Assembly (NCBI RefSeq): GCF_030268005.1
Contig: NZ_BRZC01000007.1
Coordinates: forward strand, 310,001-374,000
From: Microbacterium arabinogalactanolyticum
GTDB lineage: Bacteria; Actinomycetota; Actinomycetes; Actinomycetales; Microbacteriaceae
Direction of reading: 5' to 3'
DNA: 64,000 nucleotides
Below, in pieces: positions 1 to 64,000 of the stretch (the stretch's first letter is position 1; each line of letters begins with the position of its first letter). The position numbers were made by a program, and so were the translations under genes. The notes under the pieces were generated by a model that saw only the letters and a program-made list of their open reading frames with translations, did no database searches and was not told the DNA's origin.

Positions 1-683
1 GCCGCATCTACGAGGACTTCGGGCTGTTCACCGCCGATCCGCAGATCGGCAAGGACCTCACGAGGCTCTTCAACGAGCTGAGCGGCTACGCGATCGAGAA
101 GAAGTTCAAGCGCCTGCTCGTCGCGCCCCTGCACCTGCGCAAGGGCCTGCTGCGGCTCATCGACCGCGAGCGCCGCAACGCCGAGGAGGGCAAGCCGGCG
201 CGCGTGCGCATCAAGGTCAACTCGATGGTCGACGAGCAGATCATCGACGCCCTGTACCGCGCGAGCATCGCCGGCGTGAAGGTCGAGGTGTGGGTGCGCG
301 GCATCTGCAGCCTGCGGGCGGACCTGCCCGGTGTCAGCGACAACATCACGGTGCGCAGCATCCTGGGCCGCTACCTGGAGCACTCCCGCATCTTCGCCTT
401 CGACAACGACGGCGACCCGATCGTGTACATCGGCAGCGCCGACATGATGCACCGCAACCTCGACCGCCGCGTCGAGGCACTGGTCCGGCTGTCGTCTCCC
501 GAGCACACCCAGGAGCTGCACGACCTGTTCGATCTGGCGATGGACGACGGCACGAACTCCTGGCATCTGGAGGACGGCGCCTGGACCCGGGCGGTCGGAG
601 ACGAGGACGCCCCGCTCGTCGATCTGCAGGACCGCACGATGCTCGCCGTGCAGAGCCGCCGCCGCAAGCGAACGGTCCGATGA
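1..683 (+). CDS. ppk: Polyphosphate kinase, C-terminal part (5' truncated by window)
   Basis: C-terminal 226 codons of a PPK1-type polyphosphate kinase, which reversibly transfers the terminal phosphate of ATP to inorganic polyphosphate. The frame is open from base 3 and begins RIYEDFGLFTADPQIGKDL, followed by FNELSGY. The conserved C2-domain stretch MMHRNLDRRVEAL lies near codon 155 of the visible part. The N-terminal domains, the autophosphorylated His region and the start lie outside the window. The stop overlaps the next gene's start (ATGA), so the Nudix/phosphatase gene is translationally coupled. ppk next to mutT1 and upstream of pst fits a phosphate/nucleotide locus, and the same ppk-mutT1 pair occurs in mycobacteria. 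Confidence 0.95.
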   Translation, partial: RIYEDFGLFTADPQIGKDLTRLFNELSGYAIEKKFKRLLVAPLHLRKGLLRLIDRERRNAEEGKPARVRIKVNSMVDEQIIDALYRASIAGVKVEVWVRGICSLRADLPGVSDNITVRSILGRYLEHSRIFAFDNDGDPIVYIGSADMMHRNLDRRVEALVRLSSPEHTQELHDLFDLAMDDGTNSWHLEDGAWTRAVGDEDAPLVDLQDRTMLAVQSRRRKRTVR

Positions 684-1618
684 CGGACACCGCGGTCTTC
701 GCGGCCGGCGCGGTGGTGTGGCGCCTGGTCGAGGACAAGCTGCGCATCCTGCTGATCCACCGCACCAAGTACCGCGACGTCACGCTGCCCAAGGGCAAGG
801 TCGACCCCGGAGAGATGCTGGCTCAGACTGCCGTGCGCGAGGTGCGCGAGGAGACCGGCATCAAAGTCACCCTCGGCGTGCCGGTCGGCGTCAGCCGGTA
901 CTGGATGCGGCCGAAGCGCCAGAAGGTCGTGCACTACTGGGCGGCGGAGGCGACGGACGAAGCCATCCGGGCCTCCAGTTTCGTGCCCAACGGCGAGATC
1001 TCCGGAGTCGAGTGGGTGAGCCTGAAGAAGGCGCGTTCGCGCCTCAGCTACCCGGTCGACGTGGAGATCCTCGACAACTTCGCACGGCTCGTGGACGACG
1101 GCGTGCTGCACACCTTCCCGCTGATCGCACTGCGGCACGCGAAGGCCGTGGGCCGCGACGGCTGGGAAGGAGCGGATGCCGAGCGCCCGCTCACCGATCG
1201 CGGCCAGCGCCAGGCGGCCGCCATCGTCGCCCCGCTGCGCGCCTTCGGCGTGCGGCGCATCGTCTCCAGCGACGCACTGCGCTGCCGCCAGACGGTCGCG
1301 CCGTTGGAGAAGAAGCTCGGGCGCACGGCGCGGGTCACCGCGAAGATCAGCCAGGATGCCTGGGAGAACGGCACCGAGGACATCCGGGCGGTCGTGGGCC
1401 GTCGGGTCCGGGCCCGCAAGGCCGCCGTGCTCTGCAGCCACGGCCCGGTGCTCCCCGGCATCCTCTCCGAGCTGGCTCTGGCGACCGGGACCATGCACGG
1501 GTCATACGTCGACAGCGCCAGCAGCCTGGGGATGGCGGGCTTCTCGGTCGTGCACCTCTCCGCCACCAACCCGGGCTCCGGGATCATCTCGATCGAGACG
1601 CACGAACCCAAGATCTGA
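680..1618 (+). CDS. mutT1: Nudix hydrolase fused to histidine phosphatase (MutT1 type)
   Basis: 312-aa two-domain protein. The N-terminal Nudix domain carries a full Nudix box at residues 39-61 (GKVDPGE ... REVREETGI). The C-terminal domain is SixA/histidine-phosphatase-like, with the RHAKA motif at 152-156, where the His is the expected phospho-acceptor. Mycobacterial MutT1 has this architecture and hydrolyses 8-oxo-(d)GTP and dinucleotide polyphosphates; that activity is inferred here from family. The start is the ATG overlapping the ppk stop; longer upstream reading in the same frame is a shadow of ppk. Its position next to ppk matches mycobacterial synteny. Confidence 0.9.
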   Translation: MTDTAVFAAGAVVWRLVEDKLRILLIHRTKYRDVTLPKGKVDPGEMLAQTAVREVREETGIKVTLGVPVGVSRYWMRPKRQKVVHYWAAEATDEAIRASSFVPNGEISGVEWVSLKKARSRLSYPVDVEILDNFARLVDDGVLHTFPLIALRHAKAVGRDGWEGADAERPLTDRGQRQAAAIVAPLRAFGVRRIVSSDALRCRQTVAPLEKKLGRTARVTAKISQDAWENGTEDIRAVVGRRVRARKAAVLCSHGPVLPGILSELALATGTMHGSYVDSASSLGMAGFSVVHLSATNPGSGIISIETHEPKI

Positions 1619-1633
1619 CTCCCGCCGCGATCC

Positions 1634-1688
1634 GTTCACCTTCCGTTCACCCGACGGGGAGAGTCTCGTTAACCGGTCCTCCTAACGT
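1634..1688 (+). promoter_or_regulatory. PHO box and -10 element upstream of pstS
   Basis: Two adjacent 11-bp direct repeats, GTTCACCTTCC (1634-1644) and GTTCACCCGAC (1645-1655), lie head to tail. They match the PhoP-binding repeat known from Streptomyces (GTTCACCCGCC) at 9 and 10 of 11 positions. A TAACGT hexamer at 1683-1688 is a plausible -10, which puts the repeats at the -35 position expected for activation by PhoP. Transcription would start about 50 bases before the pstS GTG. The inference is that the pst operon is induced by phosphate limitation through PhoPR, although the phoPR genes are not in the window. Confidence 0.75.
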
Positions 1689-1741
1689 CACTGTGTGCCC
1701 TGCACCGGGCCGCACACATCTCCCGATCGAACGGATCCACA

Positions 1742-2851
1742 GTGAAGATCTCCCGTATCGCCCGCATCACCGCCATCGGCGCGGTCGCCGCCCTCGCCCT
1801 CGCCGGCTGTGCCGCGAACGAGAACAGCACCCCCGCCGGCTCCGAGAAGCCGTCCTCCGGCCCGGCGCTGAGCGGCAACCTCGTCGGCGGCGGCGCCACC
1901 TCCCAGGAGGTCGCGATCGCAGCCTGGACCAAGGCCTTCCAGACCGCCAACGGCGACGTCACCGTCGACTACGACCCGCAGGGCTCCGGCGCGGGCCGCG
2001 ACTCCTTCGCCGCGGGCGCCTACAACTTCGCCGGCTCCGACCGCGCGTTCAAGACCGACGAGCTCTCCTCGATGGAGTTCAAGGGCTGCGAGGCCGACTC
2101 CCCGATCGTCGAGATCCCGGCGTACATCTCGCCGATCGCCGTGATCTTCAACCTCGACGGCATCGACAAGCTGAACCTCGACGCCGACACCCTCGCGGGC
2201 ATCTTCGCCGGCACCATCACCAAGTGGAACGACGAGAAGATCGCCGCCACCAACCCCGACGTCACGCTGCCCGACCTGGCCATCAACGCGGTGCACCGCG
2301 CGGACAAGTCCGGCACCACCGGCAACTTCACCGACTACCTGTCGGCCGCCGCAGGCTCCGTCTGGACCCACGGCTCGGTCGAGGAGTGGCCGATCCAGTC
2401 CGGCGAGGCCGCACAGGGCACCTCGGGCGTCGTCCAGGCCGTCGAGGGCGGCAAGGGCACCATCGGCTACGCCGACGCCTCGCGCGCCGGCAAGCTCGGC
2501 ACCGTCTCGGTGAAGGTCGGCGACAAGTTCGTGCCGTACTCCCCCGAGGCCGCTGCCGCCATCGTCGACCACTCGCCGCTGGAGGAGCGCTCGGGCAAGG
2601 CCGACCTGGCCGTCAAGCTCGACCGCACCAGCACCGAGGCCGGCGTCTACCCCGTCGTCCTGGTCAGCTACCTGATCGGCTGCGAGAAGTACGCCGACCC
2701 GGCCAAGGCCGCACTGGTGAAGGGCTTCTTCACCGAGGCGATCAGCGCCGAGGGCCAGAAGGCCGCGGCTGAGGCCGCAGGCTCCGCCCCGATCTCGGAC
2801 ACGATCCGTACCAAGGCACAGGCCGCGATCGACCTGATCGTCACCAAGTGA
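1742..2851 (+). CDS. pstS: Phosphate ABC transporter substrate-binding lipoprotein
   Basis: 369-aa PstS. It starts at GTG and has a lipoprotein signal: a basic N-region, a hydrophobic stretch, and the lipobox LAGC with the lipidated Cys at 23. The mature protein shows PstS hallmarks near its N-terminus (GGGATSQ; YDPQGSGAGRD; FAGSDRAF) and a phosphate-contact segment HRADKSGTTGNFTDYL near residues 183-198. It captures inorganic phosphate outside the membrane and delivers it to PstCA. It is the first gene of pstSCAB, behind the PHO box, and is separated from pstC by a strong hairpin. Confidence 0.97.
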   Translation: MKISRIARITAIGAVAALALAGCAANENSTPAGSEKPSSGPALSGNLVGGGATSQEVAIAAWTKAFQTANGDVTVDYDPQGSGAGRDSFAAGAYNFAGSDRAFKTDELSSMEFKGCEADSPIVEIPAYISPIAVIFNLDGIDKLNLDADTLAGIFAGTITKWNDEKIAATNPDVTLPDLAINAVHRADKSGTTGNFTDYLSAAAGSVWTHGSVEEWPIQSGEAAQGTSGVVQAVEGGKGTIGYADASRAGKLGTVSVKVGDKFVPYSPEAAAAIVDHSPLEERSGKADLAVKLDRTSTEAGVYPVVLVSYLIGCEKYADPAKAALVKGFFTEAISAEGQKAAAEAAGSAPISDTIRTKAQAAIDLIVTK

Positions 2852-2857
2852 CCTTCG

Positions 2858-2898
2858 GACGGCGGGTCGACGGCGCACAGCGTCGTCGACCCGCCGTC
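2858..2898 (+). terminator. 15-bp hairpin between pstS and pstC
   Basis: Perfect 15-bp inverted repeat (2858-2872 with 2884-2898; GACGGCGGGTCGACG and its complement) with an 11-base loop, starting 6 bases after the pstS stop. It has no T-tract after it. This fits a leaky attenuator or an mRNA 3'-stabiliser that makes PstS more abundant than the permease subunits, rather than a full stop, since pstCAB lack an obvious promoter of their own. Confidence 0.6.
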
Positions 2899-2957
2899 TG
2901 CTCCACATCCCGCATCCGCACGGAAAACACCACTCAGACGAGCGAGGACATCCCGAG

Positions 2958-3890
2958 ATGACCACCACTGCCACCGCGGTGTCGGCGAAACAGCGTCCAG
3001 GCGACCGCTGGTTCTCCGGAGCCGCGCTGTCCGCCGGCACGATGATCCTCGTGACGCTCGCCGCCGTCGCGGTGTTCCTGATCATCCAGTCGATCCCCGG
3101 CATCACGGCGACCAACGAGGACGCCTCGATCCTGAAGAGCGACTTCTGGTCCTACGTCGGCCCGCTCGCCTTCGGCACCGTGTGGGCGGCGGCCATCGCC
3201 CTGCTGATCGCGATCCCGCTCTCCATCGCCGTGGCGCTGTTCATCTCGCACTACGCACCGCGCAGGCTCGCACAGGGGCTCGGCTACATCGTCGACCTGC
3301 TGGCCGCCGTGCCCTCCGTCGTCTTCGGCATCTGGGGCATCGCCGTGCTCGCCCCGGCCGCCCTCCCGGTCTACACCTGGATGACCGAGAACCTGGGCTG
3401 GATCCCGCTGTTCGACGGCAACGCCTCCGGCCGCAACATCCTGACCGCAGCGATCGTGCTGGCCGTCATGGTGCTGCCGATCATCACGGCCATCTGCCGC
3501 GAGATCTTCCTGCAGACCCCGCCGCTGCACGAGGAGGCCGCGCTCGCGCTCGGCGCCACGCGCTGGGAGATGATCCGCATGGCGGTGCTCCCCTTCGCCC
3601 GCGGCGGCATCGTGTCCGCATCGATGCTGGGCCTCGGCCGCGCGCTCGGCGAGACCATGGCCGTCGCCATGGTGCTCTCGGCATCCGGCGGCATCACCTG
3701 GCGCCTGCTCACCGCGCAGAACCCCAACACCATCCCCGCGAACATCGCACAGACCTTCCCCGAGGCGTACGGCGTGAACATCAACGTCCTGATCGCCACG
3801 GGCCTGATCCTCTTCGTGGTCACGTTCCTGGTCAACGCCGTCGCGCGCTGGATCGTGAGCCGCCGCAAGGAATTCTCGGGAGCGAACTGA
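2958..3890 (+). CDS. pstC: Phosphate ABC transporter permease PstC
   Basis: 310-aa inner-membrane permease with six predicted hydrophobic segments. It carries the binding-protein-dependent permease (EAA) loop at about residues 192-208 (HEEAALALGATRWEMIR) that contacts PstB, followed by the LGRALGETMAVAMV helix typical of PstC. Start ATG is preceded by a GAGCGAGGA ribosome-binding stretch. It forms the transmembrane channel with PstA, whose start lies one base after this stop. Confidence 0.96.
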   Translation: MTTTATAVSAKQRPGDRWFSGAALSAGTMILVTLAAVAVFLIIQSIPGITATNEDASILKSDFWSYVGPLAFGTVWAAAIALLIAIPLSIAVALFISHYAPRRLAQGLGYIVDLLAAVPSVVFGIWGIAVLAPAALPVYTWMTENLGWIPLFDGNASGRNILTAAIVLAVMVLPIITAICREIFLQTPPLHEEAALALGATRWEMIRMAVLPFARGGIVSASMLGLGRALGETMAVAMVLSASGGITWRLLTAQNPNTIPANIAQTFPEAYGVNINVLIATGLILFVVTFLVNAVARWIVSRRKEFSGAN

Positions 3891-3891
3891 C

Positions 3892-4983
3892 ATGACCATC
3901 ACCGAGAACGCCCCCGCCACGGTGCAGCTCGCGCCGTCCGCACGCATCACCAACGGGCAGCTGCCCGCCTGGTCACCGTGGGTGCTCCTGGCCGCGTCCC
4001 TGGTCGTCTCCGCCGCCGTGTTCGGCGTGGTCGCGGCCGGCGGCGGCGGATTCAACCTCGTCGGGACGATCATCGTCGGCGTGCTGCTGTACGTGGTCCT
4101 GATCGGCGTGATCTCCTCGCTCGTCGAGGGCCGCCGCAAGGCGACCGATCGCATCGTGACGGCGCTGGTCGCCTCCGCCTTCGGCATCGCCATGGTCCCG
4201 CTCGTGTCGGTCGCCTACACCGCCCTTCAGAACGGCATCGCCGGCCTGAACGCCGAGTTCTTCTCCAGCTCCATGCGCAACGTCGTGGGCGAGGGCGGCG
4301 GTGCGCTGCACGCCATCATGGGCACCGTGCTGATCACCCTGGCTGCCGCCGTGATCTCCATCCCGATCGGCCTGCTCACCTCGATCTACCTGGTCGAGTA
4401 CGGCCGCGGACGGCTCGCACGCGGCATCACGTTCCTCGTGGACGTGATGACCGGCATACCGTCGATCGTCGCGGGTCTGTTCATCTACGCGCTCTTCGCG
4501 CTGATCCTCACCCCCGGCATCCGGATGGGCCTGATGGGCGCGCTGTCGCTGGCCGTCCTGATGATCCCGGTCGTCGTGCGCTCCAGCGAGGAGATGCTGC
4601 GGCTGGTGCCCAACGAGCTGCGCGAGGCCTCCTACGCCCTGGGCGTGCCGAAGTGGCTCACGATCCTGAAGGTCGTGCTGCCCACCTCCATGGCGGGCAT
4701 CGTGACCGGCGTGACGCTCGCGATCGCACGTGTGATCGGCGAGACCGCGCCGCTGCTGGTCACCGCCGGATTCACGGCATCCATGAACTACAGCCTGACC
4801 GACGGCCGGATGATGTCGCTGCCGGTCTTCGTGTACACGCAGTACATGAACCAGGGCCTGCCCGCCGAGGCCTATGTGAACCGCGCCTGGGCTGCCGCCC
4901 TGGTGCTGATCGTCATCGTCATGGTCCTCAACCTCATCGCGCGACTCGTCGCCCGCTACTTCGCTCCGTCCAAGAGCCGCTGA
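3892..4983 (+). CDS. pstA: Phosphate ABC transporter permease PstA
   Basis: 363-aa permease, longer than a typical PstA (about 280-300 aa) because of an N-terminal extension with two to three extra hydrophobic segments (residues about 25-80). The core has the EAA loop ([19 protein letters not shown]) and the [15 protein letters not shown] helix of PstA. The start codon follows the pstC stop by one base, indicating translational coupling. It pairs with PstC in the phosphate channel. Confidence 0.95.
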
Positions 4984-5008
4984 GCCTGATCCAACCCGAA
5001 GGAACATC

Positions 5009-5788
5009 GTGTCCAAGAGCATCGAAGTCAACGACCTCAACGTCTACTACGGCGACTTCCTCGCCGTCGAGGGCGTCTCCCTCGAGATCCAGCCCCGCAG
5101 CGTCACCGCGTTCATCGGCCCTTCCGGCTGCGGCAAGTCCACGTTCCTGCGCACCCTGAACCGCATGCACGAGGTCATCCCCGGCGCCCGCGTCGAGGGT
5201 GAGGTGCTGCTGGACGGCAACGACCTGTACGGCCCCGGTGTCGACCCGGTGCTGGTCCGCCGCCAGGTGGGAATGGTCTTCCAGCGCCCGAACCCGTTCC
5301 CGACGATGTCGATCAAGGAGAACGTCCTCGCCGGCGTCAAGCTGAACAACAAGCGCATGTCGCGCTCGGACGAGGACGCGCTGGTCGAGAAGTCGCTGAT
5401 CGGCGCGAACCTCTGGAACGAGGTCAAGGACCGCCTCGACAAGCCCGGCTCCGGTCTGTCGGGCGGCCAGCAGCAGCGTCTGTGCATCGCCCGCGCGATC
5501 GCGGTCTCCCCCGAGGTCATCCTCATGGACGAGCCCTGCTCGGCCCTCGACCCGATCTCGACTTTCGCGATCGAGGAGCTCATCCAGGAGCTCAAGAACG
5601 ACTACACGGTCGTGATCGTCACGCACAACATGCAGCAGGCCTCGCGGGTGAGCGACAAGACGGCGTTCTTCAACATCGCCGGCACCGGCAAGCCCGGCAA
5701 GCTCATCGAGTACGACGAGACCGCCACGATCTTCACCACCCCGTCCGTGCAGGCCACCGAGGACTACGTCTCCGGCCGCTTCGGGTGA
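5009..5788 (+). CDS. pstB: Phosphate ABC transporter ATP-binding protein
   Basis: 259-aa ATPase of the Pst transporter. Walker [10 protein letters not shown] at 37-45, signature LSGGQQQR at 150-157 and Walker B VILMDEP at 170-176. The length and the [10 protein letters not shown] motif are diagnostic of PstB. The start is GTG, placed by the GAAGGAA ribosome-binding site 5 bases upstream. It is the last gene of the operon and is followed by a hairpin terminator. It hydrolyses ATP to drive phosphate import and, in many bacteria, takes part in phosphate signalling with PhoU/PhoR. Confidence 0.97.
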
Positions 5789-5807
5789 GCCTCGGCGTCT
5801 GAACCGC

Positions 5808-5842
5808 AGCGGCCCCTGATCGGCGAACGATCGGGGGCCGCT
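5808..5842. terminator. Bidirectional hairpin terminator after pstB
   Basis: 14-bp inverted repeat (5808-5821 with 5829-5842, one G-U pair, 7-base loop) between convergent pstB and the class IV aminotransferase gene. It is GC-rich and followed by TTCGCG on the plus strand. It probably ends transcripts from both sides. Confidence 0.65.
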
Positions 5843-5853
5843 TCGCGTCCGCC

Positions 5854-6741
5854 TCAGCGCGGAGACAGCAGGAAGGCGTTCAGCTCCGCCGTGAGGTCGG
5901 GATCGGATGTCAGTGGTGCGCCGTCCACGGCGGTGATCGCCACGGCCAGGCGGATGCTGGAGACCAGCCAGGCGGCATCCGCGGTCGCCAGGTCGGTGGC
6001 CGAGAGCGTCGCGTACGTCGTGCGGAAGCCGCGCGACTCCAGCAGCTCGTACACGCTGAGCTGCGTCGTGCCGTGTAGGATGCCGCCGGACGGCGCCGGC
6101 GTGAGGAACTCGTCGCCGCGGCGGATGATCAGCGATGCCGTGGGCGCCTCGAGCACGAACCCCTCGCGCGTGACGAACACGGCGTCGTCGGCTCCGCGCC
6201 GGTGCGCCTCGCGGAGCGCCGACATGTTCACCGCGTAGGAGAGGGTCTTCGCGCCGAGGAGCAGCCACGGCGCCCGCTCCCCCGCTCCGAGGTCGTAGCC
6301 GCGGTCGAGAGTGACGACGCGCACGCCGTCGCGGCGGACCGCGGAGAAGTCGGCGGCGGGCGCGGCGGTGACCCACGCGGTCGGCGCCGGTCCGTGCTCC
6401 ACGCCCCGGCTCAGGATGAGCTTGACGACGGCCTCGCCCTGCGGGATCCGCGCGGCGGCGACCGCGACCGCCTGCCGCCACTGCTCGAGGTTCGGTGCCG
6501 GCAGGTCGCAGATCTGCGCGGAATGCGCAAGCCGCTGCACGTGCGCCTCGACCTCGTTGGCATGTCCGTCGATCACGCCGATCGACTCGAAGACGCCGTC
6601 CCCGCGCTGGGTGCTGAACTCCCCGACGCTGAGCGCCGGGGCCTCGACGTCCACGTCTGTGAAGGTGTCGGAGTAGTCGTCACGGGCATCCGCCACGTCG
6701 GCGGGGTCGATCATCAGGGCGTAGCGCTGAGCCATGTCCAC
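5854..6741 (-). CDS. pabC: Class IV aminotransferase, aminodeoxychorismate lyase-like
   Basis: 295-aa fold-type IV PLP enzyme. The PLP lysine is K165 in GAKTLSYAVN. The downstream ADDAVFVTREGFVLEAPTAS segment and the GGILHGTT loop (usual form G-I-L-P-G-x-x-R) are typical of the class. The best guess is 4-amino-4-deoxychorismate lyase (p-aminobenzoate for folate), but D-amino-acid or branched-chain aminotransferases share these motifs and no pabA/B lies nearby. Start is uncertain: GTG at 6741 or ATG at 6735, neither with a strong ribosome-binding site. It is convergent with pstB. Confidence 0.75.
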   Translation of the reverse strand: MDMAQRYALMIDPADVADARDDYSDTFTDVDVEAPALSVGEFSTQRGDGVFESIGVIDGHANEVEAHVQRLAHSAQICDLPAPNLEQWRQAVAVAAARIPQGEAVVKLILSRGVEHGPAPTAWVTAAPAADFSAVRRDGVRVVTLDRGYDLGAGERAPWLLLGAKTLSYAVNMSALREAHRRGADDAVFVTREGFVLEAPTASLIIRRGDEFLTPAPSGGILHGTTQLSVYELLESRGFRTTYATLSATDLATADAAWLVSSIRLAVAITAVDGAPLTSDPDLTAELNAFLLSPR

Positions 6742-6792
6742 AGCTTAGGACGGTCGGGAATACCTCTGCCGAAGACGCGTTACACTTGATCG

Positions 6793-6880
6793 GCCGGGCC
6801 GCATAACCCCGGGCTCCAACTTCTGCCGCTGCGAGCGGCCTTCCGCCGAGAGGCGTTCTTGCGGCCCGGTCTTTCTCTGT
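6793..6880 (+). ncRNA. Candidate stand-alone structured small RNA
   Basis: In the gap between two minus-strand genes the plus strand carries a -10-like TACACT (6781-6786), then an element closed by a 10-bp perfect stem (6794-6803 with 6860-6869, plus one G-U pair). The stem encloses a 6-bp hairpin with a triloop (6825-6830/6834-6839) and a 4-bp hairpin with a GAGA tetraloop (6844-6847/6852-6855). The closing arm is followed by a pyrimidine run TCTTTCTCT, as in a factor-independent terminator. No plus-strand gene follows, so a riboswitch or leader is unlikely. It matches no RNA family I recognise. No clear -35 is visible. Confidence 0.35.
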
Positions 6881-6914
6881 CCGGACGACGTCTCAGGCGA
6901 ACGCGTCCGTCGCC

Positions 6915-7544
6915 TCAGGTCAGCGCGCCGCGACGCCACGCGGCCGCACTCGCGGACAGGTCGTCGGCGTAGCCGCTCAGGCGCAGGGCGCGGCGGGTGA
7001 GCTCACTGGCACGGCCGGGCTCGGTGGGCTCGTAGTCGTCGGCGGTGTGCGTGGCGCCGGAGGCCTGCACCCGGCAGTAGGCCGCTGCACGCTCGAGCGC
7101 CACGGCGAAGTCGCCCTGGAACACCCCGCGCAGGATCGTGTCGACGAGCTCGGCGAGCTCCTCCGGGCTGGCCGGTGTCGGCGCCCCCGCGATCAGGCTG
7201 TCCGCCGACTGCAGCTCGACCCTGCCGCGCTCGTACAGCAGGGCGGTGGTCGCGGCATCGCTGCGGATCGCGATCTGCAGCAGGTACAGTCGCCACAGCG
7301 CACCGGGCAGCGAGCGCGCGGGAGCGTGCGACCAGAGCTCGGCGATCTCGTCGATGCCGTGCTCGGACGCGAAGGCGATCAGTCGCTCGGTCGTCTCCCC
7401 CGTGACGTCCTTCCGAGCCCGCTCGAGAAGAGCGGATGCCGTGGCGTGCGCGATGCGCGACTTCTCGGCGGGGTCCGCAGCTCCGACGAGGTTGTCGAAA
7501 GCGGCGGTCGGACGCCGGACGGGACGATGGAACTGCTCTGGCAC
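6915..7544 (-). CDS. Conserved protein of unknown function, SigK-operon member
   Basis: 209 aa, soluble, mostly alpha-helical, no signal peptide or membrane segment. It begins MPEQFHRPVRRPTAAFDNL and has internal Trp-rich segments (ELWSHAPARSLPGALWRLYLL). Two Cys-poor helical halves are apparent; I do not recognise the fold. It follows rskA by 21 bases in the same direction, so it is probably the last gene of a dipZ-sigK-rskA transcript and may share their regulation. Codon bias is like its neighbours, supporting a real gene. Confidence 0.75.
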   Translation of the reverse strand: MPEQFHRPVRRPTAAFDNLVGAADPAEKSRIAHATASALLERARKDVTGETTERLIAFASEHGIDEIAELWSHAPARSLPGALWRLYLLQIAIRSDAATTALLYERGRVELQSADSLIAGAPTPASPEELAELVDTILRGVFQGDFAVALERAAAYCRVQASGATHTADDYEPTEPGRASELTRRALRLSGYADDLSASAAAWRRGALT

Positions 7545-7565
7545 TCGATCCAGGGTACGCCAGCC

Positions 7566-8372
7566 TCAGGCGGTGGGGATCACGATGATCGGCTCGCTCG
7601 TCGGCGCGCCGGAGGGCGAGCCGCCGGACTGCTCCACCGTGACGGCGATCACGTCGCCGGCGCGCATGGAGCCCTTCAGCAGAGCCGTCGCACTGCCGTC
7701 CTCGGGGGCGAACACCCCGGCCGAGACGGGCTTGTCGCCGCGCACGAACCAGAGCTCGTAGGTCTTGCCGGCCTCGGGCCGCTCGAGCCCGGACGCCACC
7801 AGCACCGCCTCGCCCAGGTCGGCCGACCAGTGCGCGGTGGCCGTCGCTCCGGATCCCAGCTTCACCGTCGCCTGAGCGGCATCCGGTGCCGAGCGGATCT
7901 CGTCCAGCGCGACGACGGAGGCAGGGCGCTGCAGTTGGGAGACGACCACCGCGGTGGCGATGCCACCGCCGACGATCAGCACGAGGCACGCGGCGAGCGC
8001 GAAGAGCGCCCGCGACCAGCGCTTCGGCGCGGGATGCGAGGCGTCCACCACGGCCTCCGCGTCCGACGCCTCCCCGACATGCGCTGCGGGATCCTGAGCG
8101 GACTGCGCGGCCGGACCGGCATCCGCTCGGCCGTCCGCGCCTGACTGCGGCGTCGTCGCGATGCGCGCGAGCAGCTCCTCCCTGAGCATCGGCGGCGGCG
8201 TCACAGGAGGGAGAGCGGCGGCGAGGGTCGCCGCGGTCTGCTCGTCCTCGTCGATGTGCTCGTGCCACTCCGGATGCGCTGCCCGCGCCTCGAGGAAACG
8301 CCGCTCGTCCACGGCCGAGAGGGCGTGCAGAGCGTGTCCGGCCGCGAGCTCGGCGAATTCCCGCTCGTTCAT
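7566..8372 (-). CDS. rskA: Anti-sigma factor of the RskA (anti-sigma-K) family
   Basis: 268-aa membrane-anchored anti-sigma factor. N-terminal sigma-binding domain (about 1-75; ELAAGHALHALSAVDERRFLE is the typical opening), an acidic linker, one transmembrane helix at about 121-145, then an extracytoplasmic RskA domain (about 150-268; GKTYELWFV is characteristic). It holds the ECF sigma factor inactive at the membrane until it is proteolysed. Its ATG overlaps the sigma-factor stop (ATGA), so the pair is made together. In mycobacteria RskA senses redox state through extracytoplasmic residues; no Cys pair is visible in this protein, so the signal may differ. Confidence 0.92.
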   Translation of the reverse strand: MNEREFAELAAGHALHALSAVDERRFLEARAAHPEWHEHIDEDEQTAATLAAALPPVTPPPMLREELLARIATTPQSGADGRADAGPAAQSAQDPAAHVGEASDAEAVVDASHPAPKRWSRALFALAACLVLIVGGGIATAVVVSQLQRPASVVALDEIRSAPDAAQATVKLGSGATATAHWSADLGEAVLVASGLERPEAGKTYELWFVRGDKPVSAGVFAPEDGSATALLKGSMRAGDVIAVTVEQSGGSPSGAPTSEPIIVIPTA

Positions 8373-8968
8373 GTCGACACCCCCAGTTCGCTGCGCAGCC
8401 GCGTCAGCCCGTCTCTCATCCTCGTCTTGATCGTTCCCAGCGGAGCGCCGGTCAGAGCCGAGATCTCGGTCTGACTGTAACCCCCGTAATAGGCCAGGAT
8501 CAGTGCTTCCTGCTGCGCCTCCGGCAGCGCCGAGAGCGCCGCCACGACCCGCTCTCCTTCGATCTGCGCCTCGACCGCCTCCTCGACGACATCCCGAGCC
8601 GCATCGAGGTCACGCACACCGACGCGCACGTCACGATCGCTGCTCGACTGCGACGCCCGCACCCTGTCGACGGCCCGGCGGTGGGCGATGGTGAGCACCC
8701 AGGACCTGCCCTGCCCTCTGTTCGGAGCGAAGCGTCCGGCGGATTGCCAGATCTCCAGGAAGACCTCCTGGAGGACCTCCTCGCTCTGCGAGCGGTTCAC
8801 CACCACGCGCAGGATCAGGGCGAACACGCGCGGCGAGAGAAGGTCGTACAGTTCGGCGAAGGCACGCTGGTCGCCTGCGGCCACGCGCACCAGGAGGTCG
8901 GCCGCGCTGTCTCGCGCCGAACCGTCCTCCGGCACTTCCAGGCCGTCGATCACCATCTCCACCAGCAT
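8369..8968 (-). CDS. sigK: ECF RNA polymerase sigma factor, SigK type
   Basis: 199-aa group IV sigma factor. Sigma-2 region at about 25-95 (AFAELYDLLSPRVFALILRV ... RSWVLTIAHRRAVDRVR) and sigma-4 at about 140-195 (ALPEAQQEALILAYYGG ... GTIKTRMRDGL), the helix-turn-helix that reads the -35. I chose the ATG at 8968 because GGAGGGG lies 7 bases upstream; the frame is open further but the extension reads as low-complexity shadow. It overlaps rskA by 4 bases and follows dipZ by 34 bases. The SigK assignment rests on the RskA partner and on the dipZ and MPT83-like neighbours. Confidence 0.9.
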   Translation of the reverse strand: MLVEMVIDGLEVPEDGSARDSAADLLVRVAAGDQRAFAELYDLLSPRVFALILRVVVNRSQSEEVLQEVFLEIWQSAGRFAPNRGQGRSWVLTIAHRRAVDRVRASQSSSDRDVRVGVRDLDAARDVVEEAVEAQIEGERVVAALSALPEAQQEALILAYYGGYSQTEISALTGAPLGTIKTRMRDGLTRLRSELGVST

Positions 8969-9002
8969 GCCGCATCCCCTCCTCTCCCGACCCGCGCCAC
9001 TC

Positions 9003-10712
9003 TCAACCGAAGGTGAATGAGTAGACCTGCACGCCCGGCGACACCTCGACGGTGAGCTCACCGACCGTCGGCCCGCCCTGCTTCACCCGGTACGAACGCG
9101 GGCTGCCGTCCACATCGATGCGCTCGGTGGCGCCGTCCGGGCCTGTCACCATGATCCGGCCGGATCCGCCCATCACCATCCGCACCTCGTCGGCACGGTA
9201 GGTCAGACGGATGCTGCCGCCGTCGGAGCCCTCGGACGGTGCGGCGTACTGGCTCTGGACGTCCCACCGGCCGCTCAGCGTGAAGGTGTCCTTCGGCTGC
9301 TTCCGCGGGAACGCGAAGTCCTTCTCGCCGGATCGGTACGCACCCTCGCCGCCGTAGTTGCGGTCCTTCGAGAAGCCCAGGAACGTCTCCGGGGTGGTCG
9401 AGCCCACCTCGGGCGTGCTGTCGGCGACCTCCGTGGCGGCGGGAAGCGAGACATCGGGGTCGGCCTGCTCCAGCAGCTGCCGGATCAGCTTCTCGGTGGC
9501 GGAGTACGCGCCCTCCCCGAAGGCGATCTGCCGCACGACGCCCTTCGCGTCGATGAGGTAGTGCGCGGGCCAGTAGCGGTTGCGGTACGCGGTCCAGGTG
9601 GCCAGGTCGTTGTCGAGCGCCACGGGATAGTCGATTCCGAAGTCGCGGATGCCGGAGGCGACATTGCCCGCGTCCTTCTCGAAGGCGTACTCCGGCGAGT
9701 GCACGCCGATCACCTGCAGGCCAGCGTCGCGATACGCCTCGTCCCAGGCGACGACGTGCGGGATGGAGCGCTGGCAGTTGATGCACGAGTACGCCCAGAA
9801 GTCGACCAGAACCACCTTGCCGCGCAGCTGCTTCAGGTCGATGGCCTTCCCGTCCGGCGTGTTCAGCCACTGCGCGATGCCGCGGATCGCCGGTGCCGTG
9901 CCGCAGTCCTGCAGCGAGGCCGAGCCGTTCGTGCAGTTGCTGAGCTCCCGGTTCTCGTCGGTGACGAGGCCGCCCAGGTCGAGGGCCTCCGCCTGCTTGT
10001 CGGCGAGGTCCTGCTGCAGCGGCGCGGTGTAGTCCGGGAGCAGGCGCTGCAGCTGCTGCGGGACGTTGAAGACGAGTCCCACCGCCAGGGCGATCATCGC
10101 GATGCCGGCGGTGACGCGCAGGCCGCGCTCCCGGGTTCGGAACGCGCGGATCCGCTCGACCAGCCCGCGCCCGGCGAGGGCGAAGACGAGCAGCGGAACG
10201 GCCACGCCGATCGCGAAGGACGCGGTGAGCAGCACCGTGCCGATGCCGATGCGCCCGGTCGAGCCCGCGACGATGATGGCGGCGAGGACGGGGCCCGCGC
10301 AGGGCACGAACACCGCGCCGAGGGCGAGCCCGACGCCGAACCCGCTCCCCCGGTTCTGCACCTCACGCCGGGGCACCCACTGGAACGGCCGCTCCAGCAG
10401 CTGCTCGAGCCGTGGCACGATGAGCGCGACGCCGATGAGGATCAGGACGACGATCCCCGCCCATCGGATGACGTCCTGCGGCAGGTGCAGCAGGGAGAGC
10501 AGCAGCGATCCGGCCAGGGTCACGACGCTGAAGCTCAGCACGAGGCCCAGGATCACCAGGTAGGGGCGGCTCCGGCGTGCGGGCGCCACCTGACCCTCGA
10601 ATCTCGCCGACTGCGCGCCTCCGGTGAGGAAGATGACCGGGAGCACCGGCAGGATGCACGGGGAGATCCCCGTGATGAGGCCGCCGAGCAGCCCGATGAT
10701 GATCAGATCCAT
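9003..10712 (-). CDS. dipZ: DipZ-like CcdA-thioredoxin fusion
   Basis: 569-aa protein. Residues 1-230 form a CcdA/DsbD-type membrane domain with the conserved SPCILP (C19) near the first helix and further helices to about 220. A TlpA-like thioredoxin domain follows, with CINC at 310-313. The C-terminal ~140 residues form a jelly-roll-like domain seen in DipZ proteins. It moves reducing equivalents across the membrane to the extracytoplasmic thioredoxin domain. GGAAGG precedes the ATG. In mycobacteria dipZ sits between mpt83 and mpt70 and belongs to the SigK regulon; here it heads the sigK-rskA unit and faces an MPT83-like gene. Confidence 0.92.
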   Translation of the reverse strand: MDLIIIGLLGGLITGISPCILPVLPVIFLTGGAQSARFEGQVAPARRSRPYLVILGLVLSFSVVTLAGSLLLSLLHLPQDVIRWAGIVVLILIGVALIVPRLEQLLERPFQWVPRREVQNRGSGFGVGLALGAVFVPCAGPVLAAIIVAGSTGRIGIGTVLLTASFAIGVAVPLLVFALAGRGLVERIRAFRTRERGLRVTAGIAMIALAVGLVFNVPQQLQRLLPDYTAPLQQDLADKQAEALDLGGLVTDENRELSNCTNGSASLQDCGTAPAIRGIAQWLNTPDGKAIDLKQLRGKVVLVDFWAYSCINCQRSIPHVVAWDEAYRDAGLQVIGVHSPEYAFEKDAGNVASGIRDFGIDYPVALDNDLATWTAYRNRYWPAHYLIDAKGVVRQIAFGEGAYSATEKLIRQLLEQADPDVSLPAATEVADSTPEVGSTTPETFLGFSKDRNYGGEGAYRSGEKDFAFPRKQPKDTFTLSGRWDVQSQYAAPSEGSDGGSIRLTYRADEVRMVMGGSGRIMVTGPDGATERIDVDGSPRSYRVKQGGPTVGELTVEVSPGVQVYSFTFG

Positions 10713-10852
10713 GATCCGCCTTCCGTCGAGTGCTGTTCGGCCCCGGCCCGGATTCGGATTGCCTGAACGCGCCGCTGACGCGCCGCTGACGCATCACGGT
10801 CACGCCCGGAAGGAGCCGAGGATGCTGCCGGAGAAAGACGTCCGAGGAATTC

Positions 10853-10879
10853 CCATCCGATCGCGGGAGGGCGCCGAAC
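10853..10879 (+). promoter_or_regulatory. Candidate SigK-dependent promoter of the fasciclin gene
   Basis: CCATCC at 10853-10858 and CCGAAC at 10874-10879, with a 15-bp spacer. As I recall it, the mycobacterial SigK promoter is CCATCC at -35 and CCGAAT at -10, so 11 of 12 positions match. The predicted start lies about 40 bases before the fasciclin ATG. A CCGAAT hexamer also lies on the minus strand (10757-10752), 40 bases before dipZ, but without a matching -35. The assignment is an inference from sequence and gene context. Confidence 0.6.
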
Positions 10880-10928
10880 AACCCTCGACGCCGCGGGAGG
10901 TCCGCGGCCCTAGCAACCGGAGGTTGAC

Positions 10929-11591
10929 ATGCTCAGCACCAAGAAGAAGATCACCGCAGCTCTCTCACTCGGTTTCGCCGGCATCCTCGTGCTGGCGGGT
11001 TGCACGATGAACGGCGGATCGGAGGCGACCTCGGAGCCGAAGGCACCGGAGACGTCCGACTCCGCATCCCAGGCCCCCGAGACGATGGACCCCGCGGCGA
11101 ACCTCGTCGGTCCCGGCTGTGCGGACTACGCCAAGCAGGTGCCGGACGGACCCGGCTCCGTGCAGGGCATGTCGCAGGACCCGGTCGCCGTCGCCGCGTC
11201 GAACAACCCGCTCCTGAAGACTCTGGTCTCCGCCGTGAGCGGGAAGCTGAACCCCGATGTGAACCTCGTCGACACGCTCAACGGCGATGAGTTCACGGTC
11301 TTCGCACCGGTGGACTCCGCGTTCGGCAAGATCGACCCGGCCACCATCGAGGCGCTCAAGACCGACTCCAAGACCCTCACCTCGATCCTGACCTACCACG
11401 TCGTCCCGGGACAGATCGAGCCCGCCGACATCGTGGGCATGCACAAGACCGTGCAGGGCGCTGATGTCGACGTGACCGGATCCGGCGACATGCTCAAGGT
11501 CAACGACGCCAACGTGATCTGCGGTGGCGTGCAGACCGCGAACGCGACCGTGTACCTGATCGACTCGGTGCTGATGCCGCCGGCTCAGTGA
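10929..11591 (+). CDS. Fasciclin-domain lipoprotein, MPT83/MPT70-like
   Basis: 220 aa. Lipoprotein signal with lipobox LAGC, followed by a Thr/Ser/Glu/Pro linker (about 25-60) and one FAS1 domain (about 85-218), with FAS1 motifs [14 protein letters not shown] and [10 protein letters not shown] and the C-terminal [13 protein letters not shown]1 domains mediate adhesion and cell-surface contacts; mycobacterial MPT83/MPT70 are the closest concept. GGAGG precedes the ATG. It is divergent from dipZ and preceded by a SigK-like promoter, so it is probably the main output of this sigma factor here. Two hairpins follow the gene. Confidence 0.9.
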
Positions 11592-11637
11592 CCGTCAGGT
11601 GATGCCGGCGCGTGGGGACGCCTCGGCATCGCCTGCC

Positions 11638-11709
11638 GGAGTGCCGGATCACGGAGGAGACCGGCACTCCGAGGAGAGCGCGCTCGCCGGCCTGCCGGCG
11701 GGCGCGCTC
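11638..11709 (+). terminator. Tandem hairpins after the fasciclin gene
   Basis: Two successive inverted repeats: a 10-bp perfect stem (11638-11647 with 11661-11670) and a 16-bp stem with one G-U pair (11676-11691 with 11694-11709, loop CT). They lie in the 187-base gap before tRNA-Lys. There is no T-run, but the second stem is very stable. They probably end the fasciclin transcript before the tRNA promoter (TAGGAT at 11747-11752). Confidence 0.5.
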
Positions 11710-11778
11710 GTGCGTCCCGGGTCGACGACGCGGCTGCTCCGCCGGATAGGATGGATCGGTCAGGTCCGCCCTGACCAG

Positions 11779-11851
11779 GGGCCTCTAGCTCAGTTGGCAG
11801 AGCATCGGACTTTTAATCCGCGGGTCGTGGGTTCGAGCCCCACGGGGCCCA
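11779..11851 (+). tRNA. tRNA-Lys (anticodon TTT)
   Basis: 73-nt cloverleaf. Acceptor GGGCCTC pairs with GGGGCCC (one G-U), D-arm GCTC...GAGC, anticodon loop CTTTTAA giving TTT, T-arm GTGGG-TTCGAGC-CCCAC, discriminator A. The genome continues CCT, so the 3' CCA is only partly encoded. A TAGGAT -10 hexamer at 11747-11752 lies upstream. The stop of a minus-strand membrane-protein gene lies two bases beyond the 3' end. Confidence 0.95.
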
Positions 11852-11852
11852 C

Positions 11853-12353
11853 CTACGCAGGCATCGCCTGTGCTCGACGGGCGTTGCTCGCGAGCACCAG
11901 CTGCGCGATCCATTCGATCAGCAGCCACAGCCACGCTCCCGCCCACACCACCGCGCAGACGAGGCAGAGGATCATCGACAGGTCCGAACCCGCGGTGGTG
12001 GAGCTCGTGCCGGCCAGCTCGGTGAACGCCGAACCCGAGTTCCCGTCATCGCCGCCGTCGATCAGGAAGAATCCCACTCCGACCACGGCGACGGACGTCA
12101 GCCACGCGGCGATGATCGGCCGCAGGCCTGCGGAGCCCGTCCGCAGCACTCCGCGCGCCCGCAGCAGCCCGTTCGCCGCGATGACGATCTGCGTGGCCCA
12201 GCCGATCAGCAGCACGGGGCTGTACAGGAGCATGAAGACCAGCATCCAGCCCGGGACGACGAACTTCACCAGCAGGGCGACGAACGGGAGGACGATCAGC
12301 GCCAGCCCGGCGAGGGTGGCGGTCGTGCGCGAGACGCTCATGGCCCCGATCAT
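11853..12353 (-). CDS. Small integral membrane protein, unknown function
   Basis: 166 aa with four hydrophobic segments: two close together at about 12-60, one at about 80-98 and one at about 125-150. A Gly/Ser/Asp-rich loop (GGDDGNSGS) joins the third and fourth. I do not recognise a family. Start at 12353 gives MIGAMSVSRTT; ATG at 12341 is an alternative closer to the first helix. No strong ribosome-binding site favours either. It is divergent from the serine hydrolase gene, and its 3' end abuts tRNA-Lys, so any 3' untranslated RNA is antisense to the tRNA. Confidence 0.65.
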   Translation of the reverse strand: MIGAMSVSRTTATLAGLALIVLPFVALLVKFVVPGWMLVFMLLYSPVLLIGWATQIVIAANGLLRARGVLRTGSAGLRPIIAAWLTSVAVVGVGFFLIDGGDDGNSGSAFTELAGTSSTTAGSDLSMILCLVCAVVWAGAWLWLLIEWIAQLVLASNARRAQAMPA

Positions 12354-12459
12354 GCCAGACGGCCGCCATGCGACCGCGGACGCCGGCGCGATATGGGAGG
12401 ATTCCAGGGCGCCGGGAGCCGCTCCCGCACGACGAGCCGAACCGAGCAGGAGGAGCCCC

Positions 12460-13287
12460 ATGACCGCCCTGGACGACGCACTCGCCGCCATCGAGGCCTG
12501 GCCGGTGGACAACGCCGCGGCCGCCGTCGTCTCCGCCACGGGTGCCGTCCTCGCCTCGCACGGTGACGTCTCGCGGCCGTTCCGGCTGGCGTCGGTCACC
12601 AAGCCGCTCACCGCGTATGCGGTGCTCATCGCCGTCGAAGAGGGCGTCTTCTCGCTCGACACGCCGGCGGGCCCGGAGGGATCCACGGTCCGCCACCTCC
12701 TCGCCCACGCCTCCGGCCTGGACATGACCGAGGACGTCGTGCGCGCCGCGCCCGGCACGCGCCGGATCTACTCGAACCGAGGGTTCGAGGTGCTGGCCGA
12801 CGCGGTGACGGAGCACTCCGGCATCCCGTTCGCCGAGTACCTGGACGAGGCGGTGTTCCAGCCCCTCGGCATGTCATCGTCGCAGCTGCAGGGCTCGCCC
12901 GCGGCCGCCGTCGTCTCCACGGTCACCGACCTGTGCCGCTTCGCGGCGGAGCTGCAGCGTCCGGCCCTGATCTCGGCGCAGACGCTCGCAGATGCGACCG
13001 CCGTGGCCTTTCCCGGGCTCTCCGGGGTGCTGCCGGGCTACGGGATCCAGCGCCCCAACGACTGGGGCCTGGGGTTCGAGCTGCGCGACGGCAAGGCGCC
13101 GCACTGGACCTCGGCGGCGAACTCCCCCGCGACCTACGGGCACTTCGGCCAGAGCGGGACGTTCCTGTGGGTGGATCCGGATGCCGGCGTCGCCTGCGTC
13201 GCCCTCGCCGACCGGGACTTCGGCCCGTGGGCGATCGAGGCGTGGCCGCCGCTGTCGGATGCCGTGCTCGCCGCGCTGCGCGGCTGA
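12460..13287 (+). CDS. Beta-lactamase-family serine hydrolase
   Basis: 275-aa soluble penicillin-binding-protein/class C-like hydrolase. SxxK motif S-V-T-K (about 47-50, in RLASVTKPLTAY) holds the nucleophile, YSN (about 106-108) is the Y-x-N motif, and HFGQSG near 227 is the K-T-G-like third motif. Family members include esterases and D-amino-acid peptidases; substrate cannot be told. There is no signal peptide, so it is probably cytoplasmic. The ATG is fixed by AGGAGGAG 5 bases upstream; a longer frame runs back through the tRNA-Lys gene and is not real. Confidence 0.85.
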   Translation: MTALDDALAAIEAWPVDNAAAAVVSATGAVLASHGDVSRPFRLASVTKPLTAYAVLIAVEEGVFSLDTPAGPEGSTVRHLLAHASGLDMTEDVVRAAPGTRRIYSNRGFEVLADAVTEHSGIPFAEYLDEAVFQPLGMSSSQLQGSPAAAVVSTVTDLCRFAAELQRPALISAQTLADATAVAFPGLSGVLPGYGIQRPNDWGLGFELRDGKAPHWTSAANSPATYGHFGQSGTFLWVDPDAGVACVALADRDFGPWAIEAWPPLSDAVLAALRG

Positions 13288-13317
13288 CGGCCCGTCGACA
13301 GGCTCGGGGACCCGAGC

Positions 13318-13836
13318 TCAGATCCCGCGCGCGCGATGGCGCCGGACCGCGTCGCGGTTGGCGCAGCGCACGGAGCAGTAGCGCTGCCGTCCGTTGCGGG
13401 TGATGTCGACGTAGACGTTCTCGCACGGCGCGGCGGCGCAGCGCCCGAGCCTGTGCATGCCGCGCTCGGTCAGATGCAGCGCGGTGCCGACACTGATCAC
13501 GGCCTCGAGCACGTCAGGCAGCGAGCGTCCGGCGTCGCGGTAGTGCAGATGCCACCCTTCTCCGTCGTGGTCGGTGAGCTGGGGGTACGCGGCCGCCGCG
13601 GCCATCTGCCGGTTCAGGGCCGCAGCACGGGCGGCATCGTCCCCGGCATCCACCACGGCGAGCCAGGCATCCACCACCCTCCGTGTGCGGACGTGGTCGT
13701 CGGAGGCGACGTCGAATGCCATCGTCATCCCGAATTCGCGCGTGCGCTGCTCGATCCCGTCGCGGTGCTCCGGCCATTCGTTGGCCAGGGATGCGGCGAG
13801 CAGCACCGCATACTCGCCGTAAGGGTTGAGATGCAT
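13318..13836 (-). CDS. CGNR zinc-finger protein (ABATE domain)
   Basis: 172 aa. N-terminal ABATE-type helical domain (about 1-120, beginning MHLNPYGEYAVLLAASLAN) and a C-terminal CGNR zinc finger with C133, C138, C154 and C158 (CAAAPC ... YCSVRCANRDAVRRHR). The family is thought to bind DNA and act as stress-related regulators in actinobacteria. It is divergent by only 25 bases from the next small gene, and convergent with the serine hydrolase. No Shine-Dalgarno sequence precedes the ATG, so it may be leaderless. Confidence 0.9.
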   Translation of the reverse strand: MHLNPYGEYAVLLAASLANEWPEHRDGIEQRTREFGMTMAFDVASDDHVRTRRVVDAWLAVVDAGDDAARAAALNRQMAAAAAYPQLTDHDGEGWHLHYRDAGRSLPDVLEAVISVGTALHLTERGMHRLGRCAAAPCENVYVDITRNGRQRYCSVRCANRDAVRRHRARGI

Positions 13837-13861
13837 AAGGCCATTACATCATCGTGGTGAC

Positions 13862-14092
13862 ATGACCGCATCCCGTACCGCACCGATCCGCATCCCGAGC
13901 CCGCTCCCCCCGCACGAGCACGCGTGGACGACCGAGTCCGCGCACCGCACATCCGAGGGTGAGATCGTCTACGTGCGCTGCTCGGGATGCGGGGCGCGGC
14001 GCGTCGATCTGCGCGGCGCAGACGGCATGCCGCCCGCTCCGTGGAGCCGCGTGAGCCCGGCCGTGCCCGGCACTCAGAGGATGCCCGGGTAG
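13862..14092 (+). CDS. Small zinc-ribbon-like protein, unknown
   Basis: 76 aa. It contains HEHAW and one CSGCGARR knuckle (C40, C43), suggesting half of a zinc-binding site with nearby His residues. The function is unknown. Its ATG lies 25 bases from the start of the divergent CGNR gene, so the two may share a control region. The presence of a plausible metal knuckle and codon bias support coding, but the gene is short. Confidence 0.55.
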   Translation: MTASRTAPIRIPSPLPPHEHAWTTESAHRTSEGEIVYVRCSGCGARRVDLRGADGMPPAPWSRVSPAVPGTQRMPG

Positions 14093-14144
14093 GCCCCGCC
14101 GTCCGGGAACCGTCCCCGATCGCCACGCACGCGCCCGACGCCGC

Positions 14145-14798
14145 TCAGCGCGGCACGTCCACCACGCGCTCGGTCCCGGTGACGGATGCCCGCACCGACC
14201 CGCCCGAGGAGGCCGCGATCTCGGCCTGCAGCGCCTCGATTCCGGCTGCGGGGCTCCACACCTCGAAGACGGCCTGCTCGCGGTACTGCGGCTCGCCGAG
14301 CACGGCACCATTCCGGTCGGTCCAGTCGCGCAGCAGGTTGTCGAAGCGCCCCGCATCCGCATGCGGCACCGCGATCGTCAGCTGCGCGAGCATCAGCCGG
14401 TCGACGAGGGAGGCCAGATCCAGCGCCTCCGAGACAGCCGAGGAGTACGCCCGCACCAGCCCGCCGGCACCCAGCTTGATGCCTCCGAAGTAACGGGTGA
14501 CGACGGCGACGACATCGGTCAGCTCCCGGCGGCGAAGCACCTCGAGCATCGGGATGCCCGAGGTTCCGGACGGCTCGCCGTCGTCCGAGGAGCGCGCCCG
14601 GTCTCCGTCGATCCCCGTGACCTGCGCGCTGCAGTTGTGCCGGGCGTCCCAGTACTGCTTCTTGACCCGCGCAATGACCGCATCCGCGTCCTCGGGCGAG
14701 GACACGGGCGCCACGTGCGCGATGAAGCGGGACTTCCTGATGACCAGCTCGTGGTCCACGGCCGCGGCGATCGTGGCGGGATGCTGCGGTGACACCAC
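14145..14798 (-). CDS. YigZ/IMPACT family protein
   Basis: 217 aa. N-terminal UPF0029/Impact domain with the diagnostic VTRYFGGIKLGAGGLVRAYS (about 101-120) and DDGEPSGTSGIPML (about 72-85); C-terminal DUF1949 domain. Bacterial YigZ proteins resemble eukaryotic IMPACT and may act on translation or nucleic acid; the precise role is unknown. Starts at GTG (MVSPQHP). The neighbours DUF1697 and pncA are on the same strand. Confidence 0.92.
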   Translation of the reverse strand: MVSPQHPATIAAAVDHELVIRKSRFIAHVAPVSSPEDADAVIARVKKQYWDARHNCSAQVTGIDGDRARSSDDGEPSGTSGIPMLEVLRRRELTDVVAVVTRYFGGIKLGAGGLVRAYSSAVSEALDLASLVDRLMLAQLTIAVPHADAGRFDNLLRDWTDRNGAVLGEPQYREQAVFEVWSPAAGIEALQAEIAASSGGSVRASVTGTERVVDVPR

Positions 14799-14837
14799 CT
14801 CAGGCTACGCGACGGCCGAGGTGACCTCCGCGCACGC

Positions 14838-15377
14838 TCAGGCCGTGAGCTCGATGAGCTTGCGCAGCGTGAGGACGTTGCGGGCGGTGCCTGCAGTGCC
14901 GAGCGCGCGGTCGAGAACCGTCCGTGTGAGCTTCGTGTTCGCCGCCCCGCTCAGGCCGTAGTCGATCCACAGGTCACGGCCGACGAGCGCGATGCGCTCC
15001 CCCGGCTGCAGACGTGCGCGCAGCGCCTCCTCGGCGTCCGGCTGCGGCTCGCCCTCCAGGAACATGATGTGCAGCATCTTGTCGGCCACGGCGTCCGGGA
15101 ACGGGTTCGCCTCCAGAGCTGCCATGAGCTGCTCGTGGGTGCGCGCGATCACGGGGGTGTCGGCGTCGAACTGCTCATGGATCAGCCTGCGCACCTGAGC
15201 GGACGCGTCGCCGATGTCGCCGGTGACGTCGGCCATGACGTTGCCGCTGGCGATGTACGTGGCGATGTCCCCCAGGTCCGTGCGCTCGCCCAGCAGAGCG
15301 CGCAGCTCCGCCATGGGCACGCGGTTCCTGCCGCCGACGTTGACGGCGCGCAGCAGCAGGGCGCAGCGGACGCTCAC
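14838..15377 (-). CDS. DUF1697 domain protein
   Basis: 179 aa. It matches the DUF1697 pattern throughout: opening with CALLLRAVNVGGRNRVPMAEL, then TYIASGNV, and the FLEGEP segment near residue 108. The function is not established. The GTG start overlaps the pncA stop by 4 bases (GTGA), so the two genes form an operon. Confidence 0.9.
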   Translation of the reverse strand: MSVRCALLLRAVNVGGRNRVPMAELRALLGERTDLGDIATYIASGNVMADVTGDIGDASAQVRRLIHEQFDADTPVIARTHEQLMAALEANPFPDAVADKMLHIMFLEGEPQPDAEEALRARLQPGERIALVGRDLWIDYGLSGAANTKLTRTVLDRALGTAGTARNVLTLRKLIELTA

Positions 15378-15967
15378 CGGGCTTCGGACCCGGTCGAGCC
15401 GTCCACGAGCTCCGCGCCCGCGTGAGCGAGCTCGGCCAGTGCCGCCCGGCTGGCCTGCTCGTCGACACCTGCGATGAGGTCGGTGAGCACTCGCACGTGC
15501 ACGCCGTGCGCGATGGCGTCCAGCACCGATGCACGCACGCAGTGGTCCGTCGCGATGCCCACCGCATCCGCATCCGTCACGCCGTGCGCGGTCAGGATGC
15601 CGCCCAGCGTCTCTCCCTCCTCGGTCCTGCCCTCGAACATCGAGTACGCCGGAACGCCCTGCCCTTTGAGGACGTGATGGGTCACCGCGTCCGTCACCAG
15701 CAGCGGATCGTAGGCAGCGCCGTCGGTGCCGGCGACGCAGTGCGCGGGCCAGGAGTCCACGTAGTCGGGCTCAGCGGAGAAGTGCCCGCCGTTGTCGCCC
15801 TCGGCGTCGTGCCAGTCCCGCGAGGCGATGACCACGGCGTACTCGCCCGCGTGCGCGGCGAGATGAGCGGTGACGGCGGATGCCACGGCATCCCCGCCCG
15901 CGACGGCGAGCGCGCCGCCCTCGGTGAAGTCGTTCTGCACGTCGACGATGAGGAGTGCTCTGCTCAT
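15374..15967 (-). CDS. pncA: Nicotinamidase (pyrazinamidase family)
   Basis: 197-aa isochorismatase-fold amidase. Catalytic triad D9, K101, C143 and metal ligands D51, H53, H62 fall at nearly the same positions as in mycobacterial PncA (D8, K96, C138). It converts nicotinamide to nicotinate for NAD salvage. The start is the ATG at 15967 (MSRALLIVDVQNDF). The longer upstream frame crosses the tRNA-Thr gene and is spurious. Confidence 0.95.
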   Translation of the reverse strand: MSRALLIVDVQNDFTEGGALAVAGGDAVASAVTAHLAAHAGEYAVVIASRDWHDAEGDNGGHFSAEPDYVDSWPAHCVAGTDGAAYDPLLVTDAVTHHVLKGQGVPAYSMFEGRTEEGETLGGILTAHGVTDADAVGIATDHCVRASVLDAIAHGVHVRVLTDLIAGVDEQASRAALAELAHAGAELVDGSTGSEAR

Positions 15968-16027
15968 CCCTCGAGCGTACGCGGCGCACGACGGGCGCGG
16001 AAAGAGGACCCCCGCCGGAACGGGAAA

Positions 16028-16053
16028 GGCCCCGGAACGGGAGTTCCGGGGCC
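16028..16053 (-). terminator. Terminator of tRNA-Thr
   Basis: 11-bp perfect stem (16028-16038 with 16043-16053, four-base loop) just downstream of tRNA-Thr on the minus strand, followed by TTTCCCG. It is a standard short factor-independent terminator. Confidence 0.75.
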
Positions 16054-16059
16054 GATCTG

Positions 16060-16131
16060 AGCCACCTGTCAGGATTGAACTGACGGCCTTCCCATTACGA
16101 GTGGGATGCTCTACCACTGAGCTAAGGTGGC
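16060..16131 (-). tRNA. tRNA-Thr (anticodon CGT)
   Basis: 72-nt cloverleaf on the minus strand. Acceptor GCCACCT/AGGTGGC, D-arm GCTC...GAGC, anticodon loop CTCGTAA giving CGT, T-arm GTCAG-TTCAATC-CTGAC, discriminator T. The genome does not encode the CCA. A TAGGAT -10 hexamer (16166-16161 on the minus strand) lies about 29 bases upstream, the same hexamer as before tRNA-Lys. Confidence 0.95.
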
Positions 16132-16173
16132 GTGCGCAGCGGACTGCGGCACAAGCAATGATCCTACTACGAG

Positions 16174-16204
16174 GATGCGGCCTCCGCGAAACCGAGGCCG
16201 CATC
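16174..16204 (-). terminator. Hairpin after the secreted peptidase gene
   Basis: 11-bp perfect inverted repeat (16174-16184 with 16194-16204, 9-base loop) starting 7 bases after the stop of the alpha/beta-hydrolase gene on the minus strand. There is no T-run. It also lies just upstream of the tRNA-Thr -10, so it may insulate that promoter. Confidence 0.5.
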
Positions 16205-16210
16205 GGCGGG

Positions 16211-17761
16211 TCATTCGCAGCGCAGACCGTCCTCGGGAGCCTTGCCGTCGAGCAGGAAGCGCTCGACGGCCTGGTCGACGCAGCTGTTGCCCTTGTTGTA
16301 GCCGGTGTGCCCCTCGCCCACGCGGGTGACGAGGACGCCGTTCTGCAGCTGCTTCGCGAGCGACTCGGCCCACGCGTACGGGGTGGCCGGGTCGTTGGTG
16401 GTGCCGACCACGACGATCGGTCCCGAGCCGTCGGCGGTGATCGCCTCGCGCACGCCCGTCGGCGGGTACGGCCACACCTTGCAGGGGTCCGGCGCCTGCC
16501 AGTACGGGGCGAACGTGGGGGCCTTGGCCTCCAGCTGCGTGACCACGGCGTCCTCCGCGGCCGGATCGTCCTCGACCGGGTAGTCCATGCAGTTGTACGC
16601 GCGGAACGCCTCGGCGGTGTTGTCGGCGTAGGTGCCGTCGGGGTTGCGCGAGTTGTACGAGTCGGCGAGCCCCATCATCACGGACGGGTCGCCCTGCAGA
16701 GCTGCGGTGATCCCCTTGGTCAGGTAGGACCAGCTCTGCTGGCTGTACATCGCTGCGATCGTCCCGGTGATCATGGAGTCGACCGTCAGCATCCGCCCGT
16801 CGCCGTTCTTCATCGGCGTGCGCGAGACGCTCGACAGCAGCGCGCGGAAGTCGGTGAGAGCCTCGTCGACCGAGCCGTTGAACGGGCAGTCCCGGCCCGC
16901 CAGGCATCCCTCCAGGTAGGCGCGCAGCGCCGACTCGAAGCCCTCGGCCTGGATGGTGCTGACCTCCAGGCCGGGCACGGCGGGATCGATGGCGCCGTCC
17001 AGCACGAGTCGCTGCGCGCGCTCGGGGTACAGCTTCGCGTAGGTCGCCCCGAGGAAGGTGCCGTAGGAGTAGCCGAGGTAGTTCAGAGTCTTGTCGCCCA
17101 GGACGCCGCGGATGAGGTCCATGTCCCGCGCCGAGTTCACGGTGGTGATGTACGGCAGCAGGCCGTCGCTGTTCGCCTCGCAGGCGTCGGCGAAGGTCTT
17201 GTCCCGCGCGGAGAGCGCGGCGTCCCACTCCGGCGTGTTGCGCGGACCGGGCACGACGCCGTAGAGGTAGTCGTCCATCTTCTTCGCGTCGAGGCAGCGC
17301 ACCGCCGTGGAGCGGCCGACGCCGCGGGGGTCGAACCCGATCACGTCGAAGTCCTCGATCAGATCGGCGCCGACCGCGTAGTCCAGGCTGTCGTGGACGA
17401 AGTCGTAGCCGCTCGCGCCGGGTCCGCCGGGGTTGATCAGCAGCGAGCCCTGCGAGGTGCCGGTCGCGCGGTGCCGCACGATCGCGAGCTCGAGGTCGCC
17501 GTCGGCGGGCTTGTCCCAGTCGCGGGGCGCCTTCACCTCGGTGCAGTCGAAGCCGGCGCCGCACGACTTCCAGGTGAGCTTCTGCGAGTAGTACGGCAGG
17601 AGCTCGGCGGAGACGCCGCTCGTGTCGGCCGTGCGCGCCGGCGCAGGCGCCCCCGCGGGGATCTGCGCGTACAGGCATCCGGAGAGCACGACGGATGCCG
17701 CGGCGACTCCGGCCAGGACGGTGAGGATGCGGCGCGCAGCGCGCCGTGCTCGATGGGTCAC
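16211..17761 (-). CDS. Secreted alpha/beta-hydrolase (tripeptidyl aminopeptidase type)
   Basis: 516-aa lipoprotein: Arg-rich N-terminus, hydrophobic segment, lipobox LSGC near residue 29. The nucleophile is S232 in GYSYG, followed by ATYAKLYPERAQRLVLDG, the classical proline-iminopeptidase/TAP pattern. The C-terminal TAP-like domain has the Asp (GTTNDPATP) and His (GEGHTGY) of the triad. It probably trims peptides at the cell surface. Starts at GTG, overlapping the holB stop (GTGA). Confidence 0.9.
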   Translation of the reverse strand: MTHRARRAARRILTVLAGVAAASVVLSGCLYAQIPAGAPAPARTADTSGVSAELLPYYSQKLTWKSCGAGFDCTEVKAPRDWDKPADGDLELAIVRHRATGTSQGSLLINPGGPGASGYDFVHDSLDYAVGADLIEDFDVIGFDPRGVGRSTAVRCLDAKKMDDYLYGVVPGPRNTPEWDAALSARDKTFADACEANSDGLLPYITTVNSARDMDLIRGVLGDKTLNYLGYSYGTFLGATYAKLYPERAQRLVLDGAIDPAVPGLEVSTIQAEGFESALRAYLEGCLAGRDCPFNGSVDEALTDFRALLSSVSRTPMKNGDGRMLTVDSMITGTIAAMYSQQSWSYLTKGITAALQGDPSVMMGLADSYNSRNPDGTYADNTAEAFRAYNCMDYPVEDDPAAEDAVVTQLEAKAPTFAPYWQAPDPCKVWPYPPTGVREAITADGSGPIVVVGTTNDPATPYAWAESLAKQLQNGVLVTRVGEGHTGYNKGNSCVDQAVERFLLDGKAPEDGLRCE

Positions 17762-18915
17762 GGGGTCCTTCCGCTGGAGATGGTCACCAGGAGACTCTCG
17801 GTCGCGAGCAGCGGCGAGACGTTGCGCTCCAGGGACTCACGGGTGTCACTGATGGCGTCGAGGGCGATGAGCGCGCGCTCGACCGGCCAGGCCGCGGCGA
17901 GGGCCTCCAGCTCCGCGCGCAGCTCGCTGTTGATCAGCGCGCCGGTACGACCGAACTGCAGCATGACGACGTCGCGGTACATCGACTGCAGGTCGGTGAG
18001 CACCCGATCGATCCCGTCGCGCAGGCTGCGGGTGGCACGCTTCTTCTGATCGTCCTCGAGGGCCGAGAGCTGCGGCCGCAGCGCGGGCGGCACGGCCTGC
18101 CCCTCGGCGATGCCGACCGTGCGCAGCAGCGCGGCGCGCTCGGCGGCGTCGCGCTCGGCCGTCAGCGCCTTGGCGTCATCGGTGGCGGCCTGGATGATCT
18201 GCCCCGCGACCTCGACGGCGGTGCCCACACCGCGCACCCCGAGCACGGCGCGGAGGGTCTCGTCGCGCCGGCGGCGCGCACCGTCGTCGGTGGCGAGGCG
18301 CTGGGCCATGCCGATGTGGCGCTGCGAATGGCGCGCGGCCTGCTCGGCGGTGGCCTCGTCCGCGCCGGTGCGCAGCGCGATCAGGCGGGCGACGTCGGCG
18401 ACCTCCGGCTCGCGCAGGCGCAGCGCCCGCACCCGGGAGCGGATGGTGGGCAGCAGGTCGGCCTCGCTGGGCGCGCACAGCACCCATACGGTCTGCTCGG
18501 GCGGTTCCTCGAGCGCCTTCAGCAGCACGTTGGAGGTGCGTTCGACCATGCGGTCGGCATCCTCGACGACGATCACCCGGTAGCGTCCGGCCGACGGGGA
18601 GAAGTAGGAGCGGGCGACGAGCTCGCGCGCCTCCTTGATCGTGATGAGCACCTTGTCGGTGCGCAGCGCCGTGAGGTCGGGATGGGTGCCCGCCAGCACC
18701 TGCCGCATGGCGTTCTCGTCGTCCGGATGCTCCGCGATCAGCGCCGCCGCGAAGGCGTAGGCGAGTGTGGAGCGGCCGGATCCGGGAGGCCCGGTGATCA
18801 GCCACGCGTGCGAGAGCGCGGCAGGATCGGAGGCCGCCTGCTGCAGCGTCTCGACCGCGGCATCCTGACCCCACACCTCGCTCCACGGGAACGGAGCGAG
18901 CGTGGCCTGAGTCAT
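17758..18915 (-). CDS. holB: DNA polymerase III subunit delta'
   Basis: 385-aa clamp-loader subunit of the AAA+ family. The P-loop reads GPPGSGRST at 42-50, with Arg (R48) where an ATP-hydrolysing loader has Lys, consistent with delta' not being a working ATPase. The SVVDADRM-type box (VVEDADRM) and the arginine-finger region SRVRALRLREP follow. The start is ATG at 18915 (MTQATLAPFPW); the longer frame is shadow of tmk. It follows tmk by 41 bases in the usual tmk-holB order. Confidence 0.92.
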   Translation of the reverse strand: MTQATLAPFPWSEVWGQDAAVETLQQAASDPAALSHAWLITGPPGSGRSTLAYAFAAALIAEHPDDENAMRQVLAGTHPDLTALRTDKVLITIKEARELVARSYFSPSAGRYRVIVVEDADRMVERTSNVLLKALEEPPEQTVWVLCAPSEADLLPTIRSRVRALRLREPEVADVARLIALRTGADEATAEQAARHSQRHIGMAQRLATDDGARRRRDETLRAVLGVRGVGTAVEVAGQIIQAATDDAKALTAERDAAERAALLRTVGIAEGQAVPPALRPQLSALEDDQKKRATRSLRDGIDRVLTDLQSMYRDVVMLQFGRTGALINSELRAELEALAAAWPVERALIALDAISDTRESLERNVSPLLATESLLVTISSGRTP

Positions 18916-18956
18916 GCTGTCCAGCCTAACCTCGGCACCGACATCGTCCCGCGTGT

Positions 18957-19586
18957 TCAGAGCAGGACGGACAGGCGGGCGCGGATCACGCTCGCGATGT
19001 CCTCGGGATCGCGGGTGGCGTCCACGACGAGGAAGCGCTCGGGCTCGGCTGCGGCGAGGCGCAGGTAGGACTCCCGCACACGGGTGTGGAACTCCTCCTT
19101 CTCCGCCTCCAGCCGGTCGAACGGCTTGTCGTCGGCATCCAGGCGGCGGCGAGCCTCGGAGGGGTCGATGTCGAGCAGCACGGTGACGTCGGGCAGCGCA
19201 CCCTCCGTCGCCCACAGCGACAGGTCGCGCACCTCCGTGGCGTCCAGCACGCGCCCGGCGCCCTGGTACGCGACCGACGAGTCGAGGTAGCGGTCCTGGA
19301 TGACGACGTCGCCGCCCTGCAGCGCGGGACGCACCACGGTGGCGACGTGGTGCGCGCGGTCGGCGGCGTAGAGCAGCGCCTCGGCGCGCGGCGCGACCTC
19401 TCCGCGGTGGTGCAGCACGATGTTGCGGATCAGCACGCCGACCTCGGAACCGCCCGGCTCACGCGTGTGCAGCACCGTGCGGCCGTGCGCGCCGAGCCAT
19501 TCGGCCAGCAGTGCGGCCTGGGTGGTCTTCCCCGAGCCGTCGCCGCCTTCGAGCGTGATCCAGAGACCCCGACGCTCCGAGGTCAC
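18957..19586 (-). CDS. tmk: Thymidylate kinase
   Basis: 209-aa dTMP kinase making dTDP for DNA synthesis. P-loop GGDGSGKTT at 14-22, the DR(Y/H) motif QDRYLDSSVAYQGAGR at about 96-111, and the LID region SEARRRLDADDKPFDRLE. Starts at GTG overlapping the topA stop by 4 bases. It forms the topA-tmk-holB minus-strand operon. Confidence 0.96.
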   Translation of the reverse strand: MTSERRGLWITLEGGDGSGKTTQAALLAEWLGAHGRTVLHTREPGGSEVGVLIRNIVLHHRGEVAPRAEALLYAADRAHHVATVVRPALQGGDVVIQDRYLDSSVAYQGAGRVLDATEVRDLSLWATEGALPDVTVLLDIDPSEARRRLDADDKPFDRLEAEKEEFHTRVRESYLRLAAAEPERFLVVDATRDPEDIASVIRARLSVLL

Positions 19587-22435
19587 GAGCCTGCCTTCGC
19601 CTTGCGCGCCGCATCGGCCTTGGCGATCGCGTTGGCCTTGCGGGTGGCGGCCGCCTTCTTGGCGGCCTCCGAGCGCGCGGCCGCCTTCTGATCGTCGGTC
19701 AGCGCCTTCTTCGCAGGCGCCTTCTTCGCGGCGGGCTTCTTCGCGGGGGCCTTCTTGGCCGTCGTCCTCTTCGCCCCACGCTTGGGCGCGGGACCCTTGG
19801 CCCGCTTGTCGGCGAGCATCTGCACGGCGATCTCGAATGTGACGTCGTCCGGAGTCCGCCCGCGCGGGATGGTGACGTTGGTCTCGCCGTCGGTCACGTA
19901 GGCGCCGAAGCGTCCGTCGCGGATGCGGATCGGCTTGCCGCTGACGGGATCGGCCTCGAACTCCTTGAGCGCGCTGGATGCCCGCCGCGAACCCGCACCG
20001 TACTTCGGCTGGGCGTAGATCGCCAGCGCCTGCTCGAGCGTCACGTCGAAGATCTGGGATTCGCTCTCCAGCGACCGCGAGTCAGCGCCCTTCTTCAAGT
20101 AAGGGCCGTAGCGGCCGTTCTGCGCGGTGATCTCGTCGCCGGACTCAGGGTCCTTGCCGACCACGCGCGGCAGGCTGAGCAGCTGGAGCGCGGTCTCGAG
20201 GTCGATCGTCTCGACCGACATCGAGCGGAACAGCGAGGCGGTGCGCGGCTTGGGCGCTGCCTCCTTCTTCTTGGTGCTCTTCTTCTTCGGCGCGGCCTCG
20301 ACGACCTCGCCCGTCTCGGTGTCGACCTCGTCCTCGTCGGAGACCGGGTCGTTCTCCTGCACGTACGGGCCGAACCGGCCGTCCTTGACCACGACGATCT
20401 TGCCGTTCTCGGGGTTCTCCCCCAGCACCCGATCGCCGGCGACGGGCGCGTCGACCAGCTCCTGCGCCTTGGCGGGCGTCAGCTCGTCGGGGGCGAGGTC
20501 CTCGGGCACATTGACGATGCGCGGCTTGGCATCGGGGTTCGCCGGGTCGACGACCTCGAGGTACGGCCCGTACTTTCCGAAGCGCAGCGTGGCGGTGTCG
20601 GTGATGCGGGTGGAGTTCAGCGCCCGCGCGTCGATCTCGCCGAGGTTGTCGACCACCTGCCGCAGCCCGACATGGGCGTCGGAGCCGAAGTAGAAGGAGC
20701 GCAGCCACTCGTTGCGGTTCTGCTCACCACGGGCGATCGCGTCGAGGTCGTCCTCGAGCGCCGCGGTGAAGTCGTAGTCGATCAGATCGGCGAAGTGCTG
20801 TTCGAGGAGCCGCACCACGCTGAACGCCAGCCAGGTCGGCACGAGCGCCTGGCCGCGCTTGGATGCGTAGCCGCGGTCGATCACGGTGCCGATGATGCTC
20901 GCGAACGTCGAGGGGCGGCCGATGCCGTGCTCCTCGAGCGCCTTGACCAGCGAGGCCTCGGTGTAGCGGGGCTTGGGGGTGGTGCGGTGGCCCTTGGCCT
21001 CGGCATCCGCCATCGCCAGCTCGTCGCCGACGGCGACGGCGGGCAGGGACTGGTTCTCGGCGGAGTCCTGCGCGTTGCGCTTCTCGTCGCGGCCCTCCTC
21101 GTACGCCTCCAGGAAGCCCTTGAAGGTGTAGACGGTGCCGGACGCGGTGAACTCGAGCCGCTTGCCGTCGGCGTCCGATTCCAGCGTGACCGTGGTGGTC
21201 TCGTACTTGGCATCCGACATCTGGCTGGCGACCGTGCGCTTCCAGATCAGGTCGTAGAGGCGCTGCTCCTCGCGATCGAGCTGGGAGGAGACAGATGCCG
21301 GCGTCCGGAAGTTCTCGCCCGAGGGACGGATCGCCTCGTGAGCCTCCTGCGCGTTCTTGCTCTTGGACTTGTACACGCGGGGCTTGAGCGGCACCGCGCT
21401 GTCGCCGTACAGCGCGACGGCCTGGCTGCGCGCGGCCTGGATGGCCTGCGTCGACAGCGCGACCGAGTCCGTACGCATATAGGTGATGTACCCCTTCTCG
21501 TAGAGGCGCTGGGCGACGCTCATCGCCTGCTTCGCACTCATCGAGAGCTTGCGTCCGGCCTCCTGCTGCATGGTGGAGGTGGTGAAGGGCGCATAGGGGC
21601 TGCGGGTGCCCGGCTTGGCCTCGACCTTGCTGACGGTCGCGGCGCCCGCGTCGTTCACTGCCGCGGCGAGGGCCATGACCTCGGCCTCGGTCAGGACGAC
21701 GACGGCCTTCTTCAGCTTTCCTGTGTCGTCGAAGTCGGTGCCGCGGGCGAGCTGTCCGCCGTCCACGCGCACCAGGCGCACGCCGAAGGACTGCCCGGTC
21801 GCGGAGGCCTGCGCCTCGACGTCCCAGTACTCAGCCGAGGTGAACGCCATCCGCTCTCGCTCGCGGTCGACGATCATGCGGGTCGCGGCCGATTGCACGC
21901 GTCCTGCGGACAGGCCGGACTTGACCTTGTACCAGAGCACGGGCGAGACGTCCCAGCCGTAGAGCCGGTCGAGGATGCGGCGGGTCTCCTGCGCGTCGAC
22001 GAGCGCCAGGTCGAGGTCGCGGGTGCGGCCGACGGCCGCCTGGATCGCGTCCTTGGTGATCTCGTGGAAGACCATCCGCTTGACGGGGACCTTCGGCTTG
22101 AGGGTCTCCAGCAGGTGCCACGCGATGGCCTCGCCCTCGCGGTCCTCATCAGTGGCGAGCAGAAGCTCGTCGGCGGTCTTCAGGGCGCGCTTCAGCTCGG
22201 CGACCGTCTTCGTCTTGCGGTCGGAGACGACGTAGTAGGGGTCGAAGTCGTGGTCGACGTCGATCGAGTACTTCCCGTACGCCTGCTTGTCGGCGGCGGG
22301 GATGTCCTTCTTGTCGGCGAGGTCGCGGATGTGGCCGACGGAGCTGAGCACCTCGTAGCCATCGCCGAGGTATCCCTGGATCGACCGCATCTTCGTCGGG
22401 GACTCGACGATGACGAGCTTCTTGCCTTGTGCCAA
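19583..22435 (-). CDS. topA: DNA topoisomerase I
   Basis: 950-aa type IA topoisomerase, which relaxes negative supercoils. Toprim domain at the N-terminus (LVIVESPTKMRSIQGYL; later DEDREGEAIAWHL), catalytic tyrosine Y319 in ITYMRTDS. The C-terminal part has repeated RFGPY-type domains (about residues 700-900) and a Lys/Ala-rich tail of KKAPAKK repeats, as in mycobacterial and Streptomyces enzymes. I chose TTG at 22435 because AGAAAGGA lies 7 bases upstream and LAQGKKLVIVESPTK matches the usual N-terminus. The in-frame upstream extension covers a gene-free gap and is not coding. Confidence 0.96.
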   Translation of the reverse strand: MAQGKKLVIVESPTKMRSIQGYLGDGYEVLSSVGHIRDLADKKDIPAADKQAYGKYSIDVDHDFDPYYVVSDRKTKTVAELKRALKTADELLLATDEDREGEAIAWHLLETLKPKVPVKRMVFHEITKDAIQAAVGRTRDLDLALVDAQETRRILDRLYGWDVSPVLWYKVKSGLSAGRVQSAATRMIVDRERERMAFTSAEYWDVEAQASATGQSFGVRLVRVDGGQLARGTDFDDTGKLKKAVVVLTEAEVMALAAAVNDAGAATVSKVEAKPGTRSPYAPFTTSTMQQEAGRKLSMSAKQAMSVAQRLYEKGYITYMRTDSVALSTQAIQAARSQAVALYGDSAVPLKPRVYKSKSKNAQEAHEAIRPSGENFRTPASVSSQLDREEQRLYDLIWKRTVASQMSDAKYETTTVTLESDADGKRLEFTASGTVYTFKGFLEAYEEGRDEKRNAQDSAENQSLPAVAVGDELAMADAEAKGHRTTPKPRYTEASLVKALEEHGIGRPSTFASIIGTVIDRGYASKRGQALVPTWLAFSVVRLLEQHFADLIDYDFTAALEDDLDAIARGEQNRNEWLRSFYFGSDAHVGLRQVVDNLGEIDARALNSTRITDTATLRFGKYGPYLEVVDPANPDAKPRIVNVPEDLAPDELTPAKAQELVDAPVAGDRVLGENPENGKIVVVKDGRFGPYVQENDPVSDEDEVDTETGEVVEAAPKKKSTKKKEAAPKPRTASLFRSMSVETIDLETALQLLSLPRVVGKDPESGDEITAQNGRYGPYLKKGADSRSLESESQIFDVTLEQALAIYAQPKYGAGSRRASSALKEFEADPVSGKPIRIRDGRFGAYVTDGETNVTIPRGRTPDDVTFEIAVQMLADKRAKGPAPKRGAKRTTAKKAPAKKPAAKKAPAKKALTDDQKAAARSEAAKKAAATRKANAIAKADAARKAKAGS

Positions 22436-22548
22436 GAGAGCGTCCTTTCTTCGAAGCACACCATACACACCGCTCTCCTGGTGCGGACACAGCGTCGCAT
22501 CGACACGGCATCGTCGGGTGACCGGAAGCGGGGTGGGGGTCGTCGTCC

Positions 22549-22875
22549 TCATCCCTCGGGTTGCCCGGCACGGGCGCGGGAGACGGCGACGAGACCAGCG
22601 TACGCGGATTCGACCTGCACAGTCGCCATGAGACCGTCCGCCCGGCACGCGACGAGCGTCGCTCCGGATGCCTGCGCCACCCGTGCCGCAAGGGCGCAGG
22701 GGTCCTCGCCGGTGACGATCGCACCGGACGCGGCGTCGGCTGCGGCGAGCGCCGCGGCATCCGCCGCGCCCGCCGCGCGCTGGGCCGTGACGGCCGCGCC
22801 GCCGACCGCGGCCAGGCCGAGGGACAGCGTCGCCGCGACGGTCAGGATGCCGGATGCCAGCGCAGTGCCGGCCAT
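22549..22875 (-). CDS. Tad-locus secreted protein (Rv3654c-like, TadE-related)
   Basis: 108 aa. One N-terminal hydrophobic helix (MAGTALASGILTVAATLSLG) followed by a small, Ala-rich extracytoplasmic domain with two Cys (CALAARV ... LVACRADG) that could form a disulfide. It matches the small TadE-like proteins at the end of actinobacterial tad loci. The ATG overlaps the upstream stop (TGATG). It is probably an exported pseudopilin-like or assembly component. It is the last gene of the tad operon. Confidence 0.75.
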   Translation of the reverse strand: MAGTALASGILTVAATLSLGLAAVGGAAVTAQRAAGAADAAALAAADAASGAIVTGEDPCALAARVAQASGATLVACRADGLMATVQVESAYAGLVAVSRARAGQPEG

Positions 22876-23249
22876 CACAGCCCTCCCGCCAGGGCGCAGC
22901 TGTCGGCGCTCAGCGGGATGCTGATCAGCCGTCCGATCCGGGTCTGCACGGATGCCGTGACGCACACCAGGTCGGCGCCGCCACGCGAGGTCATGGTCGC
23001 TCCCTCGACGGCGGCGACCGCTGCGGCCGCCCGGGCGGCGCTCTCGCCGCGCCCGAGCAGTCGTGCGGCATCGGCCGCGGCATCCTGCAGCGCGACCTGC
23101 GTGGCCGCGGCGCCCAGCGCTCCGACGCCCAGCAGCAGCGCGAGCAGCACCGCCGGCAGGGCGACGGCCAGTTCGGCGGCGACGGATCCGCGCTCCCCGC
23201 GGAGCGCGGCCGGCGCCCGCACAAGACGCGCCCGGTGCGCGCGCATCAC
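22875..23249 (-). CDS. TadE-family pseudopilin-like protein
   Basis: 124 aa. The basic N-terminus is followed by RGSVAAELAVALPAVLLALLL, a TadE signature in which a Glu after a small residue precedes one long helix. A helical domain with two Cys (LVCVTAS; ADSCALAGG) follows. TadE proteins are minor pilins processed by a prepilin peptidase, and none is encoded nearby. Start at 23249 or 23246; it overlaps the DUF4244 stop. Confidence 0.82.
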   Translation of the reverse strand: MMRAHRARLVRAPAALRGERGSVAAELAVALPAVLLALLLGVGALGAAATQVALQDAAADAARLLGRGESAARAAAAVAAVEGATMTSRGGADLVCVTASVQTRIGRLISIPLSADSCALAGGL

Positions 23250-23458
23250 GACACCGTCAGCGCCCGCCGCACGAGGTCGGTGAGGATGCCGCGCACCTCG
23301 TCCGACCTCATGATCACGACCAGCAGGCCCGCGAACGCGACGGCCGCCATCGTCGTGATGGCGTACTCCGCAGTCGCTGCGCCCGACTCGTCCTGGAACA
23401 GGATCGCCGCCCGCCGACGGGTCAGACGGGGCAGATCGTTCTTCCTCTTGTTCGTCAT
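23246..23458 (-). CDS. DUF4244 protein, candidate Flp-type major pilin
   Basis: 70 aa. Short basic leader, then DESGAATAEYAITTMAAVAFAG: the G-x4-E pattern of a type IV prepilin cleavage site (processing after Gly, Glu at +5), followed by one hydrophobic helix. Length and position between tadC and tadE fit the pilin subunit of a Tad pilus (DUF4244 in actinobacteria). AAGGA precedes the ATG. It is probably the most abundant product of this cluster. Confidence 0.82.
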   Translation of the reverse strand: MTNKRKNDLPRLTRRRAAILFQDESGAATAEYAITTMAAVAFAGLLVVIMRSDEVRGILTDLVRRALTVS

Positions 23459-23514
23459 GTCATTCCTTCTCTCTTCATCTCTTTCTGTGGTGGTGCGTTC
23501 TGTCGGTGGCGACG

Positions 23515-24417
23515 TCAGGTCGGCAGGGGCGTCGAGCCCAGCACGCTGAGCATGAGCGGGGCGACGCCGAGCAGCAGGAAAGCCGGCAGCGTGCATGCCC
23601 CCAGTGGCAGCAGCAGGGACGACGACAGCCGCGCCGCACGGATGCGGCCCTGCACCCTCGCCTCGTGGCGCTGCTGCGCCGCCGACGCCCGCAAGAGCGT
23701 TCCCGCAGGGACGCCGGCGCTGCGGGACAGCTCCAGCACGGCGTCGGTCGCGGCGCTGCCCTCGACGAGACGAGCCGTGCTGTGCTCGACGAGCCGCAGT
23801 GCACGCGGGATGCCGACGCCGCCCGACAGCGCGACCGCGACGAGCTCGGCGTGCATCCCGGGCGTCCCCGGACGCGGGCGGGCTCTGCGCACCATCCGGG
23901 AGGTCCAGAGGCGCGCGAGCAGCACCAGTGCCAGTCCGGCGACGACGCACACGATCCCCAGCGGATTGGTGGCCAGCACCCCGATCGTGTCGAATCCCAG
24001 CGCGAAGCCGAGAAGCAGACCCACGAACGGAAGCCACAACAGCAGTCGCGCCGTGCCCATGGGCTCGGCGAGCGCGATCCGCACGTCGTCGGCGGCCGCC
24101 GCAGCATCCTGCAGGGATTCGGCCAGGGACCGCAGCACCTCGGCCAGCGGCGCACCGACGACAGTGGCGATCTCCCACGCCGCGGCGACATCCGACCAGG
24201 CGCCACCCTCGGCGTCGATCGCGGCGGCGGGCTCAGAACCGGCCGCACATCTCTCGACGACGCGCAGCGCGACCGGGTCGCCGGTGTCCGCGAGGTGCCG
24301 CCAGGCGGCGATCGGCCGCGCACCCGCCTGCAGCAGCACGGCCAGCGTGCGCACGGCCGCGGCCGCCGCAGACGCCATGGCACCGGCATCCGGTTCTCCC
24401 CGGCGCAGCAGGTGCAT
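23515..24417 (-). CDS. tadC: Tad system inner-membrane protein (T2SS-F family, TadB/TadC)
   Basis: 300 aa with a GspF-type cytoplasmic domain (ALAEPMGTARLLLWLPF leads into the membrane) and three to four hydrophobic segments: two near 115-165 and two at the C-terminus. It acts as the platform on which pilin is assembled. Only one T2SS-F gene is present; most Tad loci have two (tadB and tadC), so this may do both jobs. The ATG overlaps the tadA stop (TGATG); GTG codons at 24423 and 24420 are alternatives. Confidence 0.82.
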   Translation of the reverse strand: MHLLRRGEPDAGAMASAAAAAVRTLAVLLQAGARPIAAWRHLADTGDPVALRVVERCAAGSEPAAAIDAEGGAWSDVAAAWEIATVVGAPLAEVLRSLAESLQDAAAAADDVRIALAEPMGTARLLLWLPFVGLLLGFALGFDTIGVLATNPLGIVCVVAGLALVLLARLWTSRMVRRARPRPGTPGMHAELVAVALSGGVGIPRALRLVEHSTARLVEGSAATDAVLELSRSAGVPAGTLLRASAAQQRHEARVQGRIRAARLSSSLLLPLGACTLPAFLLLGVAPLMLSVLGSTPLPT

Positions 24418-25424
24418 CACCACGGCGCCACCTCCTCCATCGCCAGCCGCTCGGCCTCCAGCACGAAGCGGCCGGCGCGGGCGATGCGGCGACGACCGTC
24501 CGCACCGCGCTCCAGATGCAGCACGATCGTGAAGGCGCTGACGACCTGCCTCGCGAGCGCGACGGCGTCCATGCCCGCGAGCGCGCCGAGCGCCTCCAGA
24601 CGTGCGGGGACGTCGGCGAGACCACTGGCGTGCAGAGTCCCGGCGCCGCCGTCGTGGCCTGTGTTGAGCGCGGTGAGCAGCTCCCGCACCTCCTCGCCAC
24701 GGCATTCGCCCACGACCAGGCGATCAGGGCGCATCCGCAGAGACTCCCGCACGAGCATGGCGAGCGTGATGCGCCCGGCGCCCTCCAGGTTCGGCTGTCT
24801 CGCCTCGAGGGCGACGTGGTGCGGATGCCGCGGCCTCAGCTCCGCGACATCCTCGATCGTCACGATCCGCTCCCCCGGCCCCGCCTGGGTCAGCAGAGCG
24901 GTGAGCAGCGTCGTCTTGCCCGTGCCGGTGCCACCGGTGATGAGGATGTTCGCGCGATCCGCGACCAGCCGTCCGAGCCACTCCCTCTGCCCGGGCGTGA
25001 AGGTGCCCGACGCCGCCAGCGCCTCCAGATCGGCTCCGATCACCCGCGGCACACGGATCGACAGCGCCGTGCCGGATGTCGAGACCGGCGCCAGCACGGC
25101 ATGCACGCGGATGCCGTCGTCGAGTCGCACGTCGACGCAGGGCGACTGATCATCGAGATGCCGCCCGCCGGCGCCGACCAGCGCGACGGCCAGGTCGCGG
25201 ACCTCCCGCTCGGATGCCCGCCAGTCCGCCACGCGCTCCGCGCCCTCGCCCCGATCGATGAACAGCCCGGCGGAGCCGTTCACGAAGATGTCGGTGACCA
25301 GCGGATCGCGCACATGATCGGCGAGGGCGCCGAATGCGGCATCGACCGTCTTGGGCACGGACACGTCCTCGACGGCGGTGAGGCGGCCGGCGGTGCGCGG
25401 ACGGAGCACGAACGGTTCTGGCAT
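24417..25424 (-). CDS. tadA: Tad secretion ATPase (CpaF/TadA)
   Basis: 335-aa secretion ATPase of the PilT/VirB11 family. Walker A GGTGTGKT at 164-171, Walker B-type ERIVTIEDVAELRP, and the RPDRLVVGECRGEE box. It powers pilin assembly or secretion. It is shorter than most CpaF (about 400-450 aa) because the N-terminal extension is reduced. It heads the operon; no CpaE-like ATPase lies upstream, unlike the mycobacterial locus. Confidence 0.92.
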   Translation of the reverse strand: MPEPFVLRPRTAGRLTAVEDVSVPKTVDAAFGALADHVRDPLVTDIFVNGSAGLFIDRGEGAERVADWRASEREVRDLAVALVGAGGRHLDDQSPCVDVRLDDGIRVHAVLAPVSTSGTALSIRVPRVIGADLEALAASGTFTPGQREWLGRLVADRANILITGGTGTGKTTLLTALLTQAGPGERIVTIEDVAELRPRHPHHVALEARQPNLEGAGRITLAMLVRESLRMRPDRLVVGECRGEEVRELLTALNTGHDGGAGTLHASGLADVPARLEALGALAGMDAVALARQVVSAFTIVLHLERGADGRRRIARAGRFVLEAERLAMEEVAPW

Positions 25425-25809
25425 GCCACGACGCTAGGCGGGCCGGCCGACGCACCGAGGCCGTGAACCCGCGGGATGTGCACAATCCTGCGGAATCCGC
25501 GGTTGTGCAGGGAGAACGCGTCCGGCGAAGGGTGCTGGAGAACACCGCCCCGAGAATGCCGAAGGGCGGCACCTCACGGGGGGAATGAGATGCCGCCCAC
25601 GCGCGACCCGCGTTCGGGGGTATCGGGCGCGCTGAAGCCGGAATAAGATTCGGCTGACGTCAGTGTATGCAGGCGGCAGGGCCGATGCAAACGAGGCGCA
25701 CTACCGACTTTCGACAGTAGGCCGCCGTGCGGACGCCGGACTAGATTCGGCCGTGTCCCGGGTCGCGCGCAGTCGCGGCCGAACAGCCCGCGCAAAGGAG
25801 CGAAGTGCC
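25425..25809. other. Divergent intergenic region between tad operon and acs
   Basis: 385 bases without a convincing gene. It holds a dyad: TGCACAA (25479-25485) and TTGTGCA (25503-25509) flank the palindrome GCGGAATCCGC (25490-25500), 55-85 bases before tadA. A TAGATT hexamer at 25742-25747 may be the acs -10. AAAGGAG at 25794-25800 is the acs ribosome-binding site. Otherwise I see nothing. Confidence 0.4.
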
Positions 25810-27780
<1,971 letters not shown>

Positions 27781-27791
27781 CACGGATGCAG

Positions 27792-27826
27792 AAGGCGGTC
27801 CCTCCCGTTCGGGAGGGACCGCCTTT
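27792..27826 (+). terminator. Terminator of acs
   Basis: 15-bp perfect stem (27792-27806 with 27811-27825), four-base loop GTTC, followed by TCGTT. It lies 11 bases after the acs stop, between convergent genes. Confidence 0.85.
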
Positions 27827-27860
27827 CGTTCGCAGCTGGGTCGCTGAGCCTGTCGAAGCG

Positions 27861-28319
27861 TCAGGCGAGGAGGAACGCGACCTCGACCTCGACGGGGGTG
27901 TCCAGCGGCAGCACGGTCACGCCGACCGCTGCGCGGACGTGCTTGCCCGCGTCACCGAAGATCTCGCCGAGCACCTCGCTCGCGCCGTTGATCACACCGG
28001 GCTGGCTCGTGAACGACGGGTCGGATGCCACGAAGCCGCCGACGCGGAGCACTCCGGCGAGCCTGTCGACTCCGCCGGCGGCCGCGGCCGCCGCGGCGAC
28101 GGCGTTCAGCGCGCAGGTGCGGGCATAGCCCTTGGCAGCATCCACGTCGACCTCCGCGCCGACCTTGCCGGTCTCGGGAAGCGCGCCGTCCACGAACGGC
28201 AGCTGGCCGGAGGTGTACACGACGCCGCCGTGCACGACGGCGGGAACGTACGCGGCCACAGGTGCGGCGACGGCGGGAAGCTCGATGCCGAGCTCCTCGA
28301 GGCGGGTGGCGATGCTCAC
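27861..28319 (-). CDS. RidA family protein
   Basis: 152 aa, YjgF/YER057c/UK114 family. The family includes enamine/imine deaminases that detoxify PLP-enzyme intermediates. The family core is present (VVYTSGQLPFVDG; later ARTCALNAVAAA, containing the expected Arg). GTG start chosen because AAGGAG lies 9 bases upstream and the start overlaps the DUF4177 stop (GTGA). Confidence 0.9.
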   Translation of the reverse strand: MSIATRLEELGIELPAVAAPVAAYVPAVVHGGVVYTSGQLPFVDGALPETGKVGAEVDVDAAKGYARTCALNAVAAAAAAAGGVDRLAGVLRVGGFVASDPSFTSQPGVINGASEVLGEIFGDAGKHVRAAVGVTVLPLDTPVEVEVAFLLA

Positions 28320-28540
28320 TTGGTGTCTCCTTCGAACTGACGTGCCGCTTCCGCGGCGGCGGCGAGGCCGGTGTTGGCCGCCTGATCCTGGCTGACCGGG
28401 CGCTTGAAGTAGGCGACCAGACCGCCCTCGGGACCCTGCACGACCTGCACGAGCTCCCAGCCCTGCTTGCCCCAGTTGTTGAGGATGGCCGCGGTGTTGT
28501 GGATCAGCAGCGGCGTGGTCAGATACTCCCACGTGGTCAT
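28316..28540 (-). CDS. DUF4177-like small protein
   Basis: 74 aa, beginning MTTWEYLTTPLLIH; the WEYLT...NNWGKQGWELVQV pattern is that of DUF4177. No function is known. It is translationally coupled to ridA. Its start is 81 bases from the divergent PBP gene, so both promoters lie in that short gap. Confidence 0.82.
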   Translation of the reverse strand: MTTWEYLTTPLLIHNTAAILNNWGKQGWELVQVVQGPEGGLVAYFKRPVSQDQAANTGLAAAAEAARQFEGDTK

Positions 28541-28608
28541 GGCACTCCTGCGTGTCGTCGGCGCGCCGGACGGTCCGTGCGTCGAGGCTTCTATTCAGGG
28601 AACTCCCC

Positions 28609-28614
28609 TAGCAT
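28609..28614 (+). promoter_or_regulatory. -10 element of the PBP gene, likely leaderless
   Basis: TAGCAT lies 7 bases before the ATG at 28622 and no ribosome-binding site is present at a usable distance. This puts the likely transcription start at or next to the start codon, so the mRNA is probably leaderless. No clear -35 is visible. Confidence 0.45.
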
Positions 28615-28621
28615 CAAGCGT

Positions 28622-31216
28622 ATGCCTCAAAAGAATCGGACGCTGAAGGGTGTGCTCGGCGGTCTGCTGGGCCTCGTCGGCCTGAGCGCTGTCGCCGGCG
28701 TGCTGGCCACGGCCGCCGTCACCCCCGCCATCGCCATCGCCGGTGTCAGTGGCTCGCAGGCCCTCTCGATCTTCGAGAACCTGCCTGATGCGCTCAACCC
28801 CAGCACCCCGATGGAGCCCACCGTCTTCTACGCGACAGGCGCCGACGGAAAGCCCTTCGAGCTGGCGAGGTTCTTCGACCAGAACCGCGTGCCCGTGACC
28901 TTCAATCAGGTCTCGCCCGTCATGTACGACGCGCTCCTCTCCAGTGAGGACAAGAGCTTCTACGAGCACGGCGGCGTGAACCTGGGTGCGACTGTCAAGG
29001 CGGTCTACGACAACGTCCGCGGCACCTCCTCCCGCGGTGCTTCGACGATCAGCCAGCAGTTCGTGAAGAACGTGCTCATCCAGAAGTGCGAGCAGGACGT
29101 CTCGGCAGGCGATCCGAAGTACAGCGAGAAGCTCAACGCCTGCTGGAATGACGCCACCAACGCCACCGGCGCCAAGGGCGTCGAGCGCAAGCTGCAGGAG
29201 ATGCGCTATGCGATCCAGATCGAGAAGGACTACTCCAAGAACGACATCCTCCTCGGCTACCTGAACATCGCCAACTTCGGCGGTCAGACCTACGGCATCG
29301 AGGCCGCCGCGAACTACTACTTCGGTACGACCGCCGCCAAGCTCACGCTCGACCAGGCGGCCACGCTCGCCGGCGCCGTGCAGAACCCGAACCGGTTCCG
29401 CTTCGACAAGCAGGGTGGGTCATGGACTGACAAGACCGGCAAGGCGAGGAACAGCAAGGAAGACGGCTACGCCGACACCAAGTTCCGCCGCAACTACGTG
29501 CTCGATCGCATGCTGATCGACGGCAAGATCACGAAGAAGCAGCACGATGAGGCCGTGGCGCTGCCCATCACCCCGAACATCCACTCGACGACCCAGGGCT
29601 GCCAGGCCGCGGGGCAGCAGGGCTACTTCTGCCAGTACGTGAAGAATGTGATCGAGGACGACAAGGTCTTCGGTGCCACCGTCGGCGACCGCCGAGACAC
29701 CCTCCGTCGCGGCGGTATGAGCGTGTACACCTCGCTCGACATGCGCGTTCAGAACGCCGGCAACGAAGCGATGGCGGCGAGGGTCCCCACCCATCTCGAC
29801 GACCCCAACCACGTGATCGCCGGCAGCGCGGTCACCCTCGAGGCCAGCACGGGTCGCATTCTCGCAATCGCGCAGAACACCCAGTTCAACGAATCCGCGA
29901 ATGCCAACAGCACTCCGGGGCAGAGCAGCTTGGTATATGCAGCGGACCGCGACCACGGCAACTCCGAAGGATTCCAGCCGGGTTCGTCGTACAAGGTCTT
30001 CACCCTGCTCGATTGGCTGGAGAAGGGTCACTCGGTCAACGAGACGCTCGACGGGCGTCGCAGTTCCCTCCTGCCGAGTTCGACGTACCAGACGTGCGGA
30101 GAGCCCGTGACGTACAGCGGCAGCGCCAACATCTCGAAGAACTACGGCAGCGTTCCTGGGTATGTGGGCACCCCGATGCGCTTCACTGCGGCCTCGCTGA
30201 ACAGCGGTTTCTACGCCATGGCGAAGGACCTCGATCTCTGCGACATCAACAAGGTGGCCGAGCGACTCGGCGTGCACCAGGGCAACATGGTTCCCGTCAC
30301 CAAGACCAACACGCTGTACGAGTCGATCCTCGGTTCGCGCAATATCGCACCGATCCAGATGGCGGGCGCCTATGCCACGATCGCGAACAAGGGCGTCTAC
30401 TGCACGCCGAAGGCGATCGACAAGATCGTCGGAGCCGACGGCAAGGAGATGCCGCTGCCGGAGTCGTCCTGCACGCAGGTCATCTCTCCCGAGGTCGCGG
30501 CCACTGCGTCATATGCGCTGCACGGTGTGATGAACGCGACGGGCAGCGCGGCCAACACGAGGGATGGCATCCCCATGTTCGGCAAGACCGGAACCCACCA
30601 GGAGATCGGTACCGCTATGGCGCTGTCGAGCACGAAGACGACCACCTTCGTGTACGTCGGGAAGAACGGCGGCAAGGACTTCCCGATCGCCAAGAACTTC
30701 TACAAGGGCAAGTCGCTGAACACTGCGAGATTCGACATCGCCAGGGCCTTGGAGCGTGCCGCGAACAAGGTGTACGGCGGAGACGCGCTCCCCAGCCCCG
30801 ACAGGAACCTCACCCGTCAGGTCCTGAAGGATCTGCCCAACGTCGTCGGGATGTCCATCGAAGAGGCCACCAAGACGATCGAGGACGCCGGGTTCTCGGT
30901 GCAGGTCGGCGCCCCCGTGGACAGCACCGTCGGTGCCGGGCTGGTCGCGACCCAGACGCCGGGTGCCGGTCAGGCGCCCGGCGGCACGACCGTGACTCTC
31001 TCGCCGAGCACGGGCAATCCGCCCGCAGCGAACGTGCCGAACGTGGTGGGCGCGAAGTTCAGCGACGCGAAGAAGACCCTGGAGGATGCCGGGTTCAGCG
31101 TCGACGACAAGGGCTGCAACGGTGGGACGCCCGTGACAGCTCAGAACCCGCCAGGAGGCTCCCCTGCGCCGCCCGGCAGCACGGTGTCGGTGGTCTGCAT
31201 CGGAAACGAGCATTGA
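28622..31216 (+). CDS. ponA: Class A penicillin-binding protein with two PASTA domains
   Basis: 864-aa bifunctional peptidoglycan synthase. N-terminal membrane anchor (about 10-45), GT51 glycosyltransferase with catalytic E109 in SSEDKSFYEHGG and RGASTISQQFVKN, transpeptidase with S455-x-x-K458 and KTGT at 655-658, then two PASTA repeats (PNVVGMSIEEA...; PNVVGAKFSDA...). The architecture matches mycobacterial PonA2, which likewise precedes a metallophosphoesterase gene. The central part uses more A/T-ending codons than its neighbours, but there is no sign of disruption. Confidence 0.95.
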   Translation: MPQKNRTLKGVLGGLLGLVGLSAVAGVLATAAVTPAIAIAGVSGSQALSIFENLPDALNPSTPMEPTVFYATGADGKPFELARFFDQNRVPVTFNQVSPVMYDALLSSEDKSFYEHGGVNLGATVKAVYDNVRGTSSRGASTISQQFVKNVLIQKCEQDVSAGDPKYSEKLNACWNDATNATGAKGVERKLQEMRYAIQIEKDYSKNDILLGYLNIANFGGQTYGIEAAANYYFGTTAAKLTLDQAATLAGAVQNPNRFRFDKQGGSWTDKTGKARNSKEDGYADTKFRRNYVLDRMLIDGKITKKQHDEAVALPITPNIHSTTQGCQAAGQQGYFCQYVKNVIEDDKVFGATVGDRRDTLRRGGMSVYTSLDMRVQNAGNEAMAARVPTHLDDPNHVIAGSAVTLEASTGRILAIAQNTQFNESANANSTPGQSSLVYAADRDHGNSEGFQPGSSYKVFTLLDWLEKGHSVNETLDGRRSSLLPSSTYQTCGEPVTYSGSANISKNYGSVPGYVGTPMRFTAASLNSGFYAMAKDLDLCDINKVAERLGVHQGNMVPVTKTNTLYESILGSRNIAPIQMAGAYATIANKGVYCTPKAIDKIVGADGKEMPLPESSCTQVISPEVAATASYALHGVMNATGSAANTRDGIPMFGKTGTHQEIGTAMALSSTKTTTFVYVGKNGGKDFPIAKNFYKGKSLNTARFDIARALERAANKVYGGDALPSPDRNLTRQVLKDLPNVVGMSIEEATKTIEDAGFSVQVGAPVDSTVGAGLVATQTPGAGQAPGGTTVTLSPSTGNPPAANVPNVVGAKFSDAKKTLEDAGFSVDDKGCNGGTPVTAQNPPGGSPAPPGSTVSVVCIGNEH

Positions 31217-32151
31217 CCTCGCGAGGTTCCGCGCACCCGGCCCTCATCGCGCTCGGCGCGGTGGGGGCCGCGGGCGTCGCGGCGACGGTGTGGGGCGTCG
31301 GGATCGAGCGGTACCTGTTCACCGTCCGTGAGGTGACCGCCCCGGCGCTTGCTCCGGGGAGTCGCCCTGTGCGCGTGCTGCACCTCTCGGATGCCCACAT
31401 GGCGCCGTGGCAGCACCGCAAGCAGCGCTGGCTGGCGACGCTCGCCGCGCTCGAGCCTGATCTCGTGGTGAACACCGGCGACAACCTCGGGCATCTCGAC
31501 GGGCTCTCCGGCATCCGCCGTGCCTTCGATCCCCTTGCGGGGATCCCCGGCGTGTTCGTGCACGGTTCGAACGACGTGCAGGCCCCATCGCCCCGCAACC
31601 CGTTCAAGTACTTCATGGGACCCTCGAGCGGCGCGAAGCGGATCCAGTCGCTCGACACGGATGCCATGGACGAGTACTTCATGGATGAGCTCGGCTGGCA
31701 CAACCTGAACAACGCCGCGGCGCGGATGGAGGTCGCCGGGAACAGCATCGACTTCCTGGGGGTCGATGACGCGCATCGCGACTGGGACGAGCTGGACGTG
31801 CTCCCCTCGGCGCTCGGCGCGCTCGGGGAGCGGCCGGCAGGTTCCTCCGTGATCGGCGTGACGCACGCGCCGTACCAGCGCGTCCTGAACCGCTTCGTGG
31901 AACTCGGGGCGGATGTCGTGTTCGGCGGCCACACGCACGGCGGCCAGGTGTGCCTCCCGGGCTACGGGGCGCTGGTCGCGAACTGCGACATCCCGCTGAA
32001 GCAGGCCAAGGGTCTGAGCACCTGGACGCGCGATGGGCGCACCGTGCCGCTGAACGTGAGCGCGGGCTGCGGGCACTCGATCTACGCGCCCGTGCGCTTC
32101 GCCTGCCGCCCCGAGGCGACGCTGCTGACTCTGACCGCCCGCAGCGCCTGA
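31213..32151 (+). CDS. Membrane-anchored metallophosphoesterase
   Basis: 312 aa. One N-terminal hydrophobic segment (about 8-28), then a calcineurin-like phosphoesterase domain with all metal motifs: SDAH (D60, H62), NTGDN, GSND, THAP and GHTHGG. TTG start overlaps the PBP stop by 4 bases, so the pair is an operon, as with Rv3682-Rv3683 in mycobacteria. The likely substrates are phospho- or pyrophosphate bonds in envelope precursors, but this is not established. Confidence 0.88.
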   Translation: MTSRGSAHPALIALGAVGAAGVAATVWGVGIERYLFTVREVTAPALAPGSRPVRVLHLSDAHMAPWQHRKQRWLATLAALEPDLVVNTGDNLGHLDGLSGIRRAFDPLAGIPGVFVHGSNDVQAPSPRNPFKYFMGPSSGAKRIQSLDTDAMDEYFMDELGWHNLNNAAARMEVAGNSIDFLGVDDAHRDWDELDVLPSALGALGERPAGSSVIGVTHAPYQRVLNRFVELGADVVFGGHTHGGQVCLPGYGALVANCDIPLKQAKGLSTWTRDGRTVPLNVSAGCGHSIYAPVRFACRPEATLLTLTARSA

Positions 32152-32296
32152 GCCCGCGCAGTGGCGTGCGTCCGTATTCGCCGCTGGTGAGCGTCGCTCC
32201 GGGCGGGCACCGCCTGCGACGCGCGCGGGCGACCGGTGCACGCTCGCCGATTCGTCGTTGAGGCCGTTCGCATGTAGACTCGAACGGTTGCAACAA

Positions 32297-32370
<74 letters not shown>

Positions 32371-32376
32371 CTCAAA

Positions 32377-32419
32377 GCCGAAGATCCCCCGCCCGGAGGG
32401 CGGGGGATCTTCGGCTTTT
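32377..32419 (+). terminator. Strong terminator of tRNA-Pro
   Basis: 18-bp perfect stem (32377-32394 with 32398-32415), three-base loop, then TTTT. It is the best factor-independent terminator in the window. Confidence 0.92.
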
Positions 32420-32715
32420 CCGTCCGGGACGCCAGAGGGGCCCCGCCGCGCAGGAGGCTCCGCCCGCCGCCACTCCGGGCAACGCGACGAACCTCCCCGA
32501 CGAGCGGTGGGTGGAGGGCGCGGCGGGGATGCACCCCGTCGCAAGCCGACAGAGCGGCACGCCGCGAAGCGGTGGGCCGCCCCACGCCGCCGCGATGCCG
32601 CGCAGCGGCGAGCAACGCCCCCGCCCGATGCCGCGAATCGCCACGTGGACCGGGATATGCGTCGAACAGCCCCCTCCGCTCCCCCACAGCTCCCCTCCGA
32701 TACCCTGTAATCACT
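32420..32715. other. Gene-free GC-rich spacer
   Basis: 296 bases between the tRNA-Pro terminator and the HAD gene. Frames are open in several phases but have low-complexity Arg/Ala/Pro translations and no start signal. It contains short self-complementary runs such as CGCCGCGATGCCGCGC near 32588. TACCCT at 32701-32706 is a likely -10 for the HAD gene, 9 bases before its ATG. Confidence 0.4.
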
Positions 32716-33489
32716 ATGCCTACGCCTCGCCTGGTCGCCTTCGACCTCGATGACACGCTCGCCCCGTCGAAGGGCGAGATCGACGTCCGCATCGCGGATC
32801 TGCTGCGCGCACTGCTGCAGCGCGTGGACGTGGCGATCATCTCGGGCGGCAACGAGGATCAGTTCCGCACGCAGGTCATCGCCCGCCTCGCCGACACGAT
32901 GGCATCCGATCTGGCCCGGCTGCACCTGCTGCCCACCTGCGGCACCCGCTACCTGCGGCACGACGGCGCGGCATTCGCCGCGGTCTACGCCCACGACCTC
33001 ACCGACCAGGAGAAGTCCGACGCGCTCACCGCGCTGCGCGAGGAGGCCGAGCGCCTGGGTCTGTGGGAGAGCCGCACCTGGGGCGAGATCCTCGAGGACC
33101 GCGGATCGCAGATCACGTTCTCGGCGCTGGGGCAGCAGGCCCCCCGCGACGCGAAGCACGCCTGGGATCCGGACGGCGCAAAGCGGGCCCTTCTCCGCGA
33201 CGCGGTCGCTGCACGCCTGCCCGGCCTGGAGGTCCGCTCCGGCGGCTCCACGAGCATCGACATCACTCGCGCCGGCATCGACAAGGCCTATGGCATGCGC
33301 CAACTCGCCGACCACACCGGCATCCCGCTGACCGACATGCTTTTCTACGGCGACCGGCTGGACGAGGGCGGCAACGACTACCCGGTACTCGCGATCGGCG
33401 TCCCCTCCGTGGCCGTGGAGGGCTGGGAGGACACGGCCGACAAGCTCGACGAGCTCATCGCGGGTCTGCCGGAGCGCGTCGCCCGCTGA
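32716..33489 (+). CDS. HAD-IIB family phosphatase/phosphomutase-like
   Basis: 257 aa. HAD motif I FDLDDT with D10 and D12, motif II near IISGG (43-47), motif III/IV YGDRLDEGGNDYPV. The overall pattern resembles the Cof/phosphomannomutase-like IIB subclass common in actinobacteria. The substrate is probably a sugar phosphate; it is not determined by sequence. The ATG at 32716 begins MPTPRLVAFDLD; no ribosome-binding site is visible, consistent with a leaderless start. Confidence 0.82.
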   Translation: MPTPRLVAFDLDDTLAPSKGEIDVRIADLLRALLQRVDVAIISGGNEDQFRTQVIARLADTMASDLARLHLLPTCGTRYLRHDGAAFAAVYAHDLTDQEKSDALTALREEAERLGLWESRTWGEILEDRGSQITFSALGQQAPRDAKHAWDPDGAKRALLRDAVAARLPGLEVRSGGSTSIDITRAGIDKAYGMRQLADHTGIPLTDMLFYGDRLDEGGNDYPVLAIGVPSVAVEGWEDTADKLDELIAGLPERVAR

Positions 33490-33505
33490 CGGCGTCCGCA
33501 GCCGC

Positions 33506-33618
33506 GTCCCAGAAGATGCGGGTCACGAGGCGGCAGACCGGTCCGTTCTGAGACAGACCGTGCGCCATGTCTCAGAAGCGGCGGGCCCGGGCTGACCCGA
33601 CCCGCCGCTTCTGGGACA
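33506..33618. repeat. Intergenic four-copy inverted word (GTCYCAGAAG) with terminator stem
   Basis: A 10-base word occurs four times in alternating orientation: GTCCCAGAAG (33506-33515), its degenerate inverse TTCTGAGACA (33546-33555), TGTCTCAGAA (33568-33577) and the exact inverse CTTCTGGGAC (33608-33617). The last two extend to an 18-bp stem with one G-U (33568-33585 with 33601-33618). The second and third can pair instead (10-bp perfect), so two folds exclude each other. It lies between convergent genes and probably also acts as a bidirectional terminator. Confidence 0.7.
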
Positions 33619-33622
33619 CGCC

Positions 33623-34882
33623 TCAGCGGACGACAGACTCCGCGGCGCCCTCGGCCACCGGCACCAGGCGCGCCAGCTGCGTGACATGCTTCGGCTCGAG
33701 CTCGGCCAGGGTGGAGACACCCAGCAGACGCATCGTGCGCTCGATCTCGGTCCGCAGGATCGCGATCGTGCGGTCCACGCCCTGACGCCCGCCGGCCATG
33801 AGGCCGTACAGGTAGGCGCGGCCGATGAGGGTGAAGTCGGCCCCCAGGGCGACGGATGCCACGATGTCGGCGCCGTTCATGATGCCGGTGTCCACCATCA
33901 CCGTGAAGTCGTCGCCCACGGCCTTGCGCACGTGCGGCAGCAGACGGAACGGGATGGGCGCGCGATCGAGCTGACGCCCACCGTGGTTGGAGAGCACGAT
34001 GCCGTCGACGCCGGCATCCTTCAGCCGCACCGAGTCCTCGACGTTCTGCACGCCCTTGATGACGATCTTGCCGGGCCACAGGTCGCGAATGACGGCGAGG
34101 TCGTCGTAGCTGATCGTGGGGTCCATGGCGGCGTCCAGCAGCTCGCCGACGGTGCCGCCGGTGGTGCTGAGCGAGGCGAACTCGAGCTTGGGCGTAGTGA
34201 GGAAGTCGTACCACCACCACGGCCGCGGGATGGCGTTGATGATCGTGCCGAGGGTCAGCTGCGGCGGGATGCTGAAGCCGTTGCGCTTGTCGCGCAGGCG
34301 GGCGCCTGCGACGGGGGTGTCGACCGTGAACTGCAGGGTGTCGAAGCCGGCGGCGGCGGCGCGGCGGGTGAGCTCGTAGGAGATCTCACGGTCGCGCATG
34401 ACGTACAGCTGGAACCAGTTGCGTCCGTTCGGGTTGGCGGCCTTCACGCCCTCGATCGAGGTGGTGCCCAGCGTGGACAGGGTGAACGGGATGCCCGCGG
34501 CGGCCGCCGCTCCCGCACCTGCGGTCTCGCCCTCGGTCTGCATGAGGCGGGTGAAGCCGGTGGGCGCGATGCCGAAGGGAAGCGCGGACGGACCGCCGAG
34601 GATCTCGACGCTCGTGTCGACGGTGGGGGCGGGCTTGAGGATGCCGGGGTGGAACTCGACGTCCGCGAAGGCCTGGCGGGCGCGCGCCAACGACAGCTCG
34701 CCCTCTGCCGCGCCGTCGGTGTAGTCGAAGGCGGCCTTCGGCGTGCGACGCTTGGCGATGGTGCGCAGGTCGTAGATCGTCAGCGCCGCGTCGAGACGGC
34801 GCTTGCGCCCGTCCAGCTCGGGCTTCTTGAACTTCATGAGCTCGAGCAGCTCGGCGGGGTTGGGCAGCTGGCGCTGGACCAT
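33623..34882 (-). CDS. lldD: L-lactate dehydrogenase (FMN-dependent, LldD type)
   Basis: 419-aa alpha-hydroxy-acid oxidase family. Active-site His is H300 in SNHGGRQLD; the FMN-binding [14 protein letters not shown] and LYVMRDREI segments are present, as is [12 protein letters not shown]. It oxidises L-lactate to pyruvate, passing electrons to the quinone pool. It lies 26 bases after a GntR regulator on the same strand, so the operon is lldR-lldD. AGGAGAG precedes the ATG. Other alpha-hydroxy acids are possible substrates. Confidence 0.88.
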
Positions 34883-34908
34883 GGTGTCTCTCCTCTGCAG
34901 GGTGTGCG

Positions 34909-35622
34909 TCAGTGGTCGCCGGGCACGAGCCCGGCGGCGACGTAGTAACCGGTGATGTGGTCGTGGACGAGGGCGCGTGCGGCATCCGCCCCGCCCGCCT
35001 CGACGGCGTCGACGATCGCGTGATGCTCCGTGCGCAGCCGGGATGCCATGGCGTCCCAGTCCTCGATGCGCGCCGAGCCCTCCAGCACGTAGGACTCGAT
35101 CGCGGTGCGCAGGCCCGCCATCATCGCGGCGATGACGGTGTTCCCTGAAGCCTCGGCGAGGGCGTAGTGCAGCTCGGCGTCGAGCGCGAGGAACACGGGC
35201 GCAGTGAGATCATCCGCATCCATGGCGGTCAGGATGCCGCGGATGCCGGCGAGATCGCGCCGCGGGTCAGCAGAAAGACGGGCGACGACGGCATCCTCCA
35301 GCACGAGCCTGGTCTGGACGACATCCGCCAGCGGGAAGCCCTGTGCGGCCACCTGCAGCCGCAGCAGTGTGGACATGCCTCCGGAGGGCGCGGCGATGAC
35401 GATCGCGCCCGCCTGGGGTCCGGAGCCGGTCGCGGTGCGGATCAGCCCCATCACCTCGAGCACCCGCAGCGCCTCACGCACGCTCGAGCGCCCCACGCCG
35501 AGGTCAGCGGCGAGGTCGCGCTCCGACGGCAGCCGGTCCCCCGGGCCGAGCACGCCGTCGAGCAGATCGCTCTCCACCCGTGCGAGCACGGTGCGCCAGG
35601 CGCGCGCAGTGGTCTCCGGCAT
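34909..35622 (-). CDS. lldR: GntR/FadR-family regulator, LldR-like
   Basis: 237 aa. Winged helix at about 15-70 ([34 protein letters not shown]) and an FCD ligand-binding helical domain at about 90-225, with the Asp/His pattern of metal/ligand sites. It probably represses lldD until lactate binds. Two TGGTCAGACCA operators lie just upstream of its own start, so it is autoregulated. The lactate assignment rests on the lldD neighbour. Confidence 0.85.
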
Positions 35623-35631
35623 CCGTCCTCC

Positions 35632-35671
35632 TGTGGTCAGACCACAGGCTATCCGATGTGGTCAGACCACG
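35632..35671. promoter_or_regulatory. Double GntR operator upstream of lldR
   Basis: Perfect 15-bp palindrome TGTGGTCAGACCACA (35632-35646) and a second copy with a 13-bp core GTGGTCAGACCAC (35658-35670); centres 25 bp apart. TGGTCNGACCA is the general FadR/LldR-type operator. The first ends 10 bases before the lldR start codon. Confidence 0.85.
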
Positions 35672-35681
35672 CAAACGGCCC

Positions 35682-36311
35682 TCAGCCGAGCACTCCCCCG
35701 GACTCCTCGAGATAGCAGTTGCCGCACAGCGACTCGTACGTCACGGCAACGCCGTCGATCGCAACCTGGTCGCCGTCGAACACGAATCGGCCGTCGACCT
35801 TCCGCCCGTTGAAGACGGCCTTGCGGCCGCAGCGGCAGATCGTCTTCAGCTCCTCCAGAGTGTGGGCGATCGCCAGCAGCCGGGCAGAGCCCGGGAACGC
35901 ATGCGTGCGGAAGTCGTTGCGGATGCCGTAGGCGAGCACGGGAATGCCGTCCAGCACCGCGATCCGGAACAGATCGTCGATCTGCTCGGGCGTGAGGAAC
36001 TGCGCCTCGTCGATCAGCAGGCACGCGACGTCGGCGGGCGCCGCGGGGAGCAGCTCCTCGTCGACCTCGTCGCGGATCCGCTGCCGGTGCACCGCGAACA
36101 GCGCACGGGCGTCGTCGTCGGAGCCGATCAGGAAGTCGACCTCACGGGTCATGCCGAGGCGGCTCTCGATCTGCGAGGCGCCCTTGGTGTCGATCTCGGG
36201 CTTGGCGAGCAGCACCCGCTGCCCGCGCTCCTCGTAGTTGTAGGCCGCCTGCAGCAAGGCCGTCGACTTGCCCGAGTTCATCGCGCCGTAGCGGAAGTAC
36301 AGCTTCGCCAC
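35682..36311 (-). CDS. tdk: Thymidine kinase
   Basis: 209-aa type II thymidine kinase for pyrimidine salvage. P-loop GAMNSGKST at 9-17, catalytic region LIDEAQFL at about 98-105, and a zinc site formed by CRCG and CGNC. Full length. It is on the minus strand, ten bases after mqo. Confidence 0.95.
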   Translation of the reverse strand: MAKLYFRYGAMNSGKSTALLQAAYNYEERGQRVLLAKPEIDTKGASQIESRLGMTREVDFLIGSDDDARALFAVHRQRIRDEVDEELLPAAPADVACLLIDEAQFLTPEQIDDLFRIAVLDGIPVLAYGIRNDFRTHAFPGSARLLAIAHTLEELKTICRCGRKAVFNGRKVDGRFVFDGDQVAIDGVAVTYESLCGNCYLEESGGVLG

Positions 36312-36321
36312 GGTGGGTCCG

Positions 36322-37782
36322 TCAGCTCTGCAGCGACAGGGTCGCCGAGGTCTCCGCGAACGTCTTCTCTGCGAGCTCGGGCTGGTCGTTCAGCTTCTCC
36401 CCCAGCGTGGGGATCAGCTCGCGCAGCCGGGGCTCCCAGCCCGCGTACTCCTCGGCGAAGCAGCGCTTGAGCAGACCCAGCATGATCGGCACGGCCGTGG
36501 ACGCGCCCGGCGATGCGCCCAGCAGACCCGAAATCGAGCCGTCCGCCGAGGTGATGACCTCGGTGCCGAACTGCAGGTTGCCGTTGTGCATGACCTGGGC
36601 GCGCTGACCGGCCTGACGCAGCGTCCAGTCCTCGTCCTTGGCATCCGGCATGAGCTCACGCAGGTCGTCGACCTTGCGGCTGTGGTTCTTGAGCAGCTCG
36701 GTCACCAGGTACTTGATGAGATCGAAGTTGGTGACCGCGACCTTCAGCATGCTGAACAGGTTCGAGGGACGCACCTGCGTGACGATGTCCCAGTTCGAGC
36801 CGTTCTTCAGGAACTTCGGGCTGAACGTGGCGAACGGTCCGAACAGCACCGAGGTCTCACCGTCGACGACACGCGTGTCCAGGTGCGGGACGGACATCGG
36901 CGGGGCGCCGACGGTCGCCTTGGAGTACACCTTGGCCTGGTGCTTGGAGACGATCTCGGGCTTCGTGGTCATGAGCCACTGGCCGCCGATCGGGAAGCAT
37001 CCGTAGCCCTTGATCTCGGGGATGCCGCTGTTCTGCAGAAGCTTGAGGGCCCAGCCGCCGGCGCCGACGAACACGAAGCGCGCCTTGACCTGGCTGGGGG
37101 TGCGGCCGACCGTCTGGCGGTTCTTCACCAGCCAGGTGCCGTCCTTCTGCTTCTTGAGCGAGCGCACCTCATGGTTCGGGAGCACCTGCACGCCGGAGCT
37201 CTTCAAGTGATCGAAGAGCTGGTGGGTCAGGGCGCCGAAGTCGACGTCGGTGCCACCGGTGACGCGCGTCGCGGCGAAGGGCGCGTCCGCGGTGAGCCGC
37301 TTCTCCATGAGCAGCGGCGCCCACTTGTTGATGACGCGGGAGTCCTCGCTGTACTCCATGTCGGCGAACAGCGTCTGCTTCGACAGCGCCTCGTAGCGCG
37401 TCTTCAGGAAGGAGACGTTCTTCTCGCCGCGCACGAAGGTCATGTGCGGAGTCGGGTTGATGAACGTGTCGGGCTCGCTGAGCACGCCGCGGTCGACCAG
37501 GCTCGACCAGAACTGCCGGCTGAGCTGGAACTGCTCGTTGATCGAGACCGCCTTGCTGACGTCGACGCTGCCGTCGGCCGCCTCCGGCGTGTAGTTCAAC
37601 TCGCAGAGCGCGGCGTGCCCCGTGCCCGCGTTGTTGAACGCGTGCGAGCTCTCCTCGGCGACGTCGCTGAGTCGCTCATAGGCGACGATCTTCCAGTCCG
37701 GCTGCAGTTCGTGCAGCAGGGTACCCAGAGTGGCGGACATGATGCCCCCACCGATCAGAACGACATCGACGGTTTCAGTCAC
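36322..37782 (-). CDS. mqo: Malate:quinone oxidoreductase
   Basis: 486-aa FAD enzyme oxidising malate to oxaloacetate with quinone as acceptor, a membrane-associated alternative to malate dehydrogenase. FAD-binding GGGIMSATLG at 11-20; typical Mqo segments YERLSDVAEESSHAFNNAGTGHA and GASPGASTAVPIML. Full length for the family. It forms an isolated unit with tdk downstream. Confidence 0.96.
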   Translation of the reverse strand: MTETVDVVLIGGGIMSATLGTLLHELQPDWKIVAYERLSDVAEESSHAFNNAGTGHAALCELNYTPEAADGSVDVSKAVSINEQFQLSRQFWSSLVDRGVLSEPDTFINPTPHMTFVRGEKNVSFLKTRYEALSKQTLFADMEYSEDSRVINKWAPLLMEKRLTADAPFAATRVTGGTDVDFGALTHQLFDHLKSSGVQVLPNHEVRSLKKQKDGTWLVKNRQTVGRTPSQVKARFVFVGAGGWALKLLQNSGIPEIKGYGCFPIGGQWLMTTKPEIVSKHQAKVYSKATVGAPPMSVPHLDTRVVDGETSVLFGPFATFSPKFLKNGSNWDIVTQVRPSNLFSMLKVAVTNFDLIKYLVTELLKNHSRKVDDLRELMPDAKDEDWTLRQAGQRAQVMHNGNLQFGTEVITSADGSISGLLGASPGASTAVPIMLGLLKRCFAEEYAGWEPRLRELIPTLGEKLNDQPELAEKTFAETSATLSLQS

Positions 37783-37829
37783 CCGATAAGTCTAGCCGTC
37801 GGCATCCGTCCCGATTTCCGCGCGACGGC

Positions 37830-39044
<1,215 letters not shown>

Positions 39045-39527
39045 TCAGACCTGGTCGATGTACGTGTGGAACGGCGCGCGGAGGGCGACCCGGTCGTACA
39101 GGCGCTGGGCGTCGGTGTTGGTGTACGAGGTGATCCAGCGCACCTCGATCAGCCCCTGCTCGCGAGCGATCTCGTGCAGCCGGGTCAGCAGCGCTCGGCC
39201 CACTCCCCCGCCGCGCACGCCGGGCGAGACGAAGAGGTCGTCCAGGAAGATGGCCGTCGCGCCGCGCGACGGGCGGGCGAAACGACGCCAGTGCGCGATG
39301 CCGATCGGGGCGCCGTCGCGCACCGCGAGCAGCGCGTTCAGCTCGTGGCCGGCATCCTGCAGCCACTCCCAGACCGTGTCGATGACGGCGTCATCGTGCT
39401 CGAGCTCGTAGAAGTCGCGGTAGCCGCGGAACAGCGCGGCCCAGGCGTCGCGATCGGCCGGCTCCAGGTCACGGATCGTGAGAGCTTCCGCGCCCGATTC
39501 GGTCTTCGCCCCGGCATCCGTCGTCAT
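39045..39527 (-). CDS. GNAT-family N-acetyltransferase
   Basis: 160 aa. Acetyl-CoA-binding motif A is visible (FLDDLFVSPGVRGGGVGRAL, about 83-102), then RWITSYTNTDAQRLYDRVA. The substrate is unknown. Start taken at ATG 39527 (MTTDAGAKTE); an ATG at 39551 is in frame but has no better signal. It sits between lysC and asd, with no evident metabolic link to them. Confidence 0.85.
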   Translation of the reverse strand: MTTDAGAKTESGAEALTIRDLEPADRDAWAALFRGYRDFYELEHDDAVIDTVWEWLQDAGHELNALLAVRDGAPIGIAHWRRFARPSRGATAIFLDDLFVSPGVRGGGVGRALLTRLHEIAREQGLIEVRWITSYTNTDAQRLYDRVALRAPFHTYIDQV

Positions 39528-39552
39528 CCGACGATCGTATCGGGCCGGCACC

Positions 39553-39655
39553 GGTGCACGTCGGGCACGGATGCACGGCGAGGGAACGGATGCACGGCGA
39601 ATCCGGGGCTCCGGCCGTGCAGGCGTTCCCCGCTCGTGCAGGTGTCCCGGGCTCG
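39553..39655. repeat. Nested inverted repeat with TGCACG words
   Basis: Three direct copies of a TGCACG-centred word (beginning 39555, 39572 and 39591; the last two inside ACGGATGCACGGCGA, exact) are followed by two inverted copies (CCGTGCAGG at 39615 and TCGTGCAGG near 39635). The inner pair pairs over 16 bp with 14 matches (39582-39597 with 39615-39630), around the loop that contains GAATCCGG. It lies between lysC and the GNAT gene. No coding potential is seen. Confidence 0.65.
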
Positions 39656-39672
39656 GACGGCGTCGGGAGGCG

Positions 39673-40191
39673 TCAGCGGCCGGTGCCGGCGTGGACGACC
39701 GCTTCGATCTCGCTGTCCAGACCGTAGGCGGTGTGCACGGCCTGCGCCGCCTGAGCCAGGTCGGATCCGCGCACCACGACCGAGATGCGGATCTCGGAGG
39801 TGGAGATCATCTCGATGTTCACGCCGCCGCGGCTGAGCGCGTCGAAGAGGATCTCGGAGACGCCCGAGTGCGTGCGCATGCCCGCGCCGACGACCGAGAG
39901 CTTGCCGATCTGGTCGTCGTGCAGCAGGTTCTCGAAGCCGACCGCGGACTGCTCGGCGGCGAGAGCCTTGATGGTGCCGGCGGCGTCGGCCTTGGACAGC
40001 GTGAAGGAGATGTCGGTGCGGCCCGTGGAGGCGGCCGACACGTTCTGCACGATCATGTCGACGTTGGCGCCCGACTTGGAGACGATCTTGAAGATCTCAG
40101 CGGCCTTGCCGGGAACGTCCGGCACGCCCGCGACGGTGATCTTCGCCTGGCTGAGGTCGGTGGCGACGCCGGCGACGATGGGTTCTTCCAT
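39673..40191 (-). other. Internal start for the beta subunit of aspartate kinase
   Basis: Inside lysC, ATG at 40191 ([13 protein letters not shown]) is preceded at 5 bases by GAGGGAG (40197-40203 on the opposite strand). This yields a 172-aa product, the two ACT domains. C. glutamicum LysC makes a beta subunit of the same length from the same place, so an alpha2-beta2 enzyme is likely here. Confidence 0.7.
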
Positions 40192-40959
40192 GGCTGCTCC
40201 CTCGGATTCGCGGGGGTTCTTCATGCCCTCGCCCAGAACGTAGGTGCCCTCGGCAGACGAGAACGTGGATCGTGCGTGGATGAGCACGCGATGACGGCGC
40301 GCGTACTCGACGGCGCGGATGTACAGCACCTTGGCGCCGTTCGCGGCGAGCTCGAGCATCTCCTCGCTGGAGATGTGGTCGAGCTTGGCGGCGCGCGGGA
40401 TGACGCGCGGGTCCGCCGTGTAGATGCCGTCGACGTCGCTGTAGATCTCGCAGACGTCGGCCTTCAGCGCTGCCGCCAGCGCGACGGCGGTGGTGTCGGA
40501 GCCGCCGCGGCCGAGCGTGGTGATGTCGCGGGTGTCGCGGTTGAAGCCCTGGAAGCCGGCGACGATGACGATCGCCCCCTCGTCCAGTGCCTCGCGCAGG
40601 CGCACCGGGGTGACGTCGACGATGCGCGCCTTGCCGTGGTGCGAGTCGGTGATCATGCCGGCCTGGCTGCCGGTGAACGATCGCGCCTCGAAGCCCATCG
40701 AGTGGATGGCCATCGCCAGCAGCGCCATCGAGATGCGCTCACCGCTGGAGAGCAGCATGTCCAGTTCGCGCGGGGCGGGGATCGGCGCCACCTCGTGCGC
40801 GAGATCCAGCATCTCGTCGGTGGTGTCGCCCATGGCGCTCACGGCGACGACGACGTCGTGGCCGGCGCGACGGGTGTCGACGATGCGCTTGGCGACGCGC
40901 TTGATGCTCTCTGCGTCGGCGACGGACGAACCGCCGTACTTCTGCACGATCAGGGCCAC
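39673..40959 (-). CDS. lysC: Aspartate kinase, alpha/beta type
   Basis: 428 aa. Kinase domain with [13 protein letters not shown] at the N-terminus, and two ACT domains at the C-terminus for feedback by lysine/threonine. It catalyses ATP-dependent phosphorylation of aspartate. I chose GTG at 40959 because GGGAG lies 6 bases upstream and [13 protein letters not shown] matches C. glutamicum LysC. An internal start for a beta subunit is visible at 40191. It heads a minus-strand run towards asd. Confidence 0.95.
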
Positions 40960-41046
40960 GATCACTCCCGGGGACGGTGGGCGGAACCGCCCAGGATCAT
41001 TGTACGGATCGGCTCCATGCCGTCCCGCGCATGTGACGGCGGTCCG

Positions 41047-41970
41047 TTACTCGACGGCTGCAGGCGCCGCCTCGGATGCCCGGGGCTTCAGCCTCCCGCC
41101 GGTCGCGGCGAACCAGCATCCGATCAGGATGATCGGGAAGCCGATCAGCAGACCGGGAGTGATCGGTTCCGCGACGAGGACCGTGCCGAGCACGATCGCG
41201 ACGATCGGGTTGATGTAGGTGAACAGCGGGGCGCGCACCGGCCCGACCTCGCGGATCAGCGCGAAGAAGGCGACGAACGCGAGCGCCGTGCAGATCACTC
41301 CGAGGAGCAGCAGTGATCCCGCGGAGCGCACGGTCGGCGGCTCGTGCGGGGTCAGCAGCGCCGCCGGCAGGTACGCCAGTCCGATCGCGAACAGCGCCAG
41401 CGTGATCGTGCCGATCGAGGGGACGTCGGAGAGCTTGTAGGCGATGACGAACGGTGCGATCGCGTACATCACGGCGGTGAGCAGGATCTCGCCGATCGCG
41501 ATCATGCTGGCCGGCTCGTGCGGGAACAGACCGGGCCCGGCGACGACCACCACCACGCCGGCGAACCCGACGAGCAGACCGCCCAGCCGGATCGGCGCGA
41601 GCGCGGACCTGTCGCCGCGCAGCAGGGCGATGATCACCGCGAACAGCGGCACCGTCGCCACCAGGAGCCCGGTGAGCCCCGAAGGCAGCTGCGTCTCGGC
41701 ATGGCTGAGGAGCAGGAAGGGCCCGCCCATCTCCAGCAGACCGAACACGAGCACCCACGGCCAGTGCTTCCAGGCCGCCTTCAGTGCGCCGCTGCGGATC
41801 GCGAACGGCAGCAGCACGAGTCCACCCAGCAGCGTGCGTCCGGCGACCACCGCCGGCGGCCCGAAGGTGTCGACCGCCTCCTTGATGAACAGGTACGTGA
41901 TGCCCCACACGAACGCCATGACGGCGAACAGGATCCAGCCCTTCCGGGTGAATCCCGCCTGCGCGTTCAC
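41047..41970 (-). CDS. EamA/DMT-family transporter
   Basis: 307 aa with ten hydrophobic segments in two EamA repeats; the first is [22 protein letters not shown] near residues 9-30. Family members export amino acids or other metabolites. Its place between recR and lysC could hint at aspartate-family amino acids, but that is only a suggestion. GTG start overlaps the recR stop (GTGA). Confidence 0.88.
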
Positions 41971-42560
41971 AGGCGGCGACGGCCCTCGAAGGCCCGTCCC
42001 AGCGTCACCTCGTCCGCATACTCCAGGTCGCCGCCGACGGGCAGGCCGGATGCCAGCCGCGAGACGGTGATCTCCATGCTGGTCAGCAGCCGGCTGAGGT
42101 AGCTGGCCGTGGCCTCGCCCTCGAGGTTGGGGTTCGTGGCGAGGATGACCTCCTGCACGGTGCCGTCGGCGAGACGGGTCATCAGCTGGGCGATGCGCAG
42201 GTCGTCGGGGCCGACGCCCGCGATGGGGCTGATCGCGCCGCCGAGCACGTGGTACAGACCGCGGAACTCGCGGGTGCGCTCGATGGCCGCGACATCCTTG
42301 GCGTCCTCGACCACGCAGATCAGTTCGGCGTTGCGGCGCGGATCGCGGCAGATCGCACAGCGATCCTGCTCGGACACGTTGCCGCACACCTCGCAGAACC
42401 GCACGCGGGCGCGCACCTCGGTGAGCAGCTCCGACAGGCGCGCGACGTCGAAGGACGGGGTCTGCAGAATGTGGAACGCGATGCGCTGCGCGGACTTCGG
42501 GCCGATGCCGGGGAGCCGGCCGAACTCGTCGATCAGCTCCTGGACGATGCCGTCGTACAT
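41967..42560 (-). CDS. recR: Recombination protein RecR
   Basis: 197 aa. HhH motif near [15 protein letters not shown] (17-31), zinc finger C56, C59, C68, C71 (CEVCG...CAICR), Toprim domain ([15 protein letters not shown]), and Walker-B-like C-terminus. It works with RecO/RecF at gaps. The ATG overlaps dnaX by one base (TGATG). The small nucleoid protein YbaB, often between dnaX and recR, is not present here. Confidence 0.97.
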
Positions 42561-45256
42561 CAGTTGAACCTCGTCGGGGGCTGATAGGGCTCTTCACGCA
42601 GGAATCTGGCTCCGAGCACCTGGCGGATCACGGCCTCTCCCCGTCGCTCGACGCCGCCGGCGGCGGGCGCGACGCGGGAGACGACCGGCGCGGACGCACG
42701 GGACTCGGCTGCAGACGGCGCCGGCGCGGCCTGCGAGGGTGCGGCGGGCGGGGCCGGGGCGGCCTGCGCGGGTGCGGACATCGCACGTGCCGGTGCCGAC
42801 GATCCGCGACCGTAGGAGGCGGATGCCCTCGGATCGTCCTGCGGACCGTCGTAGGCGGGGTCGTAGGGGGGCTCGTCGTCGAACGGAGGCGCATCGTCGA
42901 ACGGTGGGTAGTCCACCTCGGGCGGGGAGTCGATCGCGCCGTCGACCGGAGGCTGCGGGGCGGATACCGATGCCTCGGCGTCGGCCGGCTCCTCATCCAC
43001 CGGGAACTGCTGCTGCACGACGGACACCGGTGCCGAGGGCGCCGGTGCGGTGAGCACGGCGCCCGCGGGCGCCTCGGGCGCGGAGGTCGGGATCGGCGCG
43101 ACGGCCCACTCCGTCACCGCGGCGGCCGCAGAACGGGACGACGCGGATGCCGCGGGCGCACGGCCGCCGGATGCAGCGGGGGAACCGCCGCCGGACGCAC
43201 CGCCGCTGCGCACGGAGTCGCCGATCGACTCGGGCGCGCTCATCGGGTTGGCCCAGCCGGCCGCGGGTGCATCGTCGCCGGCAACCGGCTGCGGAGGAGC
43301 GGGCGCGGGCGGCGCAGGCCGGGGAGCGGACCCGCCGCCGGACGGCGGCAGCGGAGCGGGAAGGTACTTCACGGTGACGCCGAGCTCCTGCTCGATGGCC
43401 GTGCGCAGGTGGTCGGACGGCCCCTGCCCGGGTTTGGTGCCCTTGAACTTCGGCACATCGGCGGGGCTCGCGAATCCGAGCGTCAGCACACCGCTGTCGG
43501 GATCGTAGGCGAGCGGCTGAGTGCCGGTGGCCACCAGCCAGGACGAGCGGCTCGCCGTCGCGAGACGGTCCAGCACTGCTGACCACGTGGCGGCGATGCG
43601 GTCGAACGTGACCGGGCCGGTCGGGACGGCGGTCGCAGGCTCGGCGTCCGACCGCACAGGCTCCGAAGCCGACGTCGGATCGGCGCCGTCCGCCGATGCA
43701 GCGGTGCCGCTCGCGGCCGGCTCGTCGCCGGCGTGCTCGCCCGATCCGGGCGATGGAGTCGCTGATCCCGCGGTCGCATCCGCCTCGGACTCGGCAGTCC
43801 CGGCGGTTCCCGCCGTCGCAGCGGTTCCGTCGGACGGAGCATCCGCAGCCGTCGACGAGACAGGCTCGGCGGAATTCGACGTCGCGGCGGCGGATCCGGA
43901 TGCCGGCGTCGCCGCTGCGGGCGCGGACGGAGCAGCGGGAGCGGACGAAGCAGCGCCGGATGCGGCAGCACCCGAAGTGGCCGGAGCAGAACCGTTCTGA
44001 GCCGACGGGGAGGTGGCCGACGGTGACAGAGCGGAACCCGCCGCCCCCGTGCCCGAGGCGGAACCGGCACGGGCCGGCGCGGGCGCAGCGGCGGCGGGCG
44101 CCACAGCCCGAGGCGCGGTCGACTGCACCGACGCCGCCTGGCCCGAGGCATCCGCGGGCGCACCGGCCAGCACGCGAGCGACCAGCAGCTCCAGGTGCAG
44201 GCGCGGCGAGGTCGCACCGGTCATGTCATCGAGCGCCTGGCTCACCAGGTCGGCGGTGCGCGAAAGACGTGCGGGGCCGAAGCTCGCGGCCTGCGCGATC
44301 ATCCGCTCCATCTCGTCGGCGGGCAGCCCGCGCAGCACGGCCGAGGCGCCGTCGCCGACCGCCGCGATGACGATCAGGTCGCGCAGCCGCTCGAGGAGGT
44401 CGTCGACGAAGCGACGCGGGTCCTGGCCGGTCTGCACGACGCGGTCCACCGCGGGGAAAGCCGCAGCCGCATCGCCCGCGGCGAGCGCCTCGACGATCTC
44501 GTCGAGCAGGGCTGCGTGGGTGTAGCCGAGCAGCGCGACCGCGCGTTCGTAGGTCACGTTGCCCCCGTCGGATCCCGCGATCAGCTGGTCCAGCAGCGAG
44601 AGGGTGTCACGCGGCGAGCCGCCGCCGGCGCGGACGACCAGCCCGAGCACGCCCGGCTCGACCTGCACACCCTCCTCGACGCACAGCTTCTCGACGTACT
44701 CGATCATCGCCGCAGGGGGCACGAGCCGGAACGGGTAGTGGTGCGTGCGGGAGCGGATGGTACCGAGCACCTTCTCGGGCTCGGTGGTCGCGAAGATGAA
44801 CTTCACGTGCGCGGGCGGCTCCTCGACCAGCTTCAGCAGGGCGTTGAATCCCTGCGGCGTGACCATGTGCGCCTCGTCGAGGATGAAGATCTTGTACCGG
44901 TCGCGGCTGGGCGCGAAGGTGGCCCGCTCGCGCAGGTCGCGGGCGTCGTCGACGCCGTTGTGGCTGGCCGCGTCGATCTCGACGACATCCAGCGAGCCGC
45001 CGCCGTTGCGGGACAGCTCCACGCAGCTCGGGCACACGCCGCACGGGGTGTCGGTGGGGCCCTCGGCGCAGTTCAGGCAGCGCGCGAGGATGCGCGCCGA
45101 CGTGGTCTTGCCGCAGCCGCGCGGACCGGAGAACAGGTAGGCGTGCCCCACCCGGTCGCCGCGCAGTGCGGTCATGAGCGGGTCGGTCACCTGGGACTGC
45201 CCGATCATCTCCGCGAAGGTCTCGGGCCGGTAGCGGCGGTAGAGGGCTGTCGTCAC
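42560..45256 (-). CDS. dnaX: DNA polymerase III subunit gamma/tau
   Basis: 898-aa clamp-loader ATPase. Walker A GPRGCGKT at 44-51, zinc module cysteines 60, 63, 72, 75 and 78, and the DEAHMV box near 125. Residues about 365-540 and 625-860 are Ala/Pro/Ser-rich linkers, and a domain near 548-625 ([17 protein letters not shown]...) resembles the tau region that contacts the polymerase. It organises the replisome at the fork. No clear frameshift site for a short gamma form is seen. Confidence 0.95.
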
Positions 45257-45297
45257 CCACCCAGCCTACGGCGTGCCTGGGACACGCGCTCGGCCGC

Positions 45298-46362
45298 TCA
45301 CGCGTCCAGCAGGCCCCCGGCCAGCTCCGCCACGCCGCCGAACGCGTCGCCCAGGTCGACCACCGCTCCGACCAGCTGCACCGCGTCGCCGATCAGCTCG
45401 ATCACCTGCAGCACCAGCGCGGTCGCCTCGAGCACGTCGCCGACGCCCTCCACCGCGGGCAGCCCATCGGACTGCACCCGCACGAGCTGCGCCCAGGAGC
45501 GCTCCATGCCGAACAGCACGGCATACGGAAGCAGCCGCTCGTTGAGCAGGAACCGCTGCAGGCGCTGCGCTGCGGCATCCGCCGACACGTCGCCGGAGAG
45601 CAGCGCGCCCTCCGTCGACTGCAGGAACCGCAGAGGCTCGGCCTCGGCGAGCGCCATGTACTCGCGCAGGCCGGCGAGGTGCGCCCGCGCGGGGTCGGAT
45701 GCGGGCAGGAACGTCCGCCACGCCCGCGGCACGACGACCAGCGCGGCCAGGCACACCAGCATCCCGCACCCCAGCAGGATGGACGCCGCCAGCGGCCCCT
45801 CGGCCAGCGCAGCGATCAGCAGGAAGCCGTTCCACAGCAGCAGGATCACTGCGGCGGCGCGCAGCAGCGCGACGGGCCAGTGCCGTCGGCCGGGCCGGAT
45901 CATTCCGGCAGCCTGCAGCCGCTCCCGCGCACCGTCGAGCACGGTCCTCACCCGGTGCGCGAGCGCGCGTCCGCTCGACGAGAGCCGCCGCACCCGCTCC
46001 CGGCCGGCGCCGTCGCCCAGCACGGCCTCCAGCACCTTCAGCTCATCGGCGCTGAACTCCGCGCCCTCGACGATCTCGACGCCGACTGGTGTGCGCCGGC
46101 GTGCGCGCCGACCGATGCCATCAGGCTCCTCCGCGAGCAGCCGGATCCGCCTGCCCACCGCCATGTCGACGAGCATCGCGGCGGCCGCCCTGTCGTCAGC
46201 ATCCAGCAGCAGGGCGTCGTCGAGCACCTCCGCGCCCGCGAGGGGCGCGAACTGCGGGCCCGGCGACGCCGGTGCCCGGTTCGACGCCACCCGCGCGAGG
46301 ATCGCGAGGACCAGCGCGATGAGTGCCGGGATCAATCCCAGCACGATGACGGCTACCGTCAT
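45298..46362 (-). CDS. Membrane protein resembling the C-terminal half of DUF2207 proteins
   Basis: 354 aa. One N-terminal hydrophobic helix (residues 3-25), a soluble part with VGRRIRLLAEEPDG (wHTH-like turn), two further helices (about 165-205), and a helical C-terminus ending GGVAELAGGLLDA. DUF2207 proteins usually have a longer, signal-peptide-bearing N-terminal domain of about 200 aa that is missing here. It could be a shortened relative. The function is unknown. The gene begins 2 bases after the GH65 stop. Confidence 0.6.
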   Translation of the reverse strand: MTVAVIVLGLIPALIALVLAILARVASNRAPASPGPQFAPLAGAEVLDDALLLDADDRAAAAMLVDMAVGRRIRLLAEEPDGIGRRARRRTPVGVEIVEGAEFSADELKVLEAVLGDGAGRERVRRLSSSGRALAHRVRTVLDGARERLQAAGMIRPGRRHWPVALLRAAAVILLLWNGFLLIAALAEGPLAASILLGCGMLVCLAALVVVPRAWRTFLPASDPARAHLAGLREYMALAEAEPLRFLQSTEGALLSGDVSADAAAQRLQRFLLNERLLPYAVLFGMERSWAQLVRVQSDGLPAVEGVGDVLEATALVLQVIELIGDAVQLVGAVVDLGDAFGGVAELAGGLLDA

Positions 46363-46364
46363 GC

Positions 46365-48857
46365 CTAGTCCTCGAACACCCCGATGACCGGAATCGACGT
46401 GGTGGTCACGGGCACGGTCGGCTGCATGAGCGTGCCGTCGTCGCGCCGGGCATCCTCGAACTGGCGCAGCGTCGGGCGGCCGGGCCGCACGGGCCCCTGA
46501 CCCGCCAGCGCCACCACAGCCGGCTCGGCGACGGATGCCCGGTACGCGACCCCGCGCACGCTGAAGTCCACCGGATCGCCCGAGCGCACCTCGAGCCGCA
46601 GCGCCTCGCGCGTCACGGTCACCTGCAGCTGCGAGCCGTGCCACTGCAGCGCGTACGACAGCTCAGGCCAGTCGGCCGGCAGGCGCGGGTCGAAGCTCAG
46701 CAGTCCGTCGTGGTCGCGCATGCCGCCGAAGCCGCTGACCAGCGCGGTCCACACGCCGCCGGCGGATGCCACGTGCACGCCGTCCGAGGAGTTGTGGTGC
46801 AGGTTCCCCAGGTCGACGAACAGCGCCTGCTCGAAGTACTCGCGCGCCAGATCCTGGTATCCGACCTCCGCCGCCATGATCGACTGCACCACGGCCGACA
46901 GGGTCGAGTCGCCGGTGGTCAGCGGGTCGTAGTAGTCGAAGTCGGCGAGCTTCTCCTCGTCGGTGAAGTGGTTGCCCTGCAGGAACAGCGCCAGCACGAC
47001 GTCCGCCTGCTTGAGCACCTGGAACCGGTAGATCACCAGCGGGTGGTAGTGCAGCAGCAGCGGGCGCTGGTCGGGCGAGGTGCCCTCCAGATCCCACACC
47101 TCGCGCTCCAGGAACAGCGAGTCCTGCGGGTGGATGCGCAGCGCCTCGCTGAACGGGATGTGGATCGCCTCGGCCGCCCGGTCCCACGCCTCCCGCTCCC
47201 CGGCATCCAGACCGGTGCGCTCCACCAGCGCGGCGTAGGCCGCCGGGTCCTGCTCGGCCATCTCGCGCACCACGCGCGCCGCCAGCCGCAGGTTGTACCG
47301 CGCCATCACGTTCGTGAACAGGTTGTCGTTGACGACCGTGGTGTACTCGTCCGGACCGGTGACGCCGTGGATGTGGAACGTCGAGTGGCCGTTGGTGCCG
47401 CGCCAGAAGCCCAGCGTCGCCCACAGCCGCGCGGTCTCGACCGCGATGTCGGCGCCCTCCCGGCGCAGGAACTCCTCGTCACCGGTGGCGCGCACGTACT
47501 TGCCGAGCGCATAGCTGACGTCGGCGTTGATGTGGTACTGCGCGGTGCCTGCGGCGTAGTACGCCGACGCCTCCTCGCCGTTGATCGTGCGCCACGGGAA
47601 CAGAGCGCCCGCCTCGTTGAGCTGGGCGGCACGGCGTCGGGCGGCGGGCAGCATGAGCACCCGGGCGCGCAGCGCGTTCTTCGCCCACTGCGGCGAGGTG
47701 TAGGTGAGGAACGGCAGGACGTAGATCTCGGTGTCCCAGAAGTAGTGGCCGCTGTAGCCCGAGCCGGTCAGGCCCTTCGCCGGGACACCGGTGCCGTCGG
47801 CACGGGACGCCGCCTGCGCGAGCTGGAAGAGGCACCACCGGGTGGCCTGCTGCAGGTCGTCGTGGCCGGCGATGCGCACGTCGGAGCGCTCCCAGAACGC
47901 GGCGAGCCACGCCTCCTGGGCCCGGAACAGGGCGTCGACGCCCTCCACGCCCACGCGGTCCAGCGAACGGCGGCAGCGGTCGACGAGCTCACGCGGCGGC
48001 ACGCCCCGCGAGCTGTGGTAGCTGACGATCTTGCTGATCCGGATCGGCACGCCGGCCTTCGCCTGCACGCGGAACACGTTCTTGGCGATGTCCGGCTCGA
48101 TGAGCGTGCGGGCGCTGTAGTCGTTCTCGGTCTCGATGACGTGATCGGCCACGACCGCGACGCTCATGCCCGAGTCGGTCACCCGGTACGACAGCGCGGA
48201 GCGCAGTCCGTCCTGCCAGTACTCCACCGGCTGCAGCACGCGCTCGGTGATCTTCTCCGCCTTGCGCGGGTCGAAGCCCGCCTTGCCCTCGGACTTCGAC
48301 GCCATCGGGTCGCCGGCGTAGATGCCCGCGCCGTCCTGGCGGTTCAGCAGCTGGCAGCTGATCGTGACCGGGGCGTCGGCGTTCTCCACGACGACCTCGA
48401 GGCGCAGCACCGCCAGGTGCCGCTCGTCGAAGCTGACGATCCGCTCGTCGTGCATGCGCACGCGCTTGCCCGACGGCGTCACCCACACCACGGTGCGCGA
48501 CAGCACGCCGGTGCGCATGTCGAGCACCCGGGAGTACTCGTGGATCTCCGTCTCGTCGAAGGACAGCGGCTCGTCGTCGATGTAGACGCGCATCACCTTG
48601 GCATCCGGCGCGTTGACGATCGTCTGCCCCACCTCGGCGAACCCGTACGCCTGCTCGGCGTGGCGGATCGGCCACGTCTCGTGCAGACCGTTGATGAACG
48701 TGCCGTGCTCGTGCGCGCCGCGTCCCTCGATGTGGTTGCCGCGCAGGCCGAGGTAGCCGTTGCCGACCGAGAAGAGCGTCTCGGACACGCCGTCGTCGTC
48801 GTAGCGGGTCTCGATCAGGCGCCAGGGGTCCACGGGGTGGCGTTCGCGGTCGATCAT
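46365..48857 (-). CDS. GH65 glycoside phosphorylase (maltose/trehalose/kojibiose type)
   Basis: 830-aa family 65 enzyme. Phosphorolysis of an alpha-linked glucose disaccharide gives beta-glucose-1-phosphate plus glucose. Catalytic acid is E504 in TGPDEY; phosphate site HHNSSDGVH...GGVWTALVSGFGG lies C-terminal. The N-terminal super-sandwich begins with ETLFSVGNGYLGLRGN. The disaccharide (maltose, trehalose, kojibiose or nigerose) cannot be told from sequence alone. The ATG at 48857 follows GGAGA. beta-PGM, encoded immediately upstream, would use its product. Confidence 0.93.
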   Translation of the reverse strand: MIDRERHPVDPWRLIETRYDDDGVSETLFSVGNGYLGLRGNHIEGRGAHEHGTFINGLHETWPIRHAEQAYGFAEVGQTIVNAPDAKVMRVYIDDEPLSFDETEIHEYSRVLDMRTGVLSRTVVWVTPSGKRVRMHDERIVSFDERHLAVLRLEVVVENADAPVTISCQLLNRQDGAGIYAGDPMASKSEGKAGFDPRKAEKITERVLQPVEYWQDGLRSALSYRVTDSGMSVAVVADHVIETENDYSARTLIEPDIAKNVFRVQAKAGVPIRISKIVSYHSSRGVPPRELVDRCRRSLDRVGVEGVDALFRAQEAWLAAFWERSDVRIAGHDDLQQATRWCLFQLAQAASRADGTGVPAKGLTGSGYSGHYFWDTEIYVLPFLTYTSPQWAKNALRARVLMLPAARRRAAQLNEAGALFPWRTINGEEASAYYAAGTAQYHINADVSYALGKYVRATGDEEFLRREGADIAVETARLWATLGFWRGTNGHSTFHIHGVTGPDEYTTVVNDNLFTNVMARYNLRLAARVVREMAEQDPAAYAALVERTGLDAGEREAWDRAAEAIHIPFSEALRIHPQDSLFLEREVWDLEGTSPDQRPLLLHYHPLVIYRFQVLKQADVVLALFLQGNHFTDEEKLADFDYYDPLTTGDSTLSAVVQSIMAAEVGYQDLAREYFEQALFVDLGNLHHNSSDGVHVASAGGVWTALVSGFGGMRDHDGLLSFDPRLPADWPELSYALQWHGSQLQVTVTREALRLEVRSGDPVDFSVRGVAYRASVAEPAVVALAGQGPVRPGRPTLRQFEDARRDDGTLMQPTVPVTTTSIPVIGVFED

Positions 48858-48891
48858 GCGTTCTCCGAAGGGATTCTGAAGGGTGAGGGGC

Positions 48892-49647
48892 TCAGCGCGG
48901 GTCGCGCCCGGGTTCAGGACCGGAGAGCAGACGCGCAAGATCATCGACGATACAGGTGGCACCGGCCTCGCGCAGCGCGTCGGCGCCCGCGCCGCGGTCG
49001 ACCCCGACGACGGTCGCGTAACCGGCGGATGCAGCGGATGCCACGCCGGAGACCGCATCCTCCACGGCGATCGCCTCGGAGGGGTCGACGCCCAGCATCC
49101 GTGCGCCCTCGCGGAACATGTCGGGGGCGGGCTTGGACGCGAGGTGCTCGTGCTCGGCCACCACGCCGTCGACGACGATGCGGAAGAAGTCGCGGATGCC
49201 GGCGGATGCCAGCACCTCGGGCGCGTTCTTCGAACTGGAGACCACGCCCATCGGGACCTCGGCGGCGCGGAGCTGCTCCAGCAGTGCGAGCGAACCCGGG
49301 TACGGCGCGATGCCTTCGCTGCGCAGCGCGGCGGCGAACGCGGCGTTCTTGCGGTTTCCGACGCCGCAGATCGTCTCCGCCTCGGGCGGGTCGGTGACCT
49401 CGCCCCACGGGATCTCGACGTTGCGGCTGCGCAGCAGGCTTGCCACGCCGTCGTAGCGCTTCTTGCCGTCGACGTACGCGAAGTAGTCGGCGTCCGTGTA
49501 CGGCTCGGTGACGCCCCAGCGGGTCAGCACCTCGTCGAACACGGCCTGCCATGCGCGCATGTGCACTTCGGCGGTCGGCGTGAGCACGCCGTCCAGGTCG
49601 AACAGCACTCCCGCAGCGCGGCGCAGGTCGGGCAGGTCTTCGGACAC
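48892..49647 (-). CDS. pgmB: beta-Phosphoglucomutase (HAD superfamily)
   Basis: 251 aa. HAD motif I DLDG with nucleophile D17 and acid/base D19, cap domain, motif II VVSSSKN, motif III SKPAPDMF, motif IV EDAVSGV. It turns beta-glucose-1-phosphate into glucose-6-phosphate. I chose GTG at 49647 because AGGAG lies 7 bases upstream. The reading frame is also open upstream to 50031 without a stop (see the separate entry). It is paired with the GH65 gene. Confidence 0.9.
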   Translation of the reverse strand: MSEDLPDLRRAAGVLFDLDGVLTPTAEVHMRAWQAVFDEVLTRWGVTEPYTDADYFAYVDGKKRYDGVASLLRSRNVEIPWGEVTDPPEAETICGVGNRKNAAFAAALRSEGIAPYPGSLALLEQLRAAEVPMGVVSSSKNAPEVLASAGIRDFFRIVVDGVVAEHEHLASKPAPDMFREGARMLGVDPSEAIAVEDAVSGVASAASAGYATVVGVDRGAGADALREAGATCIVDDLARLLSGPEPGRDPR

Positions 49648-50031
49648 GATGGGACTCCTGGGGACGGTGCAGTTGTCGGGCACGGGTGCTTCGGCGGCCA
49701 TGGCGCTCGGATCCGGTGTGGCGCTCCCCTCAAGCGTAGCGAGAACCACCCGCGGGGTCTCCCCCATCACCGGACCCTTTTCGGCGCAGATCCGCAGGAT
49801 CGCCGCGACCGCGGCATCCGTGTCGGCGAGGGACTGCTCCGTGCGGTGCCGGATGCTGAGCACCGTAGGCGCCGGCTCCCCCGGACGCACCGGCGGACGC
49901 ACGGTGTGGACGATGTGCGCGAGCGCTCCGCCGATCCCGTCGACCGTGCCGTGCGCGAGCTCGGCCCCGTCGTCCTGCACGCGGTACGTCAGCGCGTCAC
50001 CGCGCCGGTCGATCATCAGCTCCGCGCTCAT
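49648..50031 (-). other. In-frame 128-codon open stretch between moaA and pgmB
   Basis: The pgmB frame stays open upstream to an ATG at 50031 that overlaps the moaA stop by 4 bases (ATGA), the coupling usual in this genome. The stretch begins [20 protein letters not shown] and has a compact hydrophobic/charged pattern to about residue 105, then a low-complexity join. It could be a separate small domain fused to beta-PGM, with a second start at 49647 giving the mutase alone. I recognise no family. Confidence 0.4.
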
Positions 50032-51062
50032 CCGCCGATGTACGACATCTCGATGCGCTCCGCAGCGGTGTCCGCGGAGCGCATCTCCGAGTAGCGGTCG
50101 TCGCGTGCGCCCCAGATCCGCGCCAGGGCGGCCTCCAGCTCGGCATCCGAGCTTCCGCCGCGCAGCAGCGCGCGCAGATCGTGCCCGCCGGAGGCGAACA
50201 GGCAGGTGAACAGCTTGCCGTCGGCCGAGATGCGCGCCCGGCTGCAGGTGCCGCAGAACGGCGCCGTGACGCTGGAGATCGCGCCGATCTCCCCCGCCCC
50301 GTCGAGGTAGCGCCAGCGCGTCGCCGTCTCGCCGTGGTAGGCGGGCTGCAGCGGTTCGAGCGGATGCACGGCGCCGATCCGCTCGATGATCTCGGCCGAG
50401 GACACCACCTGGTCGAGGTTCCAGCCGTTTGTGGTTCCCACGTCCATGAACTCGATGAAGCGCACGGTGACACCCGTGCCGCGGAAGCGCTCGGCGATGC
50501 GGAGCACGTCGTCCTCGTTCACGCCGCGCTTGACCACCGTGTTGACCTTGATGGCGTCGAAGCCGACCTCCTCTGCCGCGCGAATGCCGTCGAGCACCCG
50601 CGCCAGCGGGAAGTCGATGTCGTTCATGGCACGGAAGGTCGCGTCGTCGAGGGAGTCCAGCGAGACCGTCACGCGATTCAGGCCCGCATCCCGCAGCGCC
50701 TGCGCCTTGTGCGCGAGAGCCGAGCCGTTGGTGGTCAGCGCGATGTCGAGGCGCTCCCCCTCGCGCGTGCGCAGTTCGGCCAGCATCGCGATCAGCGTCT
50801 CGATGTCGCGGCGCAGCAGCGGCTCGCCGCCCGTCAGCCGCAGCTTGTGCACGCCGTGTGCGACGCCCGCCCGGGCGACGCGCACGATCTCCTCGAAGCT
50901 CAGCAGCATGGTGTGCGGCAGGAAGTCGTGGTCGCGGCCGAAGACCTCCTTGGGCATGCAGTACACACAGCGGAAGTTGCAGCGGTCGGTGACCGAGATG
51001 CGCAGGTCGCGCAGCATCCGCCCGCGGGTGTCCCGCAGGCGTGATCCGAGCTGCAGTGCCAT
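50028..51062 (-). CDS. moaA: GTP 3',8-cyclase MoaA
   Basis: 344-aa radical SAM enzyme, first step of molybdopterin synthesis. The N-terminal cluster is C28, C32, C35 (CNFRCVYC), the C-terminal cluster lies in [19 protein letters not shown], and the protein ends in the conserved Gly-Gly. Start is uncertain: ATG at 51062 has GGAGG only 2 bases away; GTG at 51071 is possible. It lies 50 bases after the fdhF-like gene on the same strand. Confidence 0.95.
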
Positions 51063-51111
51063 GTCCTCCACCGTAGTCGTCGTGTCCGTGCCGGCGGCCG
51101 GATCGGACCGC

Positions 51112-53412
51112 TCAGCGGGTGACCGGCTCCAGCCGGACGACCACGCCCTTCGAGGCGGGCGTGTTGCTGCCGAACGCCGTCAGGCCCAGCGGCACCAGCG
51201 GGTTCCCCTCCGGGAAGTACGTCGCGGCGCATCCGCGCGATGTGGGATAGGAGACGGCCTTGAACTCATGCACGACCCGGTCGACGCCGTCCTCGTACTC
51301 GCTGTGCACGTCCACGATCTGGCCGTCGGCGATGCCGAGCTCCCTGAGGTCGTCGGGGTTCACGAAGATCACACGGCGGCTCTTCCGGATGCCTCGGTAG
51401 CGATCGTCGAGACCGTAGATCGTCGTGTTGAACTGGTCGTGCGCGCGCATCGACTGCAGCAGGAGTCGGCCCGGAGGGCACTCCAGGTACTCCAGTTCGT
51501 TCACGGTGACCATCGCCTTGCCGGTCGCCGTCGGGAACGTCCGGGAGTCGCGCGGCCCGTGCGGGAGGATGAACCCGTGCTCCTCGCGCAGGCGCGCGTT
51601 GAAGTCGTCGAACCCGGGGACGACGTGCTCGATGTGCTCCCGGATCCGGTCGTAGTCCTTCTCGAACCCGGCCCAGTCGATCGGGCCGTCATCGCCCCAC
51701 AGCGCCCGCGCGATGCCGACGACCACCGACACCTCCGACTTGAGCTGATCGGAGATCGGTTCGACCTTGCCCCGCGTGGCGTGGATCGCGCACACCGAGT
51801 CCTCCACCGACAACGACTGCTCGCCGGCCTCCTGCCGGTCGATCTCGGTGCGTCCGAGCACCGGCAGGATGATCGCCTCGTCCCCGACGGTGAGGTGGTT
51901 GCGGTTGAGCTTGGTGGAGACCTGCACGTTCAGCCCGACGTTGCGGAAGCCCTCCTCGGCGGCGTGCGTGTCCGAGACGGCCGCGACCATGTTGCCGCCC
52001 ATCGCCATCCACACCCTGGTCCTGCCCTCGCGCATCGCCTGCACCGATTTGACCACGTCGTAGCCGTGCTCGCGCGGGACCGTGATGCCGAACTCCCGGT
52101 CCAGGGCCGCGAGGAAGCTCTCCGGCATCTGCTCCCAGATGCCCATGGTCCGGTCGCCCTGCACATTGCTGTGGCCGCGGATCGGCGAGGCGCCGGCGCC
52201 CGGCTTGCCGATGTTCCCGCGCAGGAGCAGCAGGTTCATGACCTCCTTCAGGATCTTCACCGCATCCCGATGCTGCGTGAGCCCCATCGCCCAGGTGATG
52301 ATGACCCGCTCGGAGTTCAGGTAGCGGTCGGCGAGCTCGTCGATCTCGGCCTGGGAGAGGCCGGTGGCCTGCAGCACCCTGTCCTCGTCGAGCGTCCTGA
52401 CGTGCTCACGGAACTCCTCCAGTCCCTGGCAGTGCTCGTCGAGGAAGGCGTGATCGAGCACGGTCCCCGGTGCCGCGTCCTCCGCTTCGAGGACCTTCTT
52501 CGAGACGGCTTTCATCAGCCAGCCGTCGCCGCCCGACCGGATGAGCAGGTACTGGTCGGCCAGACCCGTGCCGCGGCCGATGATGCCGCGCACCCGCTGC
52601 GGGTTCTTGTAGCGGGTCAGCCCCGCCTCGTGCAGCGTGTTGACGGCGACGATCTTCGCCCCGTTGTCCTTGGCCTCCTCCAGCGCGGTGAGCATGCGCG
52701 GATGATTGGTGCCGGGGTTCTGGCCCATCACGATGATGAGGTCGGCCTTGCCGAAGTCGTCATAGGAGATCGTGCTCTTGCCGATACCGATCACCTCGCC
52801 CAGCGCCGTGCCGGTGGACTCGTGGCACATGTTCGAGCAGTCCGGGAGGTTGTTGGTGCCGAGGGTGCGCGCCATCAACTGGTAGATGAAGGCGGTCTCG
52901 TTCGCGGTGCGGCCGCTCGTGTAGAACGTCGCCTCGTCGGGCGAGTCCATCGCCTTCAGGCGGTCGGCGATGAGCGTGAACGCCTCATCCCAGGAGATCG
53001 GCCGGTAGTTATCCTCGCCCTGGGGCTTGTAGACGGGTTCGACCAGACGACCCTGCATGCCCAGCCAGTACTCCGACTTGGTGAGCAGGCTGCTGATGGA
53101 GTTCTGCGCCCAGAACGCCGTGGGGATCGTGACGGGCGCGGCCTCCCAGGTGACGGCCTTCGCGCCGTTCTCGCAGAACTCGAACGTCTTGCGGTGGTCG
53201 GGATCGGCCCACGCGCAGCTCATGCAGTCGAAGCCGTCCTTCTGGTTCATGTCCGTGAGCAGGGTCAGTGCGCGCCGCACGCCCATCTCCCTGATGCCGG
53301 GCACCATCGAGTGCAGCACTCCCGGCACGCCCGCGGCCCATTCCTTCGGCGGTCCGACCTCCGCGTCCCTCGCGTCGTCACTGATGTCCTGGATCGGGGC
53401 CTTCGCCGCCAT
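51112..53412 (-). CDS. FdhF/YdeP-type molybdopterin oxidoreductase
   Basis: 766-aa bis-MGD enzyme of the formate-dehydrogenase-like (YdeP) group. C63, C66 and C80 (CMSC...C) lie where the N-terminal Fe-S site is expected. The Mo ligand position is C196 in CSNMCHEST, aligning with the Sec of E. coli FDH-H. MGD-binding segments ([34 protein letters not shown]) are clear. The substrate is not certain. ATG at 53412 is fixed by GGAG at 8 bases. It is the only molybdoenzyme in the island, next to fdhD. Confidence 0.88.
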
Positions 53413-53496
53413 CACGTGCTCCTTCGCCTGGGTCTCTCTCCGGGGTACCAGCCGCATGCCGCCCATGCAAGGGCCTGAGGTGCTTTCGCGGTCCGG

Positions 53497-54411
53497 TCAC
53501 ACGGGCGCGGGCACTGCCTCGCGCACGCGCTCGGGACGCGAGTAGACGTTCATGCTCGCGCCGCGCACGAAGCCGACCAGGGTGAGCCCCGTGGATTCGG
53601 CCATCTCGACGGCCAGCGACGACGGCGCCGATACGGCCGACAGCATCGGGATGCCGGCCATGACCGCCTTCTGCACCAGTTCGAAACTCGCCCGCCCCGA
53701 CACCTGCAGCACGGTGCCGGTCAGCGGCAGGCGTCCGTTCAGCACCGCCCATCCGACCACCTTGTCGACCGCGTTGTGCCGGCCGACGTCCTCCCGCACC
53801 ACCAGGAGTTCGCCGGTCGCGGCGTCGTAGAGGCCCGCCGCGTGCAGTCCGCCGGTCTTCTCGAACACCTCCTGCCGCGAGCGCAGCATGTCCGGCAGCT
53901 CGGCGAGGGTCGCGGCATCCACCTCCAGCGGATCCGCGGAGACGTCGAACGCCGAGGTGGTCGCGACCTGCTCGATGGACGCCGCACCGCACACACCGCA
54001 GGCGGTGGTCGTGTACGAGTGCCGCGCGCGCGACGGGTCGGGCAGCGGCGTGCCAGGTGCCAGCGTGACGTCCAGGACGTTGTAGGTGTTGCCGCCGTCG
54101 GCCGCCGATGCGCCGAGGGCATAGGCGCCCGGCGCTGCGACGGACCCGCCGGTGCCCGGCCCGCCGCAGTGGATCGCGGAGGCGAACTGGTCGTGGTGCC
54201 GGATCACGCCCTCCGAGACGAGGAACCCGGCGGCGAGCTCGACGTCATGTCCCGGCGTGCGCATCGTGACCGTGAGCGGTGCGCCGGACACGCGGATCTC
54301 CAGGGGCTCCTCGACCGCGAGCGTGTCGAGCCGGCGCACGGCCGCGCCCTCGGCGCCGTCTGTCGCGGCAGTGATGTGAACGACCTTCTTGCGGGTGGTG
54401 ATCCTGCCCAT
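53497..54411 (-). CDS. fdhD: Formate dehydrogenase accessory sulfurtransferase
   Basis: 304 aa. CxxC motif C138/C141 in ACGVCG carries the persulfide that is passed to the Mo cofactor of formate-dehydrogenase-type enzymes. EEPLEIRVSG and REDVGRHNAVDKVVG are conserved FdhD stretches. ATG at 54411 has GGAGG 5 bases upstream. It serves the FdhF-like enzyme directly downstream. Confidence 0.96.
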   Translation of the reverse strand: MGRITTRKKVVHITAATDGAEGAAVRRLDTLAVEEPLEIRVSGAPLTVTMRTPGHDVELAAGFLVSEGVIRHHDQFASAIHCGGPGTGGSVAAPGAYALGASAADGGNTYNVLDVTLAPGTPLPDPSRARHSYTTTACGVCGAASIEQVATTSAFDVSADPLEVDAATLAELPDMLRSRQEVFEKTGGLHAAGLYDAATGELLVVREDVGRHNAVDKVVGWAVLNGRLPLTGTVLQVSGRASFELVQKAVMAGIPMLSAVSAPSSLAVEMAESTGLTLVGFVRGASMNVYSRPERVREAVPAPV

Positions 54412-54476
54412 CGCGTCCTCCCGGGTGTCCGTCCTCGCTGCCCGCCACGGTACTCCCCCCGGGGCGGACCCATGGC

Positions 54477-54550
54477 TCGGTACGGATGTCGGCAGGCCCG
54501 AATCCGGCGTCCTGACCGACATCCGTGTTCTCGACCGACATCCGTACCGA
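54477..54550. repeat. Inverted/direct repeat of CCGACATCCGT
   Basis: TCGGTACGGATGTCGG (54477-54492) and its exact inverse (54535-54550) form a 16-bp perfect stem. A further direct copy GACCGACATCCGT lies at 54514-54526, repeated at 54533-54545. So one word occurs once inverted and twice direct. The segment between contains CCCGAATCCGG. It sits between modC and fdhD, downstream of the former and upstream of the latter. Confidence 0.75.
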
Positions 54551-54589
54551 ACGGCGGGGGGCGGAGGCGGACGCGGAGGCCGTGGAGGG

Positions 54590-55501
54590 TCAGGAGGCCG
54601 GCGGGCGGATGCTGATCGTCGAGCCGGATGTGACGGGCGAACCGGCCGGGAGGATCAGCTCGACGAGATCGCCGTCGGCGGTGCGGGCGTGAGCGCGGAT
54701 GCCGTCGGCGCTCGTCTCGGCGCTCTCGACGCGCGCCTGCCATGACCCGTCCGTCCCGGGCAGGGTCGACGCGACCGCGGCGATGAAGGGCGTGGCCGGT
54801 TCGCCGAGGACGGCATCGGGTGCGCCCTCGGCGGTGACGCCGCCGTGCTCGAGCACGATCAGCCGGTCGGCGAGCGCGCGCGCATCCGCCGCATCGTGCG
54901 TGGCCAGCACGGCGGTGGTCCCGGTGGCGGCGAGCTCGTCGCGCAGCAGGGAGCGGATGCCGTCGGCGGTGGCGGGATCGAGCGAGGTCAGCGGCTCGTC
55001 GAGCAGCAGCACGCGCGGCGACACCGCCAGCGCCCGCGCGAGCGCGACGCGCTGCTGCTGTCCGCCCGACAGCCGCGCCGGGCGCCGGGCGCCGAAGCCC
55101 GGCAGGCCGACCCGCTCGAGCCAGGCGTCGGCGCGCATTCCGGCATCCGCTCTGCGCACCCCGTGCGCACGCATCCCGAAGGCGATGTTGTCGCGCGCGC
55201 TCAGGTGCGGGAACAGCCGCGCCCGCTGTCCGAGCAGGATCACGCCGCGTTCGCGCGGCGGCACGTCGACGCCGGCCGCGTCCTGCACCGTCCTGCCTCC
55301 CAGCTGCACGGTTCCCGCCGTCAGGGGTGTGAAGCCGGCGATCGCGCCCAGGAGCGTCGACTTGCCCGCACCCGACGGGCCCATCACGGCGAGGGTCTCC
55401 CCTGCGGCCACTCTCAGCTGGGCGTCCAGGGCGAAGCCGCCGCGGTCGACGCGGATGCGGGCGTCCAGCACGGCGTCCCGGCCGGCGGCATCCGCGCTCA
55501 T
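54590..55501 (-). CDS. modC: Molybdate ABC transporter ATP-binding protein
   Basis: 303 aa. Walker A GPSGAGKST at 41-49, signature LSGGQQQR, Walker B VLLLDEP, then a C-terminal ~60-residue domain ending in a TOBE-like segment (AHARTADGDLVELILPAGSPV). Powers molybdate uptake. The ATG overlaps the modB stop by 4 bases. The mod genes are followed by a repeat locus and fdhD. Confidence 0.93.
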   Translation of the reverse strand: MSADAAGRDAVLDARIRVDRGGFALDAQLRVAAGETLAVMGPSGAGKSTLLGAIAGFTPLTAGTVQLGGRTVQDAAGVDVPPRERGVILLGQRARLFPHLSARDNIAFGMRAHGVRRADAGMRADAWLERVGLPGFGARRPARLSGGQQQRVALARALAVSPRVLLLDEPLTSLDPATADGIRSLLRDELAATGTTAVLATHDAADARALADRLIVLEHGGVTAEGAPDAVLGEPATPFIAAVASTLPGTDGSWQARVESAETSADGIRAHARTADGDLVELILPAGSPVTSGSTISIRPPAS

Positions 55502-56331
55502 CGCAGCTCCTCCGCGACCGCGGTTCCCCCGCCGGGCCGCCAGCCGCGCACCAGCAGCAGCACCGCCACCGACGTGACCAGCAGCATCAGCGACAGCGCG
55601 ATGGCGCTGCCCTGGCTGACGCCGGCACCGTTGAACGCCGTGTAGATCGCCAGCGGCATGGTCTGCGTCACGCCTGGCGCGTTGCCCGCGAACAGCGCAG
55701 TCGCGCCGAACTCGCCGGCCGCCCGCGCGAAGCACAGCACGGTTCCCGACAGCAGTCCCGGGCCTGCCAGTGGCAGGGTGACCCGCCACAGGATCGTCCA
55801 GCTCCCGGCCCCCAGGCCGGCCGCCGTGCGCTCGTACTCCACGCCCGATGTGCGGACGGCGCCCTCCAGCGCCAGCACGAGGAACGGGAGCGCGACGAAC
55901 ACCTGAGCGAGCACGACGGCCGGGGTCGTGAATGGCACCTGCCACCCGGTCCAGCCCAGCCAGCCGGATCGGCCGAACAGGAAGAGCAGCGCCAGCCCGC
56001 CGACCATCGGGGGCAGCACCAGCGGCACGGTGACGACCGCGCGCAGCACCGCGGCGGTGCGCGGAGCGGCTCGGGCGATGGTCAGTGCCAGCGGGATGCC
56101 GATCAGCAGGCAGATCGCCGTGGCGACGAGCCCGGTGACCAGCGACAGCCGCAGCGCGCCGAGCGCCTCGACCGAGGTCACGTCCTGCCACAGCGTTCCC
56201 CACTGCACGCGCCCGACGAGGGCGGCGAGAGGCAGCACGAGGAACACGATTCCGAGCGCCGCGGGCACGATCAGCACCCGCGGCGCATGACCGCGGGCGC
56301 CGGTCGTCTGCGAGCCGCGTCGAGGCATCAC
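55498..56331 (-). CDS. modB: Molybdate ABC transporter permease
   Basis: 277 aa, six hydrophobic segments. Permease loop EYERTAAGLGAGSWTILWRVTLP (EAA type) at about 165-187, then RAAGEFGATALFAGN, which is typical of ModB/CysTW. Start GTG at 56331 or ATG at 56328, both overlapping the modA stop. Confidence 0.93.
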   Translation of the reverse strand: MMPRRGSQTTGARGHAPRVLIVPAALGIVFLVLPLAALVGRVQWGTLWQDVTSVEALGALRLSLVTGLVATAICLLIGIPLALTIARAAPRTAAVLRAVVTVPLVLPPMVGGLALLFLFGRSGWLGWTGWQVPFTTPAVVLAQVFVALPFLVLALEGAVRTSGVEYERTAAGLGAGSWTILWRVTLPLAGPGLLSGTVLCFARAAGEFGATALFAGNAPGVTQTMPLAIYTAFNGAGVSQGSAIALSLMLLVTSVAVLLLVRGWRPGGGTAVAEELR

Positions 56332-57179
56332 GGCCCGTCGAAGCCGAAGGACGCGAGGATCTTCTGCCCCTGCGTGCCGGTGATGAACGAGACGAACGTC
56401 GTCGCGGCATCGGGGTTCGGAGCATCCTTCAACGCCACGATCGGGTAGGCGTTCACGACCTGATCGGCGCCGGCCGGGGTGAACGAGCGGACGTCGGCGG
56501 TCGCGGCGGCGGCATCCGTCTTGTAGACGAGCCCGGCGTCAGCCTCGTCGCTGCGCACCTTGGTGAGCACGGCCGTCACGTTCTGCTCCTGACTGACCGG
56601 CGTGAGGGTGACCCGCTGGGCGGCGAGCAGCTTCTTCGACGCCGCGCCGCAGGGCACCTCGGGTGCGCAGAGCACCACCTTCACACCGGGCTTGGCGAGA
56701 TCCGCGAGCGTCTTGATTCCAGCCGGGTTCGCCTTCGGTGTCACGACGACCAGCGTGTTGCGTGCGAAGACCGCAGGGCCCGATGCCAGGCCGGCGCCGG
56801 TGACCCTGGCCATGTTCGCCTCGTCGGCGGAGGCGAACACGTCGACCTTCGCGCCGCCGTCGATCTGGGTGGCGAGCGTGCTGGAGCCGTCGTAGGTCGC
56901 GGTGACGTGCACGCCGGGGAAGAGCTTCTCGAACTGCGCGATCGCCTGGTCGAAGGCGCCCTTCAAGGACGCCGCTGCCGAGACCGACAGTTCGCCGGTG
57001 AGCACATCGGCATCCGCCGGCGACGGCGCGTCCCTCGGCGCGACGCCTCCTCCGGACGCATCCGATCCCCCCGTGCGGCTGCTCGTGGGGGTCGTGTCGG
57101 GCGATGCCGTGGACGCGCAGCCGCCGAGCAGCAGCGCGACGGCCGCGGTGGCGACGGCGATGATCGGGATGCGGCGCAT
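56328..57179 (-). CDS. modA: Molybdate-binding lipoprotein
   Basis: 283 aa. Lipobox GGC with C21, Ser/Thr-rich linker to about 65, then a type II binding protein: LSVSAAASLKGAFDQAI, DVFASADEANM, GLVYKTDA are ModA hallmarks. Binds molybdate/tungstate outside the membrane. ATG at 57179 is preceded by GAGGAGAAG. Second gene after the HTH-TOBE regulator. Confidence 0.94.
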   Translation of the reverse strand: MRRIPIIAVATAAVALLLGGCASTASPDTTPTSSRTGGSDASGGGVAPRDAPSPADADVLTGELSVSAAASLKGAFDQAIAQFEKLFPGVHVTATYDGSSTLATQIDGGAKVDVFASADEANMARVTGAGLASGPAVFARNTLVVVTPKANPAGIKTLADLAKPGVKVVLCAPEVPCGAASKKLLAAQRVTLTPVSQEQNVTAVLTKVRSDEADAGLVYKTDAAAATADVRSFTPAGADQVVNAYPIVALKDAPNPDAATTFVSFITGTQGQKILASFGFDGP

Positions 57180-57206
57180 GGCTCTTCTCCTCACGTGCGT
57201 GCGCGG

Positions 57207-57599
57207 TCAGCGCGGGGTCTCGACGATGACCGTCGTCGCCTTCACCACGGCGACGGCGAGCGATCCGACCTCGAGGCCCAGCTCCCGCACGGCCTCGGCG
57301 GTCATCAGCGAGACCACCCGGTGCGGGCCCGCCTGGATCTCGACCTGGGCGGCGACGGTGTCCATCACGACGTTGGTGACCAGGCCGGTGAAGCGGTTGC
57401 GTGCGCTGGAGCGCACGCCCGTGGCGTCCTCCGCCGACTTCGCCAGGGCGATCGCGTGCCGGGCGAGCGCCTCGCCGGGTATATCGGCCGGACTGGCGTC
57501 GGTGACCGGCAGCACGCCCTGGTCGACCCAGCGGCGCACCGTGTCGTCACTGACCCCGAGCAGGTCCGCGGCGAGTGCGATCTTGTAGCTTGCGGACAT
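57207..57599 (-). CDS. HTH-TOBE molybdate-responsive regulator
   Basis: 130 aa. N-terminal MerR-like helix-turn-helix (YKIALAADLLGVSDDTVRRWVDQG) and a C-terminal TOBE (Mop) domain (about 62-128) that binds molybdate. It lacks the usual second TOBE of E. coli ModE. It probably controls modABC and the divergent moeB operon. A 16-bp perfect palindrome covers its start codon, implying autoregulation. It lies 27 bases ahead of modA. Confidence 0.9.
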   Translation of the reverse strand: MSASYKIALAADLLGVSDDTVRRWVDQGVLPVTDASPADIPGEALARHAIALAKSAEDATGVRSSARNRFTGLVTNVVMDTVAAQVEIQAGPHRVVSLMTAEAVRELGLEVGSLAVAVVKATTVIVETPR

Positions 57600-57650
57600 G
57601 TCCGCAGACTATCACCGCATGTGCGGATGAAAGCAGGCTTCTTGTCCGCA
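57591..57650. promoter_or_regulatory. Palindromic operator sites between regulator and moeB
   Basis: Perfect 16-bp palindrome TGCGGACATGTCCGCA (57591-57606) on the regulator's start codon, a second palindrome CCGCATGTGCGG (57615-57626), and a half-site TGTCCGCA (57643-57650). All share TCCGCA. GATAGT on the minus strand (57613-57608) could be a -10, 8 bases from the ATG, implying a leaderless start inside the operator. Confidence 0.65.
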
Positions 57651-57695
57651 GAAGCGGAGTCCATCCGGGTCGAGGCGAGGTCTACCCTGGAGGTC

Positions 57696-58781
57696 ATGTC
57701 CCTCCCCCCGCTGGTCGAACCCGTCGATGCGCTCAGCAGCAGGGAGCAGCTGCGCACGGCGCGGCATCAGTGCCTCGCCGCGCTCGGCTCCGACGGGCAG
57801 CGCCGCATCGCCGCAGCCAGCGTCGGCGTCATCGGCGCGGGCGGTCTGGGCGCCCCGGTCGTGCTCGCGCTGGCGGCCGCGGGAGTCGGCACCATCGTGG
57901 TGTTCGACGACGACGATGTCGAGCTCTCCAACCTGCAGCGCCAGGTCATCCATCGCCTGCAGGACGTCGGGCGACCCAAGACAGACAGCGTGGTGCGCGT
58001 GGCCGCCGACCTGTCCGAGACCGAGGTGCGGGTGGTGACCACCCGGCTCACGCACGAGAACGCCGCCGAGCTGATCTCCGGGGTCGACCTGGTGCTCGAC
58101 GGCACGGACTCCTTCGAGAGCCGCGAGGTCGTGGCCGCCGCCTGCGAGCGGCTGGCCGTGCCGCTCGTATGGGGCACCGTGCAGGAGTTCGCCGGGTTGG
58201 TGACGGTGTTCTGGTCGGCGCCTCCCAAGCCTGCGGAGGCGGTGCGCCTGCATGACCTGTACCCGCCCGGGAGCGAGGCGCCGTCGTGCTCGGCCGTAGG
58301 TGTCTTCGGTCCGCTGTGCATCCAGGCGGGCTCGATGATGGCATCCGAGGCGCTCAAACTGATCACCGGCATCGGGCGGCCCCTGCTGGGCCGGATCGCG
58401 ATGATCGACGCGCTCGCGGGCACGGTGCGCGAGGCGCCGCTGCGTGCGTCGCGGGCGACGGCATCCGCTCCGCTGTCCGATGCCGTCGAGGCCGTCGGCG
58501 AGGTCGACCACCCGGCCGACGGAGCCGTCGTGATCGACGTGCGCGAGGCCGAGGAGGTCGCCCGCGGGATGCTCCCCGGGGCGCGGCACCTGCCGCTGGC
58601 GGCGCTGCTGGAATCGGTCGACTCCGCGGCGGCGGAGCTGGCCGGCAGCGAGGTCGTGGTGGTGTGCCAGGTGGGGGCGCGCGCACGACGTGCCGCTCAG
58701 GCTCTGCGCGGCCGGGGAGTGAACGCCGTGGTGCTGCGCGGCGGCATGGACGGATACGAGCGCAGGAGGCAGCCGGCATGA
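57696..58781 (+). CDS. moeB: MoeB-type adenylyltransferase with rhodanese domain
   Basis: 361 aa. ThiF/MoeB domain with nucleotide loop GAGGLGAP near 47-54 and the conserved RQVIHR; C-terminal rhodanese domain with C324 in VVCQVGARA. It activates MoaD by adenylation and, through the rhodanese, can supply sulfur. The Cys pairs for zinc seen in E. coli MoeB are not evident. TACCCT lies 7 bases upstream of the ATG, suggesting a leaderless mRNA, although GGAGG is also present at 2 bases. Confidence 0.93.
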   Translation: MSLPPLVEPVDALSSREQLRTARHQCLAALGSDGQRRIAAASVGVIGAGGLGAPVVLALAAAGVGTIVVFDDDDVELSNLQRQVIHRLQDVGRPKTDSVVRVAADLSETEVRVVTTRLTHENAAELISGVDLVLDGTDSFESREVVAAACERLAVPLVWGTVQEFAGLVTVFWSAPPKPAEAVRLHDLYPPGSEAPSCSAVGVFGPLCIQAGSMMASEALKLITGIGRPLLGRIAMIDALAGTVREAPLRASRATASAPLSDAVEAVGEVDHPADGAVVIDVREAEEVARGMLPGARHLPLAALLESVDSAAAELAGSEVVVVCQVGARARRAAQALRGRGVNAVVLRGGMDGYERRRQPA

Positions 58782-59998
58782 CCGCGCAGCTGATCACCGT
58801 GGAGGAGCATCGTGCGCGGATCCTCGCGGCCGTGCGTCCGCTCGAAGCCGTGCGGATGCCGCTGCCGGGCGCGCTCGGCCGCATCCTGCGCGAGCCGGTG
58901 CGCTCGGCCGTGGACCTGCCCCTGTTCGACAACTCCGCGATGGACGGCTTCGCGGTGCGGTTCGACGACGTGGCGGATGCCGCCGCCGGCGCGCCGGTGG
59001 ACCTCGAGGTGGTCGCCGACGTGCCGGCCGGCAGCGCCGAGGACCCGTCGTTCGGGCGCGGGCAGGCGGTGCGGATCATGACCGGGGCGCCGGTGCCGAA
59101 CGACGCCGACGCGATCGTGCCGTTCGAGGACACCGCAGGGGGTCTGGCGGAGTCGCTGGGCCGCATCCGTGTGCTCGCCGCCCCGCACGCCCGCGGTGCG
59201 CACATCCGACAGCAGGGCGATGAGTGCCGTGCCGGCGACGTGATCCTGCCCGCCGGCGCCGACCTGGGTGGTCGGCAGCTGGCGGGGATCGCCGCGGCCG
59301 GGGTGCACGAGGTCGTCGTCTCGCGCGTGCCGCGCGTCGCGGTGATCTCGACCGGCGACGAGCTGCGCCCACCGGGTGCGCCGCTGGAGCGCGGGCAGAT
59401 CCCGGAGTCCAACGGCACTCTGCTGGAGGGGCTGTGCCGCGAGAACGGCGCCGAGGTGATCATGACGACCTCAGTCACCGACGATGGCGACGGCCTGCGT
59501 GCGGCGCTGGCGGATGCCGCGGCCCTCGGCGCGGATGTCGTGATCACCTCCGGGGGCGTCAGCGAGGGCGCGTACGAGGTGGTCAAGAGCGTCGCCCGGA
59601 TGCGGTTCGACAAGGTCGCCATGCAGCCGGGCAAGCCGCAGGGGTTCGGCGACGGCCCGGACGACGGCGGACCGCTGCTCTTCGGGCTGCCCGGCAACCC
59701 GGTGAGCGTCGCCGTGTCGTTCGAGGTGTTCGTGCGTCCCGCACTGCGGGCGATGCAGGGCGCCGCCGACCTGGACCGACTGATCGTGCGCCTGCCCGCG
59801 GTGGAGGCGTGGCGCACCCCTCCCGGCCGCCGCCAGTACCGCCCGGTGCTGGTCACGCGCGACGGGGTGGCGCCGGCGTCGTCCGGCGGGTCGCACCTGG
59901 CGGCCAGCCTCGGGCGTGCGGAGGCCTATGCGATCATCCCCACCGACGTCGACCACGTCGGAATCGGCGACGTCGTCGATGTCATGCTGGTGCCATGA
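58778..59998 (+). CDS. moeA: Molybdopterin molybdenumtransferase
   Basis: 406 aa. MoeA domains I-IV: N-terminal ([11 protein letters not shown]), MDGFAVR, then the MoCF-binding domain with [16 protein letters not shown] and [15 protein letters not shown]. Inserts molybdate into adenylylated molybdopterin with MogA. The ATG overlaps the moeB stop by 4 bases. Confidence 0.96.
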
Positions 59999-60474
59999 GC
60001 TTCACGCACCTGGATTCCGCTGGTCACGCCCGCATGGTCGATGTCACCGAGAAGCAGCCGACAGTGCGCTCGGCGACAGCGCGGGGGTTCGTGCACTGCG
60101 CCCCGCGTGTCGTGGCGGCGCTGCGGGATGACACCGTGCCGAAGGGCGACGTGCTGGCGGTGGCGCGCATCGCCGGCATCGCCGGGGCGAAGCGCACTCC
60201 CGAGCTGCTGCCGCTGGCGCACGTGATCGGCGTGCACGGGGCGGCGGTGGATCTGCGGATCACCGACGAGGGCGTGGAGATCGAGGCGACCGTGCGCACG
60301 GCCGACCGCACCGGGGTGGAGATGGAGGCGCTCACGGCCGTGTCGGTCGCCGCGCTCACCGTGGTCGACATGGTGAAGGGGCTCGACAAGGGCACCTCGA
60401 TCGCGAACGTGCGCATCGTGGCGAAGACCGGTGGCAAGTCCGGCGACTGGCATCGGCCGGACGAGCCCGCCTGA
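59995..60474 (+). CDS. moaC: Cyclic pyranopterin monophosphate synthase
   Basis: 159 aa. Family core: [55 protein letters not shown], all present. Second step of molybdopterin synthesis after MoaA. The ATG overlaps moeA by 4 bases. Confidence 0.97.
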
Positions 60475-60476
60475 TC

Positions 60477-61169
60477 ATGGTCGTGCGGTTCGGTGCGGTG
60501 CTGCTGGCCGGCGGTCGCGCCTCGCGCATGGGCGGCATCGACAAACCGGGGCTGCTCGTCGACGGGGTGAGCATGCGCGATCGGGCGATCGCCGCGGTGG
60601 TCTCCGTCGGCGCGGATCCGATCGTCGTGGTGGGGCCGGAGCCGGATGCCGTCGTGCCGCCGGCTGACGCCGATGCTTCGCAAGATGCAGAGCATGAGCC
60701 GGCAGCTGCTGCGACTGCTTCCGACACGACATCCGCATCCGGCACTGCCCGCGCGGCCGTGAGGTGGGTGCGGGAGGACCCGCCGTTCTCCGGGCCGGCC
60801 GCCGCCATCGTGACCGGGCTGGAGGTTCGGGGGGCGGATGCCACGGAGTGGACCTTCCTGCTGGCCTGTGACCTGCCGCATCCGGACGTCGCCGTCGCCC
60901 GCCTGGCGGCCGGCATCCCGGCTCTCCCGCCGGAGACGGACGGCGCGTGTCTGGTCGACGAGACCGGGCGGGCGCAGTGGCTCACGGGCGTGTATCGCAC
61001 GCCGGCGCTGGTGAGTGCGGCATCCGCTCTGCCGGACGGCGGGCGCGACCAGCCGGTGCGGGCGCTGCTCGCCGGGCTGTCCGTGGAGCTCATCCACGAC
61101 TCGGGCGACGGAGCCCAGGACGTGGACACATGGGACGATTACGAGCAGTTGACGAAGGAGCATCCATGA
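60477..61169 (+). CDS. mobA: Molybdenum cofactor guanylyltransferase (MobA-like)
   Basis: 230 aa. NTP-transferase start LLAGGRASRMGGIDKP at 9-24, then a ~20-residue Ala/Ser/Thr-rich insertion near 63-90 (unusual), and LACDLPHPD. It attaches GMP to give the MGD form that the FdhF-like enzyme needs. It follows moaC by two bases. Confidence 0.88.
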   Translation: MVVRFGAVLLAGGRASRMGGIDKPGLLVDGVSMRDRAIAAVVSVGADPIVVVGPEPDAVVPPADADASQDAEHEPAAAATASDTTSASGTARAAVRWVREDPPFSGPAAAIVTGLEVRGADATEWTFLLACDLPHPDVAVARLAAGIPALPPETDGACLVDETGRAQWLTGVYRTPALVSAASALPDGGRDQPVRALLAGLSVELIHDSGDGAQDVDTWDDYEQLTKEHP

Positions 61170-61426
61170 GCGAGCACCTGCCACCCGAGACGCTGGACAG
61201 CTGGGCGGATGCCCTGCGGGAGCGCTTCGATCTGAGCGCCGACGACGTGCCGATCTCGCTGATCCTGGACCTGGCGAAGGACGTCGCGAACGGCGTCGCC
61301 CGGCCGGCCGCGCCGTTCAGCGCGTTCGTGGCGGGCCTGGTCGCGGGTCGCCGTGGCGGCTCGCCGGACGACATCCGCGCGGCGGTGGCGGATGTGACGA
61401 AGCTCGCCGGCGAATGGCAGGCCTGA
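61166..61426 (+). CDS. DUF6457 protein
   Basis: 86 aa, helical: opening LDSWADALRERFDLS, then ILDLAKDVANGVARPAAPFSAFVAGLVAG. Actinobacterial Mo loci often carry such a protein after mobA or fused to it, suggesting an accessory role. The function is unknown. The ATG overlaps the mobA stop. Confidence 0.8.
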   Translation: MSEHLPPETLDSWADALRERFDLSADDVPISLILDLAKDVANGVARPAAPFSAFVAGLVAGRRGGSPDDIRAAVADVTKLAGEWQA

Positions 61427-61427
61427 C

Positions 61428-61661
61428 GTGGCACGGGTGCGGTTCTTCGCCGCGGCCGAAGAGGCAGTCGGCAGCTCCGAGCTGACCGTGGATGCCGCGA
61501 CTCTCGCCGCGCTGACTGCAAGCCTGCGCGACGATCACCCGGCTCTCGCGGAGATCCTGCCGCGCTGCTCGGTGCTGGTCGACGGCGCGCGAGTGGACGA
61601 CTCGTGGACGCTGACCGACGATACGGTGGTCGACGTGCTGCCGCCGTTCGCCGGCGGCTGA
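61428..61661 (+). CDS. moaD: Molybdopterin synthase sulfur-carrier subunit
   Basis: 77-aa ubiquitin-like protein ending FAGG; the C-terminal Gly-Gly becomes a thiocarboxylate after MoeB. GTG start one base after DUF6457. Partner moaE is encoded convergently across a repeat. Confidence 0.93.
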   Translation: MARVRFFAAAEEAVGSSELTVDAATLAALTASLRDDHPALAEILPRCSVLVDGARVDDSWTLTDDTVVDVLPPFAGG

Positions 61662-61680
61662 GCCCCGCGTCTCCTGAGCG

Positions 61681-61811
61681 CCCTTCGTCTCCTCGCTGGT
61701 GCTCGTCGCTCAGGAACCGCAACCCACCCCGGTCCCTGAGCGCGCGCACACCCCGGTCCCTGAGCGAGCGCGCATGCCCCGGTCCCTGAGCGAGCGCAGC
61801 GAGACGAAGGG
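61681..61811. repeat. Direct and inverted repeat block between moaD and moaE
   Basis: Three tandem copies of CCCCGGTCCCTGAG (starting 61727, 61751, 61777; periods 24 and 26). The block is bounded by CCCTTCGTCTC (61681-61691) and its exact inverse GAGACGAAGGG (61801-61811). CTCGTCGCTCAGG near 61703 is the inverse of the repeat's 3' part. It lies between convergent genes and can fold into a long hairpin, so may terminate both. The word CCTGAGCGAGCG is common in this kind of genome. Confidence 0.7.
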
Positions 61812-62237
61812 TCAGCCGCCGAGCCCCTTCCAGACGGTGGCGCCGTCGGCTTCGATCTGCCGCTTCCAGATGGGCAGGCTGTGCTTGATGGCCTCGATCA
61901 GCGCGCGGGACACGTCGTACGCGACGCCGCGGTGGCCCGATGCGACCGACACGACGACGGCGGCCTCGCCGACCTCCAGGCGCCCGATGCGGTGGCTGGC
62001 AGCGACGATGGCGTCCGTCTCGCCGACGGCGTCGGCGATCAGCGTGCGCAGGGTCTTCTCGGCATCCGGGTGGGCCGAGTACTCCAGTGCGACGACCGGG
62101 GTGGCGGCGTCCTCGTCATTGTCGCGGACGCGGCCGACGAAGGTGATCTCGGCGCCCATGCGAGGGTCGTCGACGGCGGCACGGTGGGCGTCGATGTCGA
62201 GCGGCTCGGTGCTGATCTGCGCGAGGCGGATGGTCAT
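61812..62237 (-). CDS. moaE: Molybdopterin synthase catalytic subunit
   Basis: 141 aa. AEITFVGRVRDND near 30-42, LEYSAHP, then the active-site lysine region IKHSLPIWKRQIEADGA. Transfers sulfur from MoaD to precursor Z. The ATG overlaps the mogA stop. Lies convergent with moaD. Confidence 0.95.
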   Translation of the reverse strand: MTIRLAQISTEPLDIDAHRAAVDDPRMGAEITFVGRVRDNDEDAATPVVALEYSAHPDAEKTLRTLIADAVGETDAIVAASHRIGRLEVGEAAVVVSVASGHRGVAYDVSRALIEAIKHSLPIWKRQIEADGATVWKGLGG

Positions 62238-62713
62238 CGATGGTCCTCCCCTTCGAGCTGCCCGAGCGCGTGGTGCGCGATCTCGAGCACGAGTCGGATG
62301 CCGTCGGTGACGGCTGCGGTCGAACCGGGGAGGTTGACGATGAGTGCGTTCCCGGCGACGCCCGCGAGTCCGCGGGAGAGCAGGGCCGCAGGCTTCTCGG
62401 CGGCGCCTCGGCGGCGCAGCTCCTCGGCGATGCCCGGCAGCTCGCGGTCGAGCACGCGGGCGGTTCCCTCGGGGGTGCGGTCACGCGGGCCGATGCCGGT
62501 GCCGCCGGTGGTGACGATCAGGCGGATGCCGCGCTGCAGCGTCTCGCTCAGTGCGCGCTCGACCTCATCGGCGTCGTCCGGGATGATGATCGCGTCGTCG
62601 CAGTCGAAGCCGGCGGCGCGGAGCGCCGCGACGCCGATGGGCCCGGATGCGTCCGCGCGCTCACCGCGGGCGGAGCGGTCCGAGACGGTGATGACTGCGG
62701 CTGCCGGCGACAT
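62234..62713 (-). CDS. mogA: Molybdopterin adenylyltransferase (MogA/MoaB family)
   Basis: 159 aa, MoCF-binding fold: VITVSDRSARGERADASGP, TTGGTGIGPRDRTPEG and NLPGSTAAV. Adenylylates molybdopterin before MoeA acts. It heads the mogA-moaE unit. Confidence 0.93.
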   Translation of the reverse strand: MSPAAAVITVSDRSARGERADASGPIGVAALRAAGFDCDDAIIIPDDADEVERALSETLQRGIRLIVTTGGTGIGPRDRTPEGTARVLDRELPGIAEELRRRGAAEKPAALLSRGLAGVAGNALIVNLPGSTAAVTDGIRLVLEIAHHALGQLEGEDHR

Positions 62714-62847
62714 GCCTTCAGCCTAGCGAGGGCCCCTGCTACCGGCGCCTTCCAGCACTCGCGCTGCGCCGAGCATCCCATCGACACTGAAGACCGGAAA
62801 GCCCCAGTTCAACTCCGAAAAGCAGTTCAGGATCTCTCTTCCATCCT

Positions 62848-62867
62848 TCGAACATATGTACTACACT
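62848..62867 (+). promoter_or_regulatory. LexA-like (SOS) box and -10 before the DUF222 gene
   Basis: TCGAAC-ATAT-GTACTA (62848-62863) matches the actinobacterial SOS box TCGAACN4GTTCGA at 10 of 12 fixed positions. It overlaps TACACT (62862-62867), a good -10 that ends 6 bases before the ATG, so the mRNA is probably leaderless and LexA would block the promoter. Mycobacterial 13E12 genes are known LexA targets. Confidence 0.6.
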
Positions 62868-62873
62868 GTAAGC

Positions 62874-64000
62874 ATGATCCAGGACTTCGATGCACTCCAC
62901 CGGCAGCGGGTCGCGCTGCTGGATGCGTGGGTGTCGAAGCAGCATGAGATCGCCCGCCTGCAGGCCGAGGCCGCGGAGATCCTCGCGGATCGGTGGGAGC
63001 TGTTCGAGCAGGAGCTCCAGGTCGAGCCCGTGCACGCGCGATCCATCGAGAGATCGATGCTGGCGCAGTACGCGGCCACCGGACACATGTCGAAGGGGTC
63101 GATGGAGTTCGCGTTCACCGATGCGCGGATGCTGCGCCAGTTCCCTGCCGTGCGCGCCGCGTTCGCCGACGGGAGAGTCACGCCGTCGCATGTGCGCGAG
63201 ATCATCCGCGAATCGCAGCCGGTGCGTGAGGCGATCGACACCGGCCAGATCACCCCTGACACGCTCGCGCTGTACGAGCAGGCCTGCCTGGAAGTCGCCG
63301 AACGCGACACCGCGGCGCGCACCAGAGCGCATGCTCGGCAGGTCGCCGCAGCGCTGGCCGGGCTGACCGTCACCGAGCAGCAGCAGAAGGCGTTCTCCGA
63401 ACGGACCGTCACCGTCCGTTCCGTCGGCGACGGCCTCGCACTGCTGCAGGCCGTGCTTCCCGAGCATCTCGCCGTCGCGATCTACGACCGGCTCACGAAG
63501 ATGGCCGAGCACCTGTGCGGGCATCCCGAAGACCGCAACCTGCCGGCTGAGGAGCCGACCGAGGCTCAGTGGGCGGCTTGGGAAGCCGAATGGGCCAGTG
63601 CCGAGCATTCGGAGCAGGCCCTGTTCGAGGAGATCGCCCGCATCGCCGCCGCAGAGTCAGAGGCAGCCGCGGCCGAAGCTGAGGAGGCGGATGGCACGCA
63701 GGCACATGAGGAGCAGGCTCCAGACTCGGCCCTCGCAGAGGCCGACTGCCCCGCGAGCGACTGCCCCGCGAGCGACGGCCCCGCGGTCCACGGCGCCGAT
63801 GCTGCACCCGCGGGCTCCTCCTGCAGCGATGCGGATGCCGATATCGAAGCCACCTTCCAGGAGCTGATCGCCCGCCATCTCGACGCGGATGGCTTCTGGC
63901 CTGACGACGACGATCCCGATCCCGGCGGGCCGCCACCTGAACCGGACCTGGGTCGCTGGACGGACCCGCAGTTCGATCCGGACAGCCCCTGCATCACCCG
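62874..64000 (+). CDS. DUF222 (13E12-type) protein, 3' truncated by window
   Basis: First 375 codons; no stop before the window ends. N-terminal DUF222 domain: helical, RQRVALLDAWVSKQHEIARL, then SMLAQYAATGHMSKGSM, RQFPAVRAAFADGRVTPSHV, AFSERTVTVRSVGDGLALL and LPEHLAVAIYDRLTKMA, all family-typical. From about residue 225 an acidic Ala/Glu/Asp-rich insert begins, with a near-perfect repeat DCPASDCPASD. The C-terminal HNH nuclease domain that usually follows lies outside. These genes are multicopy and poorly understood; an SOS role is suspected. Confidence 0.85.
   Translation, partial: MIQDFDALHRQRVALLDAWVSKQHEIARLQAEAAEILADRWELFEQELQVEPVHARSIERSMLAQYAATGHMSKGSMEFAFTDARMLRQFPAVRAAFADGRVTPSHVREIIRESQPVREAIDTGQITPDTLALYEQACLEVAERDTAARTRAHARQVAAALAGLTVTEQQQKAFSERTVTVRSVGDGLALLQAVLPEHLAVAIYDRLTKMAEHLCGHPEDRNLPAEEPTEAQWAAWEAEWASAEHSEQALFEEIARIAAAESEAAAAEAEEADGTQAHEEQAPDSALAEADCPASDCPASDGPAVHGADAAPAGSSCSDADADIEATFQELIARHLDADGFWPDDDDPDPGGPPPEPDLGRWTDPQFDPDSPCIT

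Follow-up and report, generated by a model that had tools for sequence, protein, structure and literature searches.

Known SigK systems and their relation to the Microbacterium locus

Veyrier et al. reported in 2008 (as cited in PMC7509140) an mpt83-sigK-rskA cassette that includes a conserved SigK site, and, according to the parts of PMC7509140 that deal with it, the cassette likewise brings SigK, RskA, a fasciclin protein and a SigK binding site together in Actinobacteria and Yersinia. The same source reports a Nocardia SigK that also lacks Cys133/183 and is functional without RskA activation, most Nocardia RskA being truncated and mpt83 being absent. In the pathogenicity island PiCp2 of Corynebacterium pseudotuberculosis, which carries cskE-sigK-dipZ, dipZ lies beside sigK and an anti-sigma gene, and no fasciclin is found among the genes listed in the relevant part of PMC3078919. 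As for M. tuberculosis, mpt83-dipZ-mpt70 are placed at a second locus, sigK is described as autoregulated in the sources consulted, and the stimuli that fire SigK in mycobacteria have been called obscure in a passage of PMC9861118.

The window analysed here, a 64,000-nt stretch of the Microbacterium arabinogalactanolyticum genome, holds the same sigma factor, anti-sigma factor, DipZ and MPT70-type fasciclin families as M. tuberculosis SigK-RskA (4nqw), all at one locus. The earlier note had regarded it as a compact one-locus version of the regulon; the layout is as stated there, but the arrangement is not new, since a cassette with its SigK site is already published (PMC7509140). Unlike that cassette as described, the locus has a divergent fasciclin gene and a sigK operon that begins with dipZ, preceded by a predicted site of its own, and it combines a full-length RskA with a SigK lacking Cys133/183. 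In contrast to Nocardia, RskA is 268 aa long and the fasciclin gene is present; as in PiCp2, dipZ is next to sigK and the anti-sigma gene, whereas the pathogenicity-island label has no counterpart here. Compared with M. tuberculosis SigK-RskA, there is no redox cysteine pair, and the predicted targets include, as the third, an SPW-domain gene. A search of the open-licence literature found no description of a Microbacterium SigK regulon, which would be undescribed.

Gene content of the locus

As described previously for this DNA, dipZ, sigK, rskA and a gene for a 209-aa protein are all on the minus strand and the fasciclin lipoprotein gene is divergent. The latter (10929..11591, plus strand) encodes 220 aa with a PF02469 domain, a lipobox at Cys25 and a Cys64/Cys198 pair, which is conserved in all 147 aligned sequences (that of the window counted in), and its closest solved structure is MPT70 (1nyo, E 8.7e-68). 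The dipZ product (9003..10712, minus strand) consists of a CcdA-like membrane domain fused to a thioredoxin domain, with the CxxC motif CINC, and a C-terminal domain (PF02683, PF00578/PF08534, PF17991), and matches M. tuberculosis DipZ (2hyx) at E 1e-113. It is an optional part, as a DipZ match was found in 54 of the 180 fetched sigK loci.

The ECF sigma factor gene sigK (8369..8968, minus strand; 199 aa) scores 237.3 bits against the SigK family PRK09646 of NCBIfam (cut-off 226), with SigK 4nqw_A as best PDB match (E 5.1e-45); its start is most likely ATG 8968, 34 nt past the dipZ stop, rather than GTG 9061 of the long ORF. Adjacent to it, rskA (7566..8372, minus strand) encodes a full-length membrane anti-sigma factor with one strong hydrophobic helix at about residues 126-144, assigned to RskA_C (PF10099, 87.9 bits against a cut-off of 29.4) and NF052375. 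The 209-aa gene (6915..7544, minus strand) begins at GTG 7544, 21 nt past the rskA end, and is followed by pabC (5854..6741, minus strand), an aminodeoxychorismate lyase-like gene that is a synteny neighbour of the 209-aa gene and stands outside the switch.

Two predicted SigK-type promoters between dipZ and the fasciclin gene

SigK of M. tuberculosis uses a CCATCC/CCGAAT-type consensus, for which no paper giving it was found in the open-licence literature. Two back-to-back sites of this type lie within the 216 nt that separate dipZ from the fasciclin gene. The fasciclin-side site, CCATCC-N15-CCGAAC (10853..10879, plus strand), had been pointed out in the earlier note and is indeed present, with 49 nt between motif and ATG 10929 and a weight-matrix score of 32.2, giving the MPT83/MPT70-type gene a predicted SigK-type promoter. 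Among 137 distinct fasciclin upstream regions taken from the sigK loci of relatives, 129 have the motif at spacing 15 and no more than two mismatches in it, and eight do not fit this spacing. The best match to CCATCC-N14-18-CCGAAY had 0, 1, 2 and 3 mismatches in 46, 40, 47 and 4 of these regions, while 2466 permuted-hexamer trials gave 0 to 5 mismatches in 0, 45, 381, 1454, 583 and 3 cases, so that the enrichment on which the promoter claim had been made to depend is beyond chance by this control (46/137 perfect matches vs 0/2466). A matrix built from the 129 sites, which assumes spacing 15, scored at least 12 in 129/137 real regions and in 1/2740 block-shuffled ones, a circular comparison in that the matrix was trained on the same sites. 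The majority base reaches 95% in the hexamer columns and 61% in the spacer, the sites having been selected on the hexamers. The hexamers CAATCC and CCGAAG are also used in relatives. Taken as a sequence pattern, the motif is supported as a SigK-type promoter of a sigK-type locus, on which this footprint and the scans of the own genome concur.

The dipZ-side site, CAATCC-N15-CCGAAC (10735..10761, minus strand), is absent from the earlier note; it has the second best matrix score in the window (23.5), dipZ-side sites having been excluded from the training. A relaxed motif precedes dipZ in 34/39 Microbacterium and 6/9 other-genus dipZ loci, against 0/171 in a reversed-stretch control, whereas the strict matrix is passed in 19/39 and 6/9 and also by 18/855 pieces drawn at random from these loci, the real sites included. 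Given its position 22 nt before the dipZ ATG, this site is probably autoregulatory, with SigK driving its own operon, similar to the autoregulation of sigK in M. tuberculosis. However, the motif precedes sigK in only 21/92 dipZ-less Microbacterium loci, and autoregulation is therefore doubtful in those. A third match, a weak one, lies within sigK (8746-8720, score 7.4) and was attributed to chance.

Motif sites elsewhere in the genome and in relatives

A genome scan had been proposed in the earlier note, and a near-equivalent was run with CCATCC-N14-18-CCGAAY, a pattern simultaneously too loose and too strict. It returned eight exact matches (reversed-pattern control, two), seven of which score below zero by the spacing-15 matrix, the one at this locus alone being good. 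The pattern CMATCCGNW-N12-CCGAAN gave two exact matches, both at this locus (control, 0), and 17 further ones with one mismatch allowed, among which C4:45278 alone scores above 20 and the others at most 7.4. This third site is on another contig, scores similarly and lies 45 nt ahead of an SPW-domain membrane gene, which speaks against a strictly self-contained regulon. The own-genome homologue of a molybdopterin oxidoreductase (C7:757485-758909; 55% identity over query residues 200-520) carries no motif, and no DUF4383 homologue was found by a search without a positive control.

Across the genus, 125 sites were found in 49 of 59 genomes, against one for the backwards-read pattern. Six of the ten site-less genomes (G164, G208, G215, G230, G250 and G253) had a sigK match, in G208 a distant one only, and thus the strict pattern misses variants. 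Draft genomes without a sigK match can still carry sites, namely G304 and G260, the latter having two, one of them at a fasciclin gene and a dipZ gene in divergent arrangement on a draft contig. Of the 60 sites fetched away from the sigK promoter, 40 directly precede a member of gene families that were chosen because they are recurrent or known, and 20 precede none of them; the recurrent families are molybdopterin oxidoreductase (with the motif in 9/59 genomes), DUF4383, DUF427 and SPW. Outside these four, the fetched sites comprise AMP-binding (4), Gfo/Idh-like (2), hexapeptide (1), fasciclin (1) and unassigned (20) cases.

SigK cysteines and the inducing signal

According to the sections of PMC7509140 on SigK, the published redox pair, C133/C183, is within SigK and not RskA; it occurs in 94% of ECF18 and 56% of ECF19 and is usual rather than defining, the cysteine-less Nocardia SigK still being counted as SigK. 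The window SigK contains no cysteine, with Ala144 and Glu194 at the positions of C133 and C183 in the M. tuberculosis protein, and a cysteine at either position was found in 0/180 fetched loci of the family, while 37 loci from other families of the order comprise 8 with both, 29 with none and 0 with one. Because both cysteines are absent, the published redox switch cannot operate here. It had been proposed that the inducing signal may differ, as RskA shows no extracytoplasmic cysteine pair. The observation is literally true, the sole RskA cysteine (residue 129) being inside the membrane helix, but uninformative, since the published pair is in SigK; the proposal survives on the different ground that SigK itself lacks the pair. 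RskA picks without a cysteine after the helix amount to 120/131 in Microbacterium and 40/40 elsewhere, of which only the majority is meaningful because some ORF picks are wrong and over-long (up to 650 aa).

A SigK without the cysteine switch that still keeps a full-length RskA and control of envelope redox and repair functions would suggest that RskA, rather than SigK, senses stress outside the cell, and we tentatively put forward such an arrangement as family-wide. The set controlled could comprise the cysteine-pair fasciclin, DipZ, a membrane molybdopterin oxidoreductase, DUF4383, DUF427 and SPW proteins, varying by species, a composition that we regard as possible and equally tentative. 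Alternatively, SigK might still be redox-sensing via RskA, DipZ or another protein instead of a SigK disulfide; the predicted targets dipZ and cysteine-pair fasciclin, as well as the motif-bearing molybdopterin oxidoreductase genes, count toward this, but the absence of an extracytoplasmic cysteine from the window RskA and of a DipZ match from 126/180 fetched sigK loci counts against it, and we consider it rather unlikely.

The 209-aa gene

The 209-aa protein, which the earlier note had suggested to be a regulon member, matches no family of Pfam or of NCBIfam at E 0.001, and its AlphaFold2 model is all-helical (pLDDT 79.5) with no match to PDB folds at E <= 0.001. True membership, with a function alongside RskA or DipZ, would fit its place 21 nt past rskA on the same strand without a terminator between, and its occurrence around sigK, on either side, within 156/180 fetched stretches. 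However, scans for sigma-70 promoters and terminators found nothing anywhere in 6700-11800, the rskA/209-aa gap included, and therefore say little on read-through. Moreover, the gene is kept in 29/29 genomes examined, including 13/13 without a sigK match; its position relative to sigK varies, since in other genera of the family it lies upstream in all 34 loci that have it; and in Microbacterium genomes with a relocated or missing sigK it often remains beside pabC (10/17 genus loci), a pabC-like gene adjoining it also in places distant from sigK. The window matrix scan gave no high-scoring SigK-type motif before it. These observations speak against the suggestion and make membership improbable; the 209-aa gene is probably a conserved neighbour only, for which co-transcription via read-through is possible.

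Proposed SigK/RskA switch and its meaning

The locus most likely represents an autoregulated SigK/RskA envelope-stress switch, the trigger of which is not the published SigK disulfide. By analogy with its family, membrane RskA would hold SigK via its cytoplasmic N-terminal part, and an envelope signal would free SigK, probably by proteolysis in which an M50 site-2 protease (one match in the genome) acts last. As judged from footprint and co-occurrence, SigK-RNA polymerase would then read CMATCCGAT-N12-CCGAAS promoters, one of the back-to-back pair driving the fasciclin lipoprotein gene and the other dipZ-sigK-rskA; with the latter, SigK would amplify itself and RskA would be co-made as a brake. 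The third site would drive the SPW-domain membrane gene elsewhere in the genome, and the 209-aa gene would be reached at most through read-through. We hold this switch with positive autoregulation to be very likely. Further ECF sigma factors encoded in this genome could also use the motif; that the pair belongs to one of them, with sigK-rskA merely adjacent, is very improbable, for although more distant same-class sigma factors occur in several genomes as secondary matches and one G199 site precedes an ORF judged by eye to be sigma-factor-like (L336), most relatives have the motif at their sigK locus (61/125 genus sites lie within 4 kb of the sigK match), 9/11 genus genomes without a sigK match lack it, a single SigK match at E <= 1e-20 exists in the own genome, and SigK keeps TIK-RMRD and RRAVDRVR as the M. 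tuberculosis protein does.

Two predicted SigK-type promoters in a 216-nt gap, together with a full-length RskA and a disulfide-less SigK, would let sensing by RskA be studied separately from the cysteine switch, and the recurrent targets elsewhere offer concrete hypotheses on the partners of fasciclin proteins.

Gene content of the sigK locus

The genome of M. arabinogalactanolyticum (13 contigs, 3.67 Mb) carries, on the minus strand of the window, a full-length dipZ (9003-10712, 569 aa), sigK (8369-8968), rskA (7566-8372), a gene for a 209-aa protein (6915-7544) and a pabC-like gene (5854-6741), and a fasciclin lipoprotein gene (10929-11591) lies divergently on the plus strand. The SigK protein exceeds the cut-off of the NCBIfam SigK model (237.3 bits vs 226), and M. 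tuberculosis SigK was its best solved relative in a structure database comparison. Likewise, the best solved relatives of the fasciclin protein and DipZ are MPT70 (1nyo, 8.7e-68) and M. tuberculosis DipZ (2hyx, 1e-113), respectively, and none was found for RskA up to an E of 0.1. At about 11781-11852, 3' of the fasciclin gene, the sequence resembles by eye a tRNA whose anticodon is TTT (Lys).

The comparison covered 180 sigK loci, namely 60 from the same genus, 40 from other genera of the family and 80 from further labelled relatives, which were tallied with the genus, some genomes entering twice under two labels. Among these 80, mostly Microbacterium, the closest SigK (86%) is that of Actinomycetales bacterium SN12. 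A typical Microbacterium sigK locus (L208, SigK 76% identity) was also met on a contig recorded as Planococcus sp. APC 4015, probably through mislabelling or mixing. DipZ was matched in 54 of the 180 loci. PMC3078919 calls dipZ in Actinobacteria exclusive to pathogens, and the full-length dipZ in this Microbacterium-like genome is contrary to that statement.

Two back-to-back promoter motifs

A fasciclin match was present in 146 of the 180 loci, yielding 137 distinct upstream regions, in which CCATCC-N14-18-CCGAAY occurred with zero, one, two or three mismatches in 46, 40, 47 and 4 regions, respectively, while permuted hexamers gave no exact match and 45 one-mismatch matches in 2466 trials. 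The earlier note had placed a SigK-type motif before the fasciclin gene, and it is indeed enriched upstream of the relatives' fasciclin genes, 129 of the 137 regions carrying it with a 15-nt spacer and no more than two mismatches over eleven positions (consensus CMATCCGAT-N12-CCGAAS). Majority bases were retained on average at 95% in hexamer columns vs 61% in spacer columns, the sites having been chosen on their hexamers. A weight matrix trained on these sites reached its pass mark of 12 in 129/137 real regions, its own training set included, vs 1/2740 shuffled ones. Judged by this conservation, the promoter motif is real. It is presumably the M. tuberculosis SigK consensus; no paper printing that consensus was found in the open-licence literature.

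Scanning the whole window with the matrix gave the fasciclin-side site (10853-10879, plus strand) a score of 32.2 and a second SigK-type site, CAATCC-N15-CCGAAC (10761-10735, minus strand), which stops 22 nt short of the dipZ start codon (ATG), a score of 23.5, the next best being 7.4. Sites on the dipZ side were kept out of matrix training. A score of at least 12 was reached before dipZ in 19/39 Microbacterium and 6/9 other-genus loci, vs 18 of 855 random pieces, which came from the same loci and in some cases contained real sites. A relaxed motif (spacing 15-17, looser second hexamer) was found in 34/39 and 6/9, respectively, and in 0/171 of the same stretches reversed; by this relaxed counting, 35 of 40 sites sit 23-29 nt upstream of the start. 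In loci lacking dipZ, the relaxed motif precedes sigK in 21/92 from Microbacterium and 18/31 others, and since only part of them carry it, the case for autoregulation is clearest where dipZ is present. Autoregulation is also reported for M. tuberculosis sigK (PMC7509140). On sequence grounds, the gene set, the two back-to-back sites and the conservation of the motif are established.

Putative SigK sites elsewhere

CMATCCGNW-N12-CCGAAN has two perfect matches in the own genome, both in the dipZ-fasciclin gap; allowing one mismatch added 17, with none for the reversed pattern. One of these scores high (22.4, the next 7.4), a third SigK-type site at C4:45278-45304, 45 nt before a gene for a 128-aa SPW-domain membrane protein (PF03779). 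The locus, earlier described as self-contained, is so for the perfect motifs and not for high-scoring sites in general.

Across the genus, CMATCCGWW-N13-CGAAS gave 125 sites in 49 of 59 genomes (reversed pattern, 1), 61 of them less than 4 kb from a sigK match and 64 more distant or on another contig. Sixty were retrieved, comprising 59 of the distant ones (all except two on G226:C11 and one each on G214:C123, G218:C10 and G218:C24) plus L370, which lies some 1.4 kb downstream of sigK. Directly downstream of 40 lies one of eight gene kinds, a count flattered because the kinds were chosen as recurrent or known; the other 20 precede none. These kinds are molybdopterin oxidoreductase (PF00174) and DUF4383 (nine sites each), DUF427 (seven), SPW (seven; 7 of 59 genomes, including the own), AMP-binding (four), Gfo/Idh-like (two, assigned by reading), a hexapeptide-like protein (one, and again in G304) and fasciclin (one, the sigK locus of that genome having none). 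As well, one site lies 32 nt before an ORF that by eye resembles another ECF sigma factor (L336, G199).

Eleven genomes of the genus gave no sigK match, and nine of these have no SigK-type site. Genome G260 has two, one without a clear gene downstream and one between divergent fasciclin and dipZ genes, on a draft contig and with the dipZ frame broken, so that sigK may be unassembled or lost in this genome. Genome G304 (83% complete) has one. Co-occurrence of the sites with sigK is established from the sequences, as is the missing SigK cysteine pair.

In G211, also without a sigK match, a 191-aa RskA-like ORF (L309, 857-1432) adjoins the 209-aa and pabC genes; it scores 28.6 bits against PF10099, slightly below the cut-off of 29.4, and has the membrane and outer parts without the SigK-binding N-terminal part, possibly as a remnant after sigK loss. 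SigK matches with one in-frame TGA each (G237:C2:75802-76398 and G234:C2:151851-152444) are possible pseudogenes, sequencing errors or matches overrunning a stop.

The 209-aa gene and the cysteines

The 209-aa gene lies inside the retrieved sigK stretch in 156 of 180 loci, and in other genera it was upstream of sigK, not 3' of rskA, in 34/34 loci having it. It was found in 29/29 genomes searched, among them 13/13 without a sigK match, with pabC adjoining in 10 of 17 genus loci from that search (short retrieved stretches). No Pfam or NCBIfam family matched the protein, and its predicted all-helical fold had no PDB match at E <= 0.001. Given its retention without sigK and its variable position, its proposed membership of the regulon is unlikely; we read it as a conserved neighbour rather than as a sign that the regulon is larger.

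The earlier note had also argued from an RskA without a cysteine pair, which needs correction, since PMC7509140 places the redox pair, Cys133/Cys183, in SigK and not RskA. The window SigK has Ala144 and Glu194 at these places and is cysteine-free throughout, and none of the 180 sigK loci has Cys at either. Among 37 SigK loci from other families of the order (17 among the best matches listed and 20 hand-picked across families), both cysteines occurred in 8, none in 29 and only one in 0, so that within this sample the two residues are present or absent together. The window RskA is full length; according to PMC7509140, RskA is still present in 85% of cysteine-less SigK loci, and this combination is therefore already known, although the terms Microbacteri-, Leifsonia and Micrococc- are absent from that text. 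The fasciclin Cys64/Cys198 pair is retained in 147/147 sequences.

By analogy with the family, RskA would hold SigK, which may be freed by proteolysis and would then recognise the motif; the own genome has one M50 protease match. No Microbacterium SigK regulon was found in the open-licence literature, which omits most subscription papers. The observation in the earlier note is sound and the locus belongs to a known kind; the analysis adds a second SigK-type promoter, corrects the argument on cysteines and predicts a modest regulon, whose target list may, as a guess, point to envelope redox or methionine/disulfide repair.
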